From: an uncultured Dysgonomonas sp.
Lineage (GTDB): Bacteria > Bacteroidota > Bacteroidia > Bacteroidales > Dysgonomonadaceae
Length of the DNA stretch: 64,000 nucleotides
Assembly: GCF_900079725.1 (NCBI RefSeq)
Contig: NZ_LT599032.1
Span: 680,948-744,947 of the forward strand
Reading direction: 5' to 3'
The notes beneath the pieces were generated by a model. The model ran no database searches. It had not been told where the DNA came from and saw only the letters and a list, made by a program, of their open reading frames with translations. Within the stretch, counting starts at the first letter, position 1. The number at the start of each line of letters is the position of its first letter. A program made the translations under genes and the position numbers. Below are positions 1-64,000 of the stretch, piece after piece.

Positions 1-2
1 AG

Positions 3-239
3 AAAGCCCTGAAACGACCAGCTGATCTGATGGAAAATATCAGGCTGTTTATGGAAGAAGTACATCCTTTTCGTGATGGTAAATCATCGGCTCGTATTCT
101 CGATTCTGTCGACGACTTCATTGCACACTATAAAGGTAAGATAAAAAAGAAGCCTTTAAACCTGTATCGCAAATACAAGCTTCGCAAAAAAGCCGGATAC
201 TATCCCTTTGGCCCGCGCTACAAAAAGCTATCTGAATAA
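3..239 (+). CDS. C-terminal end of a CDP-glycerol glycerophosphotransferase-like protein (truncated by window edge)
   Basis: The open frame runs in from the left edge and stops at TAA 237-239, so only the last ~78 residues are visible. The segment EEVHPFRDGKSSARILD resembles the C-terminal end of TagB/TagF-type glycerophosphotransferases (PF04464), where a P-x-x-DG motif precedes a final helix. The tail is very basic (KGKIKKKP, YRKYKLRKK), which would suit a peripheral membrane enzyme making a surface polymer. A glycosyltransferase lies 2.6 kb downstream, which fits a surface-polysaccharide neighbourhood. An ATG at position 30 is internal to the frame and need not be the real start. The family call rests on a short tail only. 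Confidence 0.5.
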   Translation, partial: KALKRPADLMENIRLFMEEVHPFRDGKSSARILDSVDDFIAHYKGKIKKKPLNLYRKYKLRKKAGYYPFGPRYKKLSE

Positions 240-934
240 CCTGTTTATACGTCTGGCTATTTATATCGGGACGGAATATTCTTTACAGGGATTCATTCTA
301 TACCCTAACAATCCCTTTATACTTTTTCCGATCAATCGGCCAGCATACCTTTTCTGACAATATTTAACACATAAAAAGTCCATTTTTCGACCAACCAACT
401 ATACCGTAACACAAATAAATCACAAAATAGACACCTTCACTCAAAAAGCATGTCAACTATCGACACTACCTTTAAGAAAACACACATACATCGCTTACGG
501 AAAGAGTTAATACACTTAAATATCCCCTTTTTATAAGTTTTGATAAATTACTTTTACTGCCGAAGATTTAATAAAGACAAAAGACTCAAATTCAAAACAA
601 TTTGACTTTAGCAGCAATGAAATGAAGCAAACAAAAGCTATCATATATAATTTGCGTCTGTCTGTTTTTTTAGGAAACAGTAACAGTTAGCAAGTTAATT
701 GTAATATGAGAGTAGTAATAAGTAAAAGTATCTACACAACTGAGAAATTTGTCTCCATCTTATCTTCTTAATTATTTAGTTCACTATTAAAAAATTATGC
801 ATTGAATACTTAATCATAAAATTTACAATATAGGCTTACCAAACTTAGCACATTTATTATACTATTTTTGAATAGACATTAAGGCAAAAAGACATAAGAC
901 AAATTGATAATAAAGAACGTTAATAAATTTTGAC
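240..934. other. Long AT-rich intergenic region without a gene
   Basis: About 695 bp with no convincing coding frame on either strand. The only signals I can point to are a TATTTTTG -7 box at 863-870 and a weak hairpin near 662-680 (arms CTGTTT and AAACAG). No tRNA, riboswitch or insertion-sequence end is recognisable. Confidence 0.5.
863..870 (+). promoter_or_regulatory. Bacteroidota -7 box (TATTTTTG)
   Basis: Matches the TAnnTTTG consensus of the Bacteroidota primary sigma factor. It predicts a transcript start near 877 and a leader of about 58 nt before the FISUMP gene at 935. Confidence 0.45.
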
Positions 935-2578
935 ATGAAACTACAAACACACAGATTTTTGTACCTGTTGCTGTTGGCTATAATTATTTCAGTACAGGTC
1001 GACGCACAAGTAACTGTTGGCTCAAATCTTACTCCTTTAGATGGAGCTTTACTTGATTTGAAGCAAAACGATAATATCAACTCCAATTCTACAAAAGGCC
1101 TTTTGAATGCCCGCGTATATCTGATAGGACTAGATAAGATGGATCCGTGTATCAAAACTGAAGACCTTCAGGCTGGAGACAAAGAGTCACACATTGGTTT
1201 ATTAGTTTACAACATTACAGATTCATTGGAGGTCGGCTTATGCCCGGGATTACATGTATGGGATGGCATTCAATGGATAAGATTACCGGAACCATGCTAT
1301 AATCCACTTGATCCGGAATTGATAAATTCTCCGAATTGTTACATTGTCCCGCCTAACGGAGGAGTGTCTGAAGAAATACCAGTAGGTAAGCCATATCTGG
1401 TATGGGAACAGCGTTCCGATTTAGGGACTTTCGATGACAAAGCAAAAGTTTTTGTTGATCTGATTTGGCAAGATAAAAAAGACCTCATAGAAAAAGTTGA
1501 ACTATCGACTGGAGATAAAGGCGGTTTTTCTAAATTTAAAGTTACCACTAAGGCAGGAAGCACCGAAGGCAATGCTCTGGTGGGTATACATATAGGCCCC
1601 AACGGAGATGCCACAGATCCCATATATTGGTCATGGCATATATGGGTAACAGGTTTTGATCCTGAAGCTACATCCTATACACATGATAACGGAGAGGCTA
1701 CTTATATTTTTATGGATCGTAATCTGGGGGCTGTAAAAATGGATGCAGGAGCTGCACCTTCCGAACCTTATTTCGAGGATGCCATGGGATTATTATATCA
1801 GTGGGGAAGAAAAGACCCTTTCACAGCTTCCACATCATTTTATAATGATCCTGATATACGTGAGTTATATGACATTAACAATAATGTACTGACTGAACAA
1901 AATGAATTTGACTTTTCGGGAGCTTCGGGAAATGGAATAAAACATGTAGAAGTTGCAGCAAACACAACTTCCAACCTGAAAAAATCAATACAGAATCCTA
2001 CGACTTATTACTATGGAGAATATAAGTCTTCATTTCCTCCTTTCGACTGGTTTACATCGGACGATACGGGAGCTGGAGGAGACAACTCCTTATGGACTGA
2101 AACGGGTAAAAAATCAATGTTCGATCCTTGTCCTGCAGGATGGCGTGTACCTGCATATAGCAGTGCCAGTAAATCTCCTTGGGCTAAGTTTGAATCAGCC
2201 GGATGGGATCCTGCTCCAAATGTAACCAAAGCCGGAACAGGCGGAGGATATGGAATCGGGCTTATGCTCAATGCATATGCTTCTACCAGCAGGACTGAGC
2301 TGGGCTTTTATCCGTATGGCTTCGAACGTATAGCCAGACAATTCTACAAGCCCGGAAGTGTAGGTAGTCAGACAGGAGCTGTTTCCGGGGGGCTTTTCAC
2401 CTATTCCATCGAAGTGTCTAATCCGACAGGATATTATTGGACTGCGACTCCAAAAACCGGAGAATCTTCGGCCAAAGCTGAAGTTATTAACTATTCTCCA
2501 TTTCAAGGACCTGTTGTATCTGCGACAACGGCTTCCAGATCGATGGGAGCATCTGTAAGATGCGTTAAAGATCAATAG
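935..2578 (+). CDS. Exported FISUMP-domain (major paralogous domain) protein
   Basis: A 547-residue protein with a signal peptide (residues 1-24, ending VDAQ). An N-terminal segment (VTVGSNLTPLDGALLDLKQ) is typical of Bacteroidales surface proteins. The C-terminal half carries the landmarks of the Fibrobacter succinogenes major paralogous domain in order: YIFMDRNLGAV, LYQWGRKDPF, DPCPAGWRVP, YYWTATP and a final GASVRCVKD. Cysteines in CPAGWRVP and VRCVKD are conserved in this family. The function of the domain is unknown; it occurs on secreted or cell-surface proteins. The gene stands alone between two long intergenic regions and is followed by two long-stem inverted repeats. It may be a surface or fimbria-associated protein, but no lipobox is present. 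Confidence 0.8.
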   Translation: MKLQTHRFLYLLLLAIIISVQVDAQVTVGSNLTPLDGALLDLKQNDNINSNSTKGLLNARVYLIGLDKMDPCIKTEDLQAGDKESHIGLLVYNITDSLEVGLCPGLHVWDGIQWIRLPEPCYNPLDPELINSPNCYIVPPNGGVSEEIPVGKPYLVWEQRSDLGTFDDKAKVFVDLIWQDKKDLIEKVELSTGDKGGFSKFKVTTKAGSTEGNALVGIHIGPNGDATDPIYWSWHIWVTGFDPEATSYTHDNGEATYIFMDRNLGAVKMDAGAAPSEPYFEDAMGLLYQWGRKDPFTASTSFYNDPDIRELYDINNNVLTEQNEFDFSGASGNGIKHVEVAANTTSNLKKSIQNPTTYYYGEYKSSFPPFDWFTSDDTGAGGDNSLWTETGKKSMFDPCPAGWRVPAYSSASKSPWAKFESAGWDPAPNVTKAGTGGGYGIGLMLNAYASTSRTELGFYPYGFERIARQFYKPGSVGSQTGAVSGGLFTYSIEVSNPTGYYWTATPKTGESSAKAEVINYSPFQGPVVSATTASRSMGASVRCVKDQ

Positions 2579-2601
2579 AACACAACTTTTATATATTGTA
2601 T

Positions 2602-2734
2602 TATATCCGGAAGTTTTCGATAACCTTTATCAATGACTTTCGGATATATTCGTAAATGAAGCTTAGTTTTCATGGGTAAAGTTTTGCCTACGCTCTCTTT
2701 ATATATAATAAGGCTCTCATGAAAGCAACTTTAC
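2602..2734 (+). other. Two consecutive long-stem inverted repeats after the FISUMP gene
   Basis: The first pairs TATATCCGGAAGT (2602-2614) with ACTTTCGGATATA (2636-2648), 13 bp with one G-U, and the loop holds a smaller GATA/TATC stem. The second pairs GTAAAGTTTTGC (2676-2687) with GCAACTTTAC (2725-2734) with a two-base bulge. Neither is followed by a T-run, so these are not ordinary intrinsic terminators. They could be 3'-UTR structures. Confidence 0.45.
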
Positions 2735-2822
2735 AATCTATTATTTTACTTCATTCAGATCGATTAGGGAGTAAAGACTTCAGTGCCTAATTGTAATATA
2801 ATTCGCTCTAATAGTTTTTCCG

Positions 2823-2830
2823 TATATTTG
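2823..2830 (+). promoter_or_regulatory. -7 box (TATATTTG) of the glycosyltransferase gene
   Basis: Consensus TAnnTTTG motif 24 bp before the ATG at 2854, giving a very short leader. Confidence 0.55.
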
Positions 2831-2853
2831 TAATTACAAAAAGCGATCCTTAT

Positions 2854-4134
2854 ATGCGTAAATATAAACATAAACTATCCGACCTGACCGAAAATGACAT
2901 TTGGAGAGAACCTATTATTCCTTTCTATGGGAATATGGGGCAACCGGAAACCGTACAGGATTTAGAAGACAGGAAAGCATATACTGAAAAGATAAAAGAA
3001 ATACGCGAAGATATAAAGCATGGTACTCTGGCAATAACATCTAATGGAAAAATTATTGCGATAAAAGGTGAACCTGTGGAAATAACATTTATCCTGCCAT
3101 TCAAGCCTCGACGCCCGGCTGGAGGATTCCGGGTGATGTATGAATATGCGAACCGGTTGGCAAAGCGGGGTTTTAAAATACATCTTATATATCCCATAAG
3201 AACCCGGCATATGAAATACCGCCTACCCTATTCCATCCGTTGTATGCTATCCAAAATAGAAGGCTTCAAAAGAGATATATGGTTCGATTTTGAACCTAAT
3301 ATTAGCATGTCTTATGTCCCTCGTATAGAGGATAAATATATACCCGATGCCGATGTTGTAATAGCTACATGGTGGTCTACAGTGTTGGAAATGGGTAGTC
3401 TGAACATCAGCAAAGGTAAGAAGATAAACCTGATACAGGGATTTGAGAACTGGGAAGGACACGAAGATCTGTTGTTTGCTTCTTATGACATGAAAGATAC
3501 TGTAAATGTAGTTGTGGCATCGTACCTGAAAAATACTGTGAGTAAGTACACCAAAAACAGGATAGAACTTATTGAAAATGGAATAGACAACACAAAATAC
3601 TATATAAAAGACAAGATCGAGGACAGATATCCGTTATCTGTAGCCATGACTTATTCTATACAGGAAATTAAAGGTTCTAGATACGGATTGGAAGCATTAA
3701 AGCTTGTGAAAGAAGCAATACCCGAACTGCATGTAGAATTGTTCGGTATCTCACCTTGTCCGGACGGACTACCCGAATGGATACGATATTTTCGCGAACC
3801 GGACGACCTTTGCGATCTTTATAATCGTAACGCTATTTTCATTTCCAACAGTTTTACAGAAGGCTTCGGATTGGTATCCGTCGAATCCATGTTTTGTGGA
3901 TGTGCGTTAATATGTACTGATATAGAAGGGCATCAGGAATATGCCTTTGAAGGCAAGACCGCATTACTTGTAGAGGTGAGAAATGTAAAACAGATGGCAG
4001 ACAGGATCATCTGCCTGATTAGGAATAATGATTATCGTATATCACTGGCTAAAAATGGCAACGAATATGTACAACGCTTCAGATGGGACAATGCGATAGA
4101 GAAGATGGAAAAAGTGATAGATAGTTTGTTGTAA
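2854..4134 (+). CDS. GT4-type glycosyltransferase
   Basis: A 426-residue cytoplasmic enzyme predicted to transfer a sugar from a nucleotide donor to a surface glycan or related acceptor. The N-terminal Rossmann domain starts with VEITFILPFKPRRPAGGFRVMYEYANRLA, where the GG-containing loop binds substrate. The C-terminal domain has the EX7E motif of retaining GT4 enzymes (E336 and E344 in EGFGLVSVE) followed by GCALICTDIEGHQEY. The N-terminal ~75 residues precede the first beta strand and are an extension. The pattern resembles rhamnosyltransferase WsaF-like proteins, but donor and acceptor cannot be read from sequence. It is a single-gene unit with its own -7 box and a downstream terminator. 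Confidence 0.85.
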   Translation: MRKYKHKLSDLTENDIWREPIIPFYGNMGQPETVQDLEDRKAYTEKIKEIREDIKHGTLAITSNGKIIAIKGEPVEITFILPFKPRRPAGGFRVMYEYANRLAKRGFKIHLIYPIRTRHMKYRLPYSIRCMLSKIEGFKRDIWFDFEPNISMSYVPRIEDKYIPDADVVIATWWSTVLEMGSLNISKGKKINLIQGFENWEGHEDLLFASYDMKDTVNVVVASYLKNTVSKYTKNRIELIENGIDNTKYYIKDKIEDRYPLSVAMTYSIQEIKGSRYGLEALKLVKEAIPELHVELFGISPCPDGLPEWIRYFREPDDLCDLYNRNAIFISNSFTEGFGLVSVESMFCGCALICTDIEGHQEYAFEGKTALLVEVRNVKQMADRIICLIRNNDYRISLAKNGNEYVQRFRWDNAIEKMEKVIDSLL

Positions 4135-4175
4135 AAGAGGGATATTGAAGTCCCCTACGACTGATATAAAAAGGT

Positions 4176-4205
4176 AAAGCAACCTCAAATGAGATTGCTT
4201 TTATT
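4176..4205 (+). terminator. Intrinsic terminator after the glycosyltransferase
   Basis: Stem AAAGCAA-CTC / GAG-TTGCTTT with one C-A mismatch and an AAAT loop, followed by a T-rich run. Confidence 0.65.
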
Positions 4206-4277
4206 TTATTTGCAGAGACCAAATTCGCTCTTTATATATAAAATTGAATTATCCCTTTACCAATATACTATCTTTTC

Positions 4278-5354
4278 TTATAAAAAGGACTTATTCACCT
4301 GACTCAACAAATAATAATCGAGAATCGTCATCGCTGCCATAGCTTCAACAATAGGCACAGCTCGGGGAAGTACGCAAGCATCATGACGCCCGCGGGCTTT
4401 AAGATCGGTATGCTCACCCTCTTTGTTTATAGTTTCCTGATGCATCAATATAGTCGCTACCGGTTTAAATGCCACACGGAAATAAATATCCTGCCCGTTG
4501 GATATACCGCCCTGTATACCACCTGAATGATTCGTATGCGTTTTTATCTGTCCATTATCGTTATAGAATACATCATTAACTTCGGAACCGCGATGATTGA
4601 CATCGAAACCATCTCCATATTCGAATCCTTTTACAGCATTGATCCCAAGCATAGCACTACCTAATGCTGCATGAAGCTTACCGAAGACCGGCTCACCCAA
4701 GCCTACGGGAGTTCCTGTCACAACACAAGTAATAACACCTCCAATTGTGTCTCCTTTCGATTTAACTTCTTCTATCAGAGAAATCATTTCTGCAGCCTTT
4801 CCCAAGTCGGGGCAACGTACTGGTGTAGATTCTATCAAGGAAAAGTCATATCCATTATATGCTTTCTCCACTTTGATATGACCTACTTGCGAAGTATAAG
4901 CCGTAACCTCAATATTCAGCTGTTTCAGAGCCAACTTAGCCAATGCACCACCTACACAGCGGGCAATAGTTTCACGGGCCGATGAACGCCCTCCGCCGCG
5001 ATGATCACGGATACCATACTTTTGAGTATAGGTATAATCGGCATGAGACGGGCGATATATATCTTTCAGATTGTCATAATCGGATGAATGCTGATTGTTG
5101 TTACGAATAATAAAACCAATCGGGGTTCCGGTGGTCTTACCATCATATATTCCCGATAAAAACTCTACTTCGTCGGATTCTTTACGAGGTGTAGTAATTT
5201 TTGATTGCCCGGGACGCCTGCGATTCAGTTCATTTTGTATGAAATCCATATCCACTACAATTCCCGCAGGACATCCGTCTAAAACTCCACCAATAGCAGC
5301 ACCATGTGATTCGCCGTACGATGTGAGCCTGAAAATATTGCCAAATGTATTCAT
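4278..5354 (-). CDS. aroC: Chorismate synthase
   Basis: A 358-residue enzyme that converts 5-enolpyruvylshikimate-3-phosphate to chorismate with reduced FMN, the last step of the shikimate pathway. The family signatures are intact: N-terminal [18 protein letters not shown], the RRRPGQSK segment, the [17 protein letters not shown] motif and the C-terminal [16 protein letters not shown] motif. Length matches the usual ~355-365 residues. The start ATG at 5354 begins [18 protein letters not shown], as in family members. It is divergent from the DUF3078 gene and has a TAAATTTG -7 box on its own strand at 5380-5387. Confidence 0.97.
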
Positions 5355-5379
5355 ATCCGCTTGTTTCTCTAATATTTTA

Positions 5380-5387
5380 CAAATTTA
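5380..5387 (-). promoter_or_regulatory. -7 box (TAAATTTG, minus strand) of aroC
   Basis: Consensus motif 25 bp upstream of the aroC start, in the divergent region shared with the DUF3078 gene. Confidence 0.5.
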
Positions 5388-5518
5388 CATCAAAATATTC
5401 AAACGACATGCAAATCGATATATTTAGCATTACAATTACATTTTTTGTTTATCTGTGTACTCTGAATCGGAGACAACTCATTTAATATAAATTAAAATGA
5501 AAATTAAGATTAAATTAC

Positions 5519-5526
5519 TAAATTTG
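5519..5526 (+). promoter_or_regulatory. -7 box (TAAATTTG) of the DUF3078 gene
   Basis: Consensus motif giving a predicted start near 5533 and a leader of ~100 nt. No clear -33 TTTG is seen. Confidence 0.45.
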
Positions 5527-5630
5527 CAACTTAGTAAGTAGAGGAAAGTATTTATTGCCCTATCTCAATGAACAATAGCGATTTGGAAAGACAGTTAATA
5601 AATAAATCCAAGACCCCGTAAAACAGTCGA

Positions 5631-7145
5631 ATGTTCTTTTATAGAAAAAAGATAAATGAAATGAGAGTATTCAAGTTCTTTTTCAGTTTTATTATATTTT
5701 TTATTGTGTTCGTATCAGTTAGTGCCCAACAAACAAATAATACGAAAATCAATAAAGACAGCCTGTTGAATAAAATAACAGATATTGATACCAGGCTGAA
5801 AGAAATCTCAGCCAAAGATACAACAAAAGGATTTTCAGCCCCTCTGAAAATAGATACTGCATATATCAATCAAATACACGAAGCAAATCTGCAACCACTT
5901 AGAGACAAAAACGGTTTATTGATAGTAGAACCGGACTGGATTCCTTTCGATAATTATAAATCATTCAGGGATACGGTTATTTTCGAACCGGCCTTTCTTC
6001 CTGTTGTATTTGACGGAAAGATACTTCCCTCAAGCTTAGATTTTATACCGAAAGATACGGTCTCTACCGAGACGGAACCATTTTATCTGATATCACCCGA
6101 TAGTACATTTGCTCCTTTGCTTAAGCGAACAGAAGAAATAGAAGCTATGAGACGGAGATATTATATGAATAATCCGCAACAGATAAGATTAAATGCGATG
6201 GCATTCAAGGATGCTTCTGTTATAAAAGAAAAGGTAGTTGAACAACGAAATCCTTGGAAAGAGCTGATAACCGCGGACAATCCAGTGGAATTAAGTACAC
6301 CTGAGATAGAAAAGATAAGAATTAAGCCTGTATATTGGCTCAAAAACGGTTCTCACAAATTAGACTTAAGTCAGAATAGCTTTTCCGATAACTGGTCAGG
6401 AGAAAACAACTTTAATATATATAGTGAGCATAAAGTAAATTTGAATTATAAGAAAGATAAGATATATTTCAATAACCTACTGGAATGGAGACTTAGCATT
6501 CAACAAATGAAGGCAGACACAGTAAATAAAGTAAATATATTGGACGACTTGTTCAGAACATACAGCTCTTTTGGGGTGAATGCATTTAAAAACTGGTCCT
6601 ATTCTTCAAACCTGGAAATGAAGACTCCATTGTTTAACAGATATAATGTAAATGATGCGAGTAAGGTAAGACAGAGAGCCTTTCTATCCCCGTTTGAACT
6701 GAATCTCGGAGTCGGTATGAGATATGCAAAAGAAATAGTTTCTAAAGCAGACAAGTACAGGAAATTTAATATAACTGCAGATATCTCGGTACTGTCTCTC
6801 AACTACAAATATGTAAGGAGTGATAAGGTCAATGAAACATGGTTTGGTATAGATGAGGGAGACAAAGCTAAAACTGAGTATGGTTCTACATACAACCTGA
6901 ATGTTAGTTATAGCCGTAACAGGTATACAAATTTCACCTCCCGCCTGAAATATTTTACAAACTATGAAAGAGTCTATGTCGAATTTGAAAACTCCGTAAA
7001 TTTCAAACTTAACAGCTATTTTAGTACTTCGCTTTATTTATATGTGAAGTATGATGATAATATTCCATATGATAGAAAAGATTCCAAATGGGGATATTTC
7101 TCGTATTATCAGAGAGTGGGATTTGGCTTATACTATAGTTGGTAA
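5631..7145 (+). CDS. DUF3078 domain-containing exported protein
   Basis: A 504-residue protein with a hydrophobic signal segment (RVFKFFFSFIIFFIVFVSVSAQQ) followed by a Q/N/K-rich linker. The C-terminal half (from about residue 220) alternates aromatic beta strands such as SHKLDLSQNSFSDNWSGENNFNIYSEHKVNLNYKK, split across positions 6352-6450, the hallmark of DUF3078. It ends YYQRVGFGLYYSW, with an aromatic last residue as in outer-membrane barrels. It is probably an outer-membrane barrel of unknown function. The start could also be the ATG at 5661, which gives a cleaner signal peptide (MRVFKFFF); the choice is open. Confidence 0.8.
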   Translation: MFFYRKKINEMRVFKFFFSFIIFFIVFVSVSAQQTNNTKINKDSLLNKITDIDTRLKEISAKDTTKGFSAPLKIDTAYINQIHEANLQPLRDKNGLLIVEPDWIPFDNYKSFRDTVIFEPAFLPVVFDGKILPSSLDFIPKDTVSTETEPFYLISPDSTFAPLLKRTEEIEAMRRRYYMNNPQQIRLNAMAFKDASVIKEKVVEQRNPWKELITADNPVELSTPEIEKIRIKPVYWLKNGSHKLDLSQNSFSDNWSGENNFNIYSEHKVNLNYKKDKIYFNNLLEWRLSIQQMKADTVNKVNILDDLFRTYSSFGVNAFKNWSYSSNLEMKTPLFNRYNVNDASKVRQRAFLSPFELNLGVGMRYAKEIVSKADKYRKFNITADISVLSLNYKYVRSDKVNETWFGIDEGDKAKTEYGSTYNLNVSYSRNRYTNFTSRLKYFTNYERVYVEFENSVNFKLNSYFSTSLYLYVKYDDNIPYDRKDSKWGYFSYYQRVGFGLYYSW

Positions 7146-7225
7146 AAAAACATCTACGCTAATGCATTTTCAATCAGCACATAACAAAACAAGCAAAAGT
7201 TTTTTATTTATTAATGCCATTTTTA

Positions 7226-7257
7226 TTTGGAGCGTTATAATAAAATGCATACTTTTG
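7226..7257 (+). promoter_or_regulatory. -33/-7 promoter of the initiator tRNA gene
   Basis: TTTG at 7226-7229 and TACTTTTG at 7250-7257 are separated by 20 bp, as expected for the Bacteroidota primary sigma factor. The start is predicted near 7264, a few bases before the tRNA. Confidence 0.65.
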
Positions 7258-7269
7258 CACTCACAATAT

Positions 7270-7341
7270 CGCGGGGTGGAGCAGTGGTAGCTCGCCAGGC
7301 TCATAACCTGGAGGTCATCGGTTCGAATCCGGTCTCCGCAA
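7270..7341 (+). tRNA. Initiator tRNA-fMet (anticodon CAT)
   Basis: A full cloverleaf of 72 nt without encoded CCA. The acceptor is CGCGGGG (7270-7276) against CTCCGCA (7334-7340); the C1-A72 mismatch marks an initiator. The D stem is GAGC/GCTC with A11-T24, another initiator mark. The anticodon loop CTCATAA sits on stem CCAGG/CCTGG. The T arm is ATCGG-TTCGAAT-CCGGT. The three pairs next to the anticodon loop read A-T, G-C, G-C instead of three G-C pairs. A promoter precedes it and a strong terminator follows. Confidence 0.95.
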
Positions 7342-7350
7342 CTAAAGAGA

Positions 7351-7380
7351 AAGCAATTGAGGAATCAGTTGCTTTTTTTT
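7351..7380 (+). terminator. Intrinsic terminator of the tRNA gene
   Basis: A 10-bp stem AAGCAATTGA / TCAGTTGCTT with a GGAA tetraloop, followed by eight T. Confidence 0.85.
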
Positions 7381-7414
7381 GTTCTGTAGCAGTTGATTAT
7401 TGAGTTCAATAAAA

Positions 7415-7909
7415 TCAGAATTCTGGTATTTTTGTCTTTTCTTTTAGTAAACTATACAATCGTTTTGTTGAAGGAGATATTGTAGTCCAATTTCCAACTG
7501 AATTGTATTTACATATTTGAGAGGTATTTCCTATACTGAATCCAATAGAAATATTACCTGCATAGCAGGTTGCAAATTGTTCTGTATAAATAGGATTAGT
7601 GACAATATCGTAAATGTATTTGAATAATGAATCTTTTTCTTGTTGGCTTATATTAAAATACTCTTGACCTCTATTTATCGGTTTATATTCAATTACAAAC
7701 TCATTAATTTTCACTTCTTCAAAGTCACAAGTATCTCGTACCCCATATTCTTCATATCTATTAATTATAATAGTTTGGCTTCTTGATTCTATTTTAAGGG
7801 TTTCCCAATACATCGGTTTGTCTTCTTTTTCTATCGACATTTGCGAATAGTTACAAGAAATTAAAATAGATAGTAGAGCAAATGTTATTATAAAAATTTT
7901 CATGATCAA
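7415..7909 (-). CDS. Hypothetical lipoprotein
   Basis: A 164-residue protein with a lipoprotein signal (IITFALLSILISC, cysteine at residue 19), so probably anchored in the outer or inner membrane facing the periplasm. The mature part has no family I recognise. It contains two more cysteines (RDTCDFEE and FATCYAG) that could form a disulfide, and an Asn/Ile-rich AT-biased composition. It is a lone gene with no clear promoter, next to the tRNA terminator. Such AT-rich orphan lipoproteins are often lineage-specific. Confidence 0.6.
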   Translation of the reverse strand: MIMKIFIITFALLSILISCNYSQMSIEKEDKPMYWETLKIESRSQTIIINRYEEYGVRDTCDFEEVKINEFVIEYKPINRGQEYFNISQQEKDSLFKYIYDIVTNPIYTEQFATCYAGNISIGFSIGNTSQICKYNSVGNWTTISPSTKRLYSLLKEKTKIPEF

Positions 7910-8094
7910 TTATTCATAGTTTTTCAATTAGAGTTAAATTTTCCACAAATTCCATAATCTTTCTCCAATCCTCAATAAAATTGTTCTACAATTCAGCCTA
8001 CCATCAGCTAATAATACCAGTTGTTTTCCCTCCTACAAAACTTTATATTCCAAATCATTGTTCTATCCATATCTAATCAATAAAACCGGATACC

Positions 8095-8484
8095 ATGTTT
8101 ACATTAGCCCAAATAAAGGAAGCCCATTCAAAAATGAAAAGCGGCGCTGATTTTCCGCAATATACCAAAGAGTTATTATCCCTCGGAGTGTTAAAATATA
8201 GTATTTATGTCTATGACGGACATGCTGAATATGTCGGAAAAGATGATCATACCATTGTGTCGAATAGCGAGTATACAGATTTGCATATTTCACCTGAAAT
8301 AGACAGTAAAAAATTCAAACATCAGTTAAAAGCCCATCAACAAGGAAAAACTGATTACTTGACTTTTTGCAGAGATTCTGCTGAAACAGGAATAGCCAAA
8401 TGGACAGTAGATATACTTACTAAAACGTGTACTTACTATGATAAACCCGGAAACTCTGTTCTGGAAGAAAAAATATCTATATAA
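8095..8484 (+). CDS. DUF1398 family protein
   Basis: A 129-residue soluble protein matching the DUF1398 (E. coli YbcV-like) pattern: an N-terminal helix (FTLAQIKEAHSKMKSGADFPQYTKEL), the strand YSIYVYDGHAEYVG, then KFKHQLKAHQQGKTDYLTFCRDSAETGI and a final strand WTVDILTKTCTYYDKPG. Length and order agree with the family. Databases sometimes label this family phage envelope protein, but nothing phage-like surrounds it and the function is unknown. It is a monocistronic gene convergent with the nuclease gene 17 bp downstream. Confidence 0.8.
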   Translation: MFTLAQIKEAHSKMKSGADFPQYTKELLSLGVLKYSIYVYDGHAEYVGKDDHTIVSNSEYTDLHISPEIDSKKFKHQLKAHQQGKTDYLTFCRDSAETGIAKWTVDILTKTCTYYDKPGNSVLEEKISI

Positions 8485-8501
8485 AAGAAGTACTTATAAT
8501 C

Positions 8502-11393
8502 CTACTTCTTGCATATATTCGTAAAAATACACCATTTACACGCCTCACCTGTCGGAGTCTGACTAAACGGCACCTGAGGATCGAATATCTCTTCAAGGCA
8601 GGCATCAAAATATGCTGTAAACTCCGCCCTGTACTCCGAAAAATCGGTAATACGCCCGTCTCCCCTACCCGATTTACTGATCACATCAGGGTCAAACTTA
8701 TTATCGAAAAGGTTTCGCAAGTAATAGATCCCCGGTTCCAGTATTTTATCAGGGTGGTCGAGCATATACAGGTGTGAGTACATGAACACCTGCATAACAG
8801 CCTTCGGACGATCTTTCATCTCCTTGTCGAACAAATCCTTCATTTCCTTATAGCGTAGCACTCCTTTTCCCGTCTTGTAGTCGATAATACGGGTATGACC
8901 TCTCACCTCATCCACACGGTCGATAATGCCTTTCAGCGAGACTACTTTACCCGAAGGCAGGAGATAGTCTTTTTTGACACGCTCCTCTGAGTCTATATAG
9001 ATAAATGGCGTAAGTTTAGCGTCAGTGGCCAGCACCTGCCTGATATATTTGCGTAAAACCTCCCCTGTCAGATAGTTCTGACCTGTCAGCCGTTTTACTT
9101 TTTCACTCTTAAAATAGTTTTCGGCAAACGACCGTTCAATCATTTCTGTCAGCAACTTATTGTTCTTACTGATATTATGAAGTAAATCGGCTGTTATCAT
9201 TTTACCTTTAAACGGCTCGTACAACCATTCCATAATAGAGTGAAATATAGTACCGAATGTACTGGCTTCAATCGTTTCCGCGATCTCGTCCTCTTCTTCC
9301 ATATTCTCCACTACGGAAAAATAGAATTGTAAGGGGCAATTCAGGTATGTATTAATGGAACTGGCCGACAATCGTTTATCCCCGCCTTGCAGAAAAACAT
9401 TCATTTTTTCCATTATTTGAGGCGTTTTCTGTATGGAAATGGCAAGGCTTTCGGTAGACGACACTTTATATACAGCGAGTTTTTCGCGGATATCGAATGA
9501 GTCGTTATATAAATGCTTTATCTGGTTATAGTAGCGGCTGACTTCACCAGTTTGCAAACCTTCGGTACGGGTATCATAAAGCAGATAAATACGTTTAGCC
9601 CTGTTTATCATCCTGTAAAAGTGATAGGAAAAGATACTGTCCTGATGCTCGTATGTAGGCAGGTCAAAACCTTTACGCAAATTATATGGGATGAACGAAC
9701 TGGCGGCCTTCTTCAACGGAAATATACCTTCATTCATGGACAGGATGATCAGATTGTCGAAATCGAGGGCGCGTGTTTCCAATACACCCATTATCTGCAA
9801 GCCCGACAGAGGCTCTCCTCTGAAAGGCACACTAATACCGACAATCAGTTTCCGCAACAGTTTGAAATAAGTATCTACCGACATTTCTGGCGAAACATTT
9901 CTAAGAGCTTCGTCCATCTTGTTTATCGTCTTATAATACTCTACAATAAATTCACATTCAATATCGATAGAACGTGCATTTATATCCTCATCTTTTTCTT
10001 CGCTTTTCTCATTCACGGATAATGTCCTGTTTAATGCTGACAGTATCGACTGTAAGTAACCGGGTATATCCTGCCAGTTGAACACTGGTCTGAAAATGAG
10101 TTGGAAAAGAGGATGACTCTGTAAATCCTGGGATGAAACTGTTGTTTTATTATATTGGATAATATTTGTCCGCAACACTTTGGCTTCGTCACTTGCCACA
10201 TTGGTTATATAGCGGTGGTTGAGTATCGCCAGTACCGGCTTGTAATAAAAACCCGTATAGTTTTCCGACCTGCGTATATTACGCTGCAATTCAAATACAT
10301 GCTCCATCAATCCCGAAATAGAACTATTACCGAGGCTGTAGCCCATTGTTACATTGATCTTATCTATCTCTCCGGGGATGGAATATAATGCCGGTAACAG
10401 CAGGTTTTCGTCAGGCAACACCAAAGCTGTATTCATTGCTTGGGTAGACGAAGTTATCTGTTTCTCATCCATCAATGACCTGATGATAGTATGCACATAT
10501 TTAGCCTGTCCTACAGCCGAAGGAATGCCTATTACCTCAACTACAGGCAGATCCATACTCAATTCTTCCGGCTCCAGAGTCAGCTGTGTAGGAAAAAGCA
10601 TCTTATTCCTGTCTATAAAGAATGAGGCTTTATTTTGAGGGTCACGAACCAATGGAGAGGAGTAGTCCCAGTAAAAATCAGCGATTTTCCGTTTATGCAA
10701 ATACTTCAAAAGTGTTTCTTCCGATTTACTGTGCCCGTTCAGTCCTACAAAGATTACTTTTTCGAAAGGCAGCTCATAATCTATATCATTCGCCAAGCGC
10801 TCGGTCACATCACGGAAAATCATTCCTTCATATGCCATACCCTTGTTATGAAGCTGCTCACGCAAAGATGTGTACAATTGGAAAAGTACCTCCCACATCT
10901 CCAAAAAGTCCTTTTTTTTATCATTCTCTCCTATTGGAAGAAAGTTGGACCAAAAGCGGCGGATAGCTTCTATCTGGCTTTCGGTAAGATAATCGAACCC
11001 GGCATCGATCTCTTTCAGGTCATGTATATTGCGAAATAGCTGCTGTGCATCTACAAGGTATTTATCCACATCGTCGAAGTCATTCAGCAGCATCTCGCCC
11101 CAATAGAGAAACTCATCGAAAGTCTCGGTCGATAAGCTCACCCGTATATAAATATCATACAATAAGAAAAGCATCTCGATCCGGTCAGCTTTCTTATACG
11201 GACTCAACTTTTCGAAGAGGTCGGTAACAGTCAGTATTTCGGGAGAAAAAATCGGGCGTCCTGCTATTTGTGACAAATAGTGCTGAAAAAATATCCCTGC
11301 CCTACGGTTAGGAAATACAAACGTATAACGGCTTATATCCTGACCGTAAGATTTGTAGTATGCCTGAGCGACATTATATAGGAATGGAATCAT
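8502..11393 (-). CDS. AddB-like PD-(D/E)XK nuclease/helicase-fold protein
   Basis: A 963-residue protein of the AddB/RexB type, which works in double-strand break resection. The N-terminus has the degenerate helicase-like segment FVFPNRRAGIFFQHYL. The C-terminal nuclease shows GIIDRVD (D825) and DYKTG (D838, K840), the catalytic residues, followed by the QVFMYSHLY helix. Iron-sulfur cysteines are present: one in YLNCPLQFYF before the nuclease and CKWCIFTNIC at the very end, the arrangement of AddB-type Fe-S nucleases. The usual UvrD/AddA helicase partner is not adjacent; upstream lies a repeat-bearing intergenic region. A TACCTTTG box on the minus strand at 11422-11429 probably drives it. Confidence 0.88.
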   Translation of the reverse strand: MIPFLYNVAQAYYKSYGQDISRYTFVFPNRRAGIFFQHYLSQIAGRPIFSPEILTVTDLFEKLSPYKKADRIEMLFLLYDIYIRVSLSTETFDEFLYWGEMLLNDFDDVDKYLVDAQQLFRNIHDLKEIDAGFDYLTESQIEAIRRFWSNFLPIGENDKKKDFLEMWEVLFQLYTSLREQLHNKGMAYEGMIFRDVTERLANDIDYELPFEKVIFVGLNGHSKSEETLLKYLHKRKIADFYWDYSSPLVRDPQNKASFFIDRNKMLFPTQLTLEPEELSMDLPVVEVIGIPSAVGQAKYVHTIIRSLMDEKQITSSTQAMNTALVLPDENLLLPALYSIPGEIDKINVTMGYSLGNSSISGLMEHVFELQRNIRRSENYTGFYYKPVLAILNHRYITNVASDEAKVLRTNIIQYNKTTVSSQDLQSHPLFQLIFRPVFNWQDIPGYLQSILSALNRTLSVNEKSEEKDEDINARSIDIECEFIVEYYKTINKMDEALRNVSPEMSVDTYFKLLRKLIVGISVPFRGEPLSGLQIMGVLETRALDFDNLIILSMNEGIFPLKKAASSFIPYNLRKGFDLPTYEHQDSIFSYHFYRMINRAKRIYLLYDTRTEGLQTGEVSRYYNQIKHLYNDSFDIREKLAVYKVSSTESLAISIQKTPQIMEKMNVFLQGGDKRLSASSINTYLNCPLQFYFSVVENMEEEDEIAETIEASTFGTIFHSIMEWLYEPFKGKMITADLLHNISKNNKLLTEMIERSFAENYFKSEKVKRLTGQNYLTGEVLRKYIRQVLATDAKLTPFIYIDSEERVKKDYLLPSGKVVSLKGIIDRVDEVRGHTRIIDYKTGKGVLRYKEMKDLFDKEMKDRPKAVMQVFMYSHLYMLDHPDKILEPGIYYLRNLFDNKFDPDVISKSGRGDGRITDFSEYRAEFTAYFDACLEEIFDPQVPFSQTPTGEACKWCIFTNICKK

Positions 11394-11421
11394 TTAATCA
11401 GCTCTGTTTTTATGAGTAATA

Positions 11422-11429
11422 CAAAGGTA
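11422..11429 (-). promoter_or_regulatory. -7 box (TACCTTTG, minus strand) of the AddB-like gene
   Basis: Consensus motif 29 bp before the start at 11393. Confidence 0.45.
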
Positions 11430-11610
11430 AAATTAATGTGCAAATTATCTAATATGCCGATGTGCCAATTAAATTAGCAAATACAAAAATTAGCAGTTGT
11501 TACTATTGCTAAAATATACATTTATTAACCATACAATGTTAAAACCTGACACATCTGACACTTTATTACTATTTCTATCTTGCCATTTTTACTTTTATTA
11601 ACTACATGTA

Positions 11611-11920
11611 GTTAAAAGGTAACAAAGGTAACGCTTTTTCTACCTATTACTTTTTACCCTCTCTGTGGCCTCCCCTCGGGGCAGAGCTGTTAAGTTCTAT
11701 TTTTTTACCCTCTGTGTCATGTTGAACGGAGTGAAACATCTCGTTTTTCAGGGTCGGGATCCTTCGTTCCACTCAGGATGACAGCAGAAAATAACAGAAC
11801 AAAGTAGAGAACTTAACAACCCTGCCCCGAGGGGAGGTTGGAGGGGGCAATCAATTTTTCAAAGAACTATAAGCTATCAGCTAAAGGCTATCAGCTCTAA
11901 CTATATAGATAATTATCTTC
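11611..11920. repeat. Intergenic repeat family B, copy 1 (with nested inverted-repeat insert)
   Basis: Shares with 43419-43620, in the same order, GTTAAAAGGTAAC-AAAGGT, CCTATTACTTTTT, a G-run hairpin, CAAAG-A/G-CTATAAGCTA, CAGCTAAA and ATATAGATAA. This copy is ~110 bp longer because its middle is a 30-bp inverted repeat: left arm 11669-11698 and right arm 11808-11837, 28 of 30 matching with both differences allowing G-U pairs. Inside that is a second, looser inverted repeat (11715-11741 and 11757-11783, beginning TGTCAT and ending ATGACA) of the REP-like type common in Bacteroidota intergenic DNA. Confidence 0.75.
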
Positions 11921-12031
11921 AAATCTGTTCACAAATTCCCTGGCAGTTATTTAGAGCCTTTAACAATAAATCCTTTACAATCTCGTTTTTAACTTAATTG
12001 AATAAAACTGCCGATCAATCGGTTTTTAGTG

Positions 12032-12039
12032 TAATTTTG
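12032..12039 (+). promoter_or_regulatory. -7 box (TAATTTTG) of the small lipoprotein gene
   Basis: Consensus motif giving a leader of about 70 nt before the ATG at 12117. Confidence 0.5.
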
Positions 12040-12116
12040 TATCTGAAAAAGTTCCGGTGAACTTATACCCGTGAATGGTTGTTTATCAAGTAAAATAAAT
12101 ACAAACTATATCGATT

Positions 12117-12374
12117 ATGAAAAAACTTCTTTTCGTTTTATTTGCAGCAGCAATGCTTACAGCATGCGGTACTGCTTACAATACTCAGCTCAAACAAGTT
12201 CAGTTGGGTATGACTCCCCAGCAAATCGTGACATTGATGGGTGACAAATACACTGTGGTTGAACAGAAAGACAATAACAACCAAACTATCATGTACAAAG
12301 ACAAATTCAAGAACGAATGGTATTTCCAGTTTGTAGACGGAAGTTTGTATAAATGGTATAAAGAAAAAGAATAA
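12117..12374 (+). CDS. Small lipoprotein resembling the SmpA/BamE fold
   Basis: An 85-residue lipoprotein with lipobox MLTACG (cysteine 17). The mature part YNTQLKQVQLGMTPQQIVTLMGDKYTVVEQ follows the BamE/OmlA pattern of a short helix starting 'xxGMTxxQVxxLMG', followed by two strands containing MYKDKF and WYFQFVDGSLYKWYKEKE. In other bacteria this fold assists outer-membrane assembly; here it may simply be a related small lipoprotein. It is a single-gene unit with its own promoter and terminator. Confidence 0.75.
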   Translation: MKKLLFVLFAAAMLTACGTAYNTQLKQVQLGMTPQQIVTLMGDKYTVVEQKDNNNQTIMYKDKFKNEWYFQFVDGSLYKWYKEKE

Positions 12375-12402
12375 AGCAAACTCGTTTTTATTTAAAAAAC
12401 AT

Positions 12403-12432
12403 AAAAGAATCGGCGAAAGCCGGTTCTTTTTT
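12403..12432 (+). terminator. Intrinsic terminator of the small lipoprotein gene
   Basis: Stem AAAAGAATCGGC / GCCGGTTCTTTT (one T-G pair) with GAAA tetraloop and following T-run. Confidence 0.85.
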
Positions 12433-12506
12433 ATTTCAGGAATACGGTTCTATAAGTAATTTAATGTATTTTTATGCACTTAATTACAATATAAGTTTTG
12501 TAAAGC

Positions 12507-13095
12507 ATTTATTGTCGTAATTAAATGTTTGATTAATTTTGACTCCACTTCGTTTCGTCAGAATATTCATTTTGCCTTGATGCAAAACGAACCAAAAAAT
12601 CAAGGCTGCATCCCTCGGCGACCCAAAACCGTAGCTTCGGTGGGGCAAAATAATACGAAGTCATCTTTAGTCGGATTATCGACCGGGTATAACTGCTACC
12701 CTATTTTGCTCTACACCTCCGCTTTACGGATTGGGTGCCCGCCTGTGGGACGAGGCCGAGACCGCAATGCGGCGACGAGAGGCTGTCTTATTTGAGTTCA
12801 AAGGGCTTCGCGCCCCTAAGGCGTCAGCGGACGCGCATTAGTTCTGCAGGCGGGGCACCCACACGGTGCAGGAGGCGTAGATGGTGATGGGGCGATAGCC
12901 CATTCGTCACTATCAGCCGGCAAGCCGACTGTGGGTCGCCGAAAAACTTAGCGCTAGCCTTTTGCTTACTTTTGGGCAATGCCAAAAGTGAGGACAAGCC
13001 CGGGAGGGCGCGGCAGGACTGAGATAAGGCCGCAAGTCCGAGAAAAGGTATGGCTATTGTACAAAACAATCAGACAATTAAATACGACAATAAAT
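12507..13095. repeat. Structured foldback repeat family A, copy 1, with 28-bp terminal inverted repeats (MITE-like)
   Basis: The element is bounded by imperfect inverted repeats at 12507-12534 and 13068-13095 (25 of 28 match; shared core ATTTATTGTCGTA). It is homologous over its length to 16636-17210, in the same orientation. Internal stems are long: 12570-12575/12582-12587, TCGGCGACCCA (12615-12625) with TGGGTCGCCGA (12932-12942), 12733-12745 with 12847-12860, and a hairpin at 12965-12975/12982-12992. It encodes no transposase. Its GC content is higher than that of neighbouring intergenic DNA. It could be a non-autonomous transposable element, a structured RNA, or both. It abuts the DUF418 gene, whose promoter may lie in the right end. 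Confidence 0.8.
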
Positions 13096-13126
13096 ATCAT
13101 TTATTACTTAATACCTGAAAACAATT

Positions 13127-14311
13127 ATGGAACAATCACCTTTATCTAAAATGCCCCGTATAGAAGTTGTTGATGCTCTCCGTGGATTTGCTGTTATGGC
13201 AATCTTACTTGTACACAGCCTTGAGCATTTCATTTTTCCTGTATATCCCGATCCTCTATCGCAACCCGAATGGCTGAATATTCTGGATAAAGCTGTATTC
13301 AGTATAATATTTACTCTTTTTGCAGGCAAATCATACGCCATCTTTGCTTTGCTTTTCGGTTTTACCTTCTATATCCAATTGGCAAACCAGCAGGCCAAAG
13401 GCCGGGATTTCGGATACCGTTTCCTGTGGCGCTTGGTACTTTTAGTTGGTTTTGCCACACTGAACGCAGCATTCTTTCCTGCCGGAGATGTTTTATTATT
13501 ATTTTCCATAGTCGGTATTTTCCTGTTCATTGTCCGCAACTGGAGTGAAAAAGCTATACTGATCACTGCTATTATTTTTCTGTGCCAGCCCATTGAGGTC
13601 TTCCATTATATCGCCAGCCTGCTCAATCCCACATATACACTACCCGATCTCGGAGTAGGCAGAATGTACGGAGAGGTGGCAGAATATACAAAAAGTGGCA
13701 ATTGGGGTGAATTCCTTTGGGGAAACATCACACTCGGACAAAAAGCTAGTCTTTTCTGGGCCATAGGTGCAGGGCGCTTCTTGCAAACCGCAGGACTTTT
13801 TCTGCTCGGATTCCTTATCGGAAGAAAAAAACTGTTTATCTCGTCGGATAGCAATATTAAATTCTGGATTAAGACACTAATCATTTCAGCTATATTATTC
13901 GCCCCGCTGTATCAACTTTGGGTGGAATTGTCGGCCAGCAACAATGCCATAGTAAAACAAAGCATAGCTGTATTATTGGATATGTGGCAAAAGCTCGCAT
14001 TCACTTTTGTACTGGCATCCTCGTTTGTACTGCTATATCAGAAGGAGAAATTCCGGAATATGGTTTCAAACCTGCGTTTATACGGAAAAATGAGTTTGTC
14101 TAATTACATCACACAATCTATCACCGGAGCATTGATTTATTTTCCTATCGGACTTTACCTTGCCCCTTATTGCGGATATGCGTTAAGCCTGCTTATAGGA
14201 CTGGCAACTTTCTTCTTACAAGTACAATTGTGTAAATGGTGGCTAAAAAGCCACAAACAAGGTCCATTGGAAAGATTGTGGCATAATCTCACATGGATTG
14301 GAAGTAAATAA
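13127..14311 (+). CDS. DUF418 family multi-pass membrane protein
   Basis: A 394-residue inner-membrane protein. It starts RIEVVDALRGFAVMAILLVHSLEHF, the N-terminal signature shared by DUF418 and DUF1624 (heparan N-acetyltransferase-like) families, and ends with the DUF418 segment LRLYGKMSLSNYITQSITGALIYF. About ten hydrophobic spans are visible. Members may transfer acyl groups across the membrane, but the substrate is unknown. It starts 31 bp after the end of repeat A copy 1, and no separate -7 box is visible. It and the next gene are bracketed by the two copies of repeat A. Confidence 0.85.
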   Translation: MEQSPLSKMPRIEVVDALRGFAVMAILLVHSLEHFIFPVYPDPLSQPEWLNILDKAVFSIIFTLFAGKSYAIFALLFGFTFYIQLANQQAKGRDFGYRFLWRLVLLVGFATLNAAFFPAGDVLLLFSIVGIFLFIVRNWSEKAILITAIIFLCQPIEVFHYIASLLNPTYTLPDLGVGRMYGEVAEYTKSGNWGEFLWGNITLGQKASLFWAIGAGRFLQTAGLFLLGFLIGRKKLFISSDSNIKFWIKTLIISAILFAPLYQLWVELSASNNAIVKQSIAVLLDMWQKLAFTFVLASSFVLLYQKEKFRNMVSNLRLYGKMSLSNYITQSITGALIYFPIGLYLAPYCGYALSLLIGLATFFLQVQLCKWWLKSHKQGPLERLWHNLTWIGSK

Positions 14312-14404
14312 CTCATTAAAGAATCCTTGGACGTAAATAAGGGTCAGTTTAAATTTTTCACGAATATTTAAACAGGCTCTAAATACCACTCTTACAAAAA
14401 TCGG

Positions 14405-14412
14405 TATATTTG
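14405..14412 (+). promoter_or_regulatory. -7 box (TATATTTG) of the dipeptidyl peptidase gene
   Basis: Consensus motif 25 bp before the ATG at 14437, so the peptidase gene can be transcribed independently of the DUF418 gene. Confidence 0.55.
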
Positions 14413-14436
14413 CAATAAATAAAAATACAAAAAAGA

Positions 14437-16590
14437 ATGAAAAATGTTTTTGGATTGCTGCTTGCCGGCTTACTCTTTACTTCAGCCCATGCGCAACGTT
14501 TAGACCTCAGGGATATTAATGCAGGAAAATATTACGCACGTGGCGTACAACCTGTAACATCGTCAACTGACGGAGAATCATATTTTCAGGCCGACAGGGA
14601 CAATAAAATGATTATCAAATATTCGTATAAAACAGGATTGCCTACCGATACGATTTTTAATGTAAAAAAAGCCCGGGATTGTACATTCGACTCATTTCAG
14701 GGTTTTCTCATAAGCCCTGATGAAAAACGATTGGTCGTATACAATGATTCCGAGTCCATATACCGCCATTCTTTCAAAGCAAATTATTATTACTATGATG
14801 TGCGCCGCAATCTGGTGCGCAAACTGACCGAAAACAAAAGCAAACAATCTGTACCGGTATTTTCCCGCGACGGACGTATGCTTGCTTATGTGATAGACAA
14901 CAATATCTGGCTGGCTAAATTCGATTACGATACAGAATCGCAGGTAACCAAAGACGGTGAAATAAATAAAATCATCAATGGAGGTACCGATTGGGTATAC
15001 GAAGAAGAATTCGGAACTACCAGGCTGATGGATTTTTCGGCCGACGGAGGCTTATTAGCTTTTGTCCGTTTCGATGAAACCGCCGTACCGCAATATTCTA
15101 TGCAGATGTATGGCAATCAGTTGTACCCGTCGCTGTTTACATTCAAATACCCAAAAGCAGGAGAACAAAACTCAAAAGTAACATGTAATGTGTTCGATAT
15201 AGATGCCAAGACTATCCGCAAAATGAATATCCCTGAAAGCACGGAGTACATCCCGCGTATAGAATTCCTTCCTACGGGTGACGAACTGGCTATTATGACT
15301 CTGAACCGTGACCAGAATAAATTTGAAATGTTCTTCACCAACGCCCGTTCTGCCGTTCCCCGCTCGGTGCTAAACGAGGTGAATAGCCGTTATGTAGATT
15401 CCCAATCATTGAATACAATACACTTCTTTGGGAATCAGTTTACATATGTAAGCGAAAGAAGCGGCTACGCCCATATCTATCTGTACGACAATACAGGTGT
15501 AATGCAGAAACAACTGACTTCGGGCAATTACGATGTAACCGGCCTGCTTGCCGTAGACCCTGTTGCAAAAGCTGTATTCTACGAAGCTGCAGAAGAAAGT
15601 CCCTTACAACGCGCCATTTATAAAGTAGATATGGTGAAAGGCATCAAAACGAAGCTATCGGCTAAACAAGGCACAAATGAAGCGACATTCAGTGAAAACG
15701 GTAAATATTATATCAACAGCTATTCCAACACATCTACGCCAAAGATAACCACTGTGCATGACGCCACAGGCAAAGAACTACGGGTACTGGAAGACAATGC
15801 CGCTCTAAGTAAAACACTGGCATTAATGACTCTTCCCAAGAAAGAGTTTATAACTGTAAAATCGGCTGATGGCAGGGATTTGAATGCATATATAATGAAG
15901 CCTGCCGACTTTAATCCGTCCCGTAAATATCCGCTGGTTATGGTGCAATATAGTGGACCGGACTCACAGCAAGTACAGGATCGTTATGGTATGGACTGGA
16001 CTGATTATCTGACCACCCAGGGCTTTATAGTAGCCTGTGTAGACGGACGCGGCACAGGAGCCAGAGGGGAAGAATTCCGTAAATGTACCTATATGAATCT
16101 GGGTATCTATGAATCGGATGACCAGGTGGCTGCCGCTAAACACTTTGCCACACTTCCATATATCGACGGCAGCAAAATGGCAATCTGGGGATGGAGCTAC
16201 GGAGGGTATAATGTACTGATGAGTATGAGCCGTGGTAACGGCACATTTAAAGCCGGAGTGGCAATTGCACCAGTAACCGATTGGCGCTTCTACGACTCTG
16301 TTTACACTGAACGTTTTATGCGTACACCTCAGCAGAACAATGCAGGATATGAAGCCGGCTCACCTGTCAATTTTGCAAATAAGCTGGAGGGGAATCTATT
16401 ATTGATACACGGTTCGGCAGATGATAATGTACATTTCCAGAATACGATGGACTATGCTGCTGCTCTGGTAAAAGCAAACAAGCAATTCGATATGTTTGTG
16501 TTTACAGACAAAGACCATTCGATACGGGGTGCGGCTAACCGTACTTATCTGTATGAAAAAGTAATTAAGTTTTTGAAAACAAATCTGTAA
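14437..16590 (+). CDS. Dipeptidyl peptidase IV (S9 family)
   Basis: A 717-residue exported serine peptidase that removes dipeptides (typically X-Pro) from the N-terminus of peptides. The signal peptide covers residues 1-19 (LLFTSAHAQ). An N-terminal beta-propeller contains the substrate-anchoring glutamates in VYEEEFGTTR. The C-terminal alpha/beta hydrolase has the full triad: Ser587 in GWSYGG, Asp662 in HGSADDNVHFQ and His694 in KDHSI. The length fits bacterial DPP IV. In Bacteroidales such enzymes act in the periplasm on host or dietary peptides; a peptide transporter is encoded 10 kb downstream. Confidence 0.95.
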   Translation: MKNVFGLLLAGLLFTSAHAQRLDLRDINAGKYYARGVQPVTSSTDGESYFQADRDNKMIIKYSYKTGLPTDTIFNVKKARDCTFDSFQGFLISPDEKRLVVYNDSESIYRHSFKANYYYYDVRRNLVRKLTENKSKQSVPVFSRDGRMLAYVIDNNIWLAKFDYDTESQVTKDGEINKIINGGTDWVYEEEFGTTRLMDFSADGGLLAFVRFDETAVPQYSMQMYGNQLYPSLFTFKYPKAGEQNSKVTCNVFDIDAKTIRKMNIPESTEYIPRIEFLPTGDELAIMTLNRDQNKFEMFFTNARSAVPRSVLNEVNSRYVDSQSLNTIHFFGNQFTYVSERSGYAHIYLYDNTGVMQKQLTSGNYDVTGLLAVDPVAKAVFYEAAEESPLQRAIYKVDMVKGIKTKLSAKQGTNEATFSENGKYYINSYSNTSTPKITTVHDATGKELRVLEDNAALSKTLALMTLPKKEFITVKSADGRDLNAYIMKPADFNPSRKYPLVMVQYSGPDSQQVQDRYGMDWTDYLTTQGFIVACVDGRGTGARGEEFRKCTYMNLGIYESDDQVAAAKHFATLPYIDGSKMAIWGWSYGGYNVLMSMSRGNGTFKAGVAIAPVTDWRFYDSVYTERFMRTPQQNNAGYEAGSPVNFANKLEGNLLLIHGSADDNVHFQNTMDYAAALVKANKQFDMFVFTDKDHSIRGAANRTYLYEKVIKFLKTNL

Positions 16591-16635
16591 TAATGCGAAT
16601 CAGTAGTTGAAATAAGATTCACAGAAACGAAGTGT

Positions 16636-17210
16636 ATGTAATTTTAATATTGGTTTTTTATTGACTACACTTCGTTTCGTCTGAATGTTCATTTTGGTAT
16701 TACCCAAAACGAACCAAAAGACTAGCGCTTCGTTTCTCGGCGACCCAAAACCGCAGCTTCGGTGGAGCAAAATAATACGGAATCATCTTTAGCCGGATTA
16801 TCAGCGAGGTATAGCAGCTACCGTATTTTGCTCTACACCTCCGCTTTACGGATTGGGTGCCCCGCCAGCGTCACTAATGCGCGGGAGCGGACGCCATAGT
16901 GAGGGCAAAGCCCTTAAATCAAATATGCATCAGCCTTGTCGTGCGTCAGCGGACGCCATTTGCTTTATGGACGGGGTACCCATAGGGTGAAAAAGGCTAA
17001 AAAACGAAAACGTGTTTGAGCTTGTCTACAGATTCGTATTATGCTCTATTCAGAGCGAGTTTTTTCGTTTAGCCTTTAAGTCCGTTATGGGTCGACCTAT
17101 AAAGTGGGCGTCAAAGCATTTTTGATTACTTTTTTTGCTTAGGAAAAAAGTAATACAAGCAATCTGTGATTGTGCGTAGTAGAAAAAAACAATTTTATAC
17201 TACAATAATT
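16636..17210. repeat. Structured foldback repeat family A, copy 2
   Basis: Homologous to 12507-13095 in the same orientation, e.g. the shared CACTTCGTTTCGTC and CTCGGCGACCCAAAACCG. The outer ends (near 16636-16658 and 17189-17210) are decayed relatives of the copy 1 terminal repeats. Hairpins are kept with compensated bases: TTTTGG/CCAAAA at 16692-16697/16704-16709 where copy 1 has TTTTGC/GCAAAA, and ATTACTTTTTT/AAAAAAGTAAT at 17125-17135/17144-17154 where copy 1 has a GG/CC version. Another strong stem pairs 16665-16674 homologous sequence GAGCAAAATA (16765-16774) with 16821-16833. The copy carries an additional hairpin before its left end. Confidence 0.8.
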
Positions 17211-17372
17211 GCTTTAACTACTGTATTGATATAAAACATTTTTTTAGCCACATGCCGTATCATAATTTACATGTCTTTATGGAGTAAAATGAACAATTGA
17301 GACCTCTCATCTTATCGAATATGAATTTCTGATAAAAAACACGCTTATAATAACATATCGTGAACTTTTCAT

Positions 17373-17380
17373 TATCTTTG
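17373..17380 (+). promoter_or_regulatory. -7 box (TATCTTTG) that fixes the dCMP deaminase start
   Basis: Consensus motif whose predicted start (~17387) lies downstream of an in-frame ATG at 17360. Translation must therefore begin at 17405. Confidence 0.6.
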
Positions 17381-17404
17381 TGCTTCGAAAATGAGGTGAA
17401 ATAT

Positions 17405-17848
17405 ATGACTAAAAATAAACAACAGTTGCTGGATGAACGTTATATGAGAATGGCGGCTATCTGGGCTGAAAATTCATATTGCGTACGCAGAAAAGTCGGG
17501 GCTTTGATTGTTAAGGATAAAATGATTATATCAGATGGATATAACGGTACTCCGGCGGGTTTTGAAAATATCTGCGAAGATGAGAACAATGAAACCAAGC
17601 CGTACGTTCTACATGCCGAGGCCAATGCCATAACAAAAGTAGCATGCTCTCACAATAGCAGTATGGGTGCAACAATGTATGTAACGACATCTCCCTGTAT
17701 TGAATGTGCCAAATTAATTATCCAGGCAGGTATTAAACGCGTTGTTTACAACCAAAAATACCGGCGCAGCGACGGTGCGGCATTACTGGAGCGTGCCGGA
17801 ATTGAAGTTGTTCTTATCGAAATGGACGAAACAGAAAAGAATCACTAA
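17405..17848 (+). CDS. dCMP deaminase family protein
   Basis: A 147-residue zinc enzyme (counted from ATG 17405) predicted to deaminate dCMP to dUMP for dTTP synthesis. Zinc and catalytic motifs are complete: HAEANAI (ligand His and proton-shuttle Glu) and PCIECAK (two ligand Cys). GTPAGFENICED is the dCMP-deaminase-type insert that separates it from cytidine deaminases. An upstream ATG at 17360 is in frame but precedes the predicted transcript start and would add a non-conserved segment. The S41 protease gene follows after ~100 bp, an order often seen in Bacteroidales. Confidence 0.92.
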   Translation: MTKNKQQLLDERYMRMAAIWAENSYCVRRKVGALIVKDKMIISDGYNGTPAGFENICEDENNETKPYVLHAEANAITKVACSHNSSMGATMYVTTSPCIECAKLIIQAGIKRVVYNQKYRRSDGAALLERAGIEVVLIEMDETEKNH

Positions 17849-17917
17849 AAAAGCATTTAATGCAACATTGTTTAGTCATGGTCGGCTATTGCTGTTGCTG
17901 ATATAAAAATAATAAAC

Positions 17918-17930
17918 AGGTCTGAGACCT
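17918..17930 (+). promoter_or_regulatory. Palindromic leader motif AGGTCTGAGACCT, site 1
   Basis: An odd-length perfect palindrome ending 19 nt before the ATG of the S41 protease gene. The same 15-nt string AGGTCTGAGACCTTA, preceded by AATAAA plus one base, recurs at 22931-22943 with identical spacing to another start codon. It may be an operator or a small hairpin that affects translation. Confidence 0.5.
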
Positions 17931-17949
17931 TAATAGAGTCTAAGAATAA

Positions 17950-19587
17950 ATGAAAAGTAATAAAAGGATATATATTTGGCTGCCTTTGTGCATCGCATTG
18001 AGTATCGCTGTAGGGATACTCATTGGTAATTTATTTTCTGTGTTTACCCCTGTACGGAAAATATTCGGAGGTAGTAATAAACTGGAGACTATATTTGAAT
18101 ATGTAAATAAGTCGTATGTAGACACTGTCAACGTAAATGAATTGGTGGAAGATGCTATTCCCACGATTTTGGCCGGACTAGACCCTCACTCTGTATACAT
18201 TTCGGCAGAAAACATGGCATATAGCGGCGATGAACTGGAAGGTCACTTCAGCGGGGTCGGAGTAGAATTCCTTATCAAGAACGATACGGTAAATATCGTG
18301 AACGTTATACCAGGAGGGCCATCTGAGGCAGTAGGCATTATTCCCGGCGACAGGCTGGTATATGTCAACGATAGCCTTTTTGTAGGAAAAGGGCTTAGCG
18401 AGGAAAAGGTATTCAAGACATTACGGGGTAAGAAAGATACCAAAGTTAAGATAAAGATAAAAAGGGACACAAGCCCCGATCTCATCGAATTTGAGGTTAC
18501 CCGTGCCGATGTACCTGTAAAGACAGTTCCGGTATCATACATGATAGATGATAAGATAGGATATATCAAAGTTACGAAGTTCGGCAGTACAACTTATAAT
18601 GAATTCATTACAGCTATTGCTAAGCTGAAAAGTCTGGGATGTGATTCATTCATCGTAGACCTCCAACAGAATACAGGTGGCTATATGGGTGCGGCAATTA
18701 TGATGACGAACGAATTTCTCGCAAACGGAAATATGATTGTTTATACCGAAGGACGTGCTTATCCCCGCGAAAATGTATTTGCCGATGGTTCGGGCACATG
18801 TAAAGATAACCAGCTGATCGTGCTTATTGACGAAGGAAGCGCTTCTGCCAGTGAGATCTTCGCAGGAGCCATGCAGGATAACGACAGAGGCCTGATTGTA
18901 GGCCGCCGTTCATTCGGAAAAGGCCTTGTACAAAACAGGTTTATGTTTAAAGACGGGTCGGCTTTACAATTGACCATCGCCCGTTATCATACCCCTTCGG
19001 GAAGATGTATCCAAAAAGCATATAAAAAAGGTGACCGAACCGATTACGATATGGATATACTAAACAGGTACAACAGAGGAGAATTCTCGAACAGGGACAG
19101 TATAAAACTGGACAATCTCCCATTGTTCCATACTTTAGCAGGACGTCCCGTATATGGTGATGACGGTATATTGGCCGATGTATTTGTCCCCCGCGATACA
19201 GTAGGAATCAACTCTTATTATCTGAAAGTGGCTAACAGCGGTATGATGCGGGAATACTCTTTTGTTTATTCAGCCAAGAACAGGGATAAGCTGAAAGGGT
19301 ATAAGACATGGCAGGAGGCTCATAAATACCTGGCTGCGCAACCAATTGTAGATTATCTGGTAGAATATGCATACAGCAAAGGAATACGTCGCCAGCCATA
19401 CCTGATAGAAGAATCCAGAAGGCTGCTACAGGCGCAGATGGAAGCGATCATTTTGCGGAATATTTTCGGTGAAGACGCATACTATCCGATAGCACAGAAA
19501 GACGACCTGATAATGAAAGAGGCGGTTAAACTACTCAAAGCAAATAAGGCAACCCCCGAAGCAATAAAGAGCGAGCAATACAAATAA
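17950..19587 (+). CDS. S41 family C-terminal processing peptidase
   Basis: A 545-residue periplasmic protease with an N-terminal membrane anchor or uncleaved signal (IYIWLPLCIALSIAVGILIG). It has a PDZ domain (about residues 95-180; GVGVEFLIKNDTVNIVNVIPGGPSEAVGI). The peptidase core follows, with the catalytic serine in DEGSASASEIFAGAMQDN and the lysine in GRRSFGKGLVQ. It is typical of CtpA/Prc-like enzymes that trim or degrade periplasmic proteins. The C-terminal ~150 residues are helical. A palindromic motif precedes its start, and a terminator follows. Confidence 0.93.
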   Translation: MKSNKRIYIWLPLCIALSIAVGILIGNLFSVFTPVRKIFGGSNKLETIFEYVNKSYVDTVNVNELVEDAIPTILAGLDPHSVYISAENMAYSGDELEGHFSGVGVEFLIKNDTVNIVNVIPGGPSEAVGIIPGDRLVYVNDSLFVGKGLSEEKVFKTLRGKKDTKVKIKIKRDTSPDLIEFEVTRADVPVKTVPVSYMIDDKIGYIKVTKFGSTTYNEFITAIAKLKSLGCDSFIVDLQQNTGGYMGAAIMMTNEFLANGNMIVYTEGRAYPRENVFADGSGTCKDNQLIVLIDEGSASASEIFAGAMQDNDRGLIVGRRSFGKGLVQNRFMFKDGSALQLTIARYHTPSGRCIQKAYKKGDRTDYDMDILNRYNRGEFSNRDSIKLDNLPLFHTLAGRPVYGDDGILADVFVPRDTVGINSYYLKVANSGMMREYSFVYSAKNRDKLKGYKTWQEAHKYLAAQPIVDYLVEYAYSKGIRRQPYLIEESRRLLQAQMEAIILRNIFGEDAYYPIAQKDDLIMKEAVKLLKANKATPEAIKSEQYK

Positions 19588-19600
19588 AATAATATAAGAG

Positions 19601-19631
19601 AAGCATGAGATATTAACTCATGCTTTTTTTA
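19601..19631 (+). terminator. Intrinsic terminator after the S41 protease gene
   Basis: Perfect 9-bp stem AAGCATGAG / CTCATGCTT with a 7-nt loop and a run of T. Confidence 0.85.
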
Positions 19632-19694
19632 TGTCCCTATTGTAACCTTTTCCCTCTTACATTCGTCATATAAGAAACATTTAAAATAAAAAGG

Positions 19695-20798
19695 ATGAAA
19701 AGAGCCGCACTATCTGTTATTTTTGTTATAATGACTATTGCATCCCTACATGCGCAGAATAATAAGATATATACTGTAAAAACAAACTCTGAGAATGTAA
19801 GAATCATTGTAAACGGATCAGAATCAGAAGAGTCGATTCCCTTTAATGCTAACAGAAGCGACACGATACAGCTCTCTATAAATGTAGACCCTCTCTGTCT
19901 TGAAATTCAAACAGATATCGATAGTTTAAAACTCCTCATACCTGTGGACCTGAAGTATGTATTCAACATTCGGAAGGAGACCATGCAACCTTTTGTGCTG
20001 ATTATAAATCATGGTTTGGAAATAGACAGTATTAGTTTTGATAAAGCAGAACAAGACTTTAAATTAAAGTTTGCCTATGAGAAAGAAACAAATAATCCAT
20101 ATCTTCAAAAACTGAGAGCCGAATACCCGATTGACAGTATTGCTGCAATAGGAAAGACAGATATAGAAAAAGTCCGTCATATCGCATCATGGGTACATAA
20201 CCTTTGGCAACATGATGGGATGAATGAACCGAAACAAAGCAATGTATTATATATTCTGGACCAGGTAAGACAAGGGCAACGGTTCAGATGTGTCGAATAC
20301 GGAATTGTTACAACTGCCTGCCTGAATGCAATAGGTCTGCCTTCCCGCACACTATCTCTTAAAACAAAGAATGTAGAGACTACTCCTAGCGGTGCAGGGC
20401 ATGTAGTAATGGAAGTATTCCTGAAAGATCTGAACAAATGGGTTATGGTAGACCCTCAATGGGATGCTATCCCCTATTTGGAAAATACACCCCTGAATGC
20501 AGTTGAATTTCAGGAGGCAATGACCCAAAAGAAAAATATAGATATCAAATCAAGTGACATAGAGTTCAATAAATTCCAATACGAAGCATGGATATATCCT
20601 TATTTATATTATTTCTCCTGTAAATTTGATAACAGGGAAAATATACCCAAAGAAGCAAGGATTACTATAAATGGTAAAACCGATCTGATGCTTGTACCCC
20701 TTGGCGCGAAAGAGCCCACTGTATTTCAACGTCGTTTCTCTATAAACTACTGTATATATACAAATTCATTATCAGACTTCTACAGCAATCCGTATTAG
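19695..20798 (+). CDS. Exported transglutaminase-like protein
   Basis: A 367-residue protein with a signal peptide (AALSVIFVIMTIASLHAQ). The transglutaminase-like cysteine-protease fold occupies the middle: Cys in RFRCVEYGIVTTACLNAIG, His in GAGHVVMEVFL and Asp in WVMVDPQWDA, so the papain-like triad is intact. An N-terminal beta domain (residues 20-130) and a C-terminal beta region flank it. Such bacterial proteins may act as peptidases or amidases in the periplasm; the substrate is unknown. It has its own short upstream region after a terminator and converges on the GT87-like gene with only 11 bp between. Confidence 0.85.
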   Translation: MKRAALSVIFVIMTIASLHAQNNKIYTVKTNSENVRIIVNGSESEESIPFNANRSDTIQLSINVDPLCLEIQTDIDSLKLLIPVDLKYVFNIRKETMQPFVLIINHGLEIDSISFDKAEQDFKLKFAYEKETNNPYLQKLRAEYPIDSIAAIGKTDIEKVRHIASWVHNLWQHDGMNEPKQSNVLYILDQVRQGQRFRCVEYGIVTTACLNAIGLPSRTLSLKTKNVETTPSGAGHVVMEVFLKDLNKWVMVDPQWDAIPYLENTPLNAVEFQEAMTQKKNIDIKSSDIEFNKFQYEAWIYPYLYYFSCKFDNRENIPKEARITINGKTDLMLVPLGAKEPTVFQRRFSINYCIYTNSLSDFYSNPY

Positions 20799-20809
20799 AC
20801 CGGAAACTA

Positions 20810-21997
20810 TTATTGGTCGATGAGATAATCTTCTGACAATTCTTTTTCTGACGTTTTCCGGAATGCTACAAGCTGGTAAACCAACACGAACCATACCAGC
20901 AGGCTCGGGAGAGCTTTTAATGAGTATGGCCTTATAATCTCCCTTCTGATAAAGGCCGGAATTATGTCCGAATTAGCAAAAAGAGTTAAAAACAGAGTGA
21001 ATACAAATAAGACAAGCAGGTATTTATTCAGGGGCTTCTTCTGTATCAGAAACCAAATAGCAACCCCGGTTACGGCTATGATGTAAGTACTGTTTTCGGA
21101 GCCGGTACTGAATAAGACGATAAAGATAAGGGTAGAAGCTAAAAGGCCATATTGATAAACCGGATTCCGGTATTCCTTTATCGGTATGTATTGCAAGGCA
21201 AACAAGATAACAGCAGGAACAAGAATTATAAGATTTGAAAAGGTTAGTCCTGAAACCCTTTGTACTAAACCTATTGCAGATATATTCTGATAAACGGAAC
21301 CTGCATTCAATGTATTCTTCAACATCAGCGATTCGTACCAGTCGGCATAGCTTTGTATAATAAACTGGGGCGAAGAGATGATCATTGGTAAAATGAAGAA
21401 AATAATCCCCCATAAAAATAAATATCCGATAAGTTTTGGCTTATGTTTTGAGAAAAAGAAGAATGCCAGCCCTACAATACCATACAGTTTTATAAATAGT
21501 CCCAGCATAATAAAGCAGGCTGCCCAAAAGTCCTTTTCCGACTTGATGCAAATGAAAGATCCGATTATCAACGCTGCTATAAGTGTATTAGTCTGACTGT
21601 TAGTCGCATTCAGATACACTTCGAGTATGGCAATCCAATAGATTATAACTTTGCCTTTCCACGACATAGGAAGTTTATAGATCGCGACTAGTAATGTAGC
21701 GGCAATTACCATTTCCCACAAAGGTATTCCGAGGAAATCAGGCAGCAGGGCAAAAGGCGCTATTACAATACTGAATAGCGGTCCGTAATGGTTCGAATCA
21801 AAATATTTATCAGGATATTCGGCATAAAGATTCACCTGTTCGATTGTATGATAAAATACATACTTGAATATCTGGTAATTATTGGCTTTATTCAGATGCC
21901 CCAACCCTGCGACCAAAGCAGCACCAATCCATAAGACAAATATCAGACGCTTATCATAGAAAATCGGTTTCTGAAAGAACTTGAAAACGGAATTCAT
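20810..21997 (-). CDS. GT87/DUF2029-type polytopic glycosyltransferase
   Basis: A 395-residue protein with about ten membrane spans. It resembles GT-C enzymes of the DUF2029 (GT87) family, which use polyprenyl-phosphate sugars. The first periplasmic loop carries EYPDKYFDSNHYGPLFSIVIAPFALLP; the Y-x-Y/H-x-P-x-F pattern is characteristic of the family. Acidic residues in this loop would serve catalysis. The actual sugar and acceptor cannot be inferred. It is a lone minus-strand gene between plus-strand genes and may interrupt an otherwise conserved gene order (dCMP deaminase, S41 protease, formyl-THF cyclo-ligase). Confidence 0.8.
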   Translation of the reverse strand: MNSVFKFFQKPIFYDKRLIFVLWIGAALVAGLGHLNKANNYQIFKYVFYHTIEQVNLYAEYPDKYFDSNHYGPLFSIVIAPFALLPDFLGIPLWEMVIAATLLVAIYKLPMSWKGKVIIYWIAILEVYLNATNSQTNTLIAALIIGSFICIKSEKDFWAACFIMLGLFIKLYGIVGLAFFFFSKHKPKLIGYLFLWGIIFFILPMIISSPQFIIQSYADWYESLMLKNTLNAGSVYQNISAIGLVQRVSGLTFSNLIILVPAVILFALQYIPIKEYRNPVYQYGLLASTLIFIVLFSTGSENSTYIIAVTGVAIWFLIQKKPLNKYLLVLFVFTLFLTLFANSDIIPAFIRREIIRPYSLKALPSLLVWFVLVYQLVAFRKTSEKELSEDYLIDQ

Positions 21998-22071
21998 TGC
22001 TATTATTCGTTGTTTTTTAGGATATTTCTTATTTTCAGCATCAAAAATAGGATAATATTACTGAAGAAATG

Positions 22072-22079
22072 TATTTTTG
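22072..22079 (+). promoter_or_regulatory. -7 box (TATTTTTG) of the formyl-THF cyclo-ligase gene
   Basis: Consensus motif with a predicted leader of ~60 nt before the ATG at 22145. Confidence 0.45.
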
Positions 22080-22144
22080 TCTGATATTTCTATATCAAGC
22101 TGAATTATGATATATTCTTTTTCAGCTTCAACGGTCTAAAAAGG

Positions 22145-22702
22145 ATGAGCAATATACAACAAGCAAAAGATAAATTACGAAAAGAGATTTCCATACTCAA
22201 AAAAAAATGTACTTCTGATGAACTTCATAATCGTTCACTGGAAGTATTATCAGTTCTTGAACTAACCGGGATATTTCAGGAATCGAAGACGATATTTATA
22301 TACAATAGTCTTGAGGACGAGGTGCAGACCTTCGATTTTATTCGTAAATGGAATTCCGAGAAACATTTTTATCTCCCGGTGATTGAAAAAGATGAAATGG
22401 TTTTCAGGAGATGTACATCCAACACCTGTTTCCAGCAATCCGCATTTGGCATCATGGAGCCTGTGGGTGAAAATTACACCGATTATAAAAAGGTTGATTT
22501 GATAATAATTCCCGGGGTGGCATTTGACCGGAAAATGAACCGGATGGGCAGGGGGAAAGCTTATTACGATCGTTTTTTACCCAAAGTAAAAGTACCTAAG
22601 TTGGGTATATGCTTCGAATTCCAGCTATTCAACGAAATACCGGCAGACAAAAATGATATAAAAATGGATTATATTGTATCTGAGAATGAATTGATTTGGT
22701 GA
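22145..22702 (+). CDS. fau: 5-formyltetrahydrofolate cyclo-ligase
   Basis: A 185-residue cytoplasmic enzyme that uses ATP to turn 5-formyl-THF into 5,10-methenyl-THF, recovering folate. It shows the family motifs: N-terminal KDKLRKEI, a central DLIIIPGVAFD and the nucleotide/substrate loop MGRGKAYYDRFL. The length equals the family norm. PurU, another one-carbon enzyme, is encoded 3.4 kb downstream. Confidence 0.92.
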   Translation: MSNIQQAKDKLRKEISILKKKCTSDELHNRSLEVLSVLELTGIFQESKTIFIYNSLEDEVQTFDFIRKWNSEKHFYLPVIEKDEMVFRRCTSNTCFQQSAFGIMEPVGENYTDYKKVDLIIIPGVAFDRKMNRMGRGKAYYDRFLPKVKVPKLGICFEFQLFNEIPADKNDIKMDYIVSENELIW

Positions 22703-22930
22703 GGTGTCAATTAACAGAAGCTAATTCATAATTTATAATTTATAACTCATCATATAAAATATTATCTTTACGCCCAAATAAGTAACGGAAGATATTTAAT
22801 AATATACTTTCGAGCGATAATTTACGTTAGTTGTTATACTTACCAAAGCAACGTTTAAAGCAGAGAGAGCAGAGTCAAGTGTACTTGAACTATGCCGAAT
22901 CGCGATAAACGACTAATGAATTGAATAAAT

Positions 22931-22943
22931 AGGTCTGAGACCT
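22931..22943 (+). promoter_or_regulatory. Palindromic leader motif AGGTCTGAGACCT, site 2
   Basis: Identical to the motif at 17918-17930 and also exactly 19 nt before a start codon, here the GNAT gene. A second inverted repeat, TCAAGT-GT-ACTTGA, lies about 50 bp upstream. Confidence 0.5.
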
Positions 22944-22962
22944 TAGAATCAGAAATTGAAGT

Positions 22963-24102
22963 ATGTCTATAGTAATTAGAGAAGTAAAAGAAGACGATAA
23001 GGCACTAAAGAAGGCCTTTGTGAAATTCCCTATAAAATTATATAAAGATTGTCCGTATTATGTGCCTTCCCTGATATTGGACGAGTTGGACACCCTGAAT
23101 ACAAAGAAAAACCCTGCTTTTGATTTTTGCGAGATGCAAATGTTCCTGGCCTATAAGGAGAATGAGATTGTAGGTAGGATTGCGGCGATCATCAATCATA
23201 AAGCCAATGAAGTATGGAACGAAAAACATGCGCGTTTCAGTTTTGTCGATTTCATAGATGATAACGAGGTCGTAGATGCTTTATTCGCAGCAGCAATAAA
23301 ATGGGTAAAAGATAAAGGAATGGATGCGATAGTAGGACCTATGGGATTCACCGACCTTGACCCAGAGGGCATGCTTATAAAAGGATTCGATCAGGTAAGT
23401 ACAATGGCGACTAAATACAGTTACCCATATTATGTGGCGCAGATAGAGCGATTAGGCTTCGAGAAAGAAGCGGACTGGAATGAATACAGGATTCCTGTGC
23501 CTGATGCAGTACCTGAAAGACATCAGCGAATAGCCAATATGGTAGCCACACGTTATGGTTTGAAAGTTCTTAAATTTAAAAGTTTGAAACAGATAGCCCC
23601 ATATGTGGACAGGTTATTCAAATTGATGAATGAAGCCTACACGCCTCTTTATGGTTTTGCTCCTTTATCTCAAAAGCAGATAGATCATTATGTAAAAATG
23701 TATGTACCGCTTTTACGTTGGGATATCGTATCTATTATCATCAAAGAAGAAACGGATGAAGTAGTTGGCTTTGGTATCGGAATGCCAAGTTTATCCCGGG
23801 GGCTGATTAAGTCGCGTGGAAAACTATTCCCTTTCGGATGGTATCACTTGCTGAAAGATCTGAAGAGTAAAAAGAATCCGGTTATTGACCTGCTATTGAT
23901 AGGTATTTCACCTGAATATCAGGGAAAAGGTGTGAATGCGATTATATTCAATGACTTTATACCATCAGCGTACAAATGTGGTTTTCAGTTTGCCGAATCC
24001 AATCCGGAATTGGAAATGAATAATAAAGTAGCCTCATTATGGGATGGCTTTAATGCAGAGAATCATAAGATGCGCAGAGCATATATTAAACATCTAAATT
24101 AA
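22963..24102 (+). CDS. GNAT-fold N-acetyltransferase-like protein (YghO type)
   Basis: A 379-residue protein of the long Bacteroidales GNAT-like type. The N-terminal half (VIREVKEDDKALKKAFVKFPIKLYKDCPYYVPSL, spread over 22966-23070) resembles YghO-family proteins. The acetyl-CoA-binding region is suggested by LLLIGISPEYQGKGVNAIIFNDF (about residues 307-329), with the Q-G-x-G pyrophosphate loop. The substrate is unknown. The start at 22963 is preceded at fixed distance by the palindromic motif shared with the S41 protease gene. Confidence 0.8.
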   Translation: MSIVIREVKEDDKALKKAFVKFPIKLYKDCPYYVPSLILDELDTLNTKKNPAFDFCEMQMFLAYKENEIVGRIAAIINHKANEVWNEKHARFSFVDFIDDNEVVDALFAAAIKWVKDKGMDAIVGPMGFTDLDPEGMLIKGFDQVSTMATKYSYPYYVAQIERLGFEKEADWNEYRIPVPDAVPERHQRIANMVATRYGLKVLKFKSLKQIAPYVDRLFKLMNEAYTPLYGFAPLSQKQIDHYVKMYVPLLRWDIVSIIIKEETDEVVGFGIGMPSLSRGLIKSRGKLFPFGWYHLLKDLKSKKNPVIDLLLIGISPEYQGKGVNAIIFNDFIPSAYKCGFQFAESNPELEMNNKVASLWDGFNAENHKMRRAYIKHLN

Positions 24103-24192
24103 AGGATGAGGGTCTACTTTAACTTTTTCTTCCGAAGATTTTTTTATAATTTTACGCTGCGTTTTTCATTACTAGAGATTTTTTAAAAGTTT

Positions 24193-26046
24193 ATGGAAGA
24201 AGAGAAGATCGAACTACCCGAAGTTAATTATTCCGATGATGATATAAAAACCCTCGACTGGCAGGAGCATATCCGCCGCCGTCCGGGGATGTATATTGGT
24301 AAGTTGGGCGATGGCTCATCTGCCGATGATGGTGTCTATGTGCTTCTCAAAGAAGTGATGGACAACTCTATCGATGAATACATGATGGGTTTTGGCAAAA
24401 CTATCAGTGTCACGATTGAGGAAGGCATCGTCAAAGTGCGGGACCACGGACGAGGAGTGCCATTAGGTAAAGTGAAAGATGTATCATCTAAAATGAATAC
24501 CGGGGCCAAATATGACTCTAAAGCCTTCAAAAAATCGGTAGGACTGAACGGTGTAGGTATAAAAGCCGTAAATGCACTTTCTTCATTTTTCCAAATTCAA
24601 AGTTTTCGTGACGGACAAACAACGTCTGTTGAATACAGCAAAGCGATTGTAACCAAAGAGGATAAAATACACGATACAACAGAAGAAAACGGTACACTAA
24701 TTGAGTTTATTCCTGATAATACGATTTTTACAAATTATAATTTCAGGGATGATTATGTAGAGAGCCTTCTCAAAAACTATGTATTCCTTAATACCGGGCT
24801 TACCATAATTTATAATGGTAAGAAATTCTTTTCCAAAAACGGGCTTGTAGATCTCCTGAATGAGAACATGACCTCCGAAGCCCTGTATCCCATCATTCAC
24901 CTGAAAGATGAAGATATAGAAGTCGTTATTACCCATACCGACCAATACGGGGAAGAATATTATTCGTTTGTGAACGGACAACATACCACACAGGGAGGAA
25001 CGCATCAGTCTGCATTCCGTGAATCATTATCCCGTGTAGTCAAAGAATACTATAATAAGAATTTCGATTATGCTGATATCCGCAGCGGTATTGTGGCAGC
25101 TATCAGTATAAAGGTTGAAGAACCCGTATTCGAATCCCAGACCAAAACGAAGCTGGGATCAAAAGATATGGGACCGGGTGGGCCTTCTGTACAGAAATTT
25201 ATCGGAGACTTCCTCAAAAAAGAATTGGATAACTACCTGCATAAACATACCGATGTATCGGAGACGTTACTTAAAAAGATTCTTGACTCGGAAAAAGAGC
25301 GTAAAGCTATTGCAGGGGTAACCAAGCTAGCCCGTGAACGTGCAAAAAAAGCCAATCTGCATAATAAGAAATTGCGCGACTGCCGCATTCATTATAACGA
25401 TACCAAGGGCGATAATCTGGATGAAACCAGTATTTTCATTACTGAGGGGGATTCCGCCAGCGGGTCTATCACAAAGAGCCGTAATCCGAATCTGCAAGCG
25501 GTATTTAGCCTTCGTGGAAAGCCTTTGAACAGTTTCGGGTTGACAAAGAAGATTGTATATGAGAATGAAGAATTCAACTTGTTGCAGGCAGCTCTGAATA
25601 TCGAAGACGGACTGGACGGGCTACGCTACAACAAGATAATAGTTGCTACCGATGCTGATACGGATGGTATGCACATCCGTTTGCTGATACTTACTTTCTT
25701 TTTGCAATTCTTTCCGGATTTGATAAAGAAGAATCACGTATATATATTGCAAACACCACTTTTCCGTGTTCGCAACAAGAAAGAGACATTCTATTGCTAT
25801 ACCGAGGAAGAACGAATTACTGCCATCAGTAAATTGGGGGCAAATCCTGAGATAACCCGCTTTAAAGGTCTGGGTGAAATATCGCCGGACGAATTTGTGC
25901 ACTTCATAGGGAAAGATATGCGTCTCGACCGGGTGACAATGAAGAAAGAAGACTTAGTAAATAATATGCTCAACTTCTATATGGGTAAGAACACTCCTGA
26001 GAGACAAGAGTTTATTATCGATAATCTGGTGATAGAAGAAGACTAA
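24193..26046 (+). CDS. parE: DNA topoisomerase IV subunit B (type IIA, GyrB/ParE family)
   Basis: A 617-residue ATPase subunit of a type IIA topoisomerase. The GHKL ATPase shows [11 protein letters not shown], the catalytic region VMDNSIDEY and GRGVP and [15 protein letters not shown]. The Toprim domain has EGDSASGS and [12 protein letters not shown] for metal binding. The size without a large insert is that of the Bacteroidota ParE-type protein rather than a longer GyrB, so topoisomerase IV is the better call. The A subunit is not adjacent here. purU follows after 10 bp, so the two are probably cotranscribed. Confidence 0.9.
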
Positions 26047-26056
26047 ATAAATTAAA

Positions 26057-26917
26057 ATGAACAACGCTCACGCAATTATACTTATATCTTCACCCGACCA
26101 ACCGGGGCTGGTAGCTGCCGTTACCGATTTTATCAATGTAAATGGAGGTAATATCATCAATCTGGAACAACATGTGGATAAACAAGCAAATACGTTCTTT
26201 ATGCGTATCGAATGGGATTTAACCAATTTCATTATTCCTCGTGAGAAAATCAGTGATTACTTCCAGACGATGTATGCTAAGAAGTACGATATGACATTCC
26301 GGCTTTACTTCAACGACTATACGCCACGTATGGCCGTTTTTGTTTCTAAGATGTCACATTGCCTGTTCGATATACTAGCTCGCTACACTGCCGGAGAATG
26401 GAACGTGGAGATTCCTCTTATCATCAGCAATCACGAAGACATGCGATGGGTTGCCGAACGCTTCGGTATTGAATACCATGTATTAAAGCTCAACAAGGAT
26501 AATAAGGATGAAATAGAAGCTCAACAATTGGCACTATTGAAAGAAAAGGAAATCGATTTTATTGTCCTTGCACGTTATATGCAGATATTGACGGATAAAT
26601 TCATCGAAACATATCCTAATAAAATAATAAATATCCACCATTCTTTCCTTCCTGCTTTTGTGGGGGCAAAACCCTATCATGCGGCATATGAGAGAGGTGT
26701 GAAAATTATCGGCGCTACAAGCCACTATGTAACAGCCGAGCTTGATGCAGGCCCGATTATAGAACAGGACATCACCCGTATTACGCATCGCGATAGTGTG
26801 GAAAATCTGGTGCGCAAAGGACAGGATCTGGAGAAGATAGTATTATCCCATGCTATCGAATATCATCTGACGCGTAGGGTATTGGTATATAAGAACAAAA
26901 CTATCTTATTTGCATAA
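26057..26917 (+). CDS. purU: Formyltetrahydrofolate deformylase
   Basis: A 286-residue enzyme that hydrolyses 10-formyl-THF to formate and THF, balancing one-carbon pools. An N-terminal ACT-like domain (ILISSPDQPGLVAAVTDFI) is followed by a formyltransferase domain with NIHHSFLPAF and a catalytic Asp in TAELDAGPIIEQD. The length is typical. It lies 10 bp after parE, likely in one transcript. Confidence 0.95.
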   Translation: MNNAHAIILISSPDQPGLVAAVTDFINVNGGNIINLEQHVDKQANTFFMRIEWDLTNFIIPREKISDYFQTMYAKKYDMTFRLYFNDYTPRMAVFVSKMSHCLFDILARYTAGEWNVEIPLIISNHEDMRWVAERFGIEYHVLKLNKDNKDEIEAQQLALLKEKEIDFIVLARYMQILTDKFIETYPNKIINIHHSFLPAFVGAKPYHAAYERGVKIIGATSHYVTAELDAGPIIEQDITRITHRDSVENLVRKGQDLEKIVLSHAIEYHLTRRVLVYKNKTILFA

Positions 26918-26986
26918 AAAATGCGGTTAGCAAGGTTTTATGTTCTTTAATATGTTTGGATAAAACGATTATCTGGTATGTTTTCT

Positions 26987-26994
26987 TACTTTTG
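26987..26994 (+). promoter_or_regulatory. -7 box (TACTTTTG) of the peptide transporter gene
   Basis: Consensus motif with a predicted leader of ~55 nt. The leader contains CACACGGAGGAA near 27009, an unusually strong purine-rich stretch for this window, although about 36 nt from the ATG. Confidence 0.5.
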
Positions 26995-27056
26995 TAAAGT
27001 TTAATACCACACGGAGGAATAAAATAACTTATAATATTAATCTTAAATATAATTTT

Positions 27057-28595
27057 ATGTTTAAAAATCATCCTAAAGGCTTGTTAGCAGCCTCATTATC
27101 TAATATGGGAGAGCGCTTTGGCTTCTATATTATGATGGCTATCTTAGTTTTATTCCTAATGGGAAAATATGGTTTAGACCTTAAAACAGCAGGAGGAATA
27201 TATTCCGGATTCTATTTTGCAATATATGCATTAGCCCTTGTTGGAGGGATTATTGCCGATAAAACAAAACAATATAAGAATACTATTGCTGTAGGAATTG
27301 CGCTTATGGCTATAGGGTATCTTATTATAGCTATACCGACAGACACACCTGTAACTAACTTTCCTTTAATGCTAGGTTTAACATGCTTTGGTCTATTTGT
27401 AATTGCATTTGGTAACGGCTTATTTAAAGGGAATTTACAAGCATTGGTTGGTCAATTATATGACGAAAATCCAGAATTTGCAAATAAACGCGATGAAGGA
27501 TTTTCTCTCTTCTATATGTTTATTAATGTTGGAGCTATCTTTGCACCTATTGTAGCTGTATTGATAAGAAATTTATGGTTGAAAATAAATGGATTCCTCT
27601 ATGATTCTACGCTGCCAGCTCTTTGTCATCAATATTTAGGGGGAACAATCAATGCTGAAGGAACAGCTAGTCTTACAACATTGTCTAAAGAAGTTTCTAT
27701 CAATGGTGCTCCGACAGATTTGACTGTCTTTGCCAACGAATACTTGAATGTCTTCAACACTGGATTTCACTATGCATTTGGGATTGCCATTATTGCTATG
27801 CTTATATCATTCACAGTATTTCTTATCAATAAAAAAGGATTTCCTGATCCAGCTAATAAGAAAGTTGGCGATATTGAAAAAACCAGCAAAACAGTAGTAA
27901 TGGATGCTACTGAAGTAAAAAAACGTTTGTACGCACTTTTTGCAGTATTTGGAGTGGTTATTTTCTTTTGGTTCTCATTCCACCAAAATGGGTTAACTCT
28001 TACTTCATTTGCGAAAGACTTTACTGATCTTAGTGCCTTCGAAATCAATTTCTTCAATATTGTAACCCTCAAAGGAGCTGAATTATTTCAGATATTCAAT
28101 CCTTTGTTTGTCGTATGTTTAACACCAGTTGTTCTAGGATTGTTCGGATGGCTGCGAGCAAGAGGAAAAGAACCATCAGCACCAAAAAAAATCGCAATAG
28201 GTATGGGGATTGCTGCTATTGCATATCTTGTAATGACTATCGGTTCATTGGGGTTGCCTTCTGATACCGAAAGAATTGCTATGGGGGGAAATATTGAACG
28301 TGTAACCCCTACACTTCTGATTGGTACCTATCTGATACTTACAATAGCAGAATTATTTATTAGTCCTCTTGGGTTATCTTTTGTTTCGAAAGTAGCCCCT
28401 CCACATTTACAAGGCGTTATGCAAGGATGCTGGCTAGGTGCTACTGCCATTGGTAACTCATTGTTATTCATAGGGGCAATATTCTACGAAAAAATATCTC
28501 TATCTGGTACTTGGGCAATCTTTGTTGGAGCCTGCCTGATTTCCATGCTTATCATGCTGGGAATGGTAAAATGGCTTGAGCGTATTACAAAATAA
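27057..28595 (+). CDS. Proton-dependent oligopeptide (POT/PTR) transporter
   Basis: A 512-residue inner-membrane MFS protein. The first helix region reads LSNMGERFGFYIMMAILVLFL, holding the E-x-F/x-Y POT signature (ExxERFxYY variant). The conserved GNGLFKGNLQALVGQLY and GFSLFYMFINVGAIFAP motifs follow. About 12-14 membrane spans are predicted. It should import di- and tripeptides with protons, matching the peptide-degrading enzymes elsewhere in the window. It is monocistronic with its own promoter and a strong terminator. Confidence 0.93.
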   Translation: MFKNHPKGLLAASLSNMGERFGFYIMMAILVLFLMGKYGLDLKTAGGIYSGFYFAIYALALVGGIIADKTKQYKNTIAVGIALMAIGYLIIAIPTDTPVTNFPLMLGLTCFGLFVIAFGNGLFKGNLQALVGQLYDENPEFANKRDEGFSLFYMFINVGAIFAPIVAVLIRNLWLKINGFLYDSTLPALCHQYLGGTINAEGTASLTTLSKEVSINGAPTDLTVFANEYLNVFNTGFHYAFGIAIIAMLISFTVFLINKKGFPDPANKKVGDIEKTSKTVVMDATEVKKRLYALFAVFGVVIFFWFSFHQNGLTLTSFAKDFTDLSAFEINFFNIVTLKGAELFQIFNPLFVVCLTPVVLGLFGWLRARGKEPSAPKKIAIGMGIAAIAYLVMTIGSLGLPSDTERIAMGGNIERVTPTLLIGTYLILTIAELFISPLGLSFVSKVAPPHLQGVMQGCWLGATAIGNSLLFIGAIFYEKISLSGTWAIFVGACLISMLIMLGMVKWLERITK

Positions 28596-28617
28596 ATAAC
28601 ACTTAAATATTAAAAAC

Positions 28618-28650
28618 AAACCCCGGTTTCATAACAGAAACCGGGGTTTA
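28618..28650 (+). terminator. Strong intrinsic terminator of the peptide transporter gene
   Basis: Perfect 13-bp stem AAACCCCGGTTTC / GAAACCGGGGTTT with ATAACA loop. Confidence 0.85.
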
Positions 28651-28819
28651 TTTATCTCCAGATACTAATTTAAAGTATGTTGCAAAAGCAAAAAGAAGTC
28701 TAAAACCTCACCCTCATATCAACTGGTAATCAAACACATACAAAACAGTCAGAGACTCTAAAAATTACAACTATTAATAATTAGCCGGAACAGATTATTT
28801 ACATTTCGCGAAATTGTAT

Positions 28820-28905
28820 TATCTTTGACCCCGAAATACAGAATTATGAATTATCTAAGCGTAGATAATTGATTCTGTTCCCAAAAGTTGGGAGGGTCTT
28901 TTTTT
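28820..28905 (+). ncRNA. Candidate leader RNA or sRNA upstream of the thioredoxin-fold gene
   Basis: A TATCTTTG -7 box (28820-28827) predicts a start near 28834. The transcript would fold into a bulged hairpin: CAGAAT (28839-28844) with ATTCTG (28872-28877), and inside it AATTATCTA with TAGATAATT around an AGCG loop. A second hairpin TTCCCAA / TTGGGAG (28878-28894) follows, then GGTC and seven T. The gene starts at 28965, 60 nt later, so this could be an attenuated leader or a free sRNA. It matches no riboswitch class I know. Confidence 0.45.
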
Positions 28906-28964
28906 CCCTTTTCTGTGAGGGAAGTGAGGGATAAAGACTTTAGTGGTAACCTAATGATTATTTT

Positions 28965-29471
28965 ATGAAGTATTTGAAGTACTTCTTGATTGCGGGTATA
29001 ACCTTTATAAGTTTATCATCCAATATGTCAAGAACTTCTAGTCTTTCGGAAGGTATTTATCCGGGAAACCTGTTGCCTGATATTAAAAATTTGGTAAATG
29101 AATCAGGAACAAAAATTAGTTTGTCTGACCTTAGAGGTCAAAAAGTATTGGTAAACTTTTGGGCGGCTTATGACGCCTATTCGCACAAGGACAATGTGCT
29201 GCTGTCTCATCTGATCGAGAGTAAGCAGTATCCGGTGCAGATGGTTTCGGTTTCTTTTGACAAGAGCGAGTCGGTGTACGAGAGAACGTTGGTTATGGAT
29301 AAGATTGATACCAGGTATCAGTTCCTGGCCAAAGGGGATGCTTCCTCTGAACTGTACGATCGCTATCAGTTAGAACGTGGATTTAAAAATTACCTGATTG
29401 ATGAAAACGGGGTAATTGTGGCAATGAATCTTACGCCTAATGATCTCGGCAGACTGTTGAATGAGAATTAA
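28965..29471 (+). CDS. TlpA-like thioredoxin-fold protein lacking the CxxC motif
   Basis: A 168-residue exported protein with a hydrophobic N-terminus (YFLIAGITFISLSSNMS). The AhpC/TlpA fold is clear: GNLLPDIKNLVNESGTKISLSDL, then KVLVNFWAAYDAYSHKDN, then MVSVSFDKSE and NYLIDENGVIVAMN. At the site where TlpA has WC-x-x-C the sequence reads WAAYDAYS, so both cysteines are replaced (Asp and Ser), and the protein holds no cysteine at all. It cannot act as a thiol oxidoreductase by the usual mechanism. It may bind partners or substrates structurally. Confidence 0.82.
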   Translation: MKYLKYFLIAGITFISLSSNMSRTSSLSEGIYPGNLLPDIKNLVNESGTKISLSDLRGQKVLVNFWAAYDAYSHKDNVLLSHLIESKQYPVQMVSVSFDKSESVYERTLVMDKIDTRYQFLAKGDASSELYDRYQLERGFKNYLIDENGVIVAMNLTPNDLGRLLNEN

Positions 29472-29490
29472 ATTATTTTACTTTTTATTA

Positions 29491-29531
29491 AGGCGTTTCA
29501 TTTCTTGAAAATGAGACGCTTTATTCTTTTT
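29491..29531 (+). terminator. Intrinsic terminator of the thioredoxin-fold gene
   Basis: Stem GCGTTTCATTT / AAATGAGACGC (one T-G pair) with a short loop, then TTTATTCTTTTT. Confidence 0.7.
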
Positions 29532-29591
29532 GTCTAACTTGGCATAGTTATTGTTTTATTTTAGATAAGAAAAGTTTAAAGGTTTTGAATT

Positions 29592-30236
29592 ATGACTGAC
29601 AAAAAACAAAATATAAAACCAAATAACGGACTGATAGCCAAAACTCTCGACTGGGCATATTCAAAAGCAGTAGTTGGTCTGACAGGTGTTGATTCGGCCT
29701 ATGATCTTGGCAACAGCTATCTGCATCAGGATGGTACACTGAGCCAGCAAGTAGATTCGCTTATCAAATGGCAGGTAGCAAAAGCTGCAACGAGTGGTTT
29801 CGTCACCGGGCTTGGCGGAGTTATGATTATGCCCCTGACTGTTCCTGCAAATATTGCCAGTGTGATTTATGTGCAAATACGCATGATAGCAGCTATAGCT
29901 TATATGGGTGGACACGACATCAGAGACGACAGGGTTAAATCGCTCGTCTATATCTGCATGGTAGGCAATGGAGCAAAGGAGCTACTGAAGGACGTAAGTA
30001 TCAAGGCCAGCGAAAAACTGATATCTAAAACCAGCGAAAAAGTCAGTGCTAAATTAGTTGCAAAAGCAGGTGAGAAGGGAGTAACCTCCCTCGGAAAAGC
30101 CATTCCTGTTATTGGCGGGGTAGTCGGAGGCTCCTATGACGCCATATCTACCCGTGTAGTGGGAAAAGTAGCAAAAAGAATATTTATTGACAATCCGGCT
30201 GCAAGCAAATTTGAAGAAGTGGTTGAAGAAGATTAG
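29592..30236 (+). CDS. EcsC family protein
   Basis: A 214-residue protein of the EcsC family. The core shows VDSLIKWQVAKAATSGFVTGLGGVMIMPLTVPANI and an Ala/Gly-rich region VIYVQIRMIAAIAYMGG, then KAIPVIGGVVGGSYDAISTRVVGKVAKRIF near the C-terminus. EcsC-like proteins are membrane-associated with no established enzymatic role. It overlaps tail-to-tail by 4 bp with the nicotinamidase-like gene on the other strand. Confidence 0.8.
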   Translation: MTDKKQNIKPNNGLIAKTLDWAYSKAVVGLTGVDSAYDLGNSYLHQDGTLSQQVDSLIKWQVAKAATSGFVTGLGGVMIMPLTVPANIASVIYVQIRMIAAIAYMGGHDIRDDRVKSLVYICMVGNGAKELLKDVSIKASEKLISKTSEKVSAKLVAKAGEKGVTSLGKAIPVIGGVVGGSYDAISTRVVGKVAKRIFIDNPAASKFEEVVEED

Positions 30237-31021
30237 AAGGCATAGGTGCCTGCAGTTTCGAAACGGACTCCCATTTTTCTGGCATTATCAAATATTGTTT
30301 TTGCCCTTTTGTTCTCAGGATTGATCCACGACATACAATCTGTAAGAACTACAGTCTTCTTTGCCAGTTCGCTGCAAGTATCAAGAATGTCGTTAAGAGA
30401 GTTAGCCACACAGTAATCCGCAGCTTCCCCTATAAGCAATACTTCATCATATGAATTTAGAATAGATATCAGTCTACTATTCAATTGCGTTTCAGGTTGG
30501 GAATCCCATTCTACAGCTGCCCTGAAAATACTGTAATGTTCCGTTGATTGCGAATATCCCTTATAGAATAATTCATATGACTTATTATTATTTACGGCCC
30601 ATTCAATAAGGCTATCGGTAATCATTTTATCTATAGACCAACCGCTTGTGCCCAATACACAGTGCATAGGCCATATTGTGCACACTTCACCTTTAGCTTC
30701 AAGCTGTTCCAGATATGGGATCGTTAATTCTTTGTTATACTGTGCCTGCCACAATCCAGACTTAACATCTGTCGCGTTAATAATGGAGAACAACGGCGGA
30801 TGATTCCCATTCTTATCCTTCCAATAAACTTGATGAGCTACATGTATAGGCTGATGAGAGTCAAGCGTAAGAGCAACATAGTCTATTTTGGCTTGATTTT
30901 TCCGAATAAAGTCTGCGATGCAGACTACATCTACATCAGCGTTCTTTACAAAAAGGGAACCTGTGGGAGAGGTGAAATCATTTTGCAGGTCTATGGCAAG
31001 TATGGCTGTTTTTTTCATCAT
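30233..31021 (-). CDS. Nicotinamidase/isochorismatase-like hydrolase
   Basis: A 262-residue cysteine hydrolase. The fold markers are the N-terminal ILAIDLQNDFTSPTGSLFV (catalytic Asp), TLDSHQPIHVAH (metal-ligand-like D-x-H of nicotinamidases) and LIGEAADYCVANSLND with the nucleophilic cysteine. Nicotinamidase, which makes nicotinic acid for NAD recycling, is the best guess. The protein is longer than E. coli PncA (~210 residues) and the region between the metal site and nucleophile is enlarged, so another amide substrate is possible. Confidence 0.8.
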   Translation of the reverse strand: MMKKTAILAIDLQNDFTSPTGSLFVKNADVDVVCIADFIRKNQAKIDYVALTLDSHQPIHVAHQVYWKDKNGNHPPLFSIINATDVKSGLWQAQYNKELTIPYLEQLEAKGEVCTIWPMHCVLGTSGWSIDKMITDSLIEWAVNNNKSYELFYKGYSQSTEHYSIFRAAVEWDSQPETQLNSRLISILNSYDEVLLIGEAADYCVANSLNDILDTCSELAKKTVVLTDCMSWINPENKRAKTIFDNARKMGVRFETAGTYAF

Positions 31022-31055
31022 TTAAGTATAACATTCTGACACAAATATAAGTAAA

Positions 31056-31081
31056 AAAAGCAACCCCGAAAGGTTGCTTTT
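31056..31081 (-). terminator. Intrinsic terminator of the superoxide dismutase gene (minus strand)
   Basis: Stem AAAGCAACC (31057-31065) / GGTTGCTTT (31072-31080); read on the minus strand it ends in a run of seven T. Confidence 0.8.
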
Positions 31082-31104
31082 CTAATATAATAAACACTAA
31101 TCTA

Positions 31105-31788
31105 TTAATAACGAGCTTCTACAGCACTCCAATCGATTATTTTCCACAATTCGGCAAGATGGTCTGCACGACGGTTCTGGTAATCAAGATAATAAGCATG
31201 TTCCCATACGTCGAATCCCAAAAGTGGAGTCAAGCCCTTTGTAATAGGGTTTCCTGCATTAGGTTCTTTTGTAATTTCCAGATTGCCTGCATTGTCTTTA
31301 GCCAGCCATACCCAGCCCGAGCCGAATACTGCTGTACCTGCTGTAACAAATTCTTTTTTGAAGCTTTCGAACGAACCCCATTTTTTGTTTATGGCTTCAG
31401 CAAGTTTTCCTTTAGGTTCTCCACCACCATTAGGGCTGAAAGAAAGGAAATATATATTGTGGTTTAATGTCTGTCCTGCATTGTTGAAAATAGCGCCGTC
31501 ACTTTCCTTTACAATTGTTTCAAGATCTGCATTTTCAAATTTTGTTCCGGGAACAAGATTATTCAGATTTGTTATATAAGTCTGAAGGTGCTTACCATAA
31601 TGTAACTCGATAGTCTGTTGGCTTATAACCGGTTCTAAAGCATTTGTTGCATATGGCAACTTTGGTAATTCAAATTTCATAGCTTTTGTTTTTTGATTGT
31701 TATTATTATCGTTGTTTATATTTTGTGCTTTTATATTACCAATAAGTAATACAGAGAGCGTTAGACACGTAAAAAATATCCTTTTCAT
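31105..31788 (-). CDS. sod: Fe/Mn superoxide dismutase with a predicted signal peptide
   Basis: The C-terminal 190 residues are a complete Fe/Mn superoxide dismutase: FELPKLPYATNALEPVIS, a metal His in ELHYGKHLQTYI, a second in LNHNIYF, and the Asp/His pair in GFDVWEHAYYLDYQNRRADHL. The first 22 residues (MKRIFFTCLTLSVLLIGNIKAQ) look like a signal peptide and are followed by an Asn-rich linker. The protein would thus be exported, unlike the usual cytoplasmic enzyme of Bacteroidales. An in-frame ATG at 31680 begins at the conserved MKFELPKLPY, so a cytoplasmic form from the same gene is possible. A TAAATTTG box at 31814-31821 lies upstream of the longer start. Confidence 0.92.
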   Translation of the reverse strand: MKRIFFTCLTLSVLLIGNIKAQNINNDNNNNQKTKAMKFELPKLPYATNALEPVISQQTIELHYGKHLQTYITNLNNLVPGTKFENADLETIVKESDGAIFNNAGQTLNHNIYFLSFSPNGGGEPKGKLAEAINKKWGSFESFKKEFVTAGTAVFGSGWVWLAKDNAGNLEITKEPNAGNPITKGLTPLLGFDVWEHAYYLDYQNRRADHLAELWKIIDWSAVEARY

Positions 31789-31813
31789 AAACTTCTGTTT
31801 TTTAGTGTGTATG

Positions 31814-31821
31814 CAAATTTA
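31814..31821 (-). promoter_or_regulatory. -7 box (TAAATTTG, minus strand) of the superoxide dismutase gene
   Basis: Consensus motif 25 bp before the long start at 31788; this supports use of the start that includes the signal peptide. Confidence 0.5.
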
Positions 31822-31987
31822 ACAATCTTAATCCGATATTTGTTTAACAATTGGCTGATAATTATCATAAATTGTTTTTAAGGGTTTATCGCCAAAATCT
31901 ATAAGTATTGACTATGATATAAATAGAGACTATATTTCTTTAATTATATAGATAAAGATTTTAGAAAAAGATATCAGAATAAATATG

Positions 31988-31995
31988 TACTTTTG
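31988..31995 (+). promoter_or_regulatory. -7 box (TACTTTTG) of the LuxR-type regulator gene
   Basis: Consensus motif 20 bp before the ATG at 32016, so the transcript is almost leaderless. Confidence 0.5.
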
Positions 31996-32015
31996 TTATC
32001 AAAATTATCAAGTAT

Positions 32016-32894
32016 ATGCTCTTTGTAGATTCATCCTTTATTTTATCGGAAATCATAGAAGAAAATCACCAGTTGATCCCTGTTATAAACCGTTTCGGAA
32101 TAAAGCTGGGATTGGGAGATAGTACCATTGCCGACATTTGCAGGAAAGCAAATATCAATACGGAGTTTTTTCTCGCTATACTCAATACGTTTCTTAACGA
32201 GGACTACTTCCCTGAGCGCAAACTTCAAAAGTTTGATATTGAGCTGGTAATTACGTACATAAAGCAGACTGATGCATACCTGATACACGGGCAACTTCAT
32301 AATCTGGAAAAGCATCTGAACGCTTTTATATCTATGAGCGACCCTAATAATCCTCAGTTGAAACTGATAAGCCGCCTGTTCACAGAGTTTAAGAACGAAC
32401 TGATCGGGCAGATCGAGCAGGGGATGATGAAAGGAGACACTCCCCTAGCCCTCCTCACAGACCTTAAAAGCATCATAATTAAACATATATCAGGCAACTT
32501 CAACGAAAATATGTGTTATGCCACTATATTTACCATAGACAGTTTTCAACGGGATTTGGAGAAGCACAACCGCATAAGGGAGAAGATCTTAAAACCCATG
32601 ATCGCAGACTTGTCCGAATCAGGGGTAGAAGATCTACAGGAACTGATATCGGTTAGCCATGCTATCAAGGCAACAAAAGCTCAGGCTTTGTCGCAGCGCG
32701 AACTGGACGTTCTCCGGCTTGTGGCATTGGGACTACTAAATAAGGAGGTGGCCGATAAACTCAATATAAGCCTGAACACTGTATTGTCGCACAGAAAGAA
32801 TATCACAGCCAAACTGGGGATAAAAACAGTATCAGGATTGATATTCTATTGCATGACAAACGGATATATAACCGCCGACGAAATAGAACTATAA
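32016..32894 (+). CDS. LuxR-type transcription regulator with ScdA_N-like and possible hemerythrin-like domains
   Basis: A 292-residue protein. The C-terminal ~65 residues are a LuxR HTH (LSQRELDVLRLVALGLLNKEVADKLNISLNTVLSHR, positions 32691-32798). The N-terminal ~60 residues (LSEIIEENHQLIPVINRFGIKLGLGDSTIADICRKANI in 32040-32155) resemble the DUF542/ScdA_N domain of di-iron repair proteins. The middle is helical with spaced histidines and acids (IHGQLHNLEKHLN, IIKHISGNFNENM), which would fit a hemerythrin-like sensor. There is no receiver Asp motif, so it is not a classic response regulator. It may sense oxygen, NO or redox. A small membrane protein gene follows 4 bp downstream. Confidence 0.8.
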   Translation: MLFVDSSFILSEIIEENHQLIPVINRFGIKLGLGDSTIADICRKANINTEFFLAILNTFLNEDYFPERKLQKFDIELVITYIKQTDAYLIHGQLHNLEKHLNAFISMSDPNNPQLKLISRLFTEFKNELIGQIEQGMMKGDTPLALLTDLKSIIIKHISGNFNENMCYATIFTIDSFQRDLEKHNRIREKILKPMIADLSESGVEDLQELISVSHAIKATKAQALSQRELDVLRLVALGLLNKEVADKLNISLNTVLSHRKNITAKLGIKTVSGLIFYCMTNGYITADEIEL

Positions 32895-32898
32895 TATT

Positions 32899-33384
32899 AT
32901 GGACAAGCTAAACCGTTACATATCTTTCGAATTGCTCTTTGCTCTGTTATTTATCATCGCATTTTCGTTACCGTGGCTCGATATGGGATTGGTGAAAATC
33001 GTAGGTTGGGATATACCCGATATACAAAAGAAAGTAACAAAAGTCACTAATTTCTTCTCCCGTAATAAAGAATCGGTTTATACTACATATGTAGTTTATC
33101 TTGTTCCTCTTCTCAGCATCTTCAGCGCCGTATTATGGCTGTCTCTAAAAAAGAAATCAGCCCGCATACTTCTTATGGTAGCGGGTATATTGGCCTTCGT
33201 AGTATCCCTCAACCTTTTCTATAAGCTTCCGAAATATGGAAGCGGGGTGTATCTACTTTTCGCCACTTCAATTCTGTCGGTCGCATATTTAATAATCGTG
33301 TTCCGGAAAAAGAAAGTTATACCTACAATAGAAAATGATAACCTGTCGGATAACCCCGGCCCCGAAAATATGCAGCCTTTATAA
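32899..33384 (+). CDS. Small four-span membrane protein, function unknown
   Basis: A 161-residue protein I do not recognise. Hydrophobic segments at about residues 12-30, 64-83, 91-107 and 117-134 suggest four membrane spans, with a charged soluble tail (FRKKKVIPTIENDNLSDN). It lies 4 bp after the LuxR-type regulator and is surely cotranscribed, so it may be a target or partner of that regulator. It converges with the EamA transporter gene. Confidence 0.65.
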   Translation: MDKLNRYISFELLFALLFIIAFSLPWLDMGLVKIVGWDIPDIQKKVTKVTNFFSRNKESVYTTYVVYLVPLLSIFSAVLWLSLKKKSARILLMVAGILAFVVSLNLFYKLPKYGSGVYLLFATSILSVAYLIIVFRKKKVIPTIENDNLSDNPGPENMQPL

Positions 33385-33490
33385 CCTGATATATAACGAT
33401 GTATTATTTTTATATTCTCATCATTATATGTACTCAAGCCGGACAAAACCATAGTTCATCGGTAATCCATGAAATACAACCATTTCTTAT

Positions 33491-34432
33491 TTATGGTTGA
33501 TTGATTATCTCTTTTGTTTTGATATTTGTAGCTATAATAGCTATTAATATAAGAATAACCCCGACCCACCGTGTAGCATCTACAGATTCGTGAAGAATGA
33601 ATGCCGAAGATGAAATTGCTACCGGCAATTCTACTGCACTTAATATGGCTCCGATAGAAACGCCGACACGCGGTATACCCATCGAAAAAAGAAGCGGAGG
33701 GATAACAGTGCCGAGTAAAGCCAGGATTAATCCCCAAAAGACCAATCCTTCCCAATATATACCGTTGAAAAAAAACATAGGAGGAAAAATAATCCAAGTG
33801 ATAGCACATGAACCGGTAATCATCAACGCGCTCTTTTTCAATACAGGAAGGTCATTACCTACACGCCCGCTGGTCATCAGAAACATGGCATAACAAGTTG
33901 CCGCCAGTAAACCGAAAACAATACCTTTCAGATTAAGAATTATTTCATGACTAAATATTCCACCGGCCAGAAGCGTGCCTAACAGGACAACGCCAAGCAG
34001 CAACAGTTGCTTCCAGCTAGGCTTTTTCTTAAATACGATAGCTTCGATCAGTATACTTATCCACAAATATTGCATAAGCAAGATAATAGCCACGGATGCT
34101 GGTAGTAATCCGACACACTGATAGTAGAATATTCCCACAAGGCCCGTAAAGGTTCCAGACAAGGCTATTTTCCACCAACTGGTCTCAGCTTTTATTACTT
34201 TTGACTCTTCCGGTTTATCTTTTCTTTTAAACGATTTGGTGATCATATATAGTAACCACAAGATAACCATTCCCGAAAAAGACTGAGTGCCTGTAATTTC
34301 GCCCAGCGTATAACCATTAGCATAAGCAAATTTTACAATAGTAGACAACAAGCCAAAGCTGGCTGCCCCCACGAATACCAGCAGCCCACCTTTTATTCTT
34401 TCATTCATAATATTTAAGTTATTTATTGCCAT
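33491..34432 (-). CDS. EamA (DMT superfamily) transporter
   Basis: A 313-residue inner-membrane protein with ten predicted spans in two EamA repeats, each about 140 residues. Landmarks include GGLLVFVGAASFGLLSTIVKFAY at the start of repeat 1 and GIVFGLLAATCYAMFLMTSGRV at the start of repeat 2, with PVAISSSAFILHESVDATRWVGVILILIAI near the end. It probably exports a metabolite; the substrate is unknown. The start may be ATG 34408 (MNERIKGG) rather than 34432. A promoter, hairpin and terminator lie upstream on the same strand, which suggests control by attenuation. Confidence 0.88.
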   Translation of the reverse strand: MAINNLNIMNERIKGGLLVFVGAASFGLLSTIVKFAYANGYTLGEITGTQSFSGMVILWLLYMITKSFKRKDKPEESKVIKAETSWWKIALSGTFTGLVGIFYYQCVGLLPASVAIILLMQYLWISILIEAIVFKKKPSWKQLLLLGVVLLGTLLAGGIFSHEIILNLKGIVFGLLAATCYAMFLMTSGRVGNDLPVLKKSALMITGSCAITWIIFPPMFFFNGIYWEGLVFWGLILALLGTVIPPLLFSMGIPRVGVSIGAILSAVELPVAISSSAFILHESVDATRWVGVILILIAIIATNIKTKEIINQP

Positions 34433-34463
34433 TCTAACGTACTTTTTTCAGAAGAAGACACAC

Positions 34464-34550
34464 AAAAAGGGAGTACCCTTTTGCGGATACCCCCTCCATT
34501 TGTTTTATCGTTCGTATATAATATCAAATAGAAATATCATATACGGGTTG
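34464..34550 (-). ncRNA. Candidate terminated leader RNA or sRNA upstream of the EamA gene
   Basis: On the minus strand a TAATTTTG -7 box (34557-34564) predicts a start near 34550. The ~87-nt RNA would form a hairpin (CGTATAT... / ...ATATACG, between about 34510 and 34545) and then a 10-bp terminator stem, GGGGGTATCC / GGGTACTCCC with two G-U pairs, followed by five T (plus-strand 34464-34494). The EamA start is only 32-56 bp beyond the terminator. No known riboswitch class is recognised. It could be an attenuator controlling the transporter or an independent sRNA. Confidence 0.5.
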
Positions 34551-34780
34551 GTACTGCAAAATTACAAAATTTATTTTCATGGTCAAAATATAAAAATAAG
34601 GCGCTCAAATCCAGCCTTAGATTTAGATACAACAATAATGTGAATCACAAAAAGCAACTAACAGCTAAATAGGTTTCTTTGCAACAGACAATCAAACCTA
34701 TAGGGAATTGTCATCAAAATCGGATTATTACCTGTTAGCGACAAGAATAATAAAGGTATCTGCTAATAGCCAAAAATAGC

Positions 34781-34788
34781 TATCTTTG
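34781..34788 (+). promoter_or_regulatory. -7 box (TATCTTTG) of the cmk-ispH operon
   Basis: Consensus motif; predicted leader ~65 nt. Confidence 0.55.
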
Positions 34789-34860
34789 CTCTCTGTAATT
34801 AAATAAATTTATAAGGGATAGATTAAACATTTATTCTGATAGAATGTTTTAAAATTAAAT

Positions 34861-35553
34861 ATGAAGAAAATAGTTATTGCAATCGACGGTTTTTCATCAA
34901 ACGGTAAAAGCACAATGGCTAAAAGCCTGGCAAAACAAATCGGATACATCTACATCGACAGCGGGGCCATGTACCGAGCAGTTACACTTTACTGCATACA
35001 ACAGAATTTATTCGAAGACGGTAAACTAAACGAAAGTAGATTGCGTGACGAAATAAAGAATATAAAAATAGAATTTCATTTAAATAAAGATACAGGAGCG
35101 CCTGACACATATCTTAACGGAGAAAAGGTTGAATCCGCCATTCGTAGTATGGAGGTTTCTTCAAAGGTAAGTATTGTTAGTGCTATTCCATTTGTACGCC
35201 ATGCAATGGTTACATTACAGCAGCAAATGGGTGAGGCTAAAGGCATAGTAATGGACGGGAGGGATATCGGCACTGTCGTATTCCCTAACGCTGAAATGAA
35301 AGTCTTTGTTACGGCTGACGCAACTATAAGGGCACAACGACGCTTCGATGAATTACGTTCGAAAGGTAATACGGAAACGACTTTTGATGAAGTATTAGAA
35401 AATTTAAAGTCCAGAGACCATATGGATCAGACGCGGGCAGAAAGCCCTCTGATAAAGGCAGATGACGCCATCCTTCTGGACAATTCACATATGACCATTG
35501 ATGAACAGATGCAATGGTTGCTGGACAAGTTCAAACAAATAACAACAAACTAA
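34861..35553 (+). CDS. cmk: Cytidylate kinase
   Basis: A 230-residue nucleotide kinase that phosphorylates CMP and dCMP. The P-loop reads GFSSNGKST (SSNGKST rather than the common SSGKST, typical of Bacteroidota). Further motifs are [12 protein letters not shown], the CMP-binding segment [14 protein letters not shown] and the lid [10 protein letters not shown]. Its stop codon is immediately followed by the ispH start, so the two are translationally linked. Confidence 0.95.
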
Positions 35554-36429
35554 ATGAGTAATATAGAGATAGACGCAAAATCAGGTTTCTGTTTTGGAGT
35601 GGTCAACGCCATAAAAAAAGCGGAAGAGGAACTCGCAAAAGGAGGTACATTGTATTGCCTTGGTGATATAGTCCACAATAATCTGGAAGTTGACAGGCTT
35701 GAACAGCTGGGCTTGAAAACAATCAATCACGAGGAATTTGCACAATTGAAAGATGCCCGGGTTTTATTGAGAGCGCATGGCGAACCACCATCAACTTATC
35801 AGATTGCAAAAGATAATAATATTGAAATTATTGATGCTTCATGCCCGGTCGTACTTCGCCTGCAGAAAAAGATACACGACAAATACGATAACGAGAGAGA
35901 CAATAATACACAAATCGTTATCTACGGAAAGAATGGACATGCAGAAGTAAACGGACTGTTAGGACAGACAGAGTCGACTGCAATTGTCATTGAAAAGAAA
36001 GAGGATTTGGAAAAGCTTGACTTTTCAAAAAACATATGCTTATTCTCGCAAACGACCAAACCTCTCGATGGATTTCAGGAAATCATTGATATTATGCAAA
36101 GCCGTATGATAGGCGATGCTAAATTTGAGTTCTTTGACACTATATGCCGTCAGGTATCAAATCGTATTCCGAATATCAAAGAGTTTGCATCTAAGAATGA
36201 TATCATCTTCTTCGTTGCAGGAGAAAAGAGTTCGAACGGAAAGGTACTGTTTGCAGAATGTAAGAAGTACAATCCAAATTCTTATTTCATAACCACGCCT
36301 TCAGATATAGATCCAGATGTTGTGAGTAAGACTGCGTCCATCGGAATCTGTGGTGCGACCTCTACACCAAAATGGCAAATGGAAGAGGTTGAAGCCAAGA
36401 TAAATGAAATAAGATCGGTATTAGTTTAG
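35554..36429 (+). CDS. ispH: 4-hydroxy-3-methylbut-2-enyl diphosphate reductase
   Basis: A 291-residue [4Fe-4S] enzyme, the last step of the MEP isoprenoid pathway. Cluster cysteines are visible in SGFCFGVVNAIK (Cys13), DASCPVVLRLQ and DTICRQVSNR. Substrate histidines lie in GDIVHNN and RAHGEPP. The C-terminal ICGATSTPKWQMEEV is also characteristic. It directly abuts cmk (no intergenic base), a linkage common in Bacteroidales. Confidence 0.96.
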   Translation: MSNIEIDAKSGFCFGVVNAIKKAEEELAKGGTLYCLGDIVHNNLEVDRLEQLGLKTINHEEFAQLKDARVLLRAHGEPPSTYQIAKDNNIEIIDASCPVVLRLQKKIHDKYDNERDNNTQIVIYGKNGHAEVNGLLGQTESTAIVIEKKEDLEKLDFSKNICLFSQTTKPLDGFQEIIDIMQSRMIGDAKFEFFDTICRQVSNRIPNIKEFASKNDIIFFVAGEKSSNGKVLFAECKKYNPNSYFITTPSDIDPDVVSKTASIGICGATSTPKWQMEEVEAKINEIRSVLV

Positions 36430-36471
36430 CCAAATTGCTTAAAAAAATTACCGAATCAGCTATTTTATTCT

Positions 36472-36479
36472 TACTTTTG
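36472..36479 (+). promoter_or_regulatory. -7 box (TACTTTTG) of pfkA
   Basis: Consensus motif; predicted leader ~43 nt. Confidence 0.55.
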
Positions 36480-36528
36480 TACCTGATTTTTTAATGTGCT
36501 AAAAAGAGAATAAAATATTAGTAAAACT

Positions 36529-37509
36529 ATGTCTACAATCAAGTGTATCGGTATTTTGACATCCGGAGGCGATGCTCCCGGTATGAATGCAGCAATTCGT
36601 GCTGTCACTCGTGCTGCTATTTATAACGGGCTGGAAGTAAAAGGTATTATGCGTGGTTATAAGGGACTGATATTCGACGAAATCGAACCATTCAGAACCA
36701 ATAGTGTAAGTAATATAATACAACAAGGTGGTACAATTCTGAAAACCGCCCGTAGTAAAGAATTCCAAACGCCGGAAGGTCGCAAGATCGCTTTTGAAGC
36801 ACTACAAAGAGAAGGTATTGATGCATTAGTAGTTATCGGTGGAGACGGTTCTCTTACCGGAGCGCGTATATTTGCTCAGGAGTTCAACTATCCGATTGTT
36901 GGCTTACCCGGAACAATCGATAACGACTTACAAGGCACTGACCTTACCATTGGATATGATACGGCTCTGAACACCATTATGCAGGCGGTAGATAAAATAC
37001 GTGACACAGCAAGTTCACACGAACGCCTGTTCTTTATAGAGGTGATGGGACGAGAATGCGGTTTCCTTGCCTTGAACGGTGCTATTGCATCGGGGGCTGA
37101 AGCTGCGATTATCCCCGAAATGATGCTGCAACAAGACCAGTTGGGAGACCTGATCTCGAACGGTTTCCGCAAAAGCAAAAACAGTAGTTTAGTCCTTGTA
37201 ACCGAAGGCGATATTACCGGAGGTGCAATGGCTATGGCAGAACGTGTAAAAACGGAATATCCGCAATACGATGTACGTGTGACTATTCTGGGACATGTCC
37301 AACGTGGGGGTTCTCCTACAGCCAACGACCGGATTCTGGCAAGCAGAATGGGTGCAGCGGCAATTGATGCATTATTGGACGGACAGCGCAATGTAATGAT
37401 TGGCATACAAAATGACGTGATTATAAATGTGCCTTTTTCAAAAGCGATTAAGAAGAATAAGCCGTTACAACAAGATCTTTTAAATACATTGAAGATTCTT
37501 TCTATATAA
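36529..37509 (+). CDS. pfkA: ATP-dependent 6-phosphofructokinase
   Basis: A 326-residue glycolytic enzyme forming fructose-1,6-bisphosphate. Motifs: [17 protein letters not shown] (ATP binding), GGDGSLTGA where the glycine of GGDGS indicates ATP rather than pyrophosphate use, [20 protein letters not shown] with the catalytic Asp, and [12 protein letters not shown] for fructose-6-phosphate. The size is that of the bacterial allosteric form. It has its own promoter and terminator. Confidence 0.97.
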
Positions 37510-37538
37510 TAGAAAAGTCGCTTGAATATCAAAATAAG

Positions 37539-37577
37539 AAATACAGAGCCTATTTGAAAGGCCCTGTATTTTGTTTT
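37539..37577 (+). terminator. Intrinsic terminator of pfkA
   Basis: Stem AAATACAG-GCCT / AGGC-CTGTATTT with small mismatches, followed by a T-rich run. Confidence 0.7.
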
Positions 37578-37594
37578 TATGAAGGTTCATATAT

Positions 37595-38047
37595 TTACCA
37601 CATCAGTACTACATGGAATGTTTCTGTACCTGGTTTGATCTTGGTACTGAAGTCTGAATATGTAAGATAAAACCTTATATTTCCTGTCTGAAAATCAAAA
37701 TCAAAGGTTTGTGTCCAAAAGAATTCACCTAAATCATCTTTTCCGGCTTTGTGTAACACCAAAGGCATACCGTTTTTAATTCCTGTGTCAGTTTCAATAT
37801 AAGCAATAACTGTACCGTCATCGTAAACGAATTTAGTCAGCTCTTTCAACGGCTTATCTGCATAATAATAGGAATTCAATTCATTTGGTTCTCCCATCAG
37901 TTTCCAATCACTTTGTGTTACAACGATAGTTTTTGCATACCAGTTTGTCCCGTAGCCAGGTTCACCTTGTGGTCCTTCCGGTCCCATTGGACCTTCACAT
38001 GCGATAAATATCAATGCTGTAAATAAAGATAATAATACTTTTTTCAT
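37595..38047 (-). CDS. Lipoprotein with a short collagen-like segment
   Basis: A 150-residue lipoprotein (start ATG at 38045-38047, MKKVLLSLFTALIFIACEG; lipobox IAC). The cysteine is followed at once by three to four G-x-x triplets, GPMGPEGPQGEPG, as in a recurrent class of Bacteroidota lipoproteins. The rest is a compact beta-rich domain (WYAKTIVVTQSDWKLMG ... FHVVLMW) without a known function. The reading frame stays open for another 590 bp upstream, but that part is the out-of-phase shadow of the repeats in the neighbouring lipoprotein gene, and the signal peptide at 38047 marks the true start. Confidence 0.8.
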   Translation of the reverse strand: MKKVLLSLFTALIFIACEGPMGPEGPQGEPGYGTNWYAKTIVVTQSDWKLMGEPNELNSYYYADKPLKELTKFVYDDGTVIAYIETDTGIKNGMPLVLHKAGKDDLGEFFWTQTFDFDFQTGNIRFYLTYSDFSTKIKPGTETFHVVLMW

Positions 38048-38090
38048 GACTGTTCGTTTTTTATAATTTGACAAATTTGTTATATCTGAT

Positions 38091-39476
38091 TTAACGCCTT
38101 CTGCTACTTTCCGTATTTTGTCTTTCCCGTTCTTGCCTTTCTCGCTGTTCTTGCTGTTCCTGTTGACGACGGCTTTCGGCTTCGCGACGTTCTTGTTCTT
38201 GTCTCTCTTGCTGTTCTCGCTGGCGACGATTTTCAGCTTCGCGGCGTTCTTGCTCTTGTCTTTCTTGTTGTTCCTGTTGACGACGATTTTCAGCTTCGCG
38301 ACGTTCTTGTTCCTGTCTTTCCTGTTGTTCCTGTTGACGACGATTTTCGGCTTCGCGACGTTCTTGCTCTTGTCTTTCTTGCTGTTCCTGTTGACGACGA
38401 TTTTCAGCTTCGCAACGTTCTTGTTCCTGTCTTTCCTGTTGTTCTCGCTGGCGACGGTTTTCAGCTTCGCGGCGTTCTTGCTCTTGTCTTTCCTGTTGCT
38501 CCTGTTGACGACGGTTTTCAGCTTCGCGGCGTTCTTGCTCTTGTCTTTCTTGTTGTTCCTGTTGACGACGATTTTCAGCTTCGCGACGTTCTTGTTCCTG
38601 TCTTTCCTGTTGTTCTCGCTGGCGACGGTTTTCAACATTCCGGCGTTCCTGTTCTTGCAAATCTGAAGTTATACTTTGAGACGACCCGTTTATATTTGTA
38701 TTATCTGGCTTTTGACTCGATTCAGGGACTGGTCGGTCAGATGTTCTTATTTCAGTTGTAGATTCCGGCTTCGGGCGCTCCGATGTTCTTATATCTTCAA
38801 CTGGCGGTTGAGGTTGTGTTGGTGGCTGTGGCCCGACGGGCGGTTCCGGCTTAGTAATAGGAGGTTCCGGTCTTACCGGTGGCTTTGGTTTTGACGGATG
38901 TCCCGGTTTTGGTTTATGCGGAGGCCTCGGCCTATTTGGCTTCTGATTAGGGTAAGACGGATATGACGGATAATAATAGTTGTCGTCATAGTAATCTGTA
39001 TGGTAATAATTCTCATCAATATATACAGGATAGTATTCTTCATAGTAGTATGTGTCATATGGAATAGAGTAATCTCCATAAGACTCATTCTGAATATAAC
39101 TTTCTGATTGATAACCATTACTTAGATTGTATGACTCATTGGTTATCACACCTTCTGTTTTTACTGCATCCGGTGCAGTAGCTAATATATAATAATTACC
39201 AGTGTAATTGCTTTTATAAGCTTCCTCATTCTTTATACTATCAGATTGGAGGAAACCGTTTGACGAATCACCGGATTTATTAATTTCCGGCCTATCAAAG
39301 GCATCCTGTACTCGATTATCAGTAACGCTATTTTCGGGTTCTGAGCTATTGTTATTGGAAGCCACAACAGCTATATCATTACTGTTATTCTCATTCACGC
39401 TATTCGCTTCTTTCTTACAGTTTTGTAATAAAAGAGTCAGGCTGATTAAGCACAAAAAGTATAGTGACCTTCTCAT
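38091..39476 (-). CDS. Repeat-containing lipoprotein (Tyr-rich, Pro-rich and Gln/Glu/Arg coiled-coil regions)
   Basis: A 461-residue lipoprotein (LTLLLQNC, cysteine 20). After an Asn/Ser-rich linker come a Tyr-rich stretch (residues ~125-170), a Pro/Lys-rich stretch (~172-230; KPKPGHPSKPKPP type) and a long charged helix. The helix is made of eight 19-residue units (NRRQ-x-EQQERQEQERREAE), encoded by 57-bp tandem repeats at 38175-38630, plus flanking partial units. It is low-complexity throughout and ends ESSRRR. The shape suggests a rod or tether in the periplasm or at the surface. The similar collagen-like lipoprotein gene lies 43 bp downstream, probably in the same transcript. No enzymatic domain is seen. 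Confidence 0.8.
   Translation of the reverse strand: MRRSLYFLCLISLTLLLQNCKKEANSVNENNSNDIAVVASNNNSSEPENSVTDNRVQDAFDRPEINKSGDSSNGFLQSDSIKNEEAYKSNYTGNYYILATAPDAVKTEGVITNESYNLSNGYQSESYIQNESYGDYSIPYDTYYYEEYYPVYIDENYYHTDYYDDNYYYPSYPSYPNQKPNRPRPPHKPKPGHPSKPKPPVRPEPPITKPEPPVGPQPPTQPQPPVEDIRTSERPKPESTTEIRTSDRPVPESSQKPDNTNINGSSQSITSDLQEQERRNVENRRQREQQERQEQERREAENRRQQEQQERQEQERREAENRRQQEQQERQEQERREAENRRQREQQERQEQERCEAENRRQQEQQERQEQERREAENRRQQEQQERQEQERREAENRRQQEQQERQEQERREAENRRQREQQERQEQERREAESRRQQEQQEQRERQERERQNTESSRRR
38175..38630 (-). repeat. Eight tandem 57-bp coding repeats
   Basis: Eight units of 57 bp, each encoding 19 residues, inside the lipoprotein gene. Units vary by synonymous changes, by Q/R at the fifth position and by one R to C change (ERCEAE). 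All three possible minus-strand phases and at least one plus-strand phase are largely stop-free across the array. Copy number is likely to vary between strains. Confidence 0.92.
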
Positions 39477-39855
39477 AATGATAAAGTATTAATTATTTGT
39501 AATAAATGAAATTTTACAGTCGGTTAATAGAATGTCGGCTAAGTAGTAAGTTTGCTTTTTCCTGATTAATATAGTTTTTTATTTTTGGTTTCATTTTCTA
39601 TATTTTTTAGACTCTCAACCTTATTAAAGGTTTAAATTGATAATATGAATAAAAAAGTGTTTCAAAACATGCTATTCTTTTGACATATTGCTATATTCTT
39701 ATTTGACATCACTATCCGGATTCTTCAATTATTTAACCTGCAACCGTTTGCAGGTTAAATTTATCGATTAAACAGCTGAACAAAAACCTGCATAAATAAA
39801 TTGAATTAGTTTTACATTCGGTTCTACCTATTGATAATTCAATCTAATTTTAATC
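39477..39855. other. Divergent intergenic region of the repeat lipoprotein and GH13 genes
   Basis: About 380 bp, AT-rich. The only clear signal is the perfect inverted repeat at 39731-39760. I could not find a good TAnnTTTG box on either strand. Confidence 0.55.
39731..39760. promoter_or_regulatory. Perfect 13-bp inverted repeat with 4-nt spacer
   Basis: ATTTAACCTGCAA (39731-39743), spacer CCGT, TTGCAGGTTAAAT (39748-39760). It lies between two divergent genes, 96 bp before the GH13 start, and no gene ends nearby that would need a terminator. A dimeric-repressor operator or an mRNA leader hairpin is likely. Confidence 0.5.
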
Positions 39856-41784
39856 ATGAAAAAGCTTCATTTTTTATTCTTGTTCTTATTAATATTCGCA
39901 GCTTGCAGCGACAACAATGACGACCCTATTATACCGGAAGTTCCGGAACCTCCAACCCCAAGTTCATCTATCGAAGATTTAAGAGATGGAATAACTGTTA
40001 TCAGCGACGATTCCTTAGCCTTTGTATTATTCGCACCAGGAAAGCAATCAGTATATCTAATCGGCGATTTCAATGACTGGAAAGTATCGGATGCATATAA
40101 AATGAATCAAGTTGATGACCGTTTCTGGATAAAGATCGGTGGTTTGGAAAAAGGTAAAGAGTATATATGCCAATATCTTATCGATAATAAAATAAGGGTT
40201 GCTGATCCATATGCATCTAAAATATCAGACCCTAATAATGATAAGTATATCAATAAGGAATATGACATATATCCGGGCTTGATTACTCCTACTACAAAAA
40301 CTACCGGCCTGTCTATGGTAGTGAATACCTCTCCATCCAAATATTCCTGGAAGGTATCGGATTTTAGCCTTCAAAACCCAGAAAGTATGGTTGTTTATGA
40401 AGTTCTTATCCGGGATTTTACAGAGAAACGGAGTATAAAAGGTGTGCAGGAGAAACTCAATTATATAAAAAATCTGGGAGTAAATGCCATAGAGTTTATG
40501 CCGTTCAATGAGTTTGAAGGAAATGACAGTTGGGGATACAATCCGTCTTTCTACTTCGCTACCGATAAAGCATATGGAACATCAAACGATTATAAAGCCT
40601 TTATAGATGAATGCCATGCAAATGGTATAGCCGTAATTATGGATATGGTACTGAATCACAGTTTTAGCCAAAGCCCTATGGTTATCATGTATAAAAATGA
40701 GAATGATGATAATATAGGAGATAATCCATGGTACAATAAAGAATCTCCAAACCCGGTTTATTCCTGGGGCTATGATTTCAACCATGAAAGCAAATACACT
40801 CAGGCTTTTGTAGACAGTGTATGCTCATACTGGATGAAAGAGTATAAGGTAGATGGTTTCCGCTTCGACTTCACAAAAGGGTTTACCAATACCAAAGGAG
40901 ATGGCAATGCGTTTGACCAGGCCCGTATCGACATACTGAAAAGAATGGTGAGTGAAATCCGCAAGCGTAATCCTGATGCGATCGTTATCTTTGAACATCT
41001 TGCCGATAATAGCGAAGAGAAGGTATTGTCCGATTATGGAATCTATCTATGGGGCAACATCAACTACAACTTCAACGAAGTAACCATGGGTTGGGGACAT
41101 GAGATGGGAGACTATGAAAAACTGAAAGGAGATATCAGTTGGGCCTCATATAAGGTACGGGGCTGGACAAAACCAAACCTTGTAGCTTATATGGAAAGCC
41201 ACGACGAGGAACGTATCATGTTCAAAAACAACATGTATGGAAACACAAACAACCCGTCTTATAATGTACAGGAACTACCTGTGGGACTGGCACGGACAGA
41301 AGCTGCCGCTGTTATCCTGATGTCGCTCCCTGGTCCGAAGATGATCTGGCAGTTTGGCGAATTGGGATATGACTACTCTATCAATGCCCGTGAGGATGGT
41401 TATTGGACAAGCGACTATCAAGACGGGCGCTTTCGTACAGCTAAGAAACCTATCAAATGGGACTATTTAGAAGATACAAACAGGAAAGCCTTGTATGATG
41501 TATATGCCAAGATGAACAAGTTGCGCACGACTAATTCTATTTTCTCTACCACTGATTATACTATCGGGCTCGGTGATAACTTCAAACAAATACTGCTAAA
41601 ATCGACTGAGGGCTATGTGTGTGCTATAGCGAACTTCTCAGTTGAACCTGTGACTGCAACCGTAAATTTCGGCAAGACAGGAACATGGCAGGACTATTTC
41701 ACCAGCAAGACTTTGGTTGTAAATGAATCGACACAAGAAATAACACTGGATCCGGGCGAATATTATCTGTACTTCAGCAAGTAA
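39856..41784 (+). CDS. GH13 alpha-amylase family lipoprotein
   Basis: A 642-residue lipoprotein (LLIFAACSDNN, cysteine 17) predicted to hydrolyse alpha-glucans at the cell envelope. An N-terminal CBM48-like domain (residues ~50-135; FVLFAPGKQSVYLIGDFNDWKVSD) precedes the GH13 barrel. The catalytic set is complete: Asp338 in GFRFDFTKG (nucleophile), Glu380 in VIFEHLAD (acid/base) and His449-Asp450 in MESHDEER. A C-terminal beta domain ends the protein. The surface tether plus CBM suggests starch or glycogen use similar to SusG, though no SusC/D pair is adjacent. It ends directly against the convergent yjbQ-like gene. Confidence 0.93.
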   Translation: MKKLHFLFLFLLIFAACSDNNDDPIIPEVPEPPTPSSSIEDLRDGITVISDDSLAFVLFAPGKQSVYLIGDFNDWKVSDAYKMNQVDDRFWIKIGGLEKGKEYICQYLIDNKIRVADPYASKISDPNNDKYINKEYDIYPGLITPTTKTTGLSMVVNTSPSKYSWKVSDFSLQNPESMVVYEVLIRDFTEKRSIKGVQEKLNYIKNLGVNAIEFMPFNEFEGNDSWGYNPSFYFATDKAYGTSNDYKAFIDECHANGIAVIMDMVLNHSFSQSPMVIMYKNENDDNIGDNPWYNKESPNPVYSWGYDFNHESKYTQAFVDSVCSYWMKEYKVDGFRFDFTKGFTNTKGDGNAFDQARIDILKRMVSEIRKRNPDAIVIFEHLADNSEEKVLSDYGIYLWGNINYNFNEVTMGWGHEMGDYEKLKGDISWASYKVRGWTKPNLVAYMESHDEERIMFKNNMYGNTNNPSYNVQELPVGLARTEAAAVILMSLPGPKMIWQFGELGYDYSINAREDGYWTSDYQDGRFRTAKKPIKWDYLEDTNRKALYDVYAKMNKLRTTNSIFSTTDYTIGLGDNFKQILLKSTEGYVCAIANFSVEPVTATVNFGKTGTWQDYFTSKTLVVNESTQEITLDPGEYYLYFSK

Positions 41785-42195
41785 TCAGATTAGGACGGTA
41801 GCCACGATATGGCGGCGGCCTCCATGGTTGCGAAACTCGCACAGATAGATTCCCTGCCAGATACCCATATTAAGACGGCTCTTTGTAATCGGTATAGTAA
41901 GACTAACCCCTGCAAGAGTCGTCTTTGCATGTGCAGGCATATCATCATCCCCCTCCATTGTATGCACATAATAAGGCTCACGTTCGCGTATCAGACGATT
42001 GAAAATAGATTCCATATCTTCCCGCACATCGGGATCGGCATTCTCATTGATGGTGAGAGCTGCAGAGGTATGCTTTATGAACAGATGCAGCAAACCTGCC
42101 TGAGGTAAAGCAGGCAGGTTTTGCATTATTTCTTCCGTTACCAGATGAAAGCCTCTGTTCCGGGGCTGTAATGAGAATTCTATCTGGTTGACCAT
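41785..42195 (-). CDS. YjbQ family protein (UPF0047)
   Basis: A 136-residue protein of the YjbQ/UPF0047 family, some members of which have weak thiamine-phosphate synthase activity. Family signatures are present: LLHLFIKHTSAALTINENADPDVREDM, the central HTMEGDDDMPAHAKTTLAG with metal-ligand histidines, and LNMGIWQGIYLCEFR with the C-terminal GGRRHIVATVL. It follows lipA by 2 bp on the same strand and is likely cotranscribed. It abuts the convergent GH13 gene with no intervening base. Confidence 0.92.
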   Translation of the reverse strand: MVNQIEFSLQPRNRGFHLVTEEIMQNLPALPQAGLLHLFIKHTSAALTINENADPDVREDMESIFNRLIREREPYYVHTMEGDDDMPAHAKTTLAGVSLTIPITKSRLNMGIWQGIYLCEFRNHGGRRHIVATVLI

Positions 42196-42197
42196 GA

Positions 42198-43040
42198 TTA
42201 CAAGCAGTTTTCGGCATGATAAGAAGATCGAACCAATGGGCCGCTCTCCACATAATCGAATCCCTTGCTTAAGGCAACTTCCTTGAAACGCTTAAACTCA
42301 TCCGGATGAATATATGAAACCACAGGCAGATGCTTACGGGATGGTTGTAAATACTGGCCGATTGTCAACACCGAACAGTTCGATGCCCGGAGATCATCCA
42401 TTAACTGGAATATCTCGTCGGTAGTTTCTCCCAAACCGACCATCATCCCCGATTTGGCTTTCAGTCCATTATCTGCAATACGTTTCAATACTGACAAACT
42501 AACATCATATTTTGCCGCACTTCGTACTTTCGGGGTAAGGCTTCTTACTGTTTCCATATTATGCGAGATAACATTCGGAGCAGCCTTGCATACCATATCT
42601 ACAAATTCGAATTTCCCCTGAAAATCAGGAATCAATACTTCAATAGTAGTGGAAGGATTCACCTGACGTACTTTATTGATGGTATCTACCCAATGCTGAG
42701 CCCCCTGATCCGGCAGGTCGTCCCTGTCTACCGAAGTTATCACAGCATGCTTAAGCCCCATCAACTGTATCGATTTGGCAACATTTGCCGGTTCGAAAGG
42801 ATTCAAGGCCAATGGACGCCCGGTCTTTGTATTACAGAACTTGCATGAGCGGGTACATATATCACCGCCGATCATAAATGTGGCAGTTCCCCTCCCCCAG
42901 CATTCACCCATGTTCGGGCAGCGTCCGCTGGTGCAAATTGTATGTAATCCATGTGATTCTACTATATTTAAAGTTTCGGAGAAATGGTCGCTACCTCCCA
43001 GTTTTATTTTCAACCAGTCCGGTTTTTTTACATGTTCCAT
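42198..43040 (-). CDS. lipA: Lipoyl synthase
   Basis: A 280-residue radical-SAM enzyme that inserts two sulfurs into protein-bound octanoyl groups. The auxiliary cluster cysteines (CTSGRCPNMGEC) and the radical-SAM motif CTRSCKFCNT are intact, and the C-terminal R-S-S-Y motif (LVRSSYHAE) that binds the auxiliary cluster is present. It heads a two-gene unit with the yjbQ-like gene, driven by a TATCTTTG box at 43076-43083. Confidence 0.97.
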   Translation of the reverse strand: MEHVKKPDWLKIKLGGSDHFSETLNIVESHGLHTICTSGRCPNMGECWGRGTATFMIGGDICTRSCKFCNTKTGRPLALNPFEPANVAKSIQLMGLKHAVITSVDRDDLPDQGAQHWVDTINKVRQVNPSTTIEVLIPDFQGKFEFVDMVCKAAPNVISHNMETVRSLTPKVRSAAKYDVSLSVLKRIADNGLKAKSGMMVGLGETTDEIFQLMDDLRASNCSVLTIGQYLQPSRKHLPVVSYIHPDEFKRFKEVALSKGFDYVESGPLVRSSYHAENCL

Positions 43041-43075
43041 CTATATTGTGAATTATGATTTTAGAAAATATAAAA

Positions 43076-43083
43076 CAAAGATA
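43076..43083 (-). promoter_or_regulatory. -7 box (TATCTTTG, minus strand) of lipA
   Basis: Consensus motif 36 bp before the lipA start. Confidence 0.5.
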
Positions 43084-43223
43084 AGCCTTAGAATGTTTCC
43101 CACGAAAATAGTAAGGGTTAAAAAGTCATCTATTTATACTATCATTGATAGATGAACAAAATACAAAACTAAAGAATAAACATTATTTTCCGCTGTCCAT
43201 CTTCACATACATTAACAATATAT

Positions 43224-43246
43224 GTTTAAAAGGTAACAAAAGTAAC
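43224..43246 (+). repeat. Extra core copy of repeat family B
   Basis: TTTAAAAGGTAACAAAAGTAAC, a degenerate copy of the 22-bp core seen at 11611 and 43419. Confidence 0.55.
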
Positions 43247-43351
43247 AGAAATCAATTAATAATTAAAAATGAACAATTAATAATTAGTTTGTCTGTTAGC
43301 TGCCATCAGTCAACAATGTTTTTCTCGAACTACACACAGGGCAGAGTAATT

Positions 43352-43375
43352 GTTAAAAAGCAACAAAGGTTACAC
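43352..43375 (+). repeat. Extra core copy of repeat family B
   Basis: GTTAAAAAGCAAC then AAAGGTTACAC, a second degenerate core copy 67 bp before the main element. Confidence 0.55.
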
Positions 43376-43418
43376 TATTTGCAGTTAACAGAAATGCAGG
43401 TCTTTCAACTCATTACTT

Positions 43419-43620
43419 GTTAAAAGGTAACAAAGGTTACACATTCTGCATCCTCTCTCCTATTACTTTTTTTGTTCTCCCTCTTTCCTATTCTCATTTT
43501 CAATTTTTTGTTTTTATTCTCTTTTTAAGTCCCCTTTGGGGGATTGAGGGGCCGATCAATCTGTCAAAGAGCTATAAGCTAACAGCTAAAAACTAATAGC
43601 TTACCATATAGATAAACTCT
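43419..43620. repeat. Intergenic repeat family B, copy 2
   Basis: Colinear with 11611-11920 but about 110 bp shorter: core GTTAAAAGGTAAC-AAAGGTTAC, then CCTATTACTTTTT, a short G/C hairpin CCCCTTTGGGGG, then GATCAATCTGTCAAAGAG, CTATAAGCTAACAGCTAAA and ATATAGATAA. It lacks the large nested inverted repeat of copy 1. Confidence 0.7.
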
Positions 43621-43680
43621 TTCGAAAAAATAAATTTCGTGGTTTGCCCTAACTCTATTCACTATATTGAAAAAATTGTT

Positions 43681-43688
43681 TAATTTTG
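43681..43688 (+). promoter_or_regulatory. -7 box (TAATTTTG) of nusB
   Basis: Consensus motif just after repeat B; ATG follows at 43714. Confidence 0.5.
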
Positions 43689-43713
43689 CAGCCTGAAACA
43701 TTTTAATGTAAAA

Positions 43714-44640
43714 ATGATAAACCGCGTTCTTATCCGTATCAGAGTTGTCCAAATACTGTTTTCGTACAGTCAGGGTGAAACTACAGACATGAGAAAAGCT
43801 GAAAGCGAGCTTCTTTTCAGTCTGCAAAAATCATACGATTTATACTTCTATCTACTTTCACTTTTGGTTGAACTTACCGACTCTTATGCCCAGAAAGTCG
43901 ACAACCGCAAGTCGAAGCTTTTGCCCACAGAAGAAGATATAAAGCCAAACACCAGATTATTAAATAACAAATTTATTCTTCAATTGAGAGAAAACCTCGA
44001 ATTGAATAAATATCTTAAAGACAGGCCTTTTTCTTGGTACGATCACGATACTTTCGTTCGTAAAATGCTTGAGAACATCCTCAATTCAGATATCTACAAA
44101 GAATATATGGACGGTGATTCGCATAGTTATGATGACGACCGTGAATTTTGGCGCAAAACGTTCAAGCATGTCATCTGTACCGACGAGGAATTATACACCT
44201 TACTGGAGGATGAAAGCCTTTACTGGAATGACGACATCGAAATCATCGAATCTTTTGTCCTGAAAACGATTAAAAGGTTTGAGGAAAATAAAGGGGCCGC
44301 TCAGGAGTTACTTCCTATGTTCAAAGATGATTCCGACAGGGAGTTTGCTGTAAAATTGCTTCGTGAATCCCTTTGGAATGGCAAAGAATACCGGGAACTG
44401 ATAGATAAGTATACCAAGAATTGGGAATCGGAACGTATAGCCCTCATGGACATGGTAATAATGCAAATAGCAATAGGAGAAATAGTAAGTTTCCCATCCA
44501 TCCCCATAAGCGTAACTCTGAACGAATATATCGATATAGCAAAATCGTACAGTACAGCTAAAAGTGCTTCTTTTATAAACGGTATTCTGGATGCAATTGT
44601 AAAAGAACTAAAGGAAGAAAAGAAGATAATTAAGAAATAA
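43714..44640 (+). CDS. nusB: NusB-family antitermination factor (long Bacteroidota form)
   Basis: A 308-residue protein. The C-terminal ~130 residues are the NusB fold, ending ISVTLNEYIDIAKSYSTAKSASFINGILDAIVKEL, the conserved RNA/S10-binding helix pair. The N-terminal ~170 residues are an extension seen in Bacteroidota NusB (MINRVLIRIRVVQILFSY start). Its role is rRNA antitermination with NusE/S10. It precedes yajC by ~115 bp with a separate -7 box between them. Confidence 0.92.
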   Translation: MINRVLIRIRVVQILFSYSQGETTDMRKAESELLFSLQKSYDLYFYLLSLLVELTDSYAQKVDNRKSKLLPTEEDIKPNTRLLNNKFILQLRENLELNKYLKDRPFSWYDHDTFVRKMLENILNSDIYKEYMDGDSHSYDDDREFWRKTFKHVICTDEELYTLLEDESLYWNDDIEIIESFVLKTIKRFEENKGAAQELLPMFKDDSDREFAVKLLRESLWNGKEYRELIDKYTKNWESERIALMDMVIMQIAIGEIVSFPSIPISVTLNEYIDIAKSYSTAKSASFINGILDAIVKELKEEKKIIKK

Positions 44641-44687
44641 TAATATTTATCATATTTTCACCTTCACTCTAATTCAAAATAATCGCT

Positions 44688-44695
44688 TATATTTG
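44688..44695 (+). promoter_or_regulatory. -7 box (TATATTTG) of yajC
   Basis: Consensus motif 61 bp before the yajC start. Confidence 0.5.
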
Positions 44696-44756
44696 TAAAG
44701 CGTTTTTAGGAAAGGAGAAAAATCAAGAATAATATAAATCAAATATTAAAGAATCT

Positions 44757-45107
44757 ATGACTTTATTAAATGTATTATTACAAGCAGCCGAAGGTGGTGC
44801 ACCTGCCGGCGGAGGTTTTCTGGGATTAGGCAGCAGCGGTAGCATGATTGTGATGATGGTGCTCTTATTCGCCATCATGTATTTCTTTATGATACGTCCG
44901 CAACAAAAGAAACAAAAAGCGTTGCAGGAAGCTCGTAATGCAATCAAAGTAGGAGACAAAGTAGTTACTGCCGGAGGTATCCACGGAAAAGTGAAAGAAG
45001 TAAACGATTCTACATTTGTGCTGGAAATTGCCGACGGAATAAAAATCACAATCGAAAAATCTTCTGTTTACGTTTCAGCTGCTGATACTCAGGCTAACAA
45101 CAGATAA
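44757..45107 (+). CDS. yajC: Preprotein translocase subunit YajC
   Basis: A 116-residue single-span membrane protein associated with SecDF. The span SMIVMMVLLFAIMYFFMIRPQQKKQKA is the family signature, followed by a small beta domain (IKVGDKVVTAGGIHGKVKEVND). The Gly/Ala-rich N-terminus before the span is typical of Bacteroidota. The ybbR-like gene follows closely. Confidence 0.95.
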   Translation: MTLLNVLLQAAEGGAPAGGGFLGLGSSGSMIVMMVLLFAIMYFFMIRPQQKKQKALQEARNAIKVGDKVVTAGGIHGKVKEVNDSTFVLEIADGIKITIEKSSVYVSAADTQANNR

Positions 45108-45144
45108 TTCTTTTGAATGAAACATAAAAGTCAGGTATAGCTAT

Positions 45145-46128
45145 ATGAGCGATACTAGAAATATCATCATACAAGAAGTCAGATCGTTTTTCACAAATAT
45201 ATCATGGAAAAAGATACTGACTTTTTTGTTTTTTGTATTGCTTTCCTCAGTTTTTTGGATGATGCAGGTCTATCGCCAGAAATTTGAGTCTACCCTTACT
45301 ATACCTGTTAAATATGTAAATGTACCCGACAGCATCGTTTTCGAAAACGAGCTGCCATTGAAAATATATGTACGTATTAAAGATGACGGGGCAGCCATGT
45401 TCAAATACTATTTCACCCATAGAAACGACTCTCTGGTAGTAGATGTGAGGGATATAGTAAAGGGAACACAGGAAAAAGTGATACAGGGCCGGAACTTTGA
45501 ACAATTGGTACGGGGAAAACTCTTCGCTTCTTCAGAACTGATAAGCTACTCTCCCACCCGTGTATCTTATGCCTATGCTGTATTGCACCAAAAGAAACTA
45601 CCCGTTATATACGACGGTTATATAAGTCTGGCATCTGGTTATCTGATCGACGGGGAACTGACAATCGAACCCGATTCGGTGCTTGTATACGGCAGCCGTG
45701 CCGCACTAGATACATTGCATTACGCTCACACAGTGAACGATACACTTCGAGAAGTAACCGAGGATAAAAAAATGCTGGTAGCAATGAAGCAAACCAAAGG
45801 CATTCGGTTTGTGCCTAACACTGTAGAACTAAATGTATCGGTAGATAAGTTCAGTACAAAGGAAGTAGAAGTTCCTATTGAATGCATTAACCTGCCGGAA
45901 AATCTGACAATCAAGTTCTTCCCGTCATCAATCAAGATACCATTCTTTGTAGGTATAAAAAGATACAATGACATTTCGTCTCACGACTTTCAGGTAATTA
46001 TAGACTATAATGATCTCAAAGACCTGAAAGAGGCTTCGATCCCGGTACGAATAACTGAAAGTCCGGATTATATACAGACCAAAGGACCTGTTCCGTCCGA
46101 AGTGGAATTTGTACTGGAACAAAAATAA
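45145..46128 (+). CDS. YbbR-like domain protein
   Basis: A 327-residue protein with one N-terminal membrane span (ILTFLFFVLLSSVFWMMQVYRQ) and two to three YbbR-like beta repeats outside it, e.g. FESTLTIPVKYVNVPDSIVFEN and LTIEPDSVLVYGSRAALDTL. In Firmicutes YbbR/CdaR regulates the diadenylate cyclase; in Bacteroidota the role is not established. The order yajC - ybbR-like - coaE is common in Bacteroidales. Confidence 0.88.
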   Translation: MSDTRNIIIQEVRSFFTNISWKKILTFLFFVLLSSVFWMMQVYRQKFESTLTIPVKYVNVPDSIVFENELPLKIYVRIKDDGAAMFKYYFTHRNDSLVVDVRDIVKGTQEKVIQGRNFEQLVRGKLFASSELISYSPTRVSYAYAVLHQKKLPVIYDGYISLASGYLIDGELTIEPDSVLVYGSRAALDTLHYAHTVNDTLREVTEDKKMLVAMKQTKGIRFVPNTVELNVSVDKFSTKEVEVPIECINLPENLTIKFFPSSIKIPFFVGIKRYNDISSHDFQVIIDYNDLKDLKEASIPVRITESPDYIQTKGPVPSEVEFVLEQK

Positions 46129-46206
46129 AGGCAGCAGATTTTTTTATTTGCCTCTACATGCAATATATCAATACATTCTTTTACACGAATAATAATCCCT
46201 CATAGA

Positions 46207-46791
46207 ATGATCAAATTAGGTATAACAGGAGGAATAGGTAGTGGTAAATCTACCGTTTCGGAGATATTCTCCCTTTGCAATGTACCTGTTTATATAGCCG
46301 ATACAGAAAGTAAAAGGCTTGTGGCAACTTCACCTGTTATAAAAGAAAAATTGATTAATATCTATGGTGAAGAATTATTTGAGGGTGGTGTGCTGAATAA
46401 AGCATTACTGGCTTCCCATATATTCAATGATAAAGCCAAATTGGAACAGGTAAACGCAATAATACATCCCGAAGTAGAAAAAGATTTTAAAGAATGGGTG
46501 GTTAACCATGCACACAGTCGGGTGATAGCACACGAAGCCGCAATTCTTTTCGAGTCGGGTTTCAATAAACTTATGGACAAGATAGTGATGGTATACACTC
46601 CCCTCGAAATAAGGCTGGAACGTACGATGAAACGGGATCATACTACCCGCGAAAAAGTATTGGAACGCATACACAATCAGATGCCTGATGAAGAAAAAGC
46701 TAAACTTTCTGATTTTGTAATTGTTAATGATGGAGCACATTCATTGATCGAACAAGTGCTCGACATTCTGAAACAAGTAAAAGACTTATAA
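46207..46791 (+). CDS. coaE: Dephospho-CoA kinase
   Basis: A 194-residue P-loop kinase for the final step of CoA synthesis. P-loop GITGGIGSGKSTVS, the substrate segment VYIADTESKRLV, the NAIIHPEV motif and the lid RTMKRDHTTREKVLERI are present. It lies in the yajC-ybbR run, 6 bp before the carbonic anhydrase gene. Confidence 0.96.
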   Translation: MIKLGITGGIGSGKSTVSEIFSLCNVPVYIADTESKRLVATSPVIKEKLINIYGEELFEGGVLNKALLASHIFNDKAKLEQVNAIIHPEVEKDFKEWVVNHAHSRVIAHEAAILFESGFNKLMDKIVMVYTPLEIRLERTMKRDHTTREKVLERIHNQMPDEEKAKLSDFVIVNDGAHSLIEQVLDILKQVKDL

Positions 46792-46797
46792 AACATA

Positions 46798-47448
46798 ATG
46801 GAAATACAAAAATCATATAAAGGTATATTCGAAGCGAATAAGAAATGGGTAGAGAAAATAAATGAGGAAAACCCGGACTTTTTCACGCATCTGGCAGATC
46901 AGCAAAACCCTGACTATCTTTACATAGGATGCTCCGACAGCCGCGTGCATGCCAATGAGATAATGGGCCTGCAACCCGGAGAAGTATTCGTACACCGTAA
47001 TATCGCTAATATGGTGGTCAATAATGACCTCAACGTATTGTCGGTCATTAATTATGCCGTGGAATACCTCAATGTGAAATATATCATTGTATGCGGACAT
47101 TACAATTGCGGAGGGATAAAAGCCGCAATGGAACCGAAAGATTTAGGAATACTGAATCCATGGCTGCGTAATATACGCGATGTGTACCGCCTGCACGAGA
47201 AAGAGCTGGATACTATTTCCGATCCGCAAGCCAGGTATAACCGCCTGGTAGAAATAAATGTATATGAACAGTGTCTCAATATAATAAAGACAGCAGAAGT
47301 ACAGAAATCATACCTGGCAAAAGGTTATCCCCGTGTAGCCGGCTGGGTTTACGACCTGAACGACGGCATACTCCACGATCTGGAAATAGATTTTGAAAAA
47401 GAACTGAACCGTATTCGTAAGATTTACGATCTAACAAAAGGAGAATAA
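46798..47448 (+). CDS. can: Beta-class carbonic anhydrase
   Basis: A 216-residue zinc enzyme interconverting CO2 and bicarbonate. The zinc site is intact: CSDSRVHANEIMG (Cys and the Asp-Arg dyad) and CGHYNCGGIKAAM (His and Cys). The length matches plant/bacterial type beta enzymes of Bacteroidales. It is probably cotranscribed with coaE (6-bp gap). Confidence 0.95.
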   Translation: MEIQKSYKGIFEANKKWVEKINEENPDFFTHLADQQNPDYLYIGCSDSRVHANEIMGLQPGEVFVHRNIANMVVNNDLNVLSVINYAVEYLNVKYIIVCGHYNCGGIKAAMEPKDLGILNPWLRNIRDVYRLHEKELDTISDPQARYNRLVEINVYEQCLNIIKTAEVQKSYLAKGYPRVAGWVYDLNDGILHDLEIDFEKELNRIRKIYDLTKGE

Positions 47449-47476
47449 GTCTGACGCAAGTTATAAATTAAAAATT

Positions 47477-48373
47477 ATGAGTTATAAATTAGCAGTTACG
47501 GCTATATTGTTAGGAATCCTGTCGCTTTGCAGCTGCAAACCATCCAGAACAGATAAAGCCCGCACTCTATCAGTTACTATAGAGCCTCAAAAATATTTTC
47601 TAAGTAAAATCGTAGGAAATCACTACGAGGTAAATTGTATTGTACCATCGGGCTCCAATCCCGAAAGTGCCGATTTCACCCCATCGCAGATGATGGCTTT
47701 GGATAAGAGCGTAGCCTACTTCAAAATCGGTTATCTGGGGATAGAGAACACATTGATAGATAAAGTGTCCCAAAGTAATCCTGAACTTAAAGTTGTAAAT
47801 TGCTCGCAAGGTATTGAACTTATAGGCGATGCTCATATACATTGCGAAGACGATAATCATGACCACAATCATACACACGCCCATGCTGCAGGTGACCCGC
47901 ACACATGGAGCTCGGTAAGATCGGCTAAGATTATAGTCGAAAACATGTATAAGGCTGTACTGGAATTAGATGCCAATAATGAAGCAGACTATACTGCCAA
48001 TTATGATAAACTGGTAGCTGAGATAAACAGTACCGATAGTATCATCAAATCGTATCTGGAAAAGGCTCCGAGCAAGGCATTTATAATATATCATCCTGCA
48101 CTCAGTTATTTTGCCGATGAATACGGATTGACCCAATATTCAATCGAACATGAAGGAAAAAACCCGTCGCCGTCACAGTTAAAGGAGCTTATAGATAAAG
48201 CAAAATCTGAAGGTATAAAAGCTGTTTTCATACAGCAGGAGTTCGATACAAAAAATGCAGAAACTATAGCAGAAGCAATAAACGGGAAAACTATCCCCAT
48301 AAACCCGTTATCATATAACTGGAGTGAGGAAATGATAAAAATAGCCAAGGCTTTGGCACAGGAAAACGAATGA
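47477..48373 (+). CDS. znuA: Zinc-type ABC transporter substrate-binding lipoprotein
   Basis: A 298-residue lipoprotein (ILSLCSCKPS). It is a cluster A-I binding protein: IEPQKYFLSKIVGNHYEVNCIVPSGSNPE, the His-rich loop HCEDDNHDHNHTHAHAAGDPHTW, and later the metal ligands in IYHPALSYFADEYG and the acidic ligand in IQQEFDTKNA. The His-rich loop favours zinc over manganese. Its stop overlaps the start of the ATPase gene by 4 bp. No permease gene follows. Confidence 0.9.
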   Translation: MSYKLAVTAILLGILSLCSCKPSRTDKARTLSVTIEPQKYFLSKIVGNHYEVNCIVPSGSNPESADFTPSQMMALDKSVAYFKIGYLGIENTLIDKVSQSNPELKVVNCSQGIELIGDAHIHCEDDNHDHNHTHAHAAGDPHTWSSVRSAKIIVENMYKAVLELDANNEADYTANYDKLVAEINSTDSIIKSYLEKAPSKAFIIYHPALSYFADEYGLTQYSIEHEGKNPSPSQLKELIDKAKSEGIKAVFIQQEFDTKNAETIAEAINGKTIPINPLSYNWSEEMIKIAKALAQENE

Positions 48374-49155
48374 GCAAAATACTTGAAATAAGAGATCTTT
48401 CGGTAGGATACGATGATAATCCTTATGTACTGAAAAACGTGAATCTGGATGTTTTCCAGGATGATTTTCTCGGTATTATCGGTCCCAATGGCGGAGGAAA
48501 GACCACATTATTGAAAACGATCCTCGGGCTTGTAAAACCGACGGACGGCAGTATATCTTTTTTCAGGAATGACGTGAAAACGGATAAGATAAACATCGGT
48601 TATCTGCCGCAAATAAACCAGATAGATAAAAAATTCCCCATATCCGTCCATGATGTTATACTGTCGGGGCTGACAATCAAACACAGCGTATTTTCACCTT
48701 ATACCAGAGAACAAAAAGAGAAGGTCGGTGTTATAGCGCATCAGATGGGACTGGATAAACTTATCGACAGGCCTATAGGCGCATTATCCGGAGGCCAGCT
48801 CCAACGCACTTTGCTTGGGCGTGCTATTATAGACGGACCAGACCTGCTGGTGCTCGACGAACCTAATTCATATGTGGACAAACGATTCGAGACTGATTTT
48901 TATAAAATACTCGAAGATATAAATAAAGACACCGCCATTATTCTTGTCTCCCATGATGTAGGTACAGTAATATCGCTGGTTAAAAATATAGCCTGTGTAA
49001 ACGAAGGACTCCACTATCATTCAGGTACCAATATCACGACCGAATGGCTCGAAGAATCATACTCCTCCTGCCCTATCGAAATTGTCGGTCATGGCGATTT
49101 TCCGCATCGGGTATTGGATAAGCATGAGGGTTGTGAATGTTGTAAAGATGATTAA
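48370..49155 (+). CDS. znuC: Zinc-type ABC transporter ATP-binding protein with Cys/His tail
   Basis: A 261-residue ABC ATPase. Walker A is GPNGGGKTTLLK, the signature is LSGGQLQRTLLGRA, Walker B is LLVLDEPNSYVD and the switch His is in VSHDVG. The family is that of metal importers (ZnuC/MntB-like). The last ~30 residues carry an unusual HGDFPHRVLDKHEGCECCKDD tail with three cysteines and three histidines that could bind metal and regulate the ATPase. It overlaps znuA by 4 bp; the membrane permease expected next is absent and an opposite-strand gene follows. Confidence 0.9.
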   Translation: MSKILEIRDLSVGYDDNPYVLKNVNLDVFQDDFLGIIGPNGGGKTTLLKTILGLVKPTDGSISFFRNDVKTDKINIGYLPQINQIDKKFPISVHDVILSGLTIKHSVFSPYTREQKEKVGVIAHQMGLDKLIDRPIGALSGGQLQRTLLGRAIIDGPDLLVLDEPNSYVDKRFETDFYKILEDINKDTAIILVSHDVGTVISLVKNIACVNEGLHYHSGTNITTEWLEESYSSCPIEIVGHGDFPHRVLDKHEGCECCKDD

Positions 49156-49175
49156 GAATTCTATAAAATTCTACG

Positions 49176-49979
49176 TCATTTTGTAAGTAGCCTCTTTATT
49201 TCCTCCCTGTACACTTCATTTTCGGTTATACCATTGTGCTCTTCGTTTTCTAATGTAATAAGCAAATCCGAATCTTTCAATACAGGCTTCAATTTCATGG
49301 AATTATTATAGTTTATCACCTTATCTTTATTTCCATGAAAGATGACAACAGGCATTTTACATTCACTGACATATTTATATGTTTCCAACTTATATTTGAC
49401 CAGAAAACTGGGGATAACAGGGCAAATATCCTGAATCACATTCGTAAGACTATAATAAGGAGCCTGCAAAATCAACATATGGGGGTTATTTACCGATGCA
49501 ATCTTTGCGGCTGGCCCCGTGCCGATAGAAAAACCCAGTACAATTAACCGGTCTTCATCATATCGCTTCTTCATTTCATTATAAGCGAGCTGAATATCGC
49601 TGAATAATTGATTCTGGCTGTCAATCTCGCCCCTACTTTTGCCGAATCCCCTGTAATCGAGAAAGAATACATCATAGCCTAAATCCGTATACACAGAAGC
49701 CAAGTGTCCCCATGAATCAAGAGCCCCGGCATTGCCATGCAGATAGAAAATCAATCCTTTGGGATTTTCTGTTTTGAACAGAAGGCTATTCAATGATGTC
49801 CCATCATCCGCTTTTAAATATATTTCCTCAAAATCCTGCTTAAACCGGAAAGTATAATTATTATCAAGTTTTGTTGGGTAAAAAATCAGTTTTTCCTGAA
49901 AAAAGTAAAAGAATCCACACAGTAATATATAGAGTGATAATAAAATCGCACATATTCTGATTACTGCTTTCTTCATCAT
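49176..49979 (-). CDS. Membrane-anchored alpha/beta hydrolase (BEM46/YfhR-like)
   Basis: A 267-residue hydrolase with an N-terminal membrane span (IRICAILLSLYILLCGFFYFF). The core reads GLIFYLHGNAGALDSWG, then the nucleophile in GFSIGTGPAA, the Asp in VVIFHGNKDKVI and the His in ENEEHNGI, an intact triad. The HGNAG and YRGFG motifs are typical of the BEM46 family. The substrate is unknown, perhaps a lipid or ester. It starts 44 bp from the end of rarA and is probably in the same transcript. Confidence 0.88.
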   Translation of the reverse strand: MMKKAVIRICAILLSLYILLCGFFYFFQEKLIFYPTKLDNNYTFRFKQDFEEIYLKADDGTSLNSLLFKTENPKGLIFYLHGNAGALDSWGHLASVYTDLGYDVFFLDYRGFGKSRGEIDSQNQLFSDIQLAYNEMKKRYDEDRLIVLGFSIGTGPAAKIASVNNPHMLILQAPYYSLTNVIQDICPVIPSFLVKYKLETYKYVSECKMPVVIFHGNKDKVINYNNSMKLKPVLKDSDLLITLENEEHNGITENEVYREEIKRLLTK

Positions 49980-50022
49980 TTACAAAGTTCTTTTACCGTC
50001 TTATACTTCATCGGCACATTGT

Positions 50023-51318
50023 TCAATACCTGTCTTTCCACAATTTTTTCAGCCATTCCACAATTTTGCTCTCCGATGCGTTTTGCTGCGGCTTCCAGAA
50101 TTGGCGTCCTTTTATTTCTTTAGGCACATAATCCTGCTGTACAAAGTTATTCTCGAAACTGTGGGCATACTTGTAGTTTTTGCCATAATCCAGTTCTTTC
50201 ATAAGCTTGGTCGGTGCATTACGCAAATGCAACGGAACCGGCAGGTTACCCGTTTCATTCACCAATGCGATAGCCTCATCTATAGCCATATATGCAGAAT
50301 TACTTTTTGGTGAAGTTGCCAAATACACGGTGGCTTCGGCTAAGACAATCCGGCCTTCCGGCCAGCCAATCTTCTGCAAAGTATCAAAGCATGCATTCGC
50401 CAGTAAGAGGGCATTAGGATTTGCCAACCCTATATCTTCCGCCGCCGAGATAACCAACCGCCGGGCGATAAATTTCGGATCTTCCCCCCCGGCCACCATC
50501 CGCGCCAGCCAGTAAATAGCCGCATCGGGGTCACTACCCCGGATAGACTTGATAAAGGCTGAAATAATGTCATAATGCATCTCACCTCCTTTATCGTATG
50601 CCGCCGGATTTTCCTGTAAGCGTTCTGTCACAAGCTTATCCGTTATGACAATTTTGTCACTCACATCCGCGCCTGTTACCAGATCGAGTATATTCAACAG
50701 TTTACGGGCATCACCTCCCGAAAAGCGAAGCAATGCATTGGTTTCCTGTAATTCGATATTCCGTTCTTTAAGTATAATATCCTGCGTCACGGCACGATGA
50801 GCCAGTTCGATCAGGTCATCCTTATCCAAGGATTGCAAAACGTACACCTGACAACGTGACAACAATGGCCGTATAACTTCAAACGAAGGATTTTCCGTTG
50901 TAGCGCCTATCAATGTAATCACACCTGTTTCCACTGCATTGAGCAACGAATCCTGTTGTGATTTTGAAAAACGGTGGATTTCATCAATAAACAAAATAGG
51001 GCTTTTCGTATTGAAGAACTGACTCTTTTTAGCCTGTTCTATCACCTCACGTACATCCTTTACACCCGAGTTTATCGCACTCAATGTATAGAAAGGAGTA
51101 TCCAGCGTATTGGCAATAATCTGGGCCAATGTCGTCTTCCCTACTCCGGGAGGGCCCCAAAGAAGAAAAGAAGGTATTCGTCCCGATTCTATCATCTTGC
51201 GCAGGATAGCACCTTCACCCACAAGATGCTTTTGTCCTATATATTCGTCCAGGGTACGTGGACGCAAACGTTCTGCTAATGGCTGGCTCATATTTTTGTT
51301 GAAATTATCGTAATCCAA
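50023..51318 (-). CDS. rarA: Replication-associated recombination protein A (RarA/MgsA)
   Basis: A 431-residue AAA+ ATPase related to clamp loaders, acting at stalled forks. It has PLAERLRPRTLDEYIGQKHLVGEG, Walker A GPPGVGKTTLAQ, Walker B LFIDEIHRFSKSQQD, sensor GATTENPSFE and the C-terminal tetramerisation region (SAFIKSIRGSDPDAAIYWLARMVAGGEDP). The alpha/beta hydrolase gene follows. Confidence 0.96.
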   Translation of the reverse strand: MDYDNFNKNMSQPLAERLRPRTLDEYIGQKHLVGEGAILRKMIESGRIPSFLLWGPPGVGKTTLAQIIANTLDTPFYTLSAINSGVKDVREVIEQAKKSQFFNTKSPILFIDEIHRFSKSQQDSLLNAVETGVITLIGATTENPSFEVIRPLLSRCQVYVLQSLDKDDLIELAHRAVTQDIILKERNIELQETNALLRFSGGDARKLLNILDLVTGADVSDKIVITDKLVTERLQENPAAYDKGGEMHYDIISAFIKSIRGSDPDAAIYWLARMVAGGEDPKFIARRLVISAAEDIGLANPNALLLANACFDTLQKIGWPEGRIVLAEATVYLATSPKSNSAYMAIDEAIALVNETGNLPVPLHLRNAPTKLMKELDYGKNYKYAHSFENNFVQQDYVPKEIKGRQFWKPQQNASESKIVEWLKKLWKDRY

Positions 51319-51451
51319 ATTTACAAAAAGTTTCTATTAGTCCGAAATAGAATAATGAATTCTCCGTTCCCTGGCAGGTAACTAATAATCAAATTGGTAG
51401 TATCCAGCGACAATTAGATTAATAATATTATCTTATTATAAAAAAATGCTT

Positions 51452-51459
51452 TACATTTG
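51452..51459 (+). promoter_or_regulatory. -7 box (TACATTTG) of the HTH protein gene
   Basis: Consensus motif; predicted leader ~90 nt before the ATG at 51554. Confidence 0.45.
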
Positions 51460-51553
51460 TTTTAACAATTACACAAATGTGAAGGATTATATAGTGCGAT
51501 TGCAACTACCATTGACTGGACGTTGCAACAACAAGTTAACGATTAAATAAAAC

Positions 51554-52519
51554 ATGACAAGCCCGGAGATACTATGTAACAGATTGCTCGACGCAATCAA
51601 GCGCAAGCTACCCAAAGATGCTAATATGGCCAATATTTTAACCGATATATTATTTATAGGTAAAGAGGCTGCATACAGAAGATTGCGCGGAGAAGTTTCA
51701 TTCACACTATATGAGGCTGCACTCATAGCCCGAAAGTTTCAGATATCATTAGATTCAATTATAAACCTAGCCCCTTTCGAAAATCTGATTTTTGAATTAA
51801 AACCCCAACGTTTTTATAATCTTCGGGATATAGATTATAAAATGCTGGAAGAATATATCGATGTGCTTAAATTCTCAAAAACAGATCCGAAGGCCGAACA
51901 GGTATTCACTTCCAATGTGTTTCCTCAATTTCCATCTCACAAACATTATTTGTTAACAAAATACAGTTCGTTCAGGTGGATGTACCTCAATGAAAAGGCC
52001 GATGCTATAAAAAGTTTCCATGAAATGGAATTTCCCGATAGGTTGTATAAATTATGCAGAGATTGTGTAAATGAAACTATGAATATTGCAAATACATCAT
52101 ATATATGGGATAGTACTATTTTTCAAAGCATAGTTAAGGAAATAAAATATTTTTCAAACATTGAACTTATCAATGCCCAAGATGTCTTGTTATTAAAAAA
52201 TGAACTTGAGGAATTATTAAATTTCATTGAAAGAATTACTGCAATTGGCCGTTTCGAAAACGGGAACAAAATACAAATATATATATCCGATATTACCTCC
52301 GACACGGGATATGCTTATCTGGACACAGAGTATTTGCATCTTAGCATGATAAATGCTTTCGCCCTAAATTACTTAGTAGCCCTCGATAAACGTACACTGG
52401 ACAAGATAAAGGAAAGAGTTCAATCACTGAAAAGAGTTTCCACGTTAATATCCGAAAGTGGGGAAGAACAACGCCTCAGATTCCTCAGGGCACAGAGGGA
52501 AATAGTGAGTACTTTATAA
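51554..52519 (+). CDS. HTH domain protein of unknown function
   Basis: A 321-residue soluble protein I can place only loosely. Residues ~22-72 look like a Cro/C1-type helix-turn-helix (ANILTDILFIGKEAAYRRLRGEVSFTLYEAALIARKFQI), in which the YRRLRGE helix would read DNA. The remaining ~240 residues are helical with aromatic clusters (KYSSFRWMYLNEKADAI, DTEYLHLSMINAFALNYLVALD) and may be a ligand or oligomerisation domain. Proteins of this design occur in several copies in Bacteroidales genomes. It is monocistronic and precedes dnaK by 285 bp. Confidence 0.65.
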   Translation: MTSPEILCNRLLDAIKRKLPKDANMANILTDILFIGKEAAYRRLRGEVSFTLYEAALIARKFQISLDSIINLAPFENLIFELKPQRFYNLRDIDYKMLEEYIDVLKFSKTDPKAEQVFTSNVFPQFPSHKHYLLTKYSSFRWMYLNEKADAIKSFHEMEFPDRLYKLCRDCVNETMNIANTSYIWDSTIFQSIVKEIKYFSNIELINAQDVLLLKNELEELLNFIERITAIGRFENGNKIQIYISDITSDTGYAYLDTEYLHLSMINAFALNYLVALDKRTLDKIKERVQSLKRVSTLISESGEEQRLRFLRAQREIVSTL

Positions 52520-52713
52520 ATGAGTTTATATCCTTAGACCGAATAACCGGGGCCACTAAAACAGCTAATGGTAAAGTTACTCTATCTCCTCTACTAAAAA
52601 TACTTTTCCAGACAATACACATTGTCTCCTTACCGCATAGATTCAGACTTTTTAATCAATAAAGATTTCTGACAAATCGTCATATTTCATATTTTCTCAA
52701 AAAAAATATCACT

Positions 52714-52730
52714 TTGGCACAGCATTTGAA
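52714..52730 (+). promoter_or_regulatory. Sigma-54-like -24/-12 motif upstream of dnaK
   Basis: TTGGCAC (52714-52720), 5 bp, then TTGAA (52726-52730) approximates the TTGGCAC-N5-TTGCW consensus, with GA in place of the usual -12 GC. It lies 75 bp before the dnaK start. No TAnnTTTG box was found in this leader and no CIRCE element is present. Confidence 0.35.
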
Positions 52731-52804
52731 TAACAGATAGTGTCGCTGCAAAGCGCAAAAAAGATCAATTAGAATTAAAAAACAAATAAATATAATAAAC
52801 TAAA

Positions 52805-54703
52805 ATGGGAAAAATAATTGGAATTGACTTAGGTACCACAAACTCTTGTGTTGCCGTGTTGGAAGGTAACGAACCTATCGTTATCGCTAACAACGAAGGA
52901 AAAAGAACGACCCCTTCTGTTGTAGCATTTATTGAAGGAAACGAACGTAAAGTAGGAGACCCTGCTAAACGTCAGGCTATCACAAATCCTGAAAAAACAA
53001 TATACTCCATAAAAAGGTTTATGGGTGAAACCTGGGATCAGGTTCAGACAGAAGTTACACGTGTACCTTACAAAGTAGTAAAAGGGGACAACAACACTCC
53101 ACGTGTAGATATTGACGGACGTCTGTACACTCCACAGGAAATTTCGGCTATGATTCTTCAGAAAATGAAGAAAACAGCAGAAGACTACCTCGGACAGGAA
53201 GTAACGGATGCTGTTATCACTGTACCTGCATATTTTAGCGATTCGCAACGTCAGGCTACAAAAGAAGCCGGAGAAATTGCAGGACTTAAAGTACAACGTA
53301 TTGTTAATGAACCTACAGCCGCAGCCCTTGCTTACGGTCTGGATAAGGCTCATAAAGATATGAAAATCGCCGTATTCGACCTTGGTGGTGGTACATTCGA
53401 TATTTCTATACTGGAACTGGGTGACGGTGTATTTGAAGTGAAATCTACTAATGGTGATACACACCTTGGCGGTGATGACTTCGACCAGGTAATTATCAAC
53501 TGGCTGGCAGAAGAGTTTCAGAAAGAAGAAGGACTTGACCTTCGCAAAGACCCAATGGCTCTTCAACGTCTGAAAGAAGCTGCCGAAAAAGCAAAAATCG
53601 AGCTTTCGAGTACAACATCTACCGAGATCAACTTACCATATATAATGCCGGTAAATGGTATACCAAAACACTTGGTAAAAACATTGACACGTGCTAAATT
53701 CGAACAACTGGCCGATACCCTGATACGCAAATGTATCGATCCTTGCCGTCAGTCATTGACTGATGCCGGATATTCTGCATCTGATATTGATGAAGTTATC
53801 CTGGTGGGTGGTTCTACACGTATACCTGCTGTACAGGCCGAAGTTGAAAAATTCTTTGGTAAAACTCCTTCTAAAGGTGTAAATCCGGACGAAGTGGTTG
53901 CTGTAGGGGCTGCCATACAAGGTGGTGTATTGACAGGTGAAGTAAAAGACGTACTTTTATTAGACGTGACTCCGCTATCTCTTGGTATAGAAACTATGGG
54001 TGGTGTGATGACCAAACTGATTGAGTCGAACACAACAATACCGACCAAAAAGAGTGAAACATTCTCTACAGCAGCAGATAATCAACCGTCAGTACAGATT
54101 AATGTACTACAGGGCGAACGTCCGCTGGCCAGAGATAACAAACAAATCGGTGTATTCAACCTGGATGGGATTATGCCAGCCCGTCGTGGCGAGCCTCAGA
54201 TAGAAGTGACATTCGATATCGATGCCAATGGTATCCTGAGTGTATCGGCAAAAGATAAAGCTACAGGTAAGGAACAATCGATCCGTATCGAGGCTTCATC
54301 AGGACTAAGCGATGCTGAAATCCAGAAGATGAAAGATGAAGCTGCTGCCAATGCTGAATCTGATAAGAAAGAAAAGGAAAAGATAGACAAGTTGAATCAG
54401 GCAGACTCTATGATTTTCCAAACAGAAAAGCAATTGAACGAACTTGGAGATAAAATCCCGGCTGACAAGAAAGCCCCTATCGAAGGTGCCCTGAACAAGC
54501 TGAGAGATGCTCACAAAGCTCAGGATCTGGCGGGTATAGATACAGCAATGAACGAACTGAATACCTTGTTCCAGAATCTAAGTCAGGAAATGTATAATCA
54601 GGCTGGAGCAAATCCTGGCCAACAAGCCGGAGGAAATGCCGGGGAGCAGCCGAAAAACGGTGATAACGATGTTACTGATGTAGATTTTGAAGAAGTGAAA
54701 TAA
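52805..54703 (+). CDS. dnaK: Chaperone DnaK (Hsp70)
   Basis: A 632-residue ATP-dependent chaperone. The start [20 protein letters not shown], the phosphate loops [15 protein letters not shown] and [13 protein letters not shown], the linker [19 protein letters not shown] and the substrate-binding region are all present. The C-terminal tail ends in Gly/Ala/Gln-rich sequence then TDVDFEEVK, the EEVD-like end of bacterial DnaK. grpE and dnaJ are not adjacent. Confidence 0.98.
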
Positions 54704-54728
54704 GCATATACACACTTTTATATACTAC

Positions 54729-54765
54729 AAAAAAGCTGTCGGATTAAATTTCGGCAGCTTTTTTT
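54729..54765 (+). terminator. Intrinsic terminator of dnaK
   Basis: Stem AAAAAAGCTGTCG / CGGCAGCTTTTTT with one T-G pair; its T-run touches the 3' end of the opposite-strand gene. Confidence 0.8.
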
Positions 54766-55084
54766 ATTTATGTGATATCTTCTTTGCAGGCTTCATACCT
54801 TTTACAAGATGGACTATCGCCAACATAGGGCTAGAGAATATCATACGTGGACCGGAGTAGCGCATGACTTCCTGCATTCGCAGTTTCATATCGGGTCTAT
54901 AACAATGGATAGGGCATTGCTGGCATGTAGGTTTATCTTCACCAAAGGTACAGCGTTCCAGCCTGTCCATGGCGTATTCATTGAGCTGCAAGCAGTCGGC
55001 ACACAAGCTTTCTGATGTACCATGCCTGGCAGCACAGTATATCTTTATCATCTTTGTCACCGTCTTTTTTTCTGTATTATTCAT
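54764..55084 (-). CDS. Nitrous oxide-stimulated promoter family protein (YgbA-like)
   Basis: A 106-residue Cys-rich protein: IYCAARHG, LCADCLQL, ERCTFGEDKPTCQQCPIHCY, then RMQEVMRYSGPRMIFSSPMLAIVHL. The arrangement of cysteines and the PRM-x-x-x-x-P-M-L-A-x-x-H end match PF11756, whose members (E. coli YgbA) are induced by nitric oxide. The cysteines probably bind metal. It overlaps the upstream GNAT gene by 8 bp and is cotranscribed with it. Confidence 0.85.
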   Translation of the reverse strand: MNNTEKKTVTKMIKIYCAARHGTSESLCADCLQLNEYAMDRLERCTFGEDKPTCQQCPIHCYRPDMKLRMQEVMRYSGPRMIFSSPMLAIVHLVKGMKPAKKISHK

Positions 55085-55505
55085 TTTCTACAAAACCTCC
55101 GTCAATCATTCTTTCGGGATTTATAAAATAAGCCATACCCGTCTTCATTTTCTTGAAGTTCAGCTTTTTGTAAAATCCTTCTTTCCCCGGAGAGGCGTAT
55201 AATATAAAATTACAACCAGGAGTAACCGACATTAGCCGCGTCACTATCTCCTGTCCTATTCTATGTCCCTGATAAGCCGGGTCTACTGCAATATCATAAA
55301 GTGCAGACTGCCGTACCCCATCGGATATCATACGCCCAAATCCAATAAGCACAGTATCATTGAAAACAAAAATTACAGAATGGCTCGCCTCAAAAGAAAT
55401 CCGGTGCTTATCCACATCTACTGTAGACATGCCAACGATATCCAGTAAATGACGAACCCTTTCCCAGGATACACCCCGGCAATCAGTTTGGTATCTTAAA
55501 TTCAT
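55077..55505 (-). CDS. GNAT family N-acetyltransferase
   Basis: A 142-residue single-domain GNAT. The fold shows VFNDTVLIGFGRMISDG, ALYDIAVDPAYQGHRIGQEIVTRLM (acetyl-CoA loop Q-G-x-x-I-G) and the C-terminal FYKKLNFKKMKTGM. The acceptor is unknown. Its 3' end overlaps the YgbA-like gene by 8 bp, so translation is likely coupled. Confidence 0.88.
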   Translation of the reverse strand: MNLRYQTDCRGVSWERVRHLLDIVGMSTVDVDKHRISFEASHSVIFVFNDTVLIGFGRMISDGVRQSALYDIAVDPAYQGHRIGQEIVTRLMSVTPGCNFILYASPGKEGFYKKLNFKKMKTGMAYFINPERMIDGGFVENE

Positions 55506-55520
55506 ATATGCAATAGCTAA

Positions 55521-56234
55521 TTATTCAAAATTGAAGATAAGTGAAATCATACGTGATTTTCCGGAAGATATTGCGTCCCTGTATTTGAGCATCTCTCTGT
55601 CTGTTATATCAGACTTGTCTTTGTTTATCAAATCGGCCAAACCGAATGAGAATCGTAATTCCGGGCACAGTTTAAACAGTGGTAAATAGATGTTACATCC
55701 CACACCAAACTCTAAGCCGTAATCCATCTTTTTAAAACGTACTGCCTGATCATTTTTAGAGCCAATATCCAAAGCTGCATAAGCACCGCCCAATACATAA
55801 GGGCGATAATTTCCCATACGCGGCGCACTGAATTTCAGGTGTAAAGGCACAGTGAGATAACTCGCCTTCAATGATGTGGTATATTCTTCGCCGGAAGACT
55901 GTTCTCTGAATACGAAGCGTCTTTCGCCCAAATGCATGCTGGGGGATAAACGGAGGTTGAAATATTCATTCAGATACCTGTCTCCTATCATACCTACACT
56001 AAATCCGACAGAGTAAGAGGGTATTTCGGCAAACCATGCTTCACCGTTTTCACCCACATAGCCTGTATGCGAAAATATCAGATCGGGAGCATTGATACCT
56101 ATCGAAAAGCCCAGATGGTACATCTTCTGATCTGCAAACGGCTGATTTAAAGCCTTACGTGTCTGAGCCTGAACAGCGTCTACAAAAGTAAAACACAAGG
56201 CTACTAAAATAAATATATATGTTTTCGTTTTCAA
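55521..56234 (-). CDS. porT: PorT-like outer-membrane beta-barrel protein
   Basis: A 237-residue exported protein (signal to VDAVQAQ). The barrel pattern includes MYHLGFSIGINAPDLIFSH, YSVGFSVGMIGDRYLNEYFNLRLSPSM, YRPYVLGGAYAALDIGSKN and MDYGLEFGVGCNIYLPLFKLCPELRFSFGLADL, with a C-terminal ISLIFNFE. This agrees with PorT, a component related to the type IX secretion or gliding apparatus of Bacteroidota. Other members of the OMP_b-brl_2 family are possible. It precedes the GNAT gene by 15 bp on the same strand. Confidence 0.7.
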   Translation of the reverse strand: MKTKTYIFILVALCFTFVDAVQAQTRKALNQPFADQKMYHLGFSIGINAPDLIFSHTGYVGENGEAWFAEIPSYSVGFSVGMIGDRYLNEYFNLRLSPSMHLGERRFVFREQSSGEEYTTSLKASYLTVPLHLKFSAPRMGNYRPYVLGGAYAALDIGSKNDQAVRFKKMDYGLEFGVGCNIYLPLFKLCPELRFSFGLADLINKDKSDITDREMLKYRDAISSGKSRMISLIFNFE

Positions 56235-56455
56235 TACAGAATCCTTTTTTTATAAAACGTAGATCTACAGCCGTTATTATACTAAAAAACAGTATTAATC
56301 ATTACTTAGAAAGAGTCAAAATAAGCAAGTCGTCAAATGGCCTTACGAACAAATAACACAAATATAATAAACTATAATACAATTAATTAACAAACAACCC
56401 AAAACAAGAGATAGATAAAAATGATGAATTATTTATAATATCTAACATTATCTAT

Positions 56456-56486
56456 TTTGGCTGACAAAAAAAACTCTTTATATTTG
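56456..56486 (+). promoter_or_regulatory. -33/-7 promoter of the ferredoxin gene
   Basis: TTTG at 56456-56459 and TATATTTG at 56479-56486 with ~19-bp spacing, one of the best promoter matches in the window. Confidence 0.65.
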
Positions 56487-56525
56487 TTACATCAAAGTTA
56501 GTAATAATATTAAAAATCGAAAATC

Positions 56526-56693
56526 ATGGCTTACGTAATTAACGAAGATTGTATTGCTTGCGGTACTTGTATTGATGAGTGTCCGGTAAACGCAATTTCA
56601 GAAGGCGACATCTATAAGATCGATCCAGATACTTGCACAGACTGTGGAACTTGTGCTGATGCATGTCCAACTGAAGCAATTCACCCTGCATAA
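56526..56693 (+). CDS. 2[4Fe-4S] ferredoxin
   Basis: A 55-residue clostridial-type ferredoxin, read directly from the sequence (ATG 56526, TAA 56691). It has two cluster motifs: CIACGTCIDECP and CTDCGTCADACP, each CxxCxxCxxxCP. It begins MAYVINED and ends TEAIHPA. It carries electrons for low-potential reactions such as pyruvate:ferredoxin oxidoreductase. It has its own promoter and terminator. Confidence 0.95.
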   Translation: MAYVINEDCIACGTCIDECPVNAISEGDIYKIDPDTCTDCGTCADACPTEAIHPA

Positions 56694-56715
56694 TTTTATC
56701 AGGAGTATAAAATAC

Positions 56716-56744
56716 AAAGGAAGCTAAAATTAGCTTCCTTTTTT
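56716..56744 (+). terminator. Intrinsic terminator of the ferredoxin gene
   Basis: Stem AAAGGAAGCTA / TAGCTTCCTTT with AAAT loop and T-run. Confidence 0.85.
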
Positions 56745-56795
56745 GTTTTCCAAATGTTCTTTGAGATTAACCGGACAGATCCGGCAATACTAAAT

Positions 56796-56836
56796 AAAAA
56801 GAAATGGGATACTTTAATAGTATCCCATTTCTTTTT
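56796..56836. terminator. Bidirectional terminator between ferredoxin and cydB
   Basis: Perfect 18-bp stem starting AAAAAGAAATGGGATACT, with a 5-nt loop TTAAT; A-run and T-run flank it, so it can act in both directions. It ends the cydAB transcript on the minus strand. Confidence 0.85.
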
Positions 56837-56851
56837 ATTTAGTGCTACAGA

Positions 56852-57997
56852 TTAATACACATGTCCGTCGTCTTTCAAATCTTTCACATCGAAGCGTTTC
56901 TTTTCCAAAGAGTTCCATGCATAGATAATGTATGCGAGAACAAACGGAACAAGGATGGAAACAACGCTCATCACTGTTAAAGTGAATTCACTTGATGAAG
57001 AATTCTCCAATGTCAGCGAACTCTGAAGATCGCTTGCAGAAGGATAATAAGCAGTATTATTAAATCCGGTAATAAGAAGCAATGTACATACAGTCAGCAC
57101 TGTGCCTACTCCTGTAAACCAAATGCCACAATTATAACCTTTCGTCAATAATGTTTTGCCGATACCAAACAGTACAAGAAGAACTCCTACAACAAATACA
57201 ATACCTACAACAGGCATCTCTATCAAGTTATTAAGGTATTTGTGCGGCTCCATAAATACTTCTTTTGTATCAGGATTTACAGCAAATCCGTCAGCAATAA
57301 ATGCCCAGATAACAAAAGCTAAGAAAAATATTACAAATGGAACACAGTTATATAATAAGAACTTGCGTGAACGGTCTACCAACTTTTCGTCCTGAAGACG
57401 ATTGATAAAGAACAAACAAGCCTGTGTACGTGCGAGGAAGAACACTGTCAGTCCTAACAGCCAGTTGCGAGGATTGGCCAAAGCTTCCAAGCCATGCCAT
57501 TCACTTCCCCACCGGCTGATAACAGGGTTTATCACATCGGTCATATTCTCTTTATTCACAGTAAAATCCGAACCGGTGAAGAAAGTAGCCAAAGCTGCAC
57601 CTACGAGGAACGTACCAAGTAGACCATTAGTAAATAAAAACCAACGATATGTGTTACGCCCGAATAAATTGCCCGGTTTGGACTGGAACTCGTATGACAC
57701 GGCCTGCAATACAAAGCAGAACAGGATTGCCATCCATACCCAATATGCCCCACCGAAACTGGTAGAATAGAATAATGGAAAAGATGCAAACAAAGCCCCT
57801 CCAAAAGTAACAAGAGTAGTAAATGTATATTCCCACTTGCGCCCTAAAGCATTAACAAGTATCATGCGCTCTTTTTCGTCTTTAGCCAAAGAGAAGAGCA
57901 TCGATTGCCCGCCCTGAACAAATAGAAGGAATGCGAAAAGACCTCCGATCAGGCATATGAGGAACCACCAATAATGTTGTAAAAATGAATAATCCAT
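56852..57997 (-). CDS. cydB: Cytochrome bd ubiquinol oxidase subunit II
   Basis: A 381-residue inner-membrane subunit of the bd-type quinol oxidase with eight to nine spans. Family landmarks are the WWFLICLIGGLFAFLLFVQGGQSMLF start, RTQACLFFINRL and a C-terminal YIIYAWNSLEKKRFDV. It supports subunit I and helps reduce oxygen at low concentration. It follows cydA by 70 bp on the same strand. Confidence 0.93.
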   Translation of the reverse strand: MDYSFLQHYWWFLICLIGGLFAFLLFVQGGQSMLFSLAKDEKERMILVNALGRKWEYTFTTLVTFGGALFASFPLFYSTSFGGAYWVWMAILFCFVLQAVSYEFQSKPGNLFGRNTYRWFLFTNGLLGTFLVGAALATFFTGSDFTVNKENMTDVINPVISRWGSEWHGLEALANPRNWLLGLTVFFLARTQACLFFINRLQDEKLVDRSRKFLLYNCVPFVIFFLAFVIWAFIADGFAVNPDTKEVFMEPHKYLNNLIEMPVVGIVFVVGVLLVLFGIGKTLLTKGYNCGIWFTGVGTVLTVCTLLLITGFNNTAYYPSASDLQSSLTLENSSSSEFTLTVMSVVSILVPFVLAYIIYAWNSLEKKRFDVKDLKDDGHVY

Positions 57998-58067
57998 ATT
58001 TATATCTTTTAGAGATTTCTTGAGGTTAATCGTGAAATCTTGAAATTATTAAATCTTAAAATCTTAA

Positions 58068-59621
58068 TTAGTGAGAGTCCTCCGGACCTTTTTTAATCTG
58101 ATTGAACATAATACGAATCTCTGCAATAAGCAAAGCTGTAAACAGAGCCAGAAACAAGAAGAAGGATATCATTACCGATTTAACGGAAATAGCAGAAACA
58201 GCTGCCTGCAATGGTAATACATCCTGTATAGTCCAAGGCTGACGTCCTATTTCGGCGACCATCCAGCCGGCCTGACCTGCAATGTAGGCCAAAGGGATAG
58301 TCCACAGACATGCCCATAGAAGCCATTTCCTGTTTTCAATATCTTTATTCCTATACACAAAGAATGATAGTACAACGAACAATAATACAAACCAGCCACC
58401 AAGATAAACCATGATATGGAATGGCCAATATACTAATGGTATATTCGGTATCAGCTGATCCGGAGTTTCCAGATATCCGTATCCGAAATATGAATAATTA
58501 GCCTTCAATGTTTCTTTATATTCATTGGCTGCAGCTTCATTTCCTTCCTTTTTAGCCTTTTTATAATCGGCTAATGCCTGAATAGCGGCTTTTCCTTTTA
58601 TTTGCTTTTCTGTAAACGAAAGTGCTGTAGAACCGTCTGGTTCTTTATATCCACCTTCAATTATATCTTTTATCCCGGGAACATATGCGTCTAATTCGCC
58701 AAAGCTAAGCCATGACAAGCCTTTCGGTATGCTTATGTTTATTAAATACGGATCTACCCCGTCATTATATGACTCTTTTGCCGGATTAGGTATAGCAAAG
58801 GCAATAAGCCCCACTCCTTCTCCACCTTCATACAGGCCTTCCATTACGGCCAGTTTCATAGGTTGCTTATCTGCTACCTGCTGAGCCGAACCATGTCCTG
58901 TCCATGCAATAAGAAGTGACGACACCAATCCAAATCCTGCTGCAACTCTCATACTCTGTTTCGCAAATTCTGTATCTCTCTTTTTCAGCAAATACCACGC
59001 AGCTATTCCGGCTACGAATACGGCACCCAGTATCCAGCCCGAAAGAACCGTGTGGAAGAATTTGTTGATAGCTACAGGAGATAGAGCTATATCCCAAAAA
59101 CTGATCATCTCGTTACGGGTAGTATCCGGATTGAACTCCATACCTACAGGATATTGCATCCATGCATTTGCTATAAGTATCCATAAGGCAGAAAGTGTTG
59201 CCCCTGTAACAGTTAACCATGTCGCTGTCAGGTGAGCTTTTTTACCAACCCGCTTCCATCCGAAGAACATAATAGAAATAAAGGTGGCCTCGAGGAAAAA
59301 TGCCAAGGTGGCCTCAATGGCCAATGGCGCACCAAAAATATCGCCAACAAACCAGCTGTAGTTAGACCAGTTGGTACCAAACTGAAACTCCATGATAATA
59401 CCTGTAGCAACCCCTATAGCGAAGTTGATACCAAAAATTACCATCCAGAATTTTGCGGTTTTTTTCCACTGCTCGTTACCTGTACGCACATACATTGTCT
59501 CCATGATTGCCATTATCACTCCTAACCCGAGGGTAAGAGGAACAAACAACCAGTGATACATTGCAGTCATAGCAAACTGGGCTCTAGACCAGTCTATTAA
59601 CGATGTACTTAGTAGTTCCAT
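58068..59621 (-). CDS. cydA: Cytochrome bd ubiquinol oxidase subunit I
   Basis: A 517-residue catalytic subunit holding hemes b558, b595 and d. Visible elements: SRAQFAMTAMYHWLFVPLTLGLG with the first heme-ligand His, FFHTVLSGWILGAVFVAGIAAWYLLKK with another, a periplasmic Q-loop between residues ~255 and ~385, and the C-terminal GWMVAEIGRQPWTIQDVLP motif. It terminates respiration on oxygen, suiting a microaerotolerant anaerobe. cydB follows. No DUF4492-type small gene is visible upstream. Confidence 0.95.
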   Translation of the reverse strand: MELLSTSLIDWSRAQFAMTAMYHWLFVPLTLGLGVIMAIMETMYVRTGNEQWKKTAKFWMVIFGINFAIGVATGIIMEFQFGTNWSNYSWFVGDIFGAPLAIEATLAFFLEATFISIMFFGWKRVGKKAHLTATWLTVTGATLSALWILIANAWMQYPVGMEFNPDTTRNEMISFWDIALSPVAINKFFHTVLSGWILGAVFVAGIAAWYLLKKRDTEFAKQSMRVAAGFGLVSSLLIAWTGHGSAQQVADKQPMKLAVMEGLYEGGEGVGLIAFAIPNPAKESYNDGVDPYLINISIPKGLSWLSFGELDAYVPGIKDIIEGGYKEPDGSTALSFTEKQIKGKAAIQALADYKKAKKEGNEAAANEYKETLKANYSYFGYGYLETPDQLIPNIPLVYWPFHIMVYLGGWFVLLFVVLSFFVYRNKDIENRKWLLWACLWTIPLAYIAGQAGWMVAEIGRQPWTIQDVLPLQAAVSAISVKSVMISFFLFLALFTALLIAEIRIMFNQIKKGPEDSH

Positions 59622-59752
59622 AAATATTAGTTTTATATTAGTAAATATATGAGGATTTCTATTATTTATTAGTAGAAGTGAAAAACGAAAAGTGAAAAAT
59701 ACTTTTCAGGTTTCATCTATTACTCTCCGTTTTTCACTTTGCATTACCGATA

Positions 59753-60853
59753 TCAATATTCTTTATATTCAAGGCCGAATGTATGAGCTACGGCTTTGTA
59801 AACAATATCACCTTTGAGAATGTTCAGTCCTTTCCGTAAATCTTTATGTTGACGGCAAGCTTCTTCCCAGCCTAAGTTGGCAATACTAAGGGCGTACGGG
59901 AATGTCGCATTTGTCAGAGCCAAAGTAGAAGTCATAGGCACGGCTCCCGGTATATTTGCAACGCAGTAATGTACTACATCATCAATAACAAATACGGGGT
60001 CGAGATGTGTAGTTGGTTTTGAAGTTTCGAAACATCCACCCTGATCTATTGCCACATCGACCAATACTGTTCCTGCCTGCATCGTTTTCAGCAAATCCTT
60101 CGATATTACCTGCGGAGCTTTATCTCCGGCAATCAGGACTGCTCCGACAATCAGATCGGCATCTTTACACAACTCCTTGATTGTATGCGCATCCGAGTAG
60201 CGGGTAGTTACATTTGCGGGCATAATATCGCTCAGGTAGCGCAAGCGAGGCAAACTCTTATCCAGAATGGTTACTCTGGCTCCGATTCCAGCTGCTATCT
60301 TAGCTGACTGCGCACCTACAATACCACCCCCGATTACAATTACATGTGCCGGTTTTACTCCCGGTACTCCTCCTAAGAGAACTCCTTTTCCCAAATGCGG
60401 CTTTTCGAGAAAACGTGCTCCCTCCTGAATAGCCATACGACCGGCAACCTCGCTCATAGGTACAAGCAGAGGCAGAGAACGGTCTGGTAATTCAACTGTT
60501 TCATAAGCTATACAGATTGCCTTACTTTTTATCATTGCCTTAGTAAGTTCAAGGCTGGATGCAAAATGGAAATAAGTAAATACAATCTGATTTTCCCTTA
60601 CCAAGTCATATTCCTCTTTTATCGGCTCTTTTACTTTCACAATCATATCTGCGATAGCATAAACCTCTTCGATGCTGGAAAGAATGGTAGCTCCGGCCTC
60701 CGTATAGTCCAAATCGGTAAAACCGCTACTTACGCCGGCTCCGTTTTGTACAAACACTTCATGTCCCTCAATAACAAACTCATACACACCTGCCGGTGTA
60801 ACTGCTACCCGATTTTCAAAAGCTTTCAGCTCTTTAGGAATTCCGATTTTCAT
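59753..60853 (-). CDS. ald: Alanine dehydrogenase
   Basis: A 366-residue NAD-dependent enzyme converting L-alanine to pyruvate and ammonium. N-terminal MKIGIPKELKAFENRVAVTPAGV is the family signature. Other motifs are YFHFASSLELTKAMI, the Rossmann loop VIVIGGGIVGAQSAKIAAGIGARVTILDKS and DVAIDQGGCFETSKPTTHLDPVF. The length fits. It would feed pyruvate from amino acids in an organism with several peptide-using genes here. Confidence 0.95.
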   Translation of the reverse strand: MKIGIPKELKAFENRVAVTPAGVYEFVIEGHEVFVQNGAGVSSGFTDLDYTEAGATILSSIEEVYAIADMIVKVKEPIKEEYDLVRENQIVFTYFHFASSLELTKAMIKSKAICIAYETVELPDRSLPLLVPMSEVAGRMAIQEGARFLEKPHLGKGVLLGGVPGVKPAHVIVIGGGIVGAQSAKIAAGIGARVTILDKSLPRLRYLSDIMPANVTTRYSDAHTIKELCKDADLIVGAVLIAGDKAPQVISKDLLKTMQAGTVLVDVAIDQGGCFETSKPTTHLDPVFVIDDVVHYCVANIPGAVPMTSTLALTNATFPYALSIANLGWEEACRQHKDLRKGLNILKGDIVYKAVAHTFGLEYKEY

Positions 60854-60887
60854 AAGAATCTTTTATTTATTAGTTAAAAATATAACT

Positions 60888-61202
60888 TTATGCTTCTCCT
60901 ATTGGTCCTGTTATCGGCGGAAGAAATCCGGCCGAATTATCGGCAGATACGGGTCCGTTTTGGGCTTCGAACCTGTTGATATTTTCATTTAACGCATATA
61001 GCAAACGCTTGGCATGCTCGGGTGTTAATATTATACGTGATTTTACTTTTGCCTTTGGTAGTCCGGGCAGAATACGAACAAAGTCAATAACAAATTCGGA
61101 TGAAGAATGGGCTATAATAGCCAGATTTGAATATGTACCCTGAGCTACATCTTCCGGCAACTCTATCTGTATTTGATTGTCCTGTTCATTTCTATTTTCC
61201 AT
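60888..61202 (-). CDS. DUF3467 protein
   Basis: A 104-residue small protein with the DUF3467 pattern: QIELPEDVAQGTYSNLAIIAHSSSEFVIDFVRILPG, then KAKVKSRIILTPEHAKRLLYALNENINRFE. In many Bacteroidota it is encoded next to rpoC; here it sits alone between alanine dehydrogenase and a DUF454 protein. Its function is unknown. Confidence 0.88.
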   Translation of the reverse strand: MENRNEQDNQIQIELPEDVAQGTYSNLAIIAHSSSEFVIDFVRILPGLPKAKVKSRIILTPEHAKRLLYALNENINRFEAQNGPVSADNSAGFLPPITGPIGEA

Positions 61203-61452
61203 AACTTATCTATTATATAAATTCTATTTGACTTACGTCGATTTGCAATCCAAGATTTGGCTCCGGCAATTGTTAATTCATTTCAGAATTTTGTATATCA
61301 ACACAATACAGATATCTTTTATAAAATCATCTATTGTAAACTATATAAAATCTCCTTTCCGACAGCCCTTCTTACAAAGGAACAGAAATATCGCATAAAA
61401 TCAAAGGAAAGCGTATATATTTTATAACACAAATATACATATTTTAAAGCTC

Positions 61453-61884
61453 TCAGGATACCTTAAGGTCATCCTCTCCACCTACGTTATTATCAGGTAA
61501 ATCTATCGGCATCAACAACGCTTTCTTTCTTTTCTTTTTACTCAGAACTATTATCTGGGAAATAGTGCCAATCAGGCCTAAGCCCAGCATTACAAAGCGC
61601 ATGGTACCATTGCCAAATACGACAAATGCCGTGAAGAAGATCATACACCACATAATCCCAATAGAAATAGTTAATCCTTTCCAGCTAAACCCGTCGTTGA
61701 CACGGCGAATATATTTACCTGTCAACTTATGGTCCATTAGTTTCTGATGCAGGCGCGGTGAACTTTTGGCAAATAAGACACCCGTTAGAAGAATAAAAGG
61801 AGTCGTAGGCAGACCCGGTGTAACTATACCCAACAAACCAAGACCTAGAGATATAAACCCTAATATTATATATACATATCTCAT
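61453..61884 (-). CDS. YbaN-like DUF454 membrane protein
   Basis: A 143-residue protein with three to four membrane spans. It begins YVYIILGFISLGLGLLGIVTPGLPTTPFILLTGVLFAKSSPR, the DUF454 signature (LPTTPF-x-L), followed by LHQKLMDHKLTGKYIRRVND, then two spans and a charged tail. The function is unknown. Confidence 0.85.
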   Translation of the reverse strand: MRYVYIILGFISLGLGLLGIVTPGLPTTPFILLTGVLFAKSSPRLHQKLMDHKLTGKYIRRVNDGFSWKGLTISIGIMWCMIFFTAFVVFGNGTMRFVMLGLGLIGTISQIIVLSKKKRKKALLMPIDLPDNNVGGEDDLKVS

Positions 61885-62268
61885 TTATTGTGCGTGCTTA
61901 TTTTTTTGAAATCGTTTCCACAACAAAGGAATAAAAAAAGAATGACATTTAATAATTCTATGATAAGTTTAATCTGTTAAATGTTCTCTATATAGTAACA
62001 CTTAATATGGTTCACATTTTAGATTAATGCAATTTTGACCATATAAGATCAAATCTTTTTTATTTATCTATATATCACCTGAGAGAAAGTGCTCTTTGAA
62101 ATAGTATAGTAGAAGTTTATTTTGCAATTAAATATCAAAATTGTAAAAACTGAAAATGTGAGAAAGTTGCTACTTCTTAACTCCTGATTTACATTCCCGA
62201 ATTTCTATAAATATAAAAGCATGGAAAATATTCCATGCTTTTATATTTATTATAATAATTATTATTTA
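61885..62268. other. Intergenic region between DUF454 and histidine kinase genes
   Basis: About 384 bp, AT-rich. It contains the kinase terminator (62213-62244) and a weak inverted repeat ATATGGT (near 62002) / ACCATAT (near 62038). No coding frame or promoter box on the minus strand could be supported. Confidence 0.5.
62213..62244 (-). terminator. Intrinsic terminator of the histidine kinase gene
   Basis: A 14-bp stem ATAAAAGCATGGAA / TTCCATGCTTTTAT with AATA loop; near palindromic, so usable in both directions. Confidence 0.75.
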
Positions 62269-63996
62269 CTATTTTTTCAATGTAAAGAAGAACTCCAATC
62301 CTCCTTCGGCTCGGTTTTTAACCTGTATCTCTCCCTTATGGAACAGAACAGCATTCTTTACAATAGATAAGCCTAAGCCTGAACCGCCCGTATCGCGTGT
62401 GCGCCCTTCGTTAACACGGTAGAAACGTTCGAAAAGCCTTGCCAGGTATTGCTCGTCAACACCCCGCCCTGTATCGCAGAAGCTAAAATACAGATATTCA
62501 TTATCCTCCATATAGTTTTTGATATTGATCTCTATATGCTGCCCGGCGTAGCTTATCGAATTATCTACAAGGTTGCGGAAGATAGAATAGAGCAGGGTAT
62601 AATTGCCGTCTATAGTCAGGTCGTCTTTGATGGATACATTTAGCTTTATATCATTAGCTGCCAGTCCGTCAGTTAAATCTATCCTGACTTCATCCACGAG
62701 TTGTGCCAGATTCACTTTCTCCAGTTTAAACTGCGCAGGAGCTTCTTCTATTTTACTGATAAGGCTTACATCATCTATCAGGTTCGACAGGCGAATGGTC
62801 TGCTGGTGAGCCCTATGAATAAACTGCGCCTGCTTATAGGCTTCCAGTTTCTGAGAGTCCAGTGTCTCAAGATATCCTCGCAGGCTTGTTACAGGAGTTC
62901 TCAGTTCATGGGCGATATTGTTTGTCATCTCCTGTTTCAGCAGGCGTGTTTTTTCTGTACGTGTAATGTCTTTTATTGTAATCTCGAAGCTGTCGTCTTC
63001 GAAAACAATTGTCTGGATAGAGAAAGTTTTCCCGTTCTTTTTCAGTTGGAACGTATGGAAGTTTTCATCCTTCGTGCGTTTACTGATAAAGGCTATTGCA
63101 GGATCGAATACTTCTTCTTTGATAATAGCTTCCAGATTGAAAACAGGCTGGTCTACAATAAAATTGAAATACTGGAAGAAATGTGTATTGGCATATATTT
63201 TCTTAAACTCTTTGTCGAAAATACAAATACCTTCATGTGAAAACTGGAAATGCTGTATCAGTTTTTCCCGTTCTACTTCTATTTCGCGCTTACTGTTTTC
63301 TTTCTGTTTGAGTATGGTTACCAATTGTTTGCCGATTTCACCCAACTCATCGTCAGGGAATTCTATCTTCTCTGTCAGCGGCTTGTCATCTTTTATCTTT
63401 GTAGTCAGAGCTTTTAGCTGTGAAATAGATTTTCCGAATCGTCCTGCTGCATAATTGAGTAAAATCAGTACTATGACAAATATACCGATGACAATATATA
63501 TAAAGAAATTGTCAGCTTTAAGCATACCTTTTGTCTCTATGGTATATGGCAGGGCTACCCGTACATAGTATTCTTTATAATGCTTGGCGTAATATAAATA
63601 TTCGTGTTTGGTCGATGCTGACATCCGGATATTGGAACCTGTATTCTGATACAAAGCATTGCGTATTTCGGGACGGTCGAGATGATTGTCCAGTGTACTG
63701 ATATCCTTAACATCCTTGTCGAAAGTAACTTTTCCTTCCGTATTTATAATACTGATACGGATATCTTCAGGTAATATATAGGCAAGTGTATCTATATGTA
63801 CCATGTCGCTATCTTTCAACTGACGCATTTCTATATATGTATGTATCATCTCGGCATAATTGTCGAGCCTGTCTTCCAGGGCCTTTGTACGTTGTGCCTT
63901 TTCCTCCTTCTGTTCGAATATAATAATAGACACCGTGAATAGTGCAAATATGATAAAGAAGTAGGAGAATATCCGTTGCTTGTAAGTCAGTTTCAT
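62269..63996 (-). CDS. Membrane sensor histidine kinase (PhoR/RprX-like)
   Basis: A 575-residue two-component sensor. A span near residues 10-26 (IFSYFFIIFALFTVSII) and another near 165-185 (FFIYIVIGIFVIVLILLNYAA) enclose a ~135-residue periplasmic sensor. A HAMP-like linker and a PAS-like segment (HFQFSHEGICIFDKEFKKIYAN) follow. The HisKA phospho-site is in MTNNIAHELRTPVTSLRGYLE. The ATPase has RNLVDNSISYA (N box), FCDTGRGVDEQYLARLFERFYRV (G1/F) and GGSGLGLSIV (G2). The ATG at 63994-63996 gives a complete protein. The response regulator is not downstream and may lie just outside the window. Confidence 0.92.
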   Translation of the reverse strand: MKLTYKQRIFSYFFIIFALFTVSIIIFEQKEEKAQRTKALEDRLDNYAEMIHTYIEMRQLKDSDMVHIDTLAYILPEDIRISIINTEGKVTFDKDVKDISTLDNHLDRPEIRNALYQNTGSNIRMSASTKHEYLYYAKHYKEYYVRVALPYTIETKGMLKADNFFIYIVIGIFVIVLILLNYAAGRFGKSISQLKALTTKIKDDKPLTEKIEFPDDELGEIGKQLVTILKQKENSKREIEVEREKLIQHFQFSHEGICIFDKEFKKIYANTHFFQYFNFIVDQPVFNLEAIIKEEVFDPAIAFISKRTKDENFHTFQLKKNGKTFSIQTIVFEDDSFEITIKDITRTEKTRLLKQEMTNNIAHELRTPVTSLRGYLETLDSQKLEAYKQAQFIHRAHQQTIRLSNLIDDVSLISKIEEAPAQFKLEKVNLAQLVDEVRIDLTDGLAANDIKLNVSIKDDLTIDGNYTLLYSIFRNLVDNSISYAGQHIEINIKNYMEDNEYLYFSFCDTGRGVDEQYLARLFERFYRVNEGRTRDTGGSGLGLSIVKNAVLFHKGEIQVKNRAEGGLEFFFTLKK

Positions 63997-64000
63997 AATT

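Follow-up and report, generated by a model that had tools for sequence, protein, structure and literature searches.

MITECca01 of Cardinium, a ∼240-bp element derived from ISCca4 (IS982 family) (PMC9769881), is among the closest described systems to the repeat family that we report here. As far as the accessible sections of its description go, it shares with the Dysgonomonas family the lack of genes, a host in the Bacteroidota, IS982-family ends, and a genome that still carries an eroded parental copy, whereas a four-way foldback, arm families, and shuffling of half-elements are not described for it there (PMC9769881). BrickBuilt of Porphyromonas gingivalis is likewise a Bacteroidales MITE with insertion-sequence-like ends and a repetitive non-coding interior; however, that interior consists of 23-nt tandem repeats and its ends are of the CCGAAAGGTCTC/AAGACCTTTGCA type, and we see no relation to our family in the accessible part of its description (PMC4596501). 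BIMEs and REPINs are also alike in being inverted pairs of hairpin units that are mosaic, intergenic, and multi-copy, but the Dysgonomonas family differs from them in its halves of ∼250–300 bp, its terminal repeats, and its 7-bp target duplication, and no link to Y1 transposases was found for it. REP units, for their part, are tens of bases long and tied to Y1 transposases.

Two copies of the family lie in the window, the whole 64,000-nucleotide stretch of an uncultured Dysgonomonas sp. chromosome that was analysed. We consider it highly probable that the family consists of non-autonomous transposons (MITEs) of Dysgonomonas that an IS982-like transposase mobilized in trans. The kind of element is known, while the version is unusual: a MITE of IS982 type whose four-way foldback is modular and heterodimeric.

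A dispersed gene-less family

Sequence comparison confirms the homology and shared orientation of 12507–13095 (copy 1) and 16636–17210 (copy 2), paired in a preliminary description as non-coding copies; the only ORFs overlapping them are of 60–90 aa, and neither contains a transposase gene. Copy 2 is slightly longer than first described, reaching inverted-repeat ends on both sides, the right one from ∼17212 (Table 1). Searches of the host genome and of related Dysgonomonas genomes, proposed in that description, both yielded many further copies. In the own 5,219,467-base chromosome, BLAST gave 62 matches to copy 1 and 75 to copy 2, and the family occupies at least 43 places of this 5.2-Mb chromosome, 42 of which we took with flanks (L001–L043 minus L041, a repeat of L019; L051 is one more). 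A 366-base core query is matched by 12 of 25 Dysgonomonas genomes.

Under naive ORF calling, the 42 places show neither a fixed gene partner nor a fixed direction (29 tandem, 8 divergent, and 5 convergent gene pairs). We rejected a role as terminator, convergent sites (5/42) not being favored. Terminator-like sites number four in the stretch of copy 1 (0.9 expected), one of them (12403–12430) upstream of the element, and two in the stretch of copy 2 (0.9 expected). By eye, another large inverted repeat of the window (CCTCCCCTCGGGGCAG ... CTGCCCCGAGGGGAGG) occupies 11633–11850, upstream of 12117, and encloses a CATGTTGAACGGAGTGAAACATCTCG-like stretch. We found no description of the element or its end hairpin in the open-access literature, including by sequence string. 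One primer, designed for a deletion near BT1222 of Bacteroides thetaiotaomicron, contains the hairpin string, according to the accessible part of that source.

Table 1. Features of the two element copies, in window positions
Feature	Position	Strand	Remark
Copy 1 (= L001), alpha-beta type	12507–13095	.	intergenic; end ∼30 bp before ATG at 13127
Left subterminal inverted repeat ATTTATTGTCGTA, copy 1	12507–12519	+	pairs with 13083–13095
Left end-hairpin module, CTTGAT loop class, copy 1	12566–12605	+	ATCAAGG downstream (12599–12605) complementary to loop
Closing stem P1, 5' strand TCGGCGACCCA, copy 1	12615–12625	+	pairs with TGGGTCGCCGA, 12932–12942
Alpha side arm, copy 1	12626–12731	+	
Stem P2, 5' strand, copy 1	12731–12745	+	pairs with 12847–12861
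Central arm, copy 1	12746–12846	.	differs from copy to copy
Stem P2, 3' strand, copy 1	12847–12861	-	
Beta side arm, copy 1	12860–12928	+	
Closing stem P1, 3' strand TGGGTCGCCGA, copy 1	12932–12942	-	
Right end hairpin, copy 1	12965–12992	-	CATTGC loop class on inward strand; without loop partner
Right subterminal inverted repeat TACGACAATAAAT, copy 1	13083–13095	-	
Copy 2, alpha-gamma type	16594–17226	.	intergenic
Left terminal inverted repeat TGCGAATCAGTAGTTGA, copy 2	16594–16610	+	
Left end hairpin, copy 2	16688–16713	+	TATTAC loop, without loop partner
Closing stem P1, 5' strand, copy 2	16736–16747	+	
Alpha side arm, copy 2	16748–16853	+	
Stem P2, 5' strand, copy 2	16853–16866	+	pairs with 16970–16982
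Gamma side arm, copy 2	16984–17085	+	
Right end hairpin, copy 2	17124–17164	-	CCTAAGCA loop class on inward strand; TGCTT beyond it complements the loop
Right terminal inverted repeat, degenerate (CTTTAACTACTG...), copy 2	17212–17226	-	end-motif score 7.5

Unlike halves joined head to head

The interior consists of two half-elements placed head to head, each with an end, an end hairpin, a closing-stem strand, a side arm, and an inner-stem strand, and the variable central arm sits between them. Three families of side arm (alpha, beta, and gamma) are shuffled between copies; the 28 elements of the own genome with two unambiguous arms comprise 16 beta-gamma, 7 alpha-beta, and 5 alpha-gamma combinations. 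What had been described as a central hairpin kept in both copies despite unrelated sequences is indeed a hairpin in each, but it is the right side arm, beta in copy 1 and gamma in copy 2.

Each arm family has a fixed polarity relative to the nearer end, which holds for 56/56 arms in the own genome and 70/70 arms of 35 elements in other genomes, that is, for 126/126 arms of 63 two-armed elements; this count omits single-armed copies as well as L016, L019, and L020, whose alpha hits overlap on the two strands, and among the 35 only elements identical in sequence were collapsed. None of the 63 carries two alike arms. The 13 beta-beta elements among the 35 combine two different subtypes, with an identity of 0.42–0.68 over hits of unequal length. 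Long near-perfect palindromes tend to be lost by bacteria (palindrome instability, SbcCD), and two like halves would form such a palindrome, which may be why only unlike halves persist. Since the copies descend from few founders, the missing like halves are suggestive, short of a clean test.

Terminal repeats and target duplication

Where similarity between copies runs out, the elements end in inverted repeats, which are best rendered as (T)GCGAATCAGTAGTTGA. With an end-motif matrix trained on 23 ends from the own-genome set, scores above 5 occur at one or both ends of 25 of the 42 own places, and at both ends of 11 (99th percentile of the null 3.0; the matrix comes from the same set). At the other 17, copy 1 included, the motif never exceeds 5, the outermost terminal repeat of copy 1 having decayed. 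Loci of other genomes stand outside the matrix training, and there 32 of 35 hits scoring at least 20 lie within 160 bp of a core. The pattern AATCAGTAGTTGA, allowing one mismatch, likewise exceeds its reversed control in G007 (75 vs 5), G013 (51 vs 7), G012 (18 vs 4), and G009 (22 vs 6).

Direct repeats flank the ends in 11 own elements (permutation P = 0.0018) and in seven from other genomes (P = 0.0029, 9-mer test), and pooling 19 elements gave a target duplication that was equaled in 0 of 20,000 permutations. Per-position matches in the 9-mer across these 19 elements reach 14, 16, and 16 at positions 3, 5, and 7 (8.3, 7.7, and 6.7 expected), with no excess at positions 1 and 9. We therefore set the duplication at 7 bp, with the target T-W-A-W-T-W-A, a length first taken as 9 and changed to 7 after inspection of the data. 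Target sites of the family are AT-rich. To our knowledge, target duplication is not expected with Y1 enzymes.

Shared ends with an IS982-like insertion sequence

Among the PF01609 genes of the genus, we found in G012 a 1,060-bp insertion sequence (L332) with the same ends (scores 17.6 and 29.0), an intact 303-aa transposase ORF, and TTAATTA flanking it at both sides. Of three families, NCBIfam IS982 is the best match of its transposase (E = 6.6e-34; 117.6 bits against a family cut-off of 130), and its Pfam matches are DDE_Tnp_1 and DDE_Tnp_1_3. Transposase similarity and a size of ∼1 kb are in line with the IS982 family, in which IS1187 of Bacteroides has 7-bp direct repeats; the Dysgonomonas ends begin TGCG/GCG, unlike the AC of 57 of the 69 members listed in the accessible part of the source (PMC7335449).

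Relatives of the L332 protein occupy seven distinct places in five genomes, six of them with the end motif, and include two short deletion derivatives with both ends, one in the own genome and one in G019. The former, a 278-bp derivative at ∼C1:281549–281826 (L346 1483–1760), retains both ends and the last 38 transposase codons. A second end motif lies 1 kb from this remnant (L346 532). No complete transposase copy was found in the own genome by PF01609, and L332 matches only the 38-aa remnant there, so that present mobility in this genome is doubtful. Three other candidate sources were rejected: a 2.1-kb span of G007 bounded by terminal inverted repeats (L295) contains no transposase, and none is present at L053 or L054. 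We infer that this transposase, acting in trans, would have spread the foldback family.

Element sites in a close relative

The close relative G006 lacks the own element at L015, its flanks being joined there. This is the sole presence/absence site, and a deletion in G006 may explain it instead because the L015 copy is without canonical ends or a clear duplication. At the site of copy 2 (L105), G006 has 81 bp with end-like relics, as judged by eye, vs 593 bp in the own genome. At this locus G006 also has a terminator-like hairpin after the 717-aa ORF.

At L026, the G006 element occupies the same place in the opposite orientation, with 80.5% identity over 569 bp when reversed, between flanks that are identical at 540/560 and 573/597 positions. 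Both an in-place inversion with fast divergence and a replacement by another copy would fit this site. At L076 of G006, the right flank of own L028 is joined to the element of own L012, a locus 33 kb away, and to the right flank of that locus; this exchange of flanks fits a putative 33-kb inversion between two element copies. The proposal of a mobile foldback element has thus held up, given the many copies, terminal inverted repeats, 7-bp duplication, presence/absence site, and insertion sequence with the same ends.

An end-hairpin module found across Bacteroidia

The end-hairpin module is laid out as a hairpin, an A-rich linker, and a segment complementary to the loop. When modules are delimited independently of the loop, 56 of 129 (5.2 expected) show a loop that matches the sequence past the linker over at least 5 nt. 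By loop class, the match is found in 27/27 for CTTGAT, 13/16 for CCAAAGCC, 1/13 for CCTAAGCC, and 0/34 for CATTGC, the commonest class.

Within the order, where two candidates per genome were scored, 22 of 393 genomes match; in the 19 that lie outside the genus, the match is confined to the left end hairpin. The CTTGAT-class pattern is present in 83 of 395 Bacteroidia genomes and 56 of 196 genera, with no hit of the reversed control in any of the rows listed; copies number 72 in G573 and 50 in G697. In G573 (L385 1–900) and G698 (L382 7500–8600), which represent other genera of the class, the CTTGAT module heads tandem units of ∼240 and ∼333 bp, respectively, in which another foldback stands behind it.

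We would guess, at clearly less than even confidence, that recognition acts on end hairpin plus arm in single-stranded form (ssDNA or RNA). Also at clearly less than even confidence stands a broader proposal, in which the end-hairpin module would be a class-wide Bacteroidia part, a pseudoknot-forming single strand recognized by some enzyme and carried by different gene-less elements; in Dysgonomonas, an IS982-type MITE would have acquired it, and it would there have become part of heterodimeric four-way foldbacks.

Base pairing and alternative readings

The hairpins named in the preliminary description are present: on the left, TTTTGC/GCAAAA at 12570–12587 and TTTTGG/CCAAAA in the left end hairpin of copy 2, and on the right, CTTTTGG/CCAAAAG and the CTTTTTT/AAAAAAG version in the right end hairpins of copies 1 and 2, respectively. 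The long-range closing arms pair in copy 1, but copy 2 keeps only TGGGTCG (17088–17094) on the 3' side. RNA folding of each window copy beats 100/100 shuffles (z = −10.2 for copy 1 and −5.3 for copy 2).

Our arm alignments took the hits that were distinct, without N, and nearly full length (74/115 beta, 26/44 alpha, and 49/72 gamma). Of the 19 pairs in the 74 beta arms, 12 have changes in both partners; double-change cells number 102 vs 20.2 in shuffles that keep copy relatedness in, homologous copies not being independent in these counts, and 95.8% of cells are paired vs 87.0% in the shuffles. Sliding the partner strand abolishes the signal, and RNAalifold recovers the same fold. Whole stems have been replaced and still pair. 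The compensatory changes first noticed in two copies therefore stand in the multi-copy beta-arm test, whereas part of the difference between the window copies is an exchange of whole arms, beta vs gamma.

Three orthologous pairs of copies give the short-term view. Broken base pairs number 7, 3, and 16 (6.9, 3.9, and 18.0 expected), and double pair-keeping changes 0, 1, and 2 (0.08, 0.10, and 0.35 expected); there is hardly any recent pair-keeping. The reading of the pattern as selection on a fold thus gains no support here, the changes breaking pairs about as often as chance. In favor of constraint, two of the three elements are more alike than their flanks (575/596 and 591/620 vs 1216/1364, 1095/1175; 986/1103), with 96.5% and 95.3% identity for L009/L087 and L012/L076 and 89–93% for the flanking DNA.

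A serious alternative, though short of probable, is that pairing is a by-product of DNA replication, with quasi-palindromes corrected by template switching and arms copied between repeats without any selection on a fold. The replacement of whole stems while pairing holds, the exchange of whole arms, the element seen inverted in place, and the little short-term selection against broken pairs among the orthologs all speak for it. However, fast correction predicts double changes, of which the orthologs have 3 (0.53 expected) beside 26 broken pairs, and this process leaves unexplained why the end module keeps a fixed geometry throughout Bacteroidia; nor does it account for the strand bias described below, so far as that bias is valid.

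A structured RNA family that acts in trans or regulates in cis, whose transcript must fold and for which the transposon ends are a mere vehicle, is in our view an unlikely identity for the core. The strong folds of both copies, the excess of double changes in beta arms, the loop partners of the end modules, and the two orthologous elements that are closer than their flanks argue for it. So does an excess of G.U over A.C mismatches on the outward-reading strand, 54 to 26 when only pairs predicted from both strands are counted; in end hairpins with a loop partner it is 13 to 2 (seen as A.C on the inward strand), vs 228 to 209 in other hairpins. Yet a wider pair set reduces the bias to 66 vs 52 and reverses it for gamma, which makes it weak and dependent on the pair set; the loop partner is absent from 34/34 CATTGC and 12/13 CCTAAGCC modules; broken pairs in the orthologs are near expectation; and no constant gene partner or direction was seen. 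Rfam has nothing at gathering score in the element, the sole match above threshold being a tRNA elsewhere; the best hit on 12480–17240 (E = 0.12) lies outside both copies, and six related loci gave none. On this evidence, a structured RNA family is no more than a possible reading.

Very improbable is a REPIN/BIME-like element that a Y1 (HUH) transposase would process in single-stranded DNA form. Head-to-head hairpin pairs and high copy number would suit it, and atypical structures flanking TnpA-REP genes of subclass 2.6 in Bacteroidetes are mentioned in the accessible part of one study (PMC6006769), but the 28 Y1 loci of the genus are not flanked by element repeats, which rejects a Y1/RAYT link for the genus (an element match is near only two, L254, 30 bp, and L255), end modules whose loop partner measures at least 5 nt are absent from all 28, and 1,326 ORFs from 89 loci with or near end modules gave no Y1 hit with a profile of 12 Dysgonomonas Y1 proteins, which could miss remote ones.

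Proposed history and significance

Under the preferred MITE reading, an IS982-like transposase would have cut and pasted gene-less copies in trans. The passenger between the ends would be two half-elements joined head to head, the whole closing as a four-way foldback. Recombination between shared inverted repeats probably exchanged alpha, beta, and gamma halves and turned copies round, as suggested by the mosaics, the one inverted site in the relative, and the one 33-kb rearrangement that breaks at an element.

We found no description in the open-access literature of the hairpin module that, in one loop class, extends across Bacteroidia. As a bacterial foldback with countable orientation rules and arm exchange, the Dysgonomonas family offers a natural test case for the survival of long palindromes, and the element would be a source of chromosome rearrangement in Dysgonomonas.
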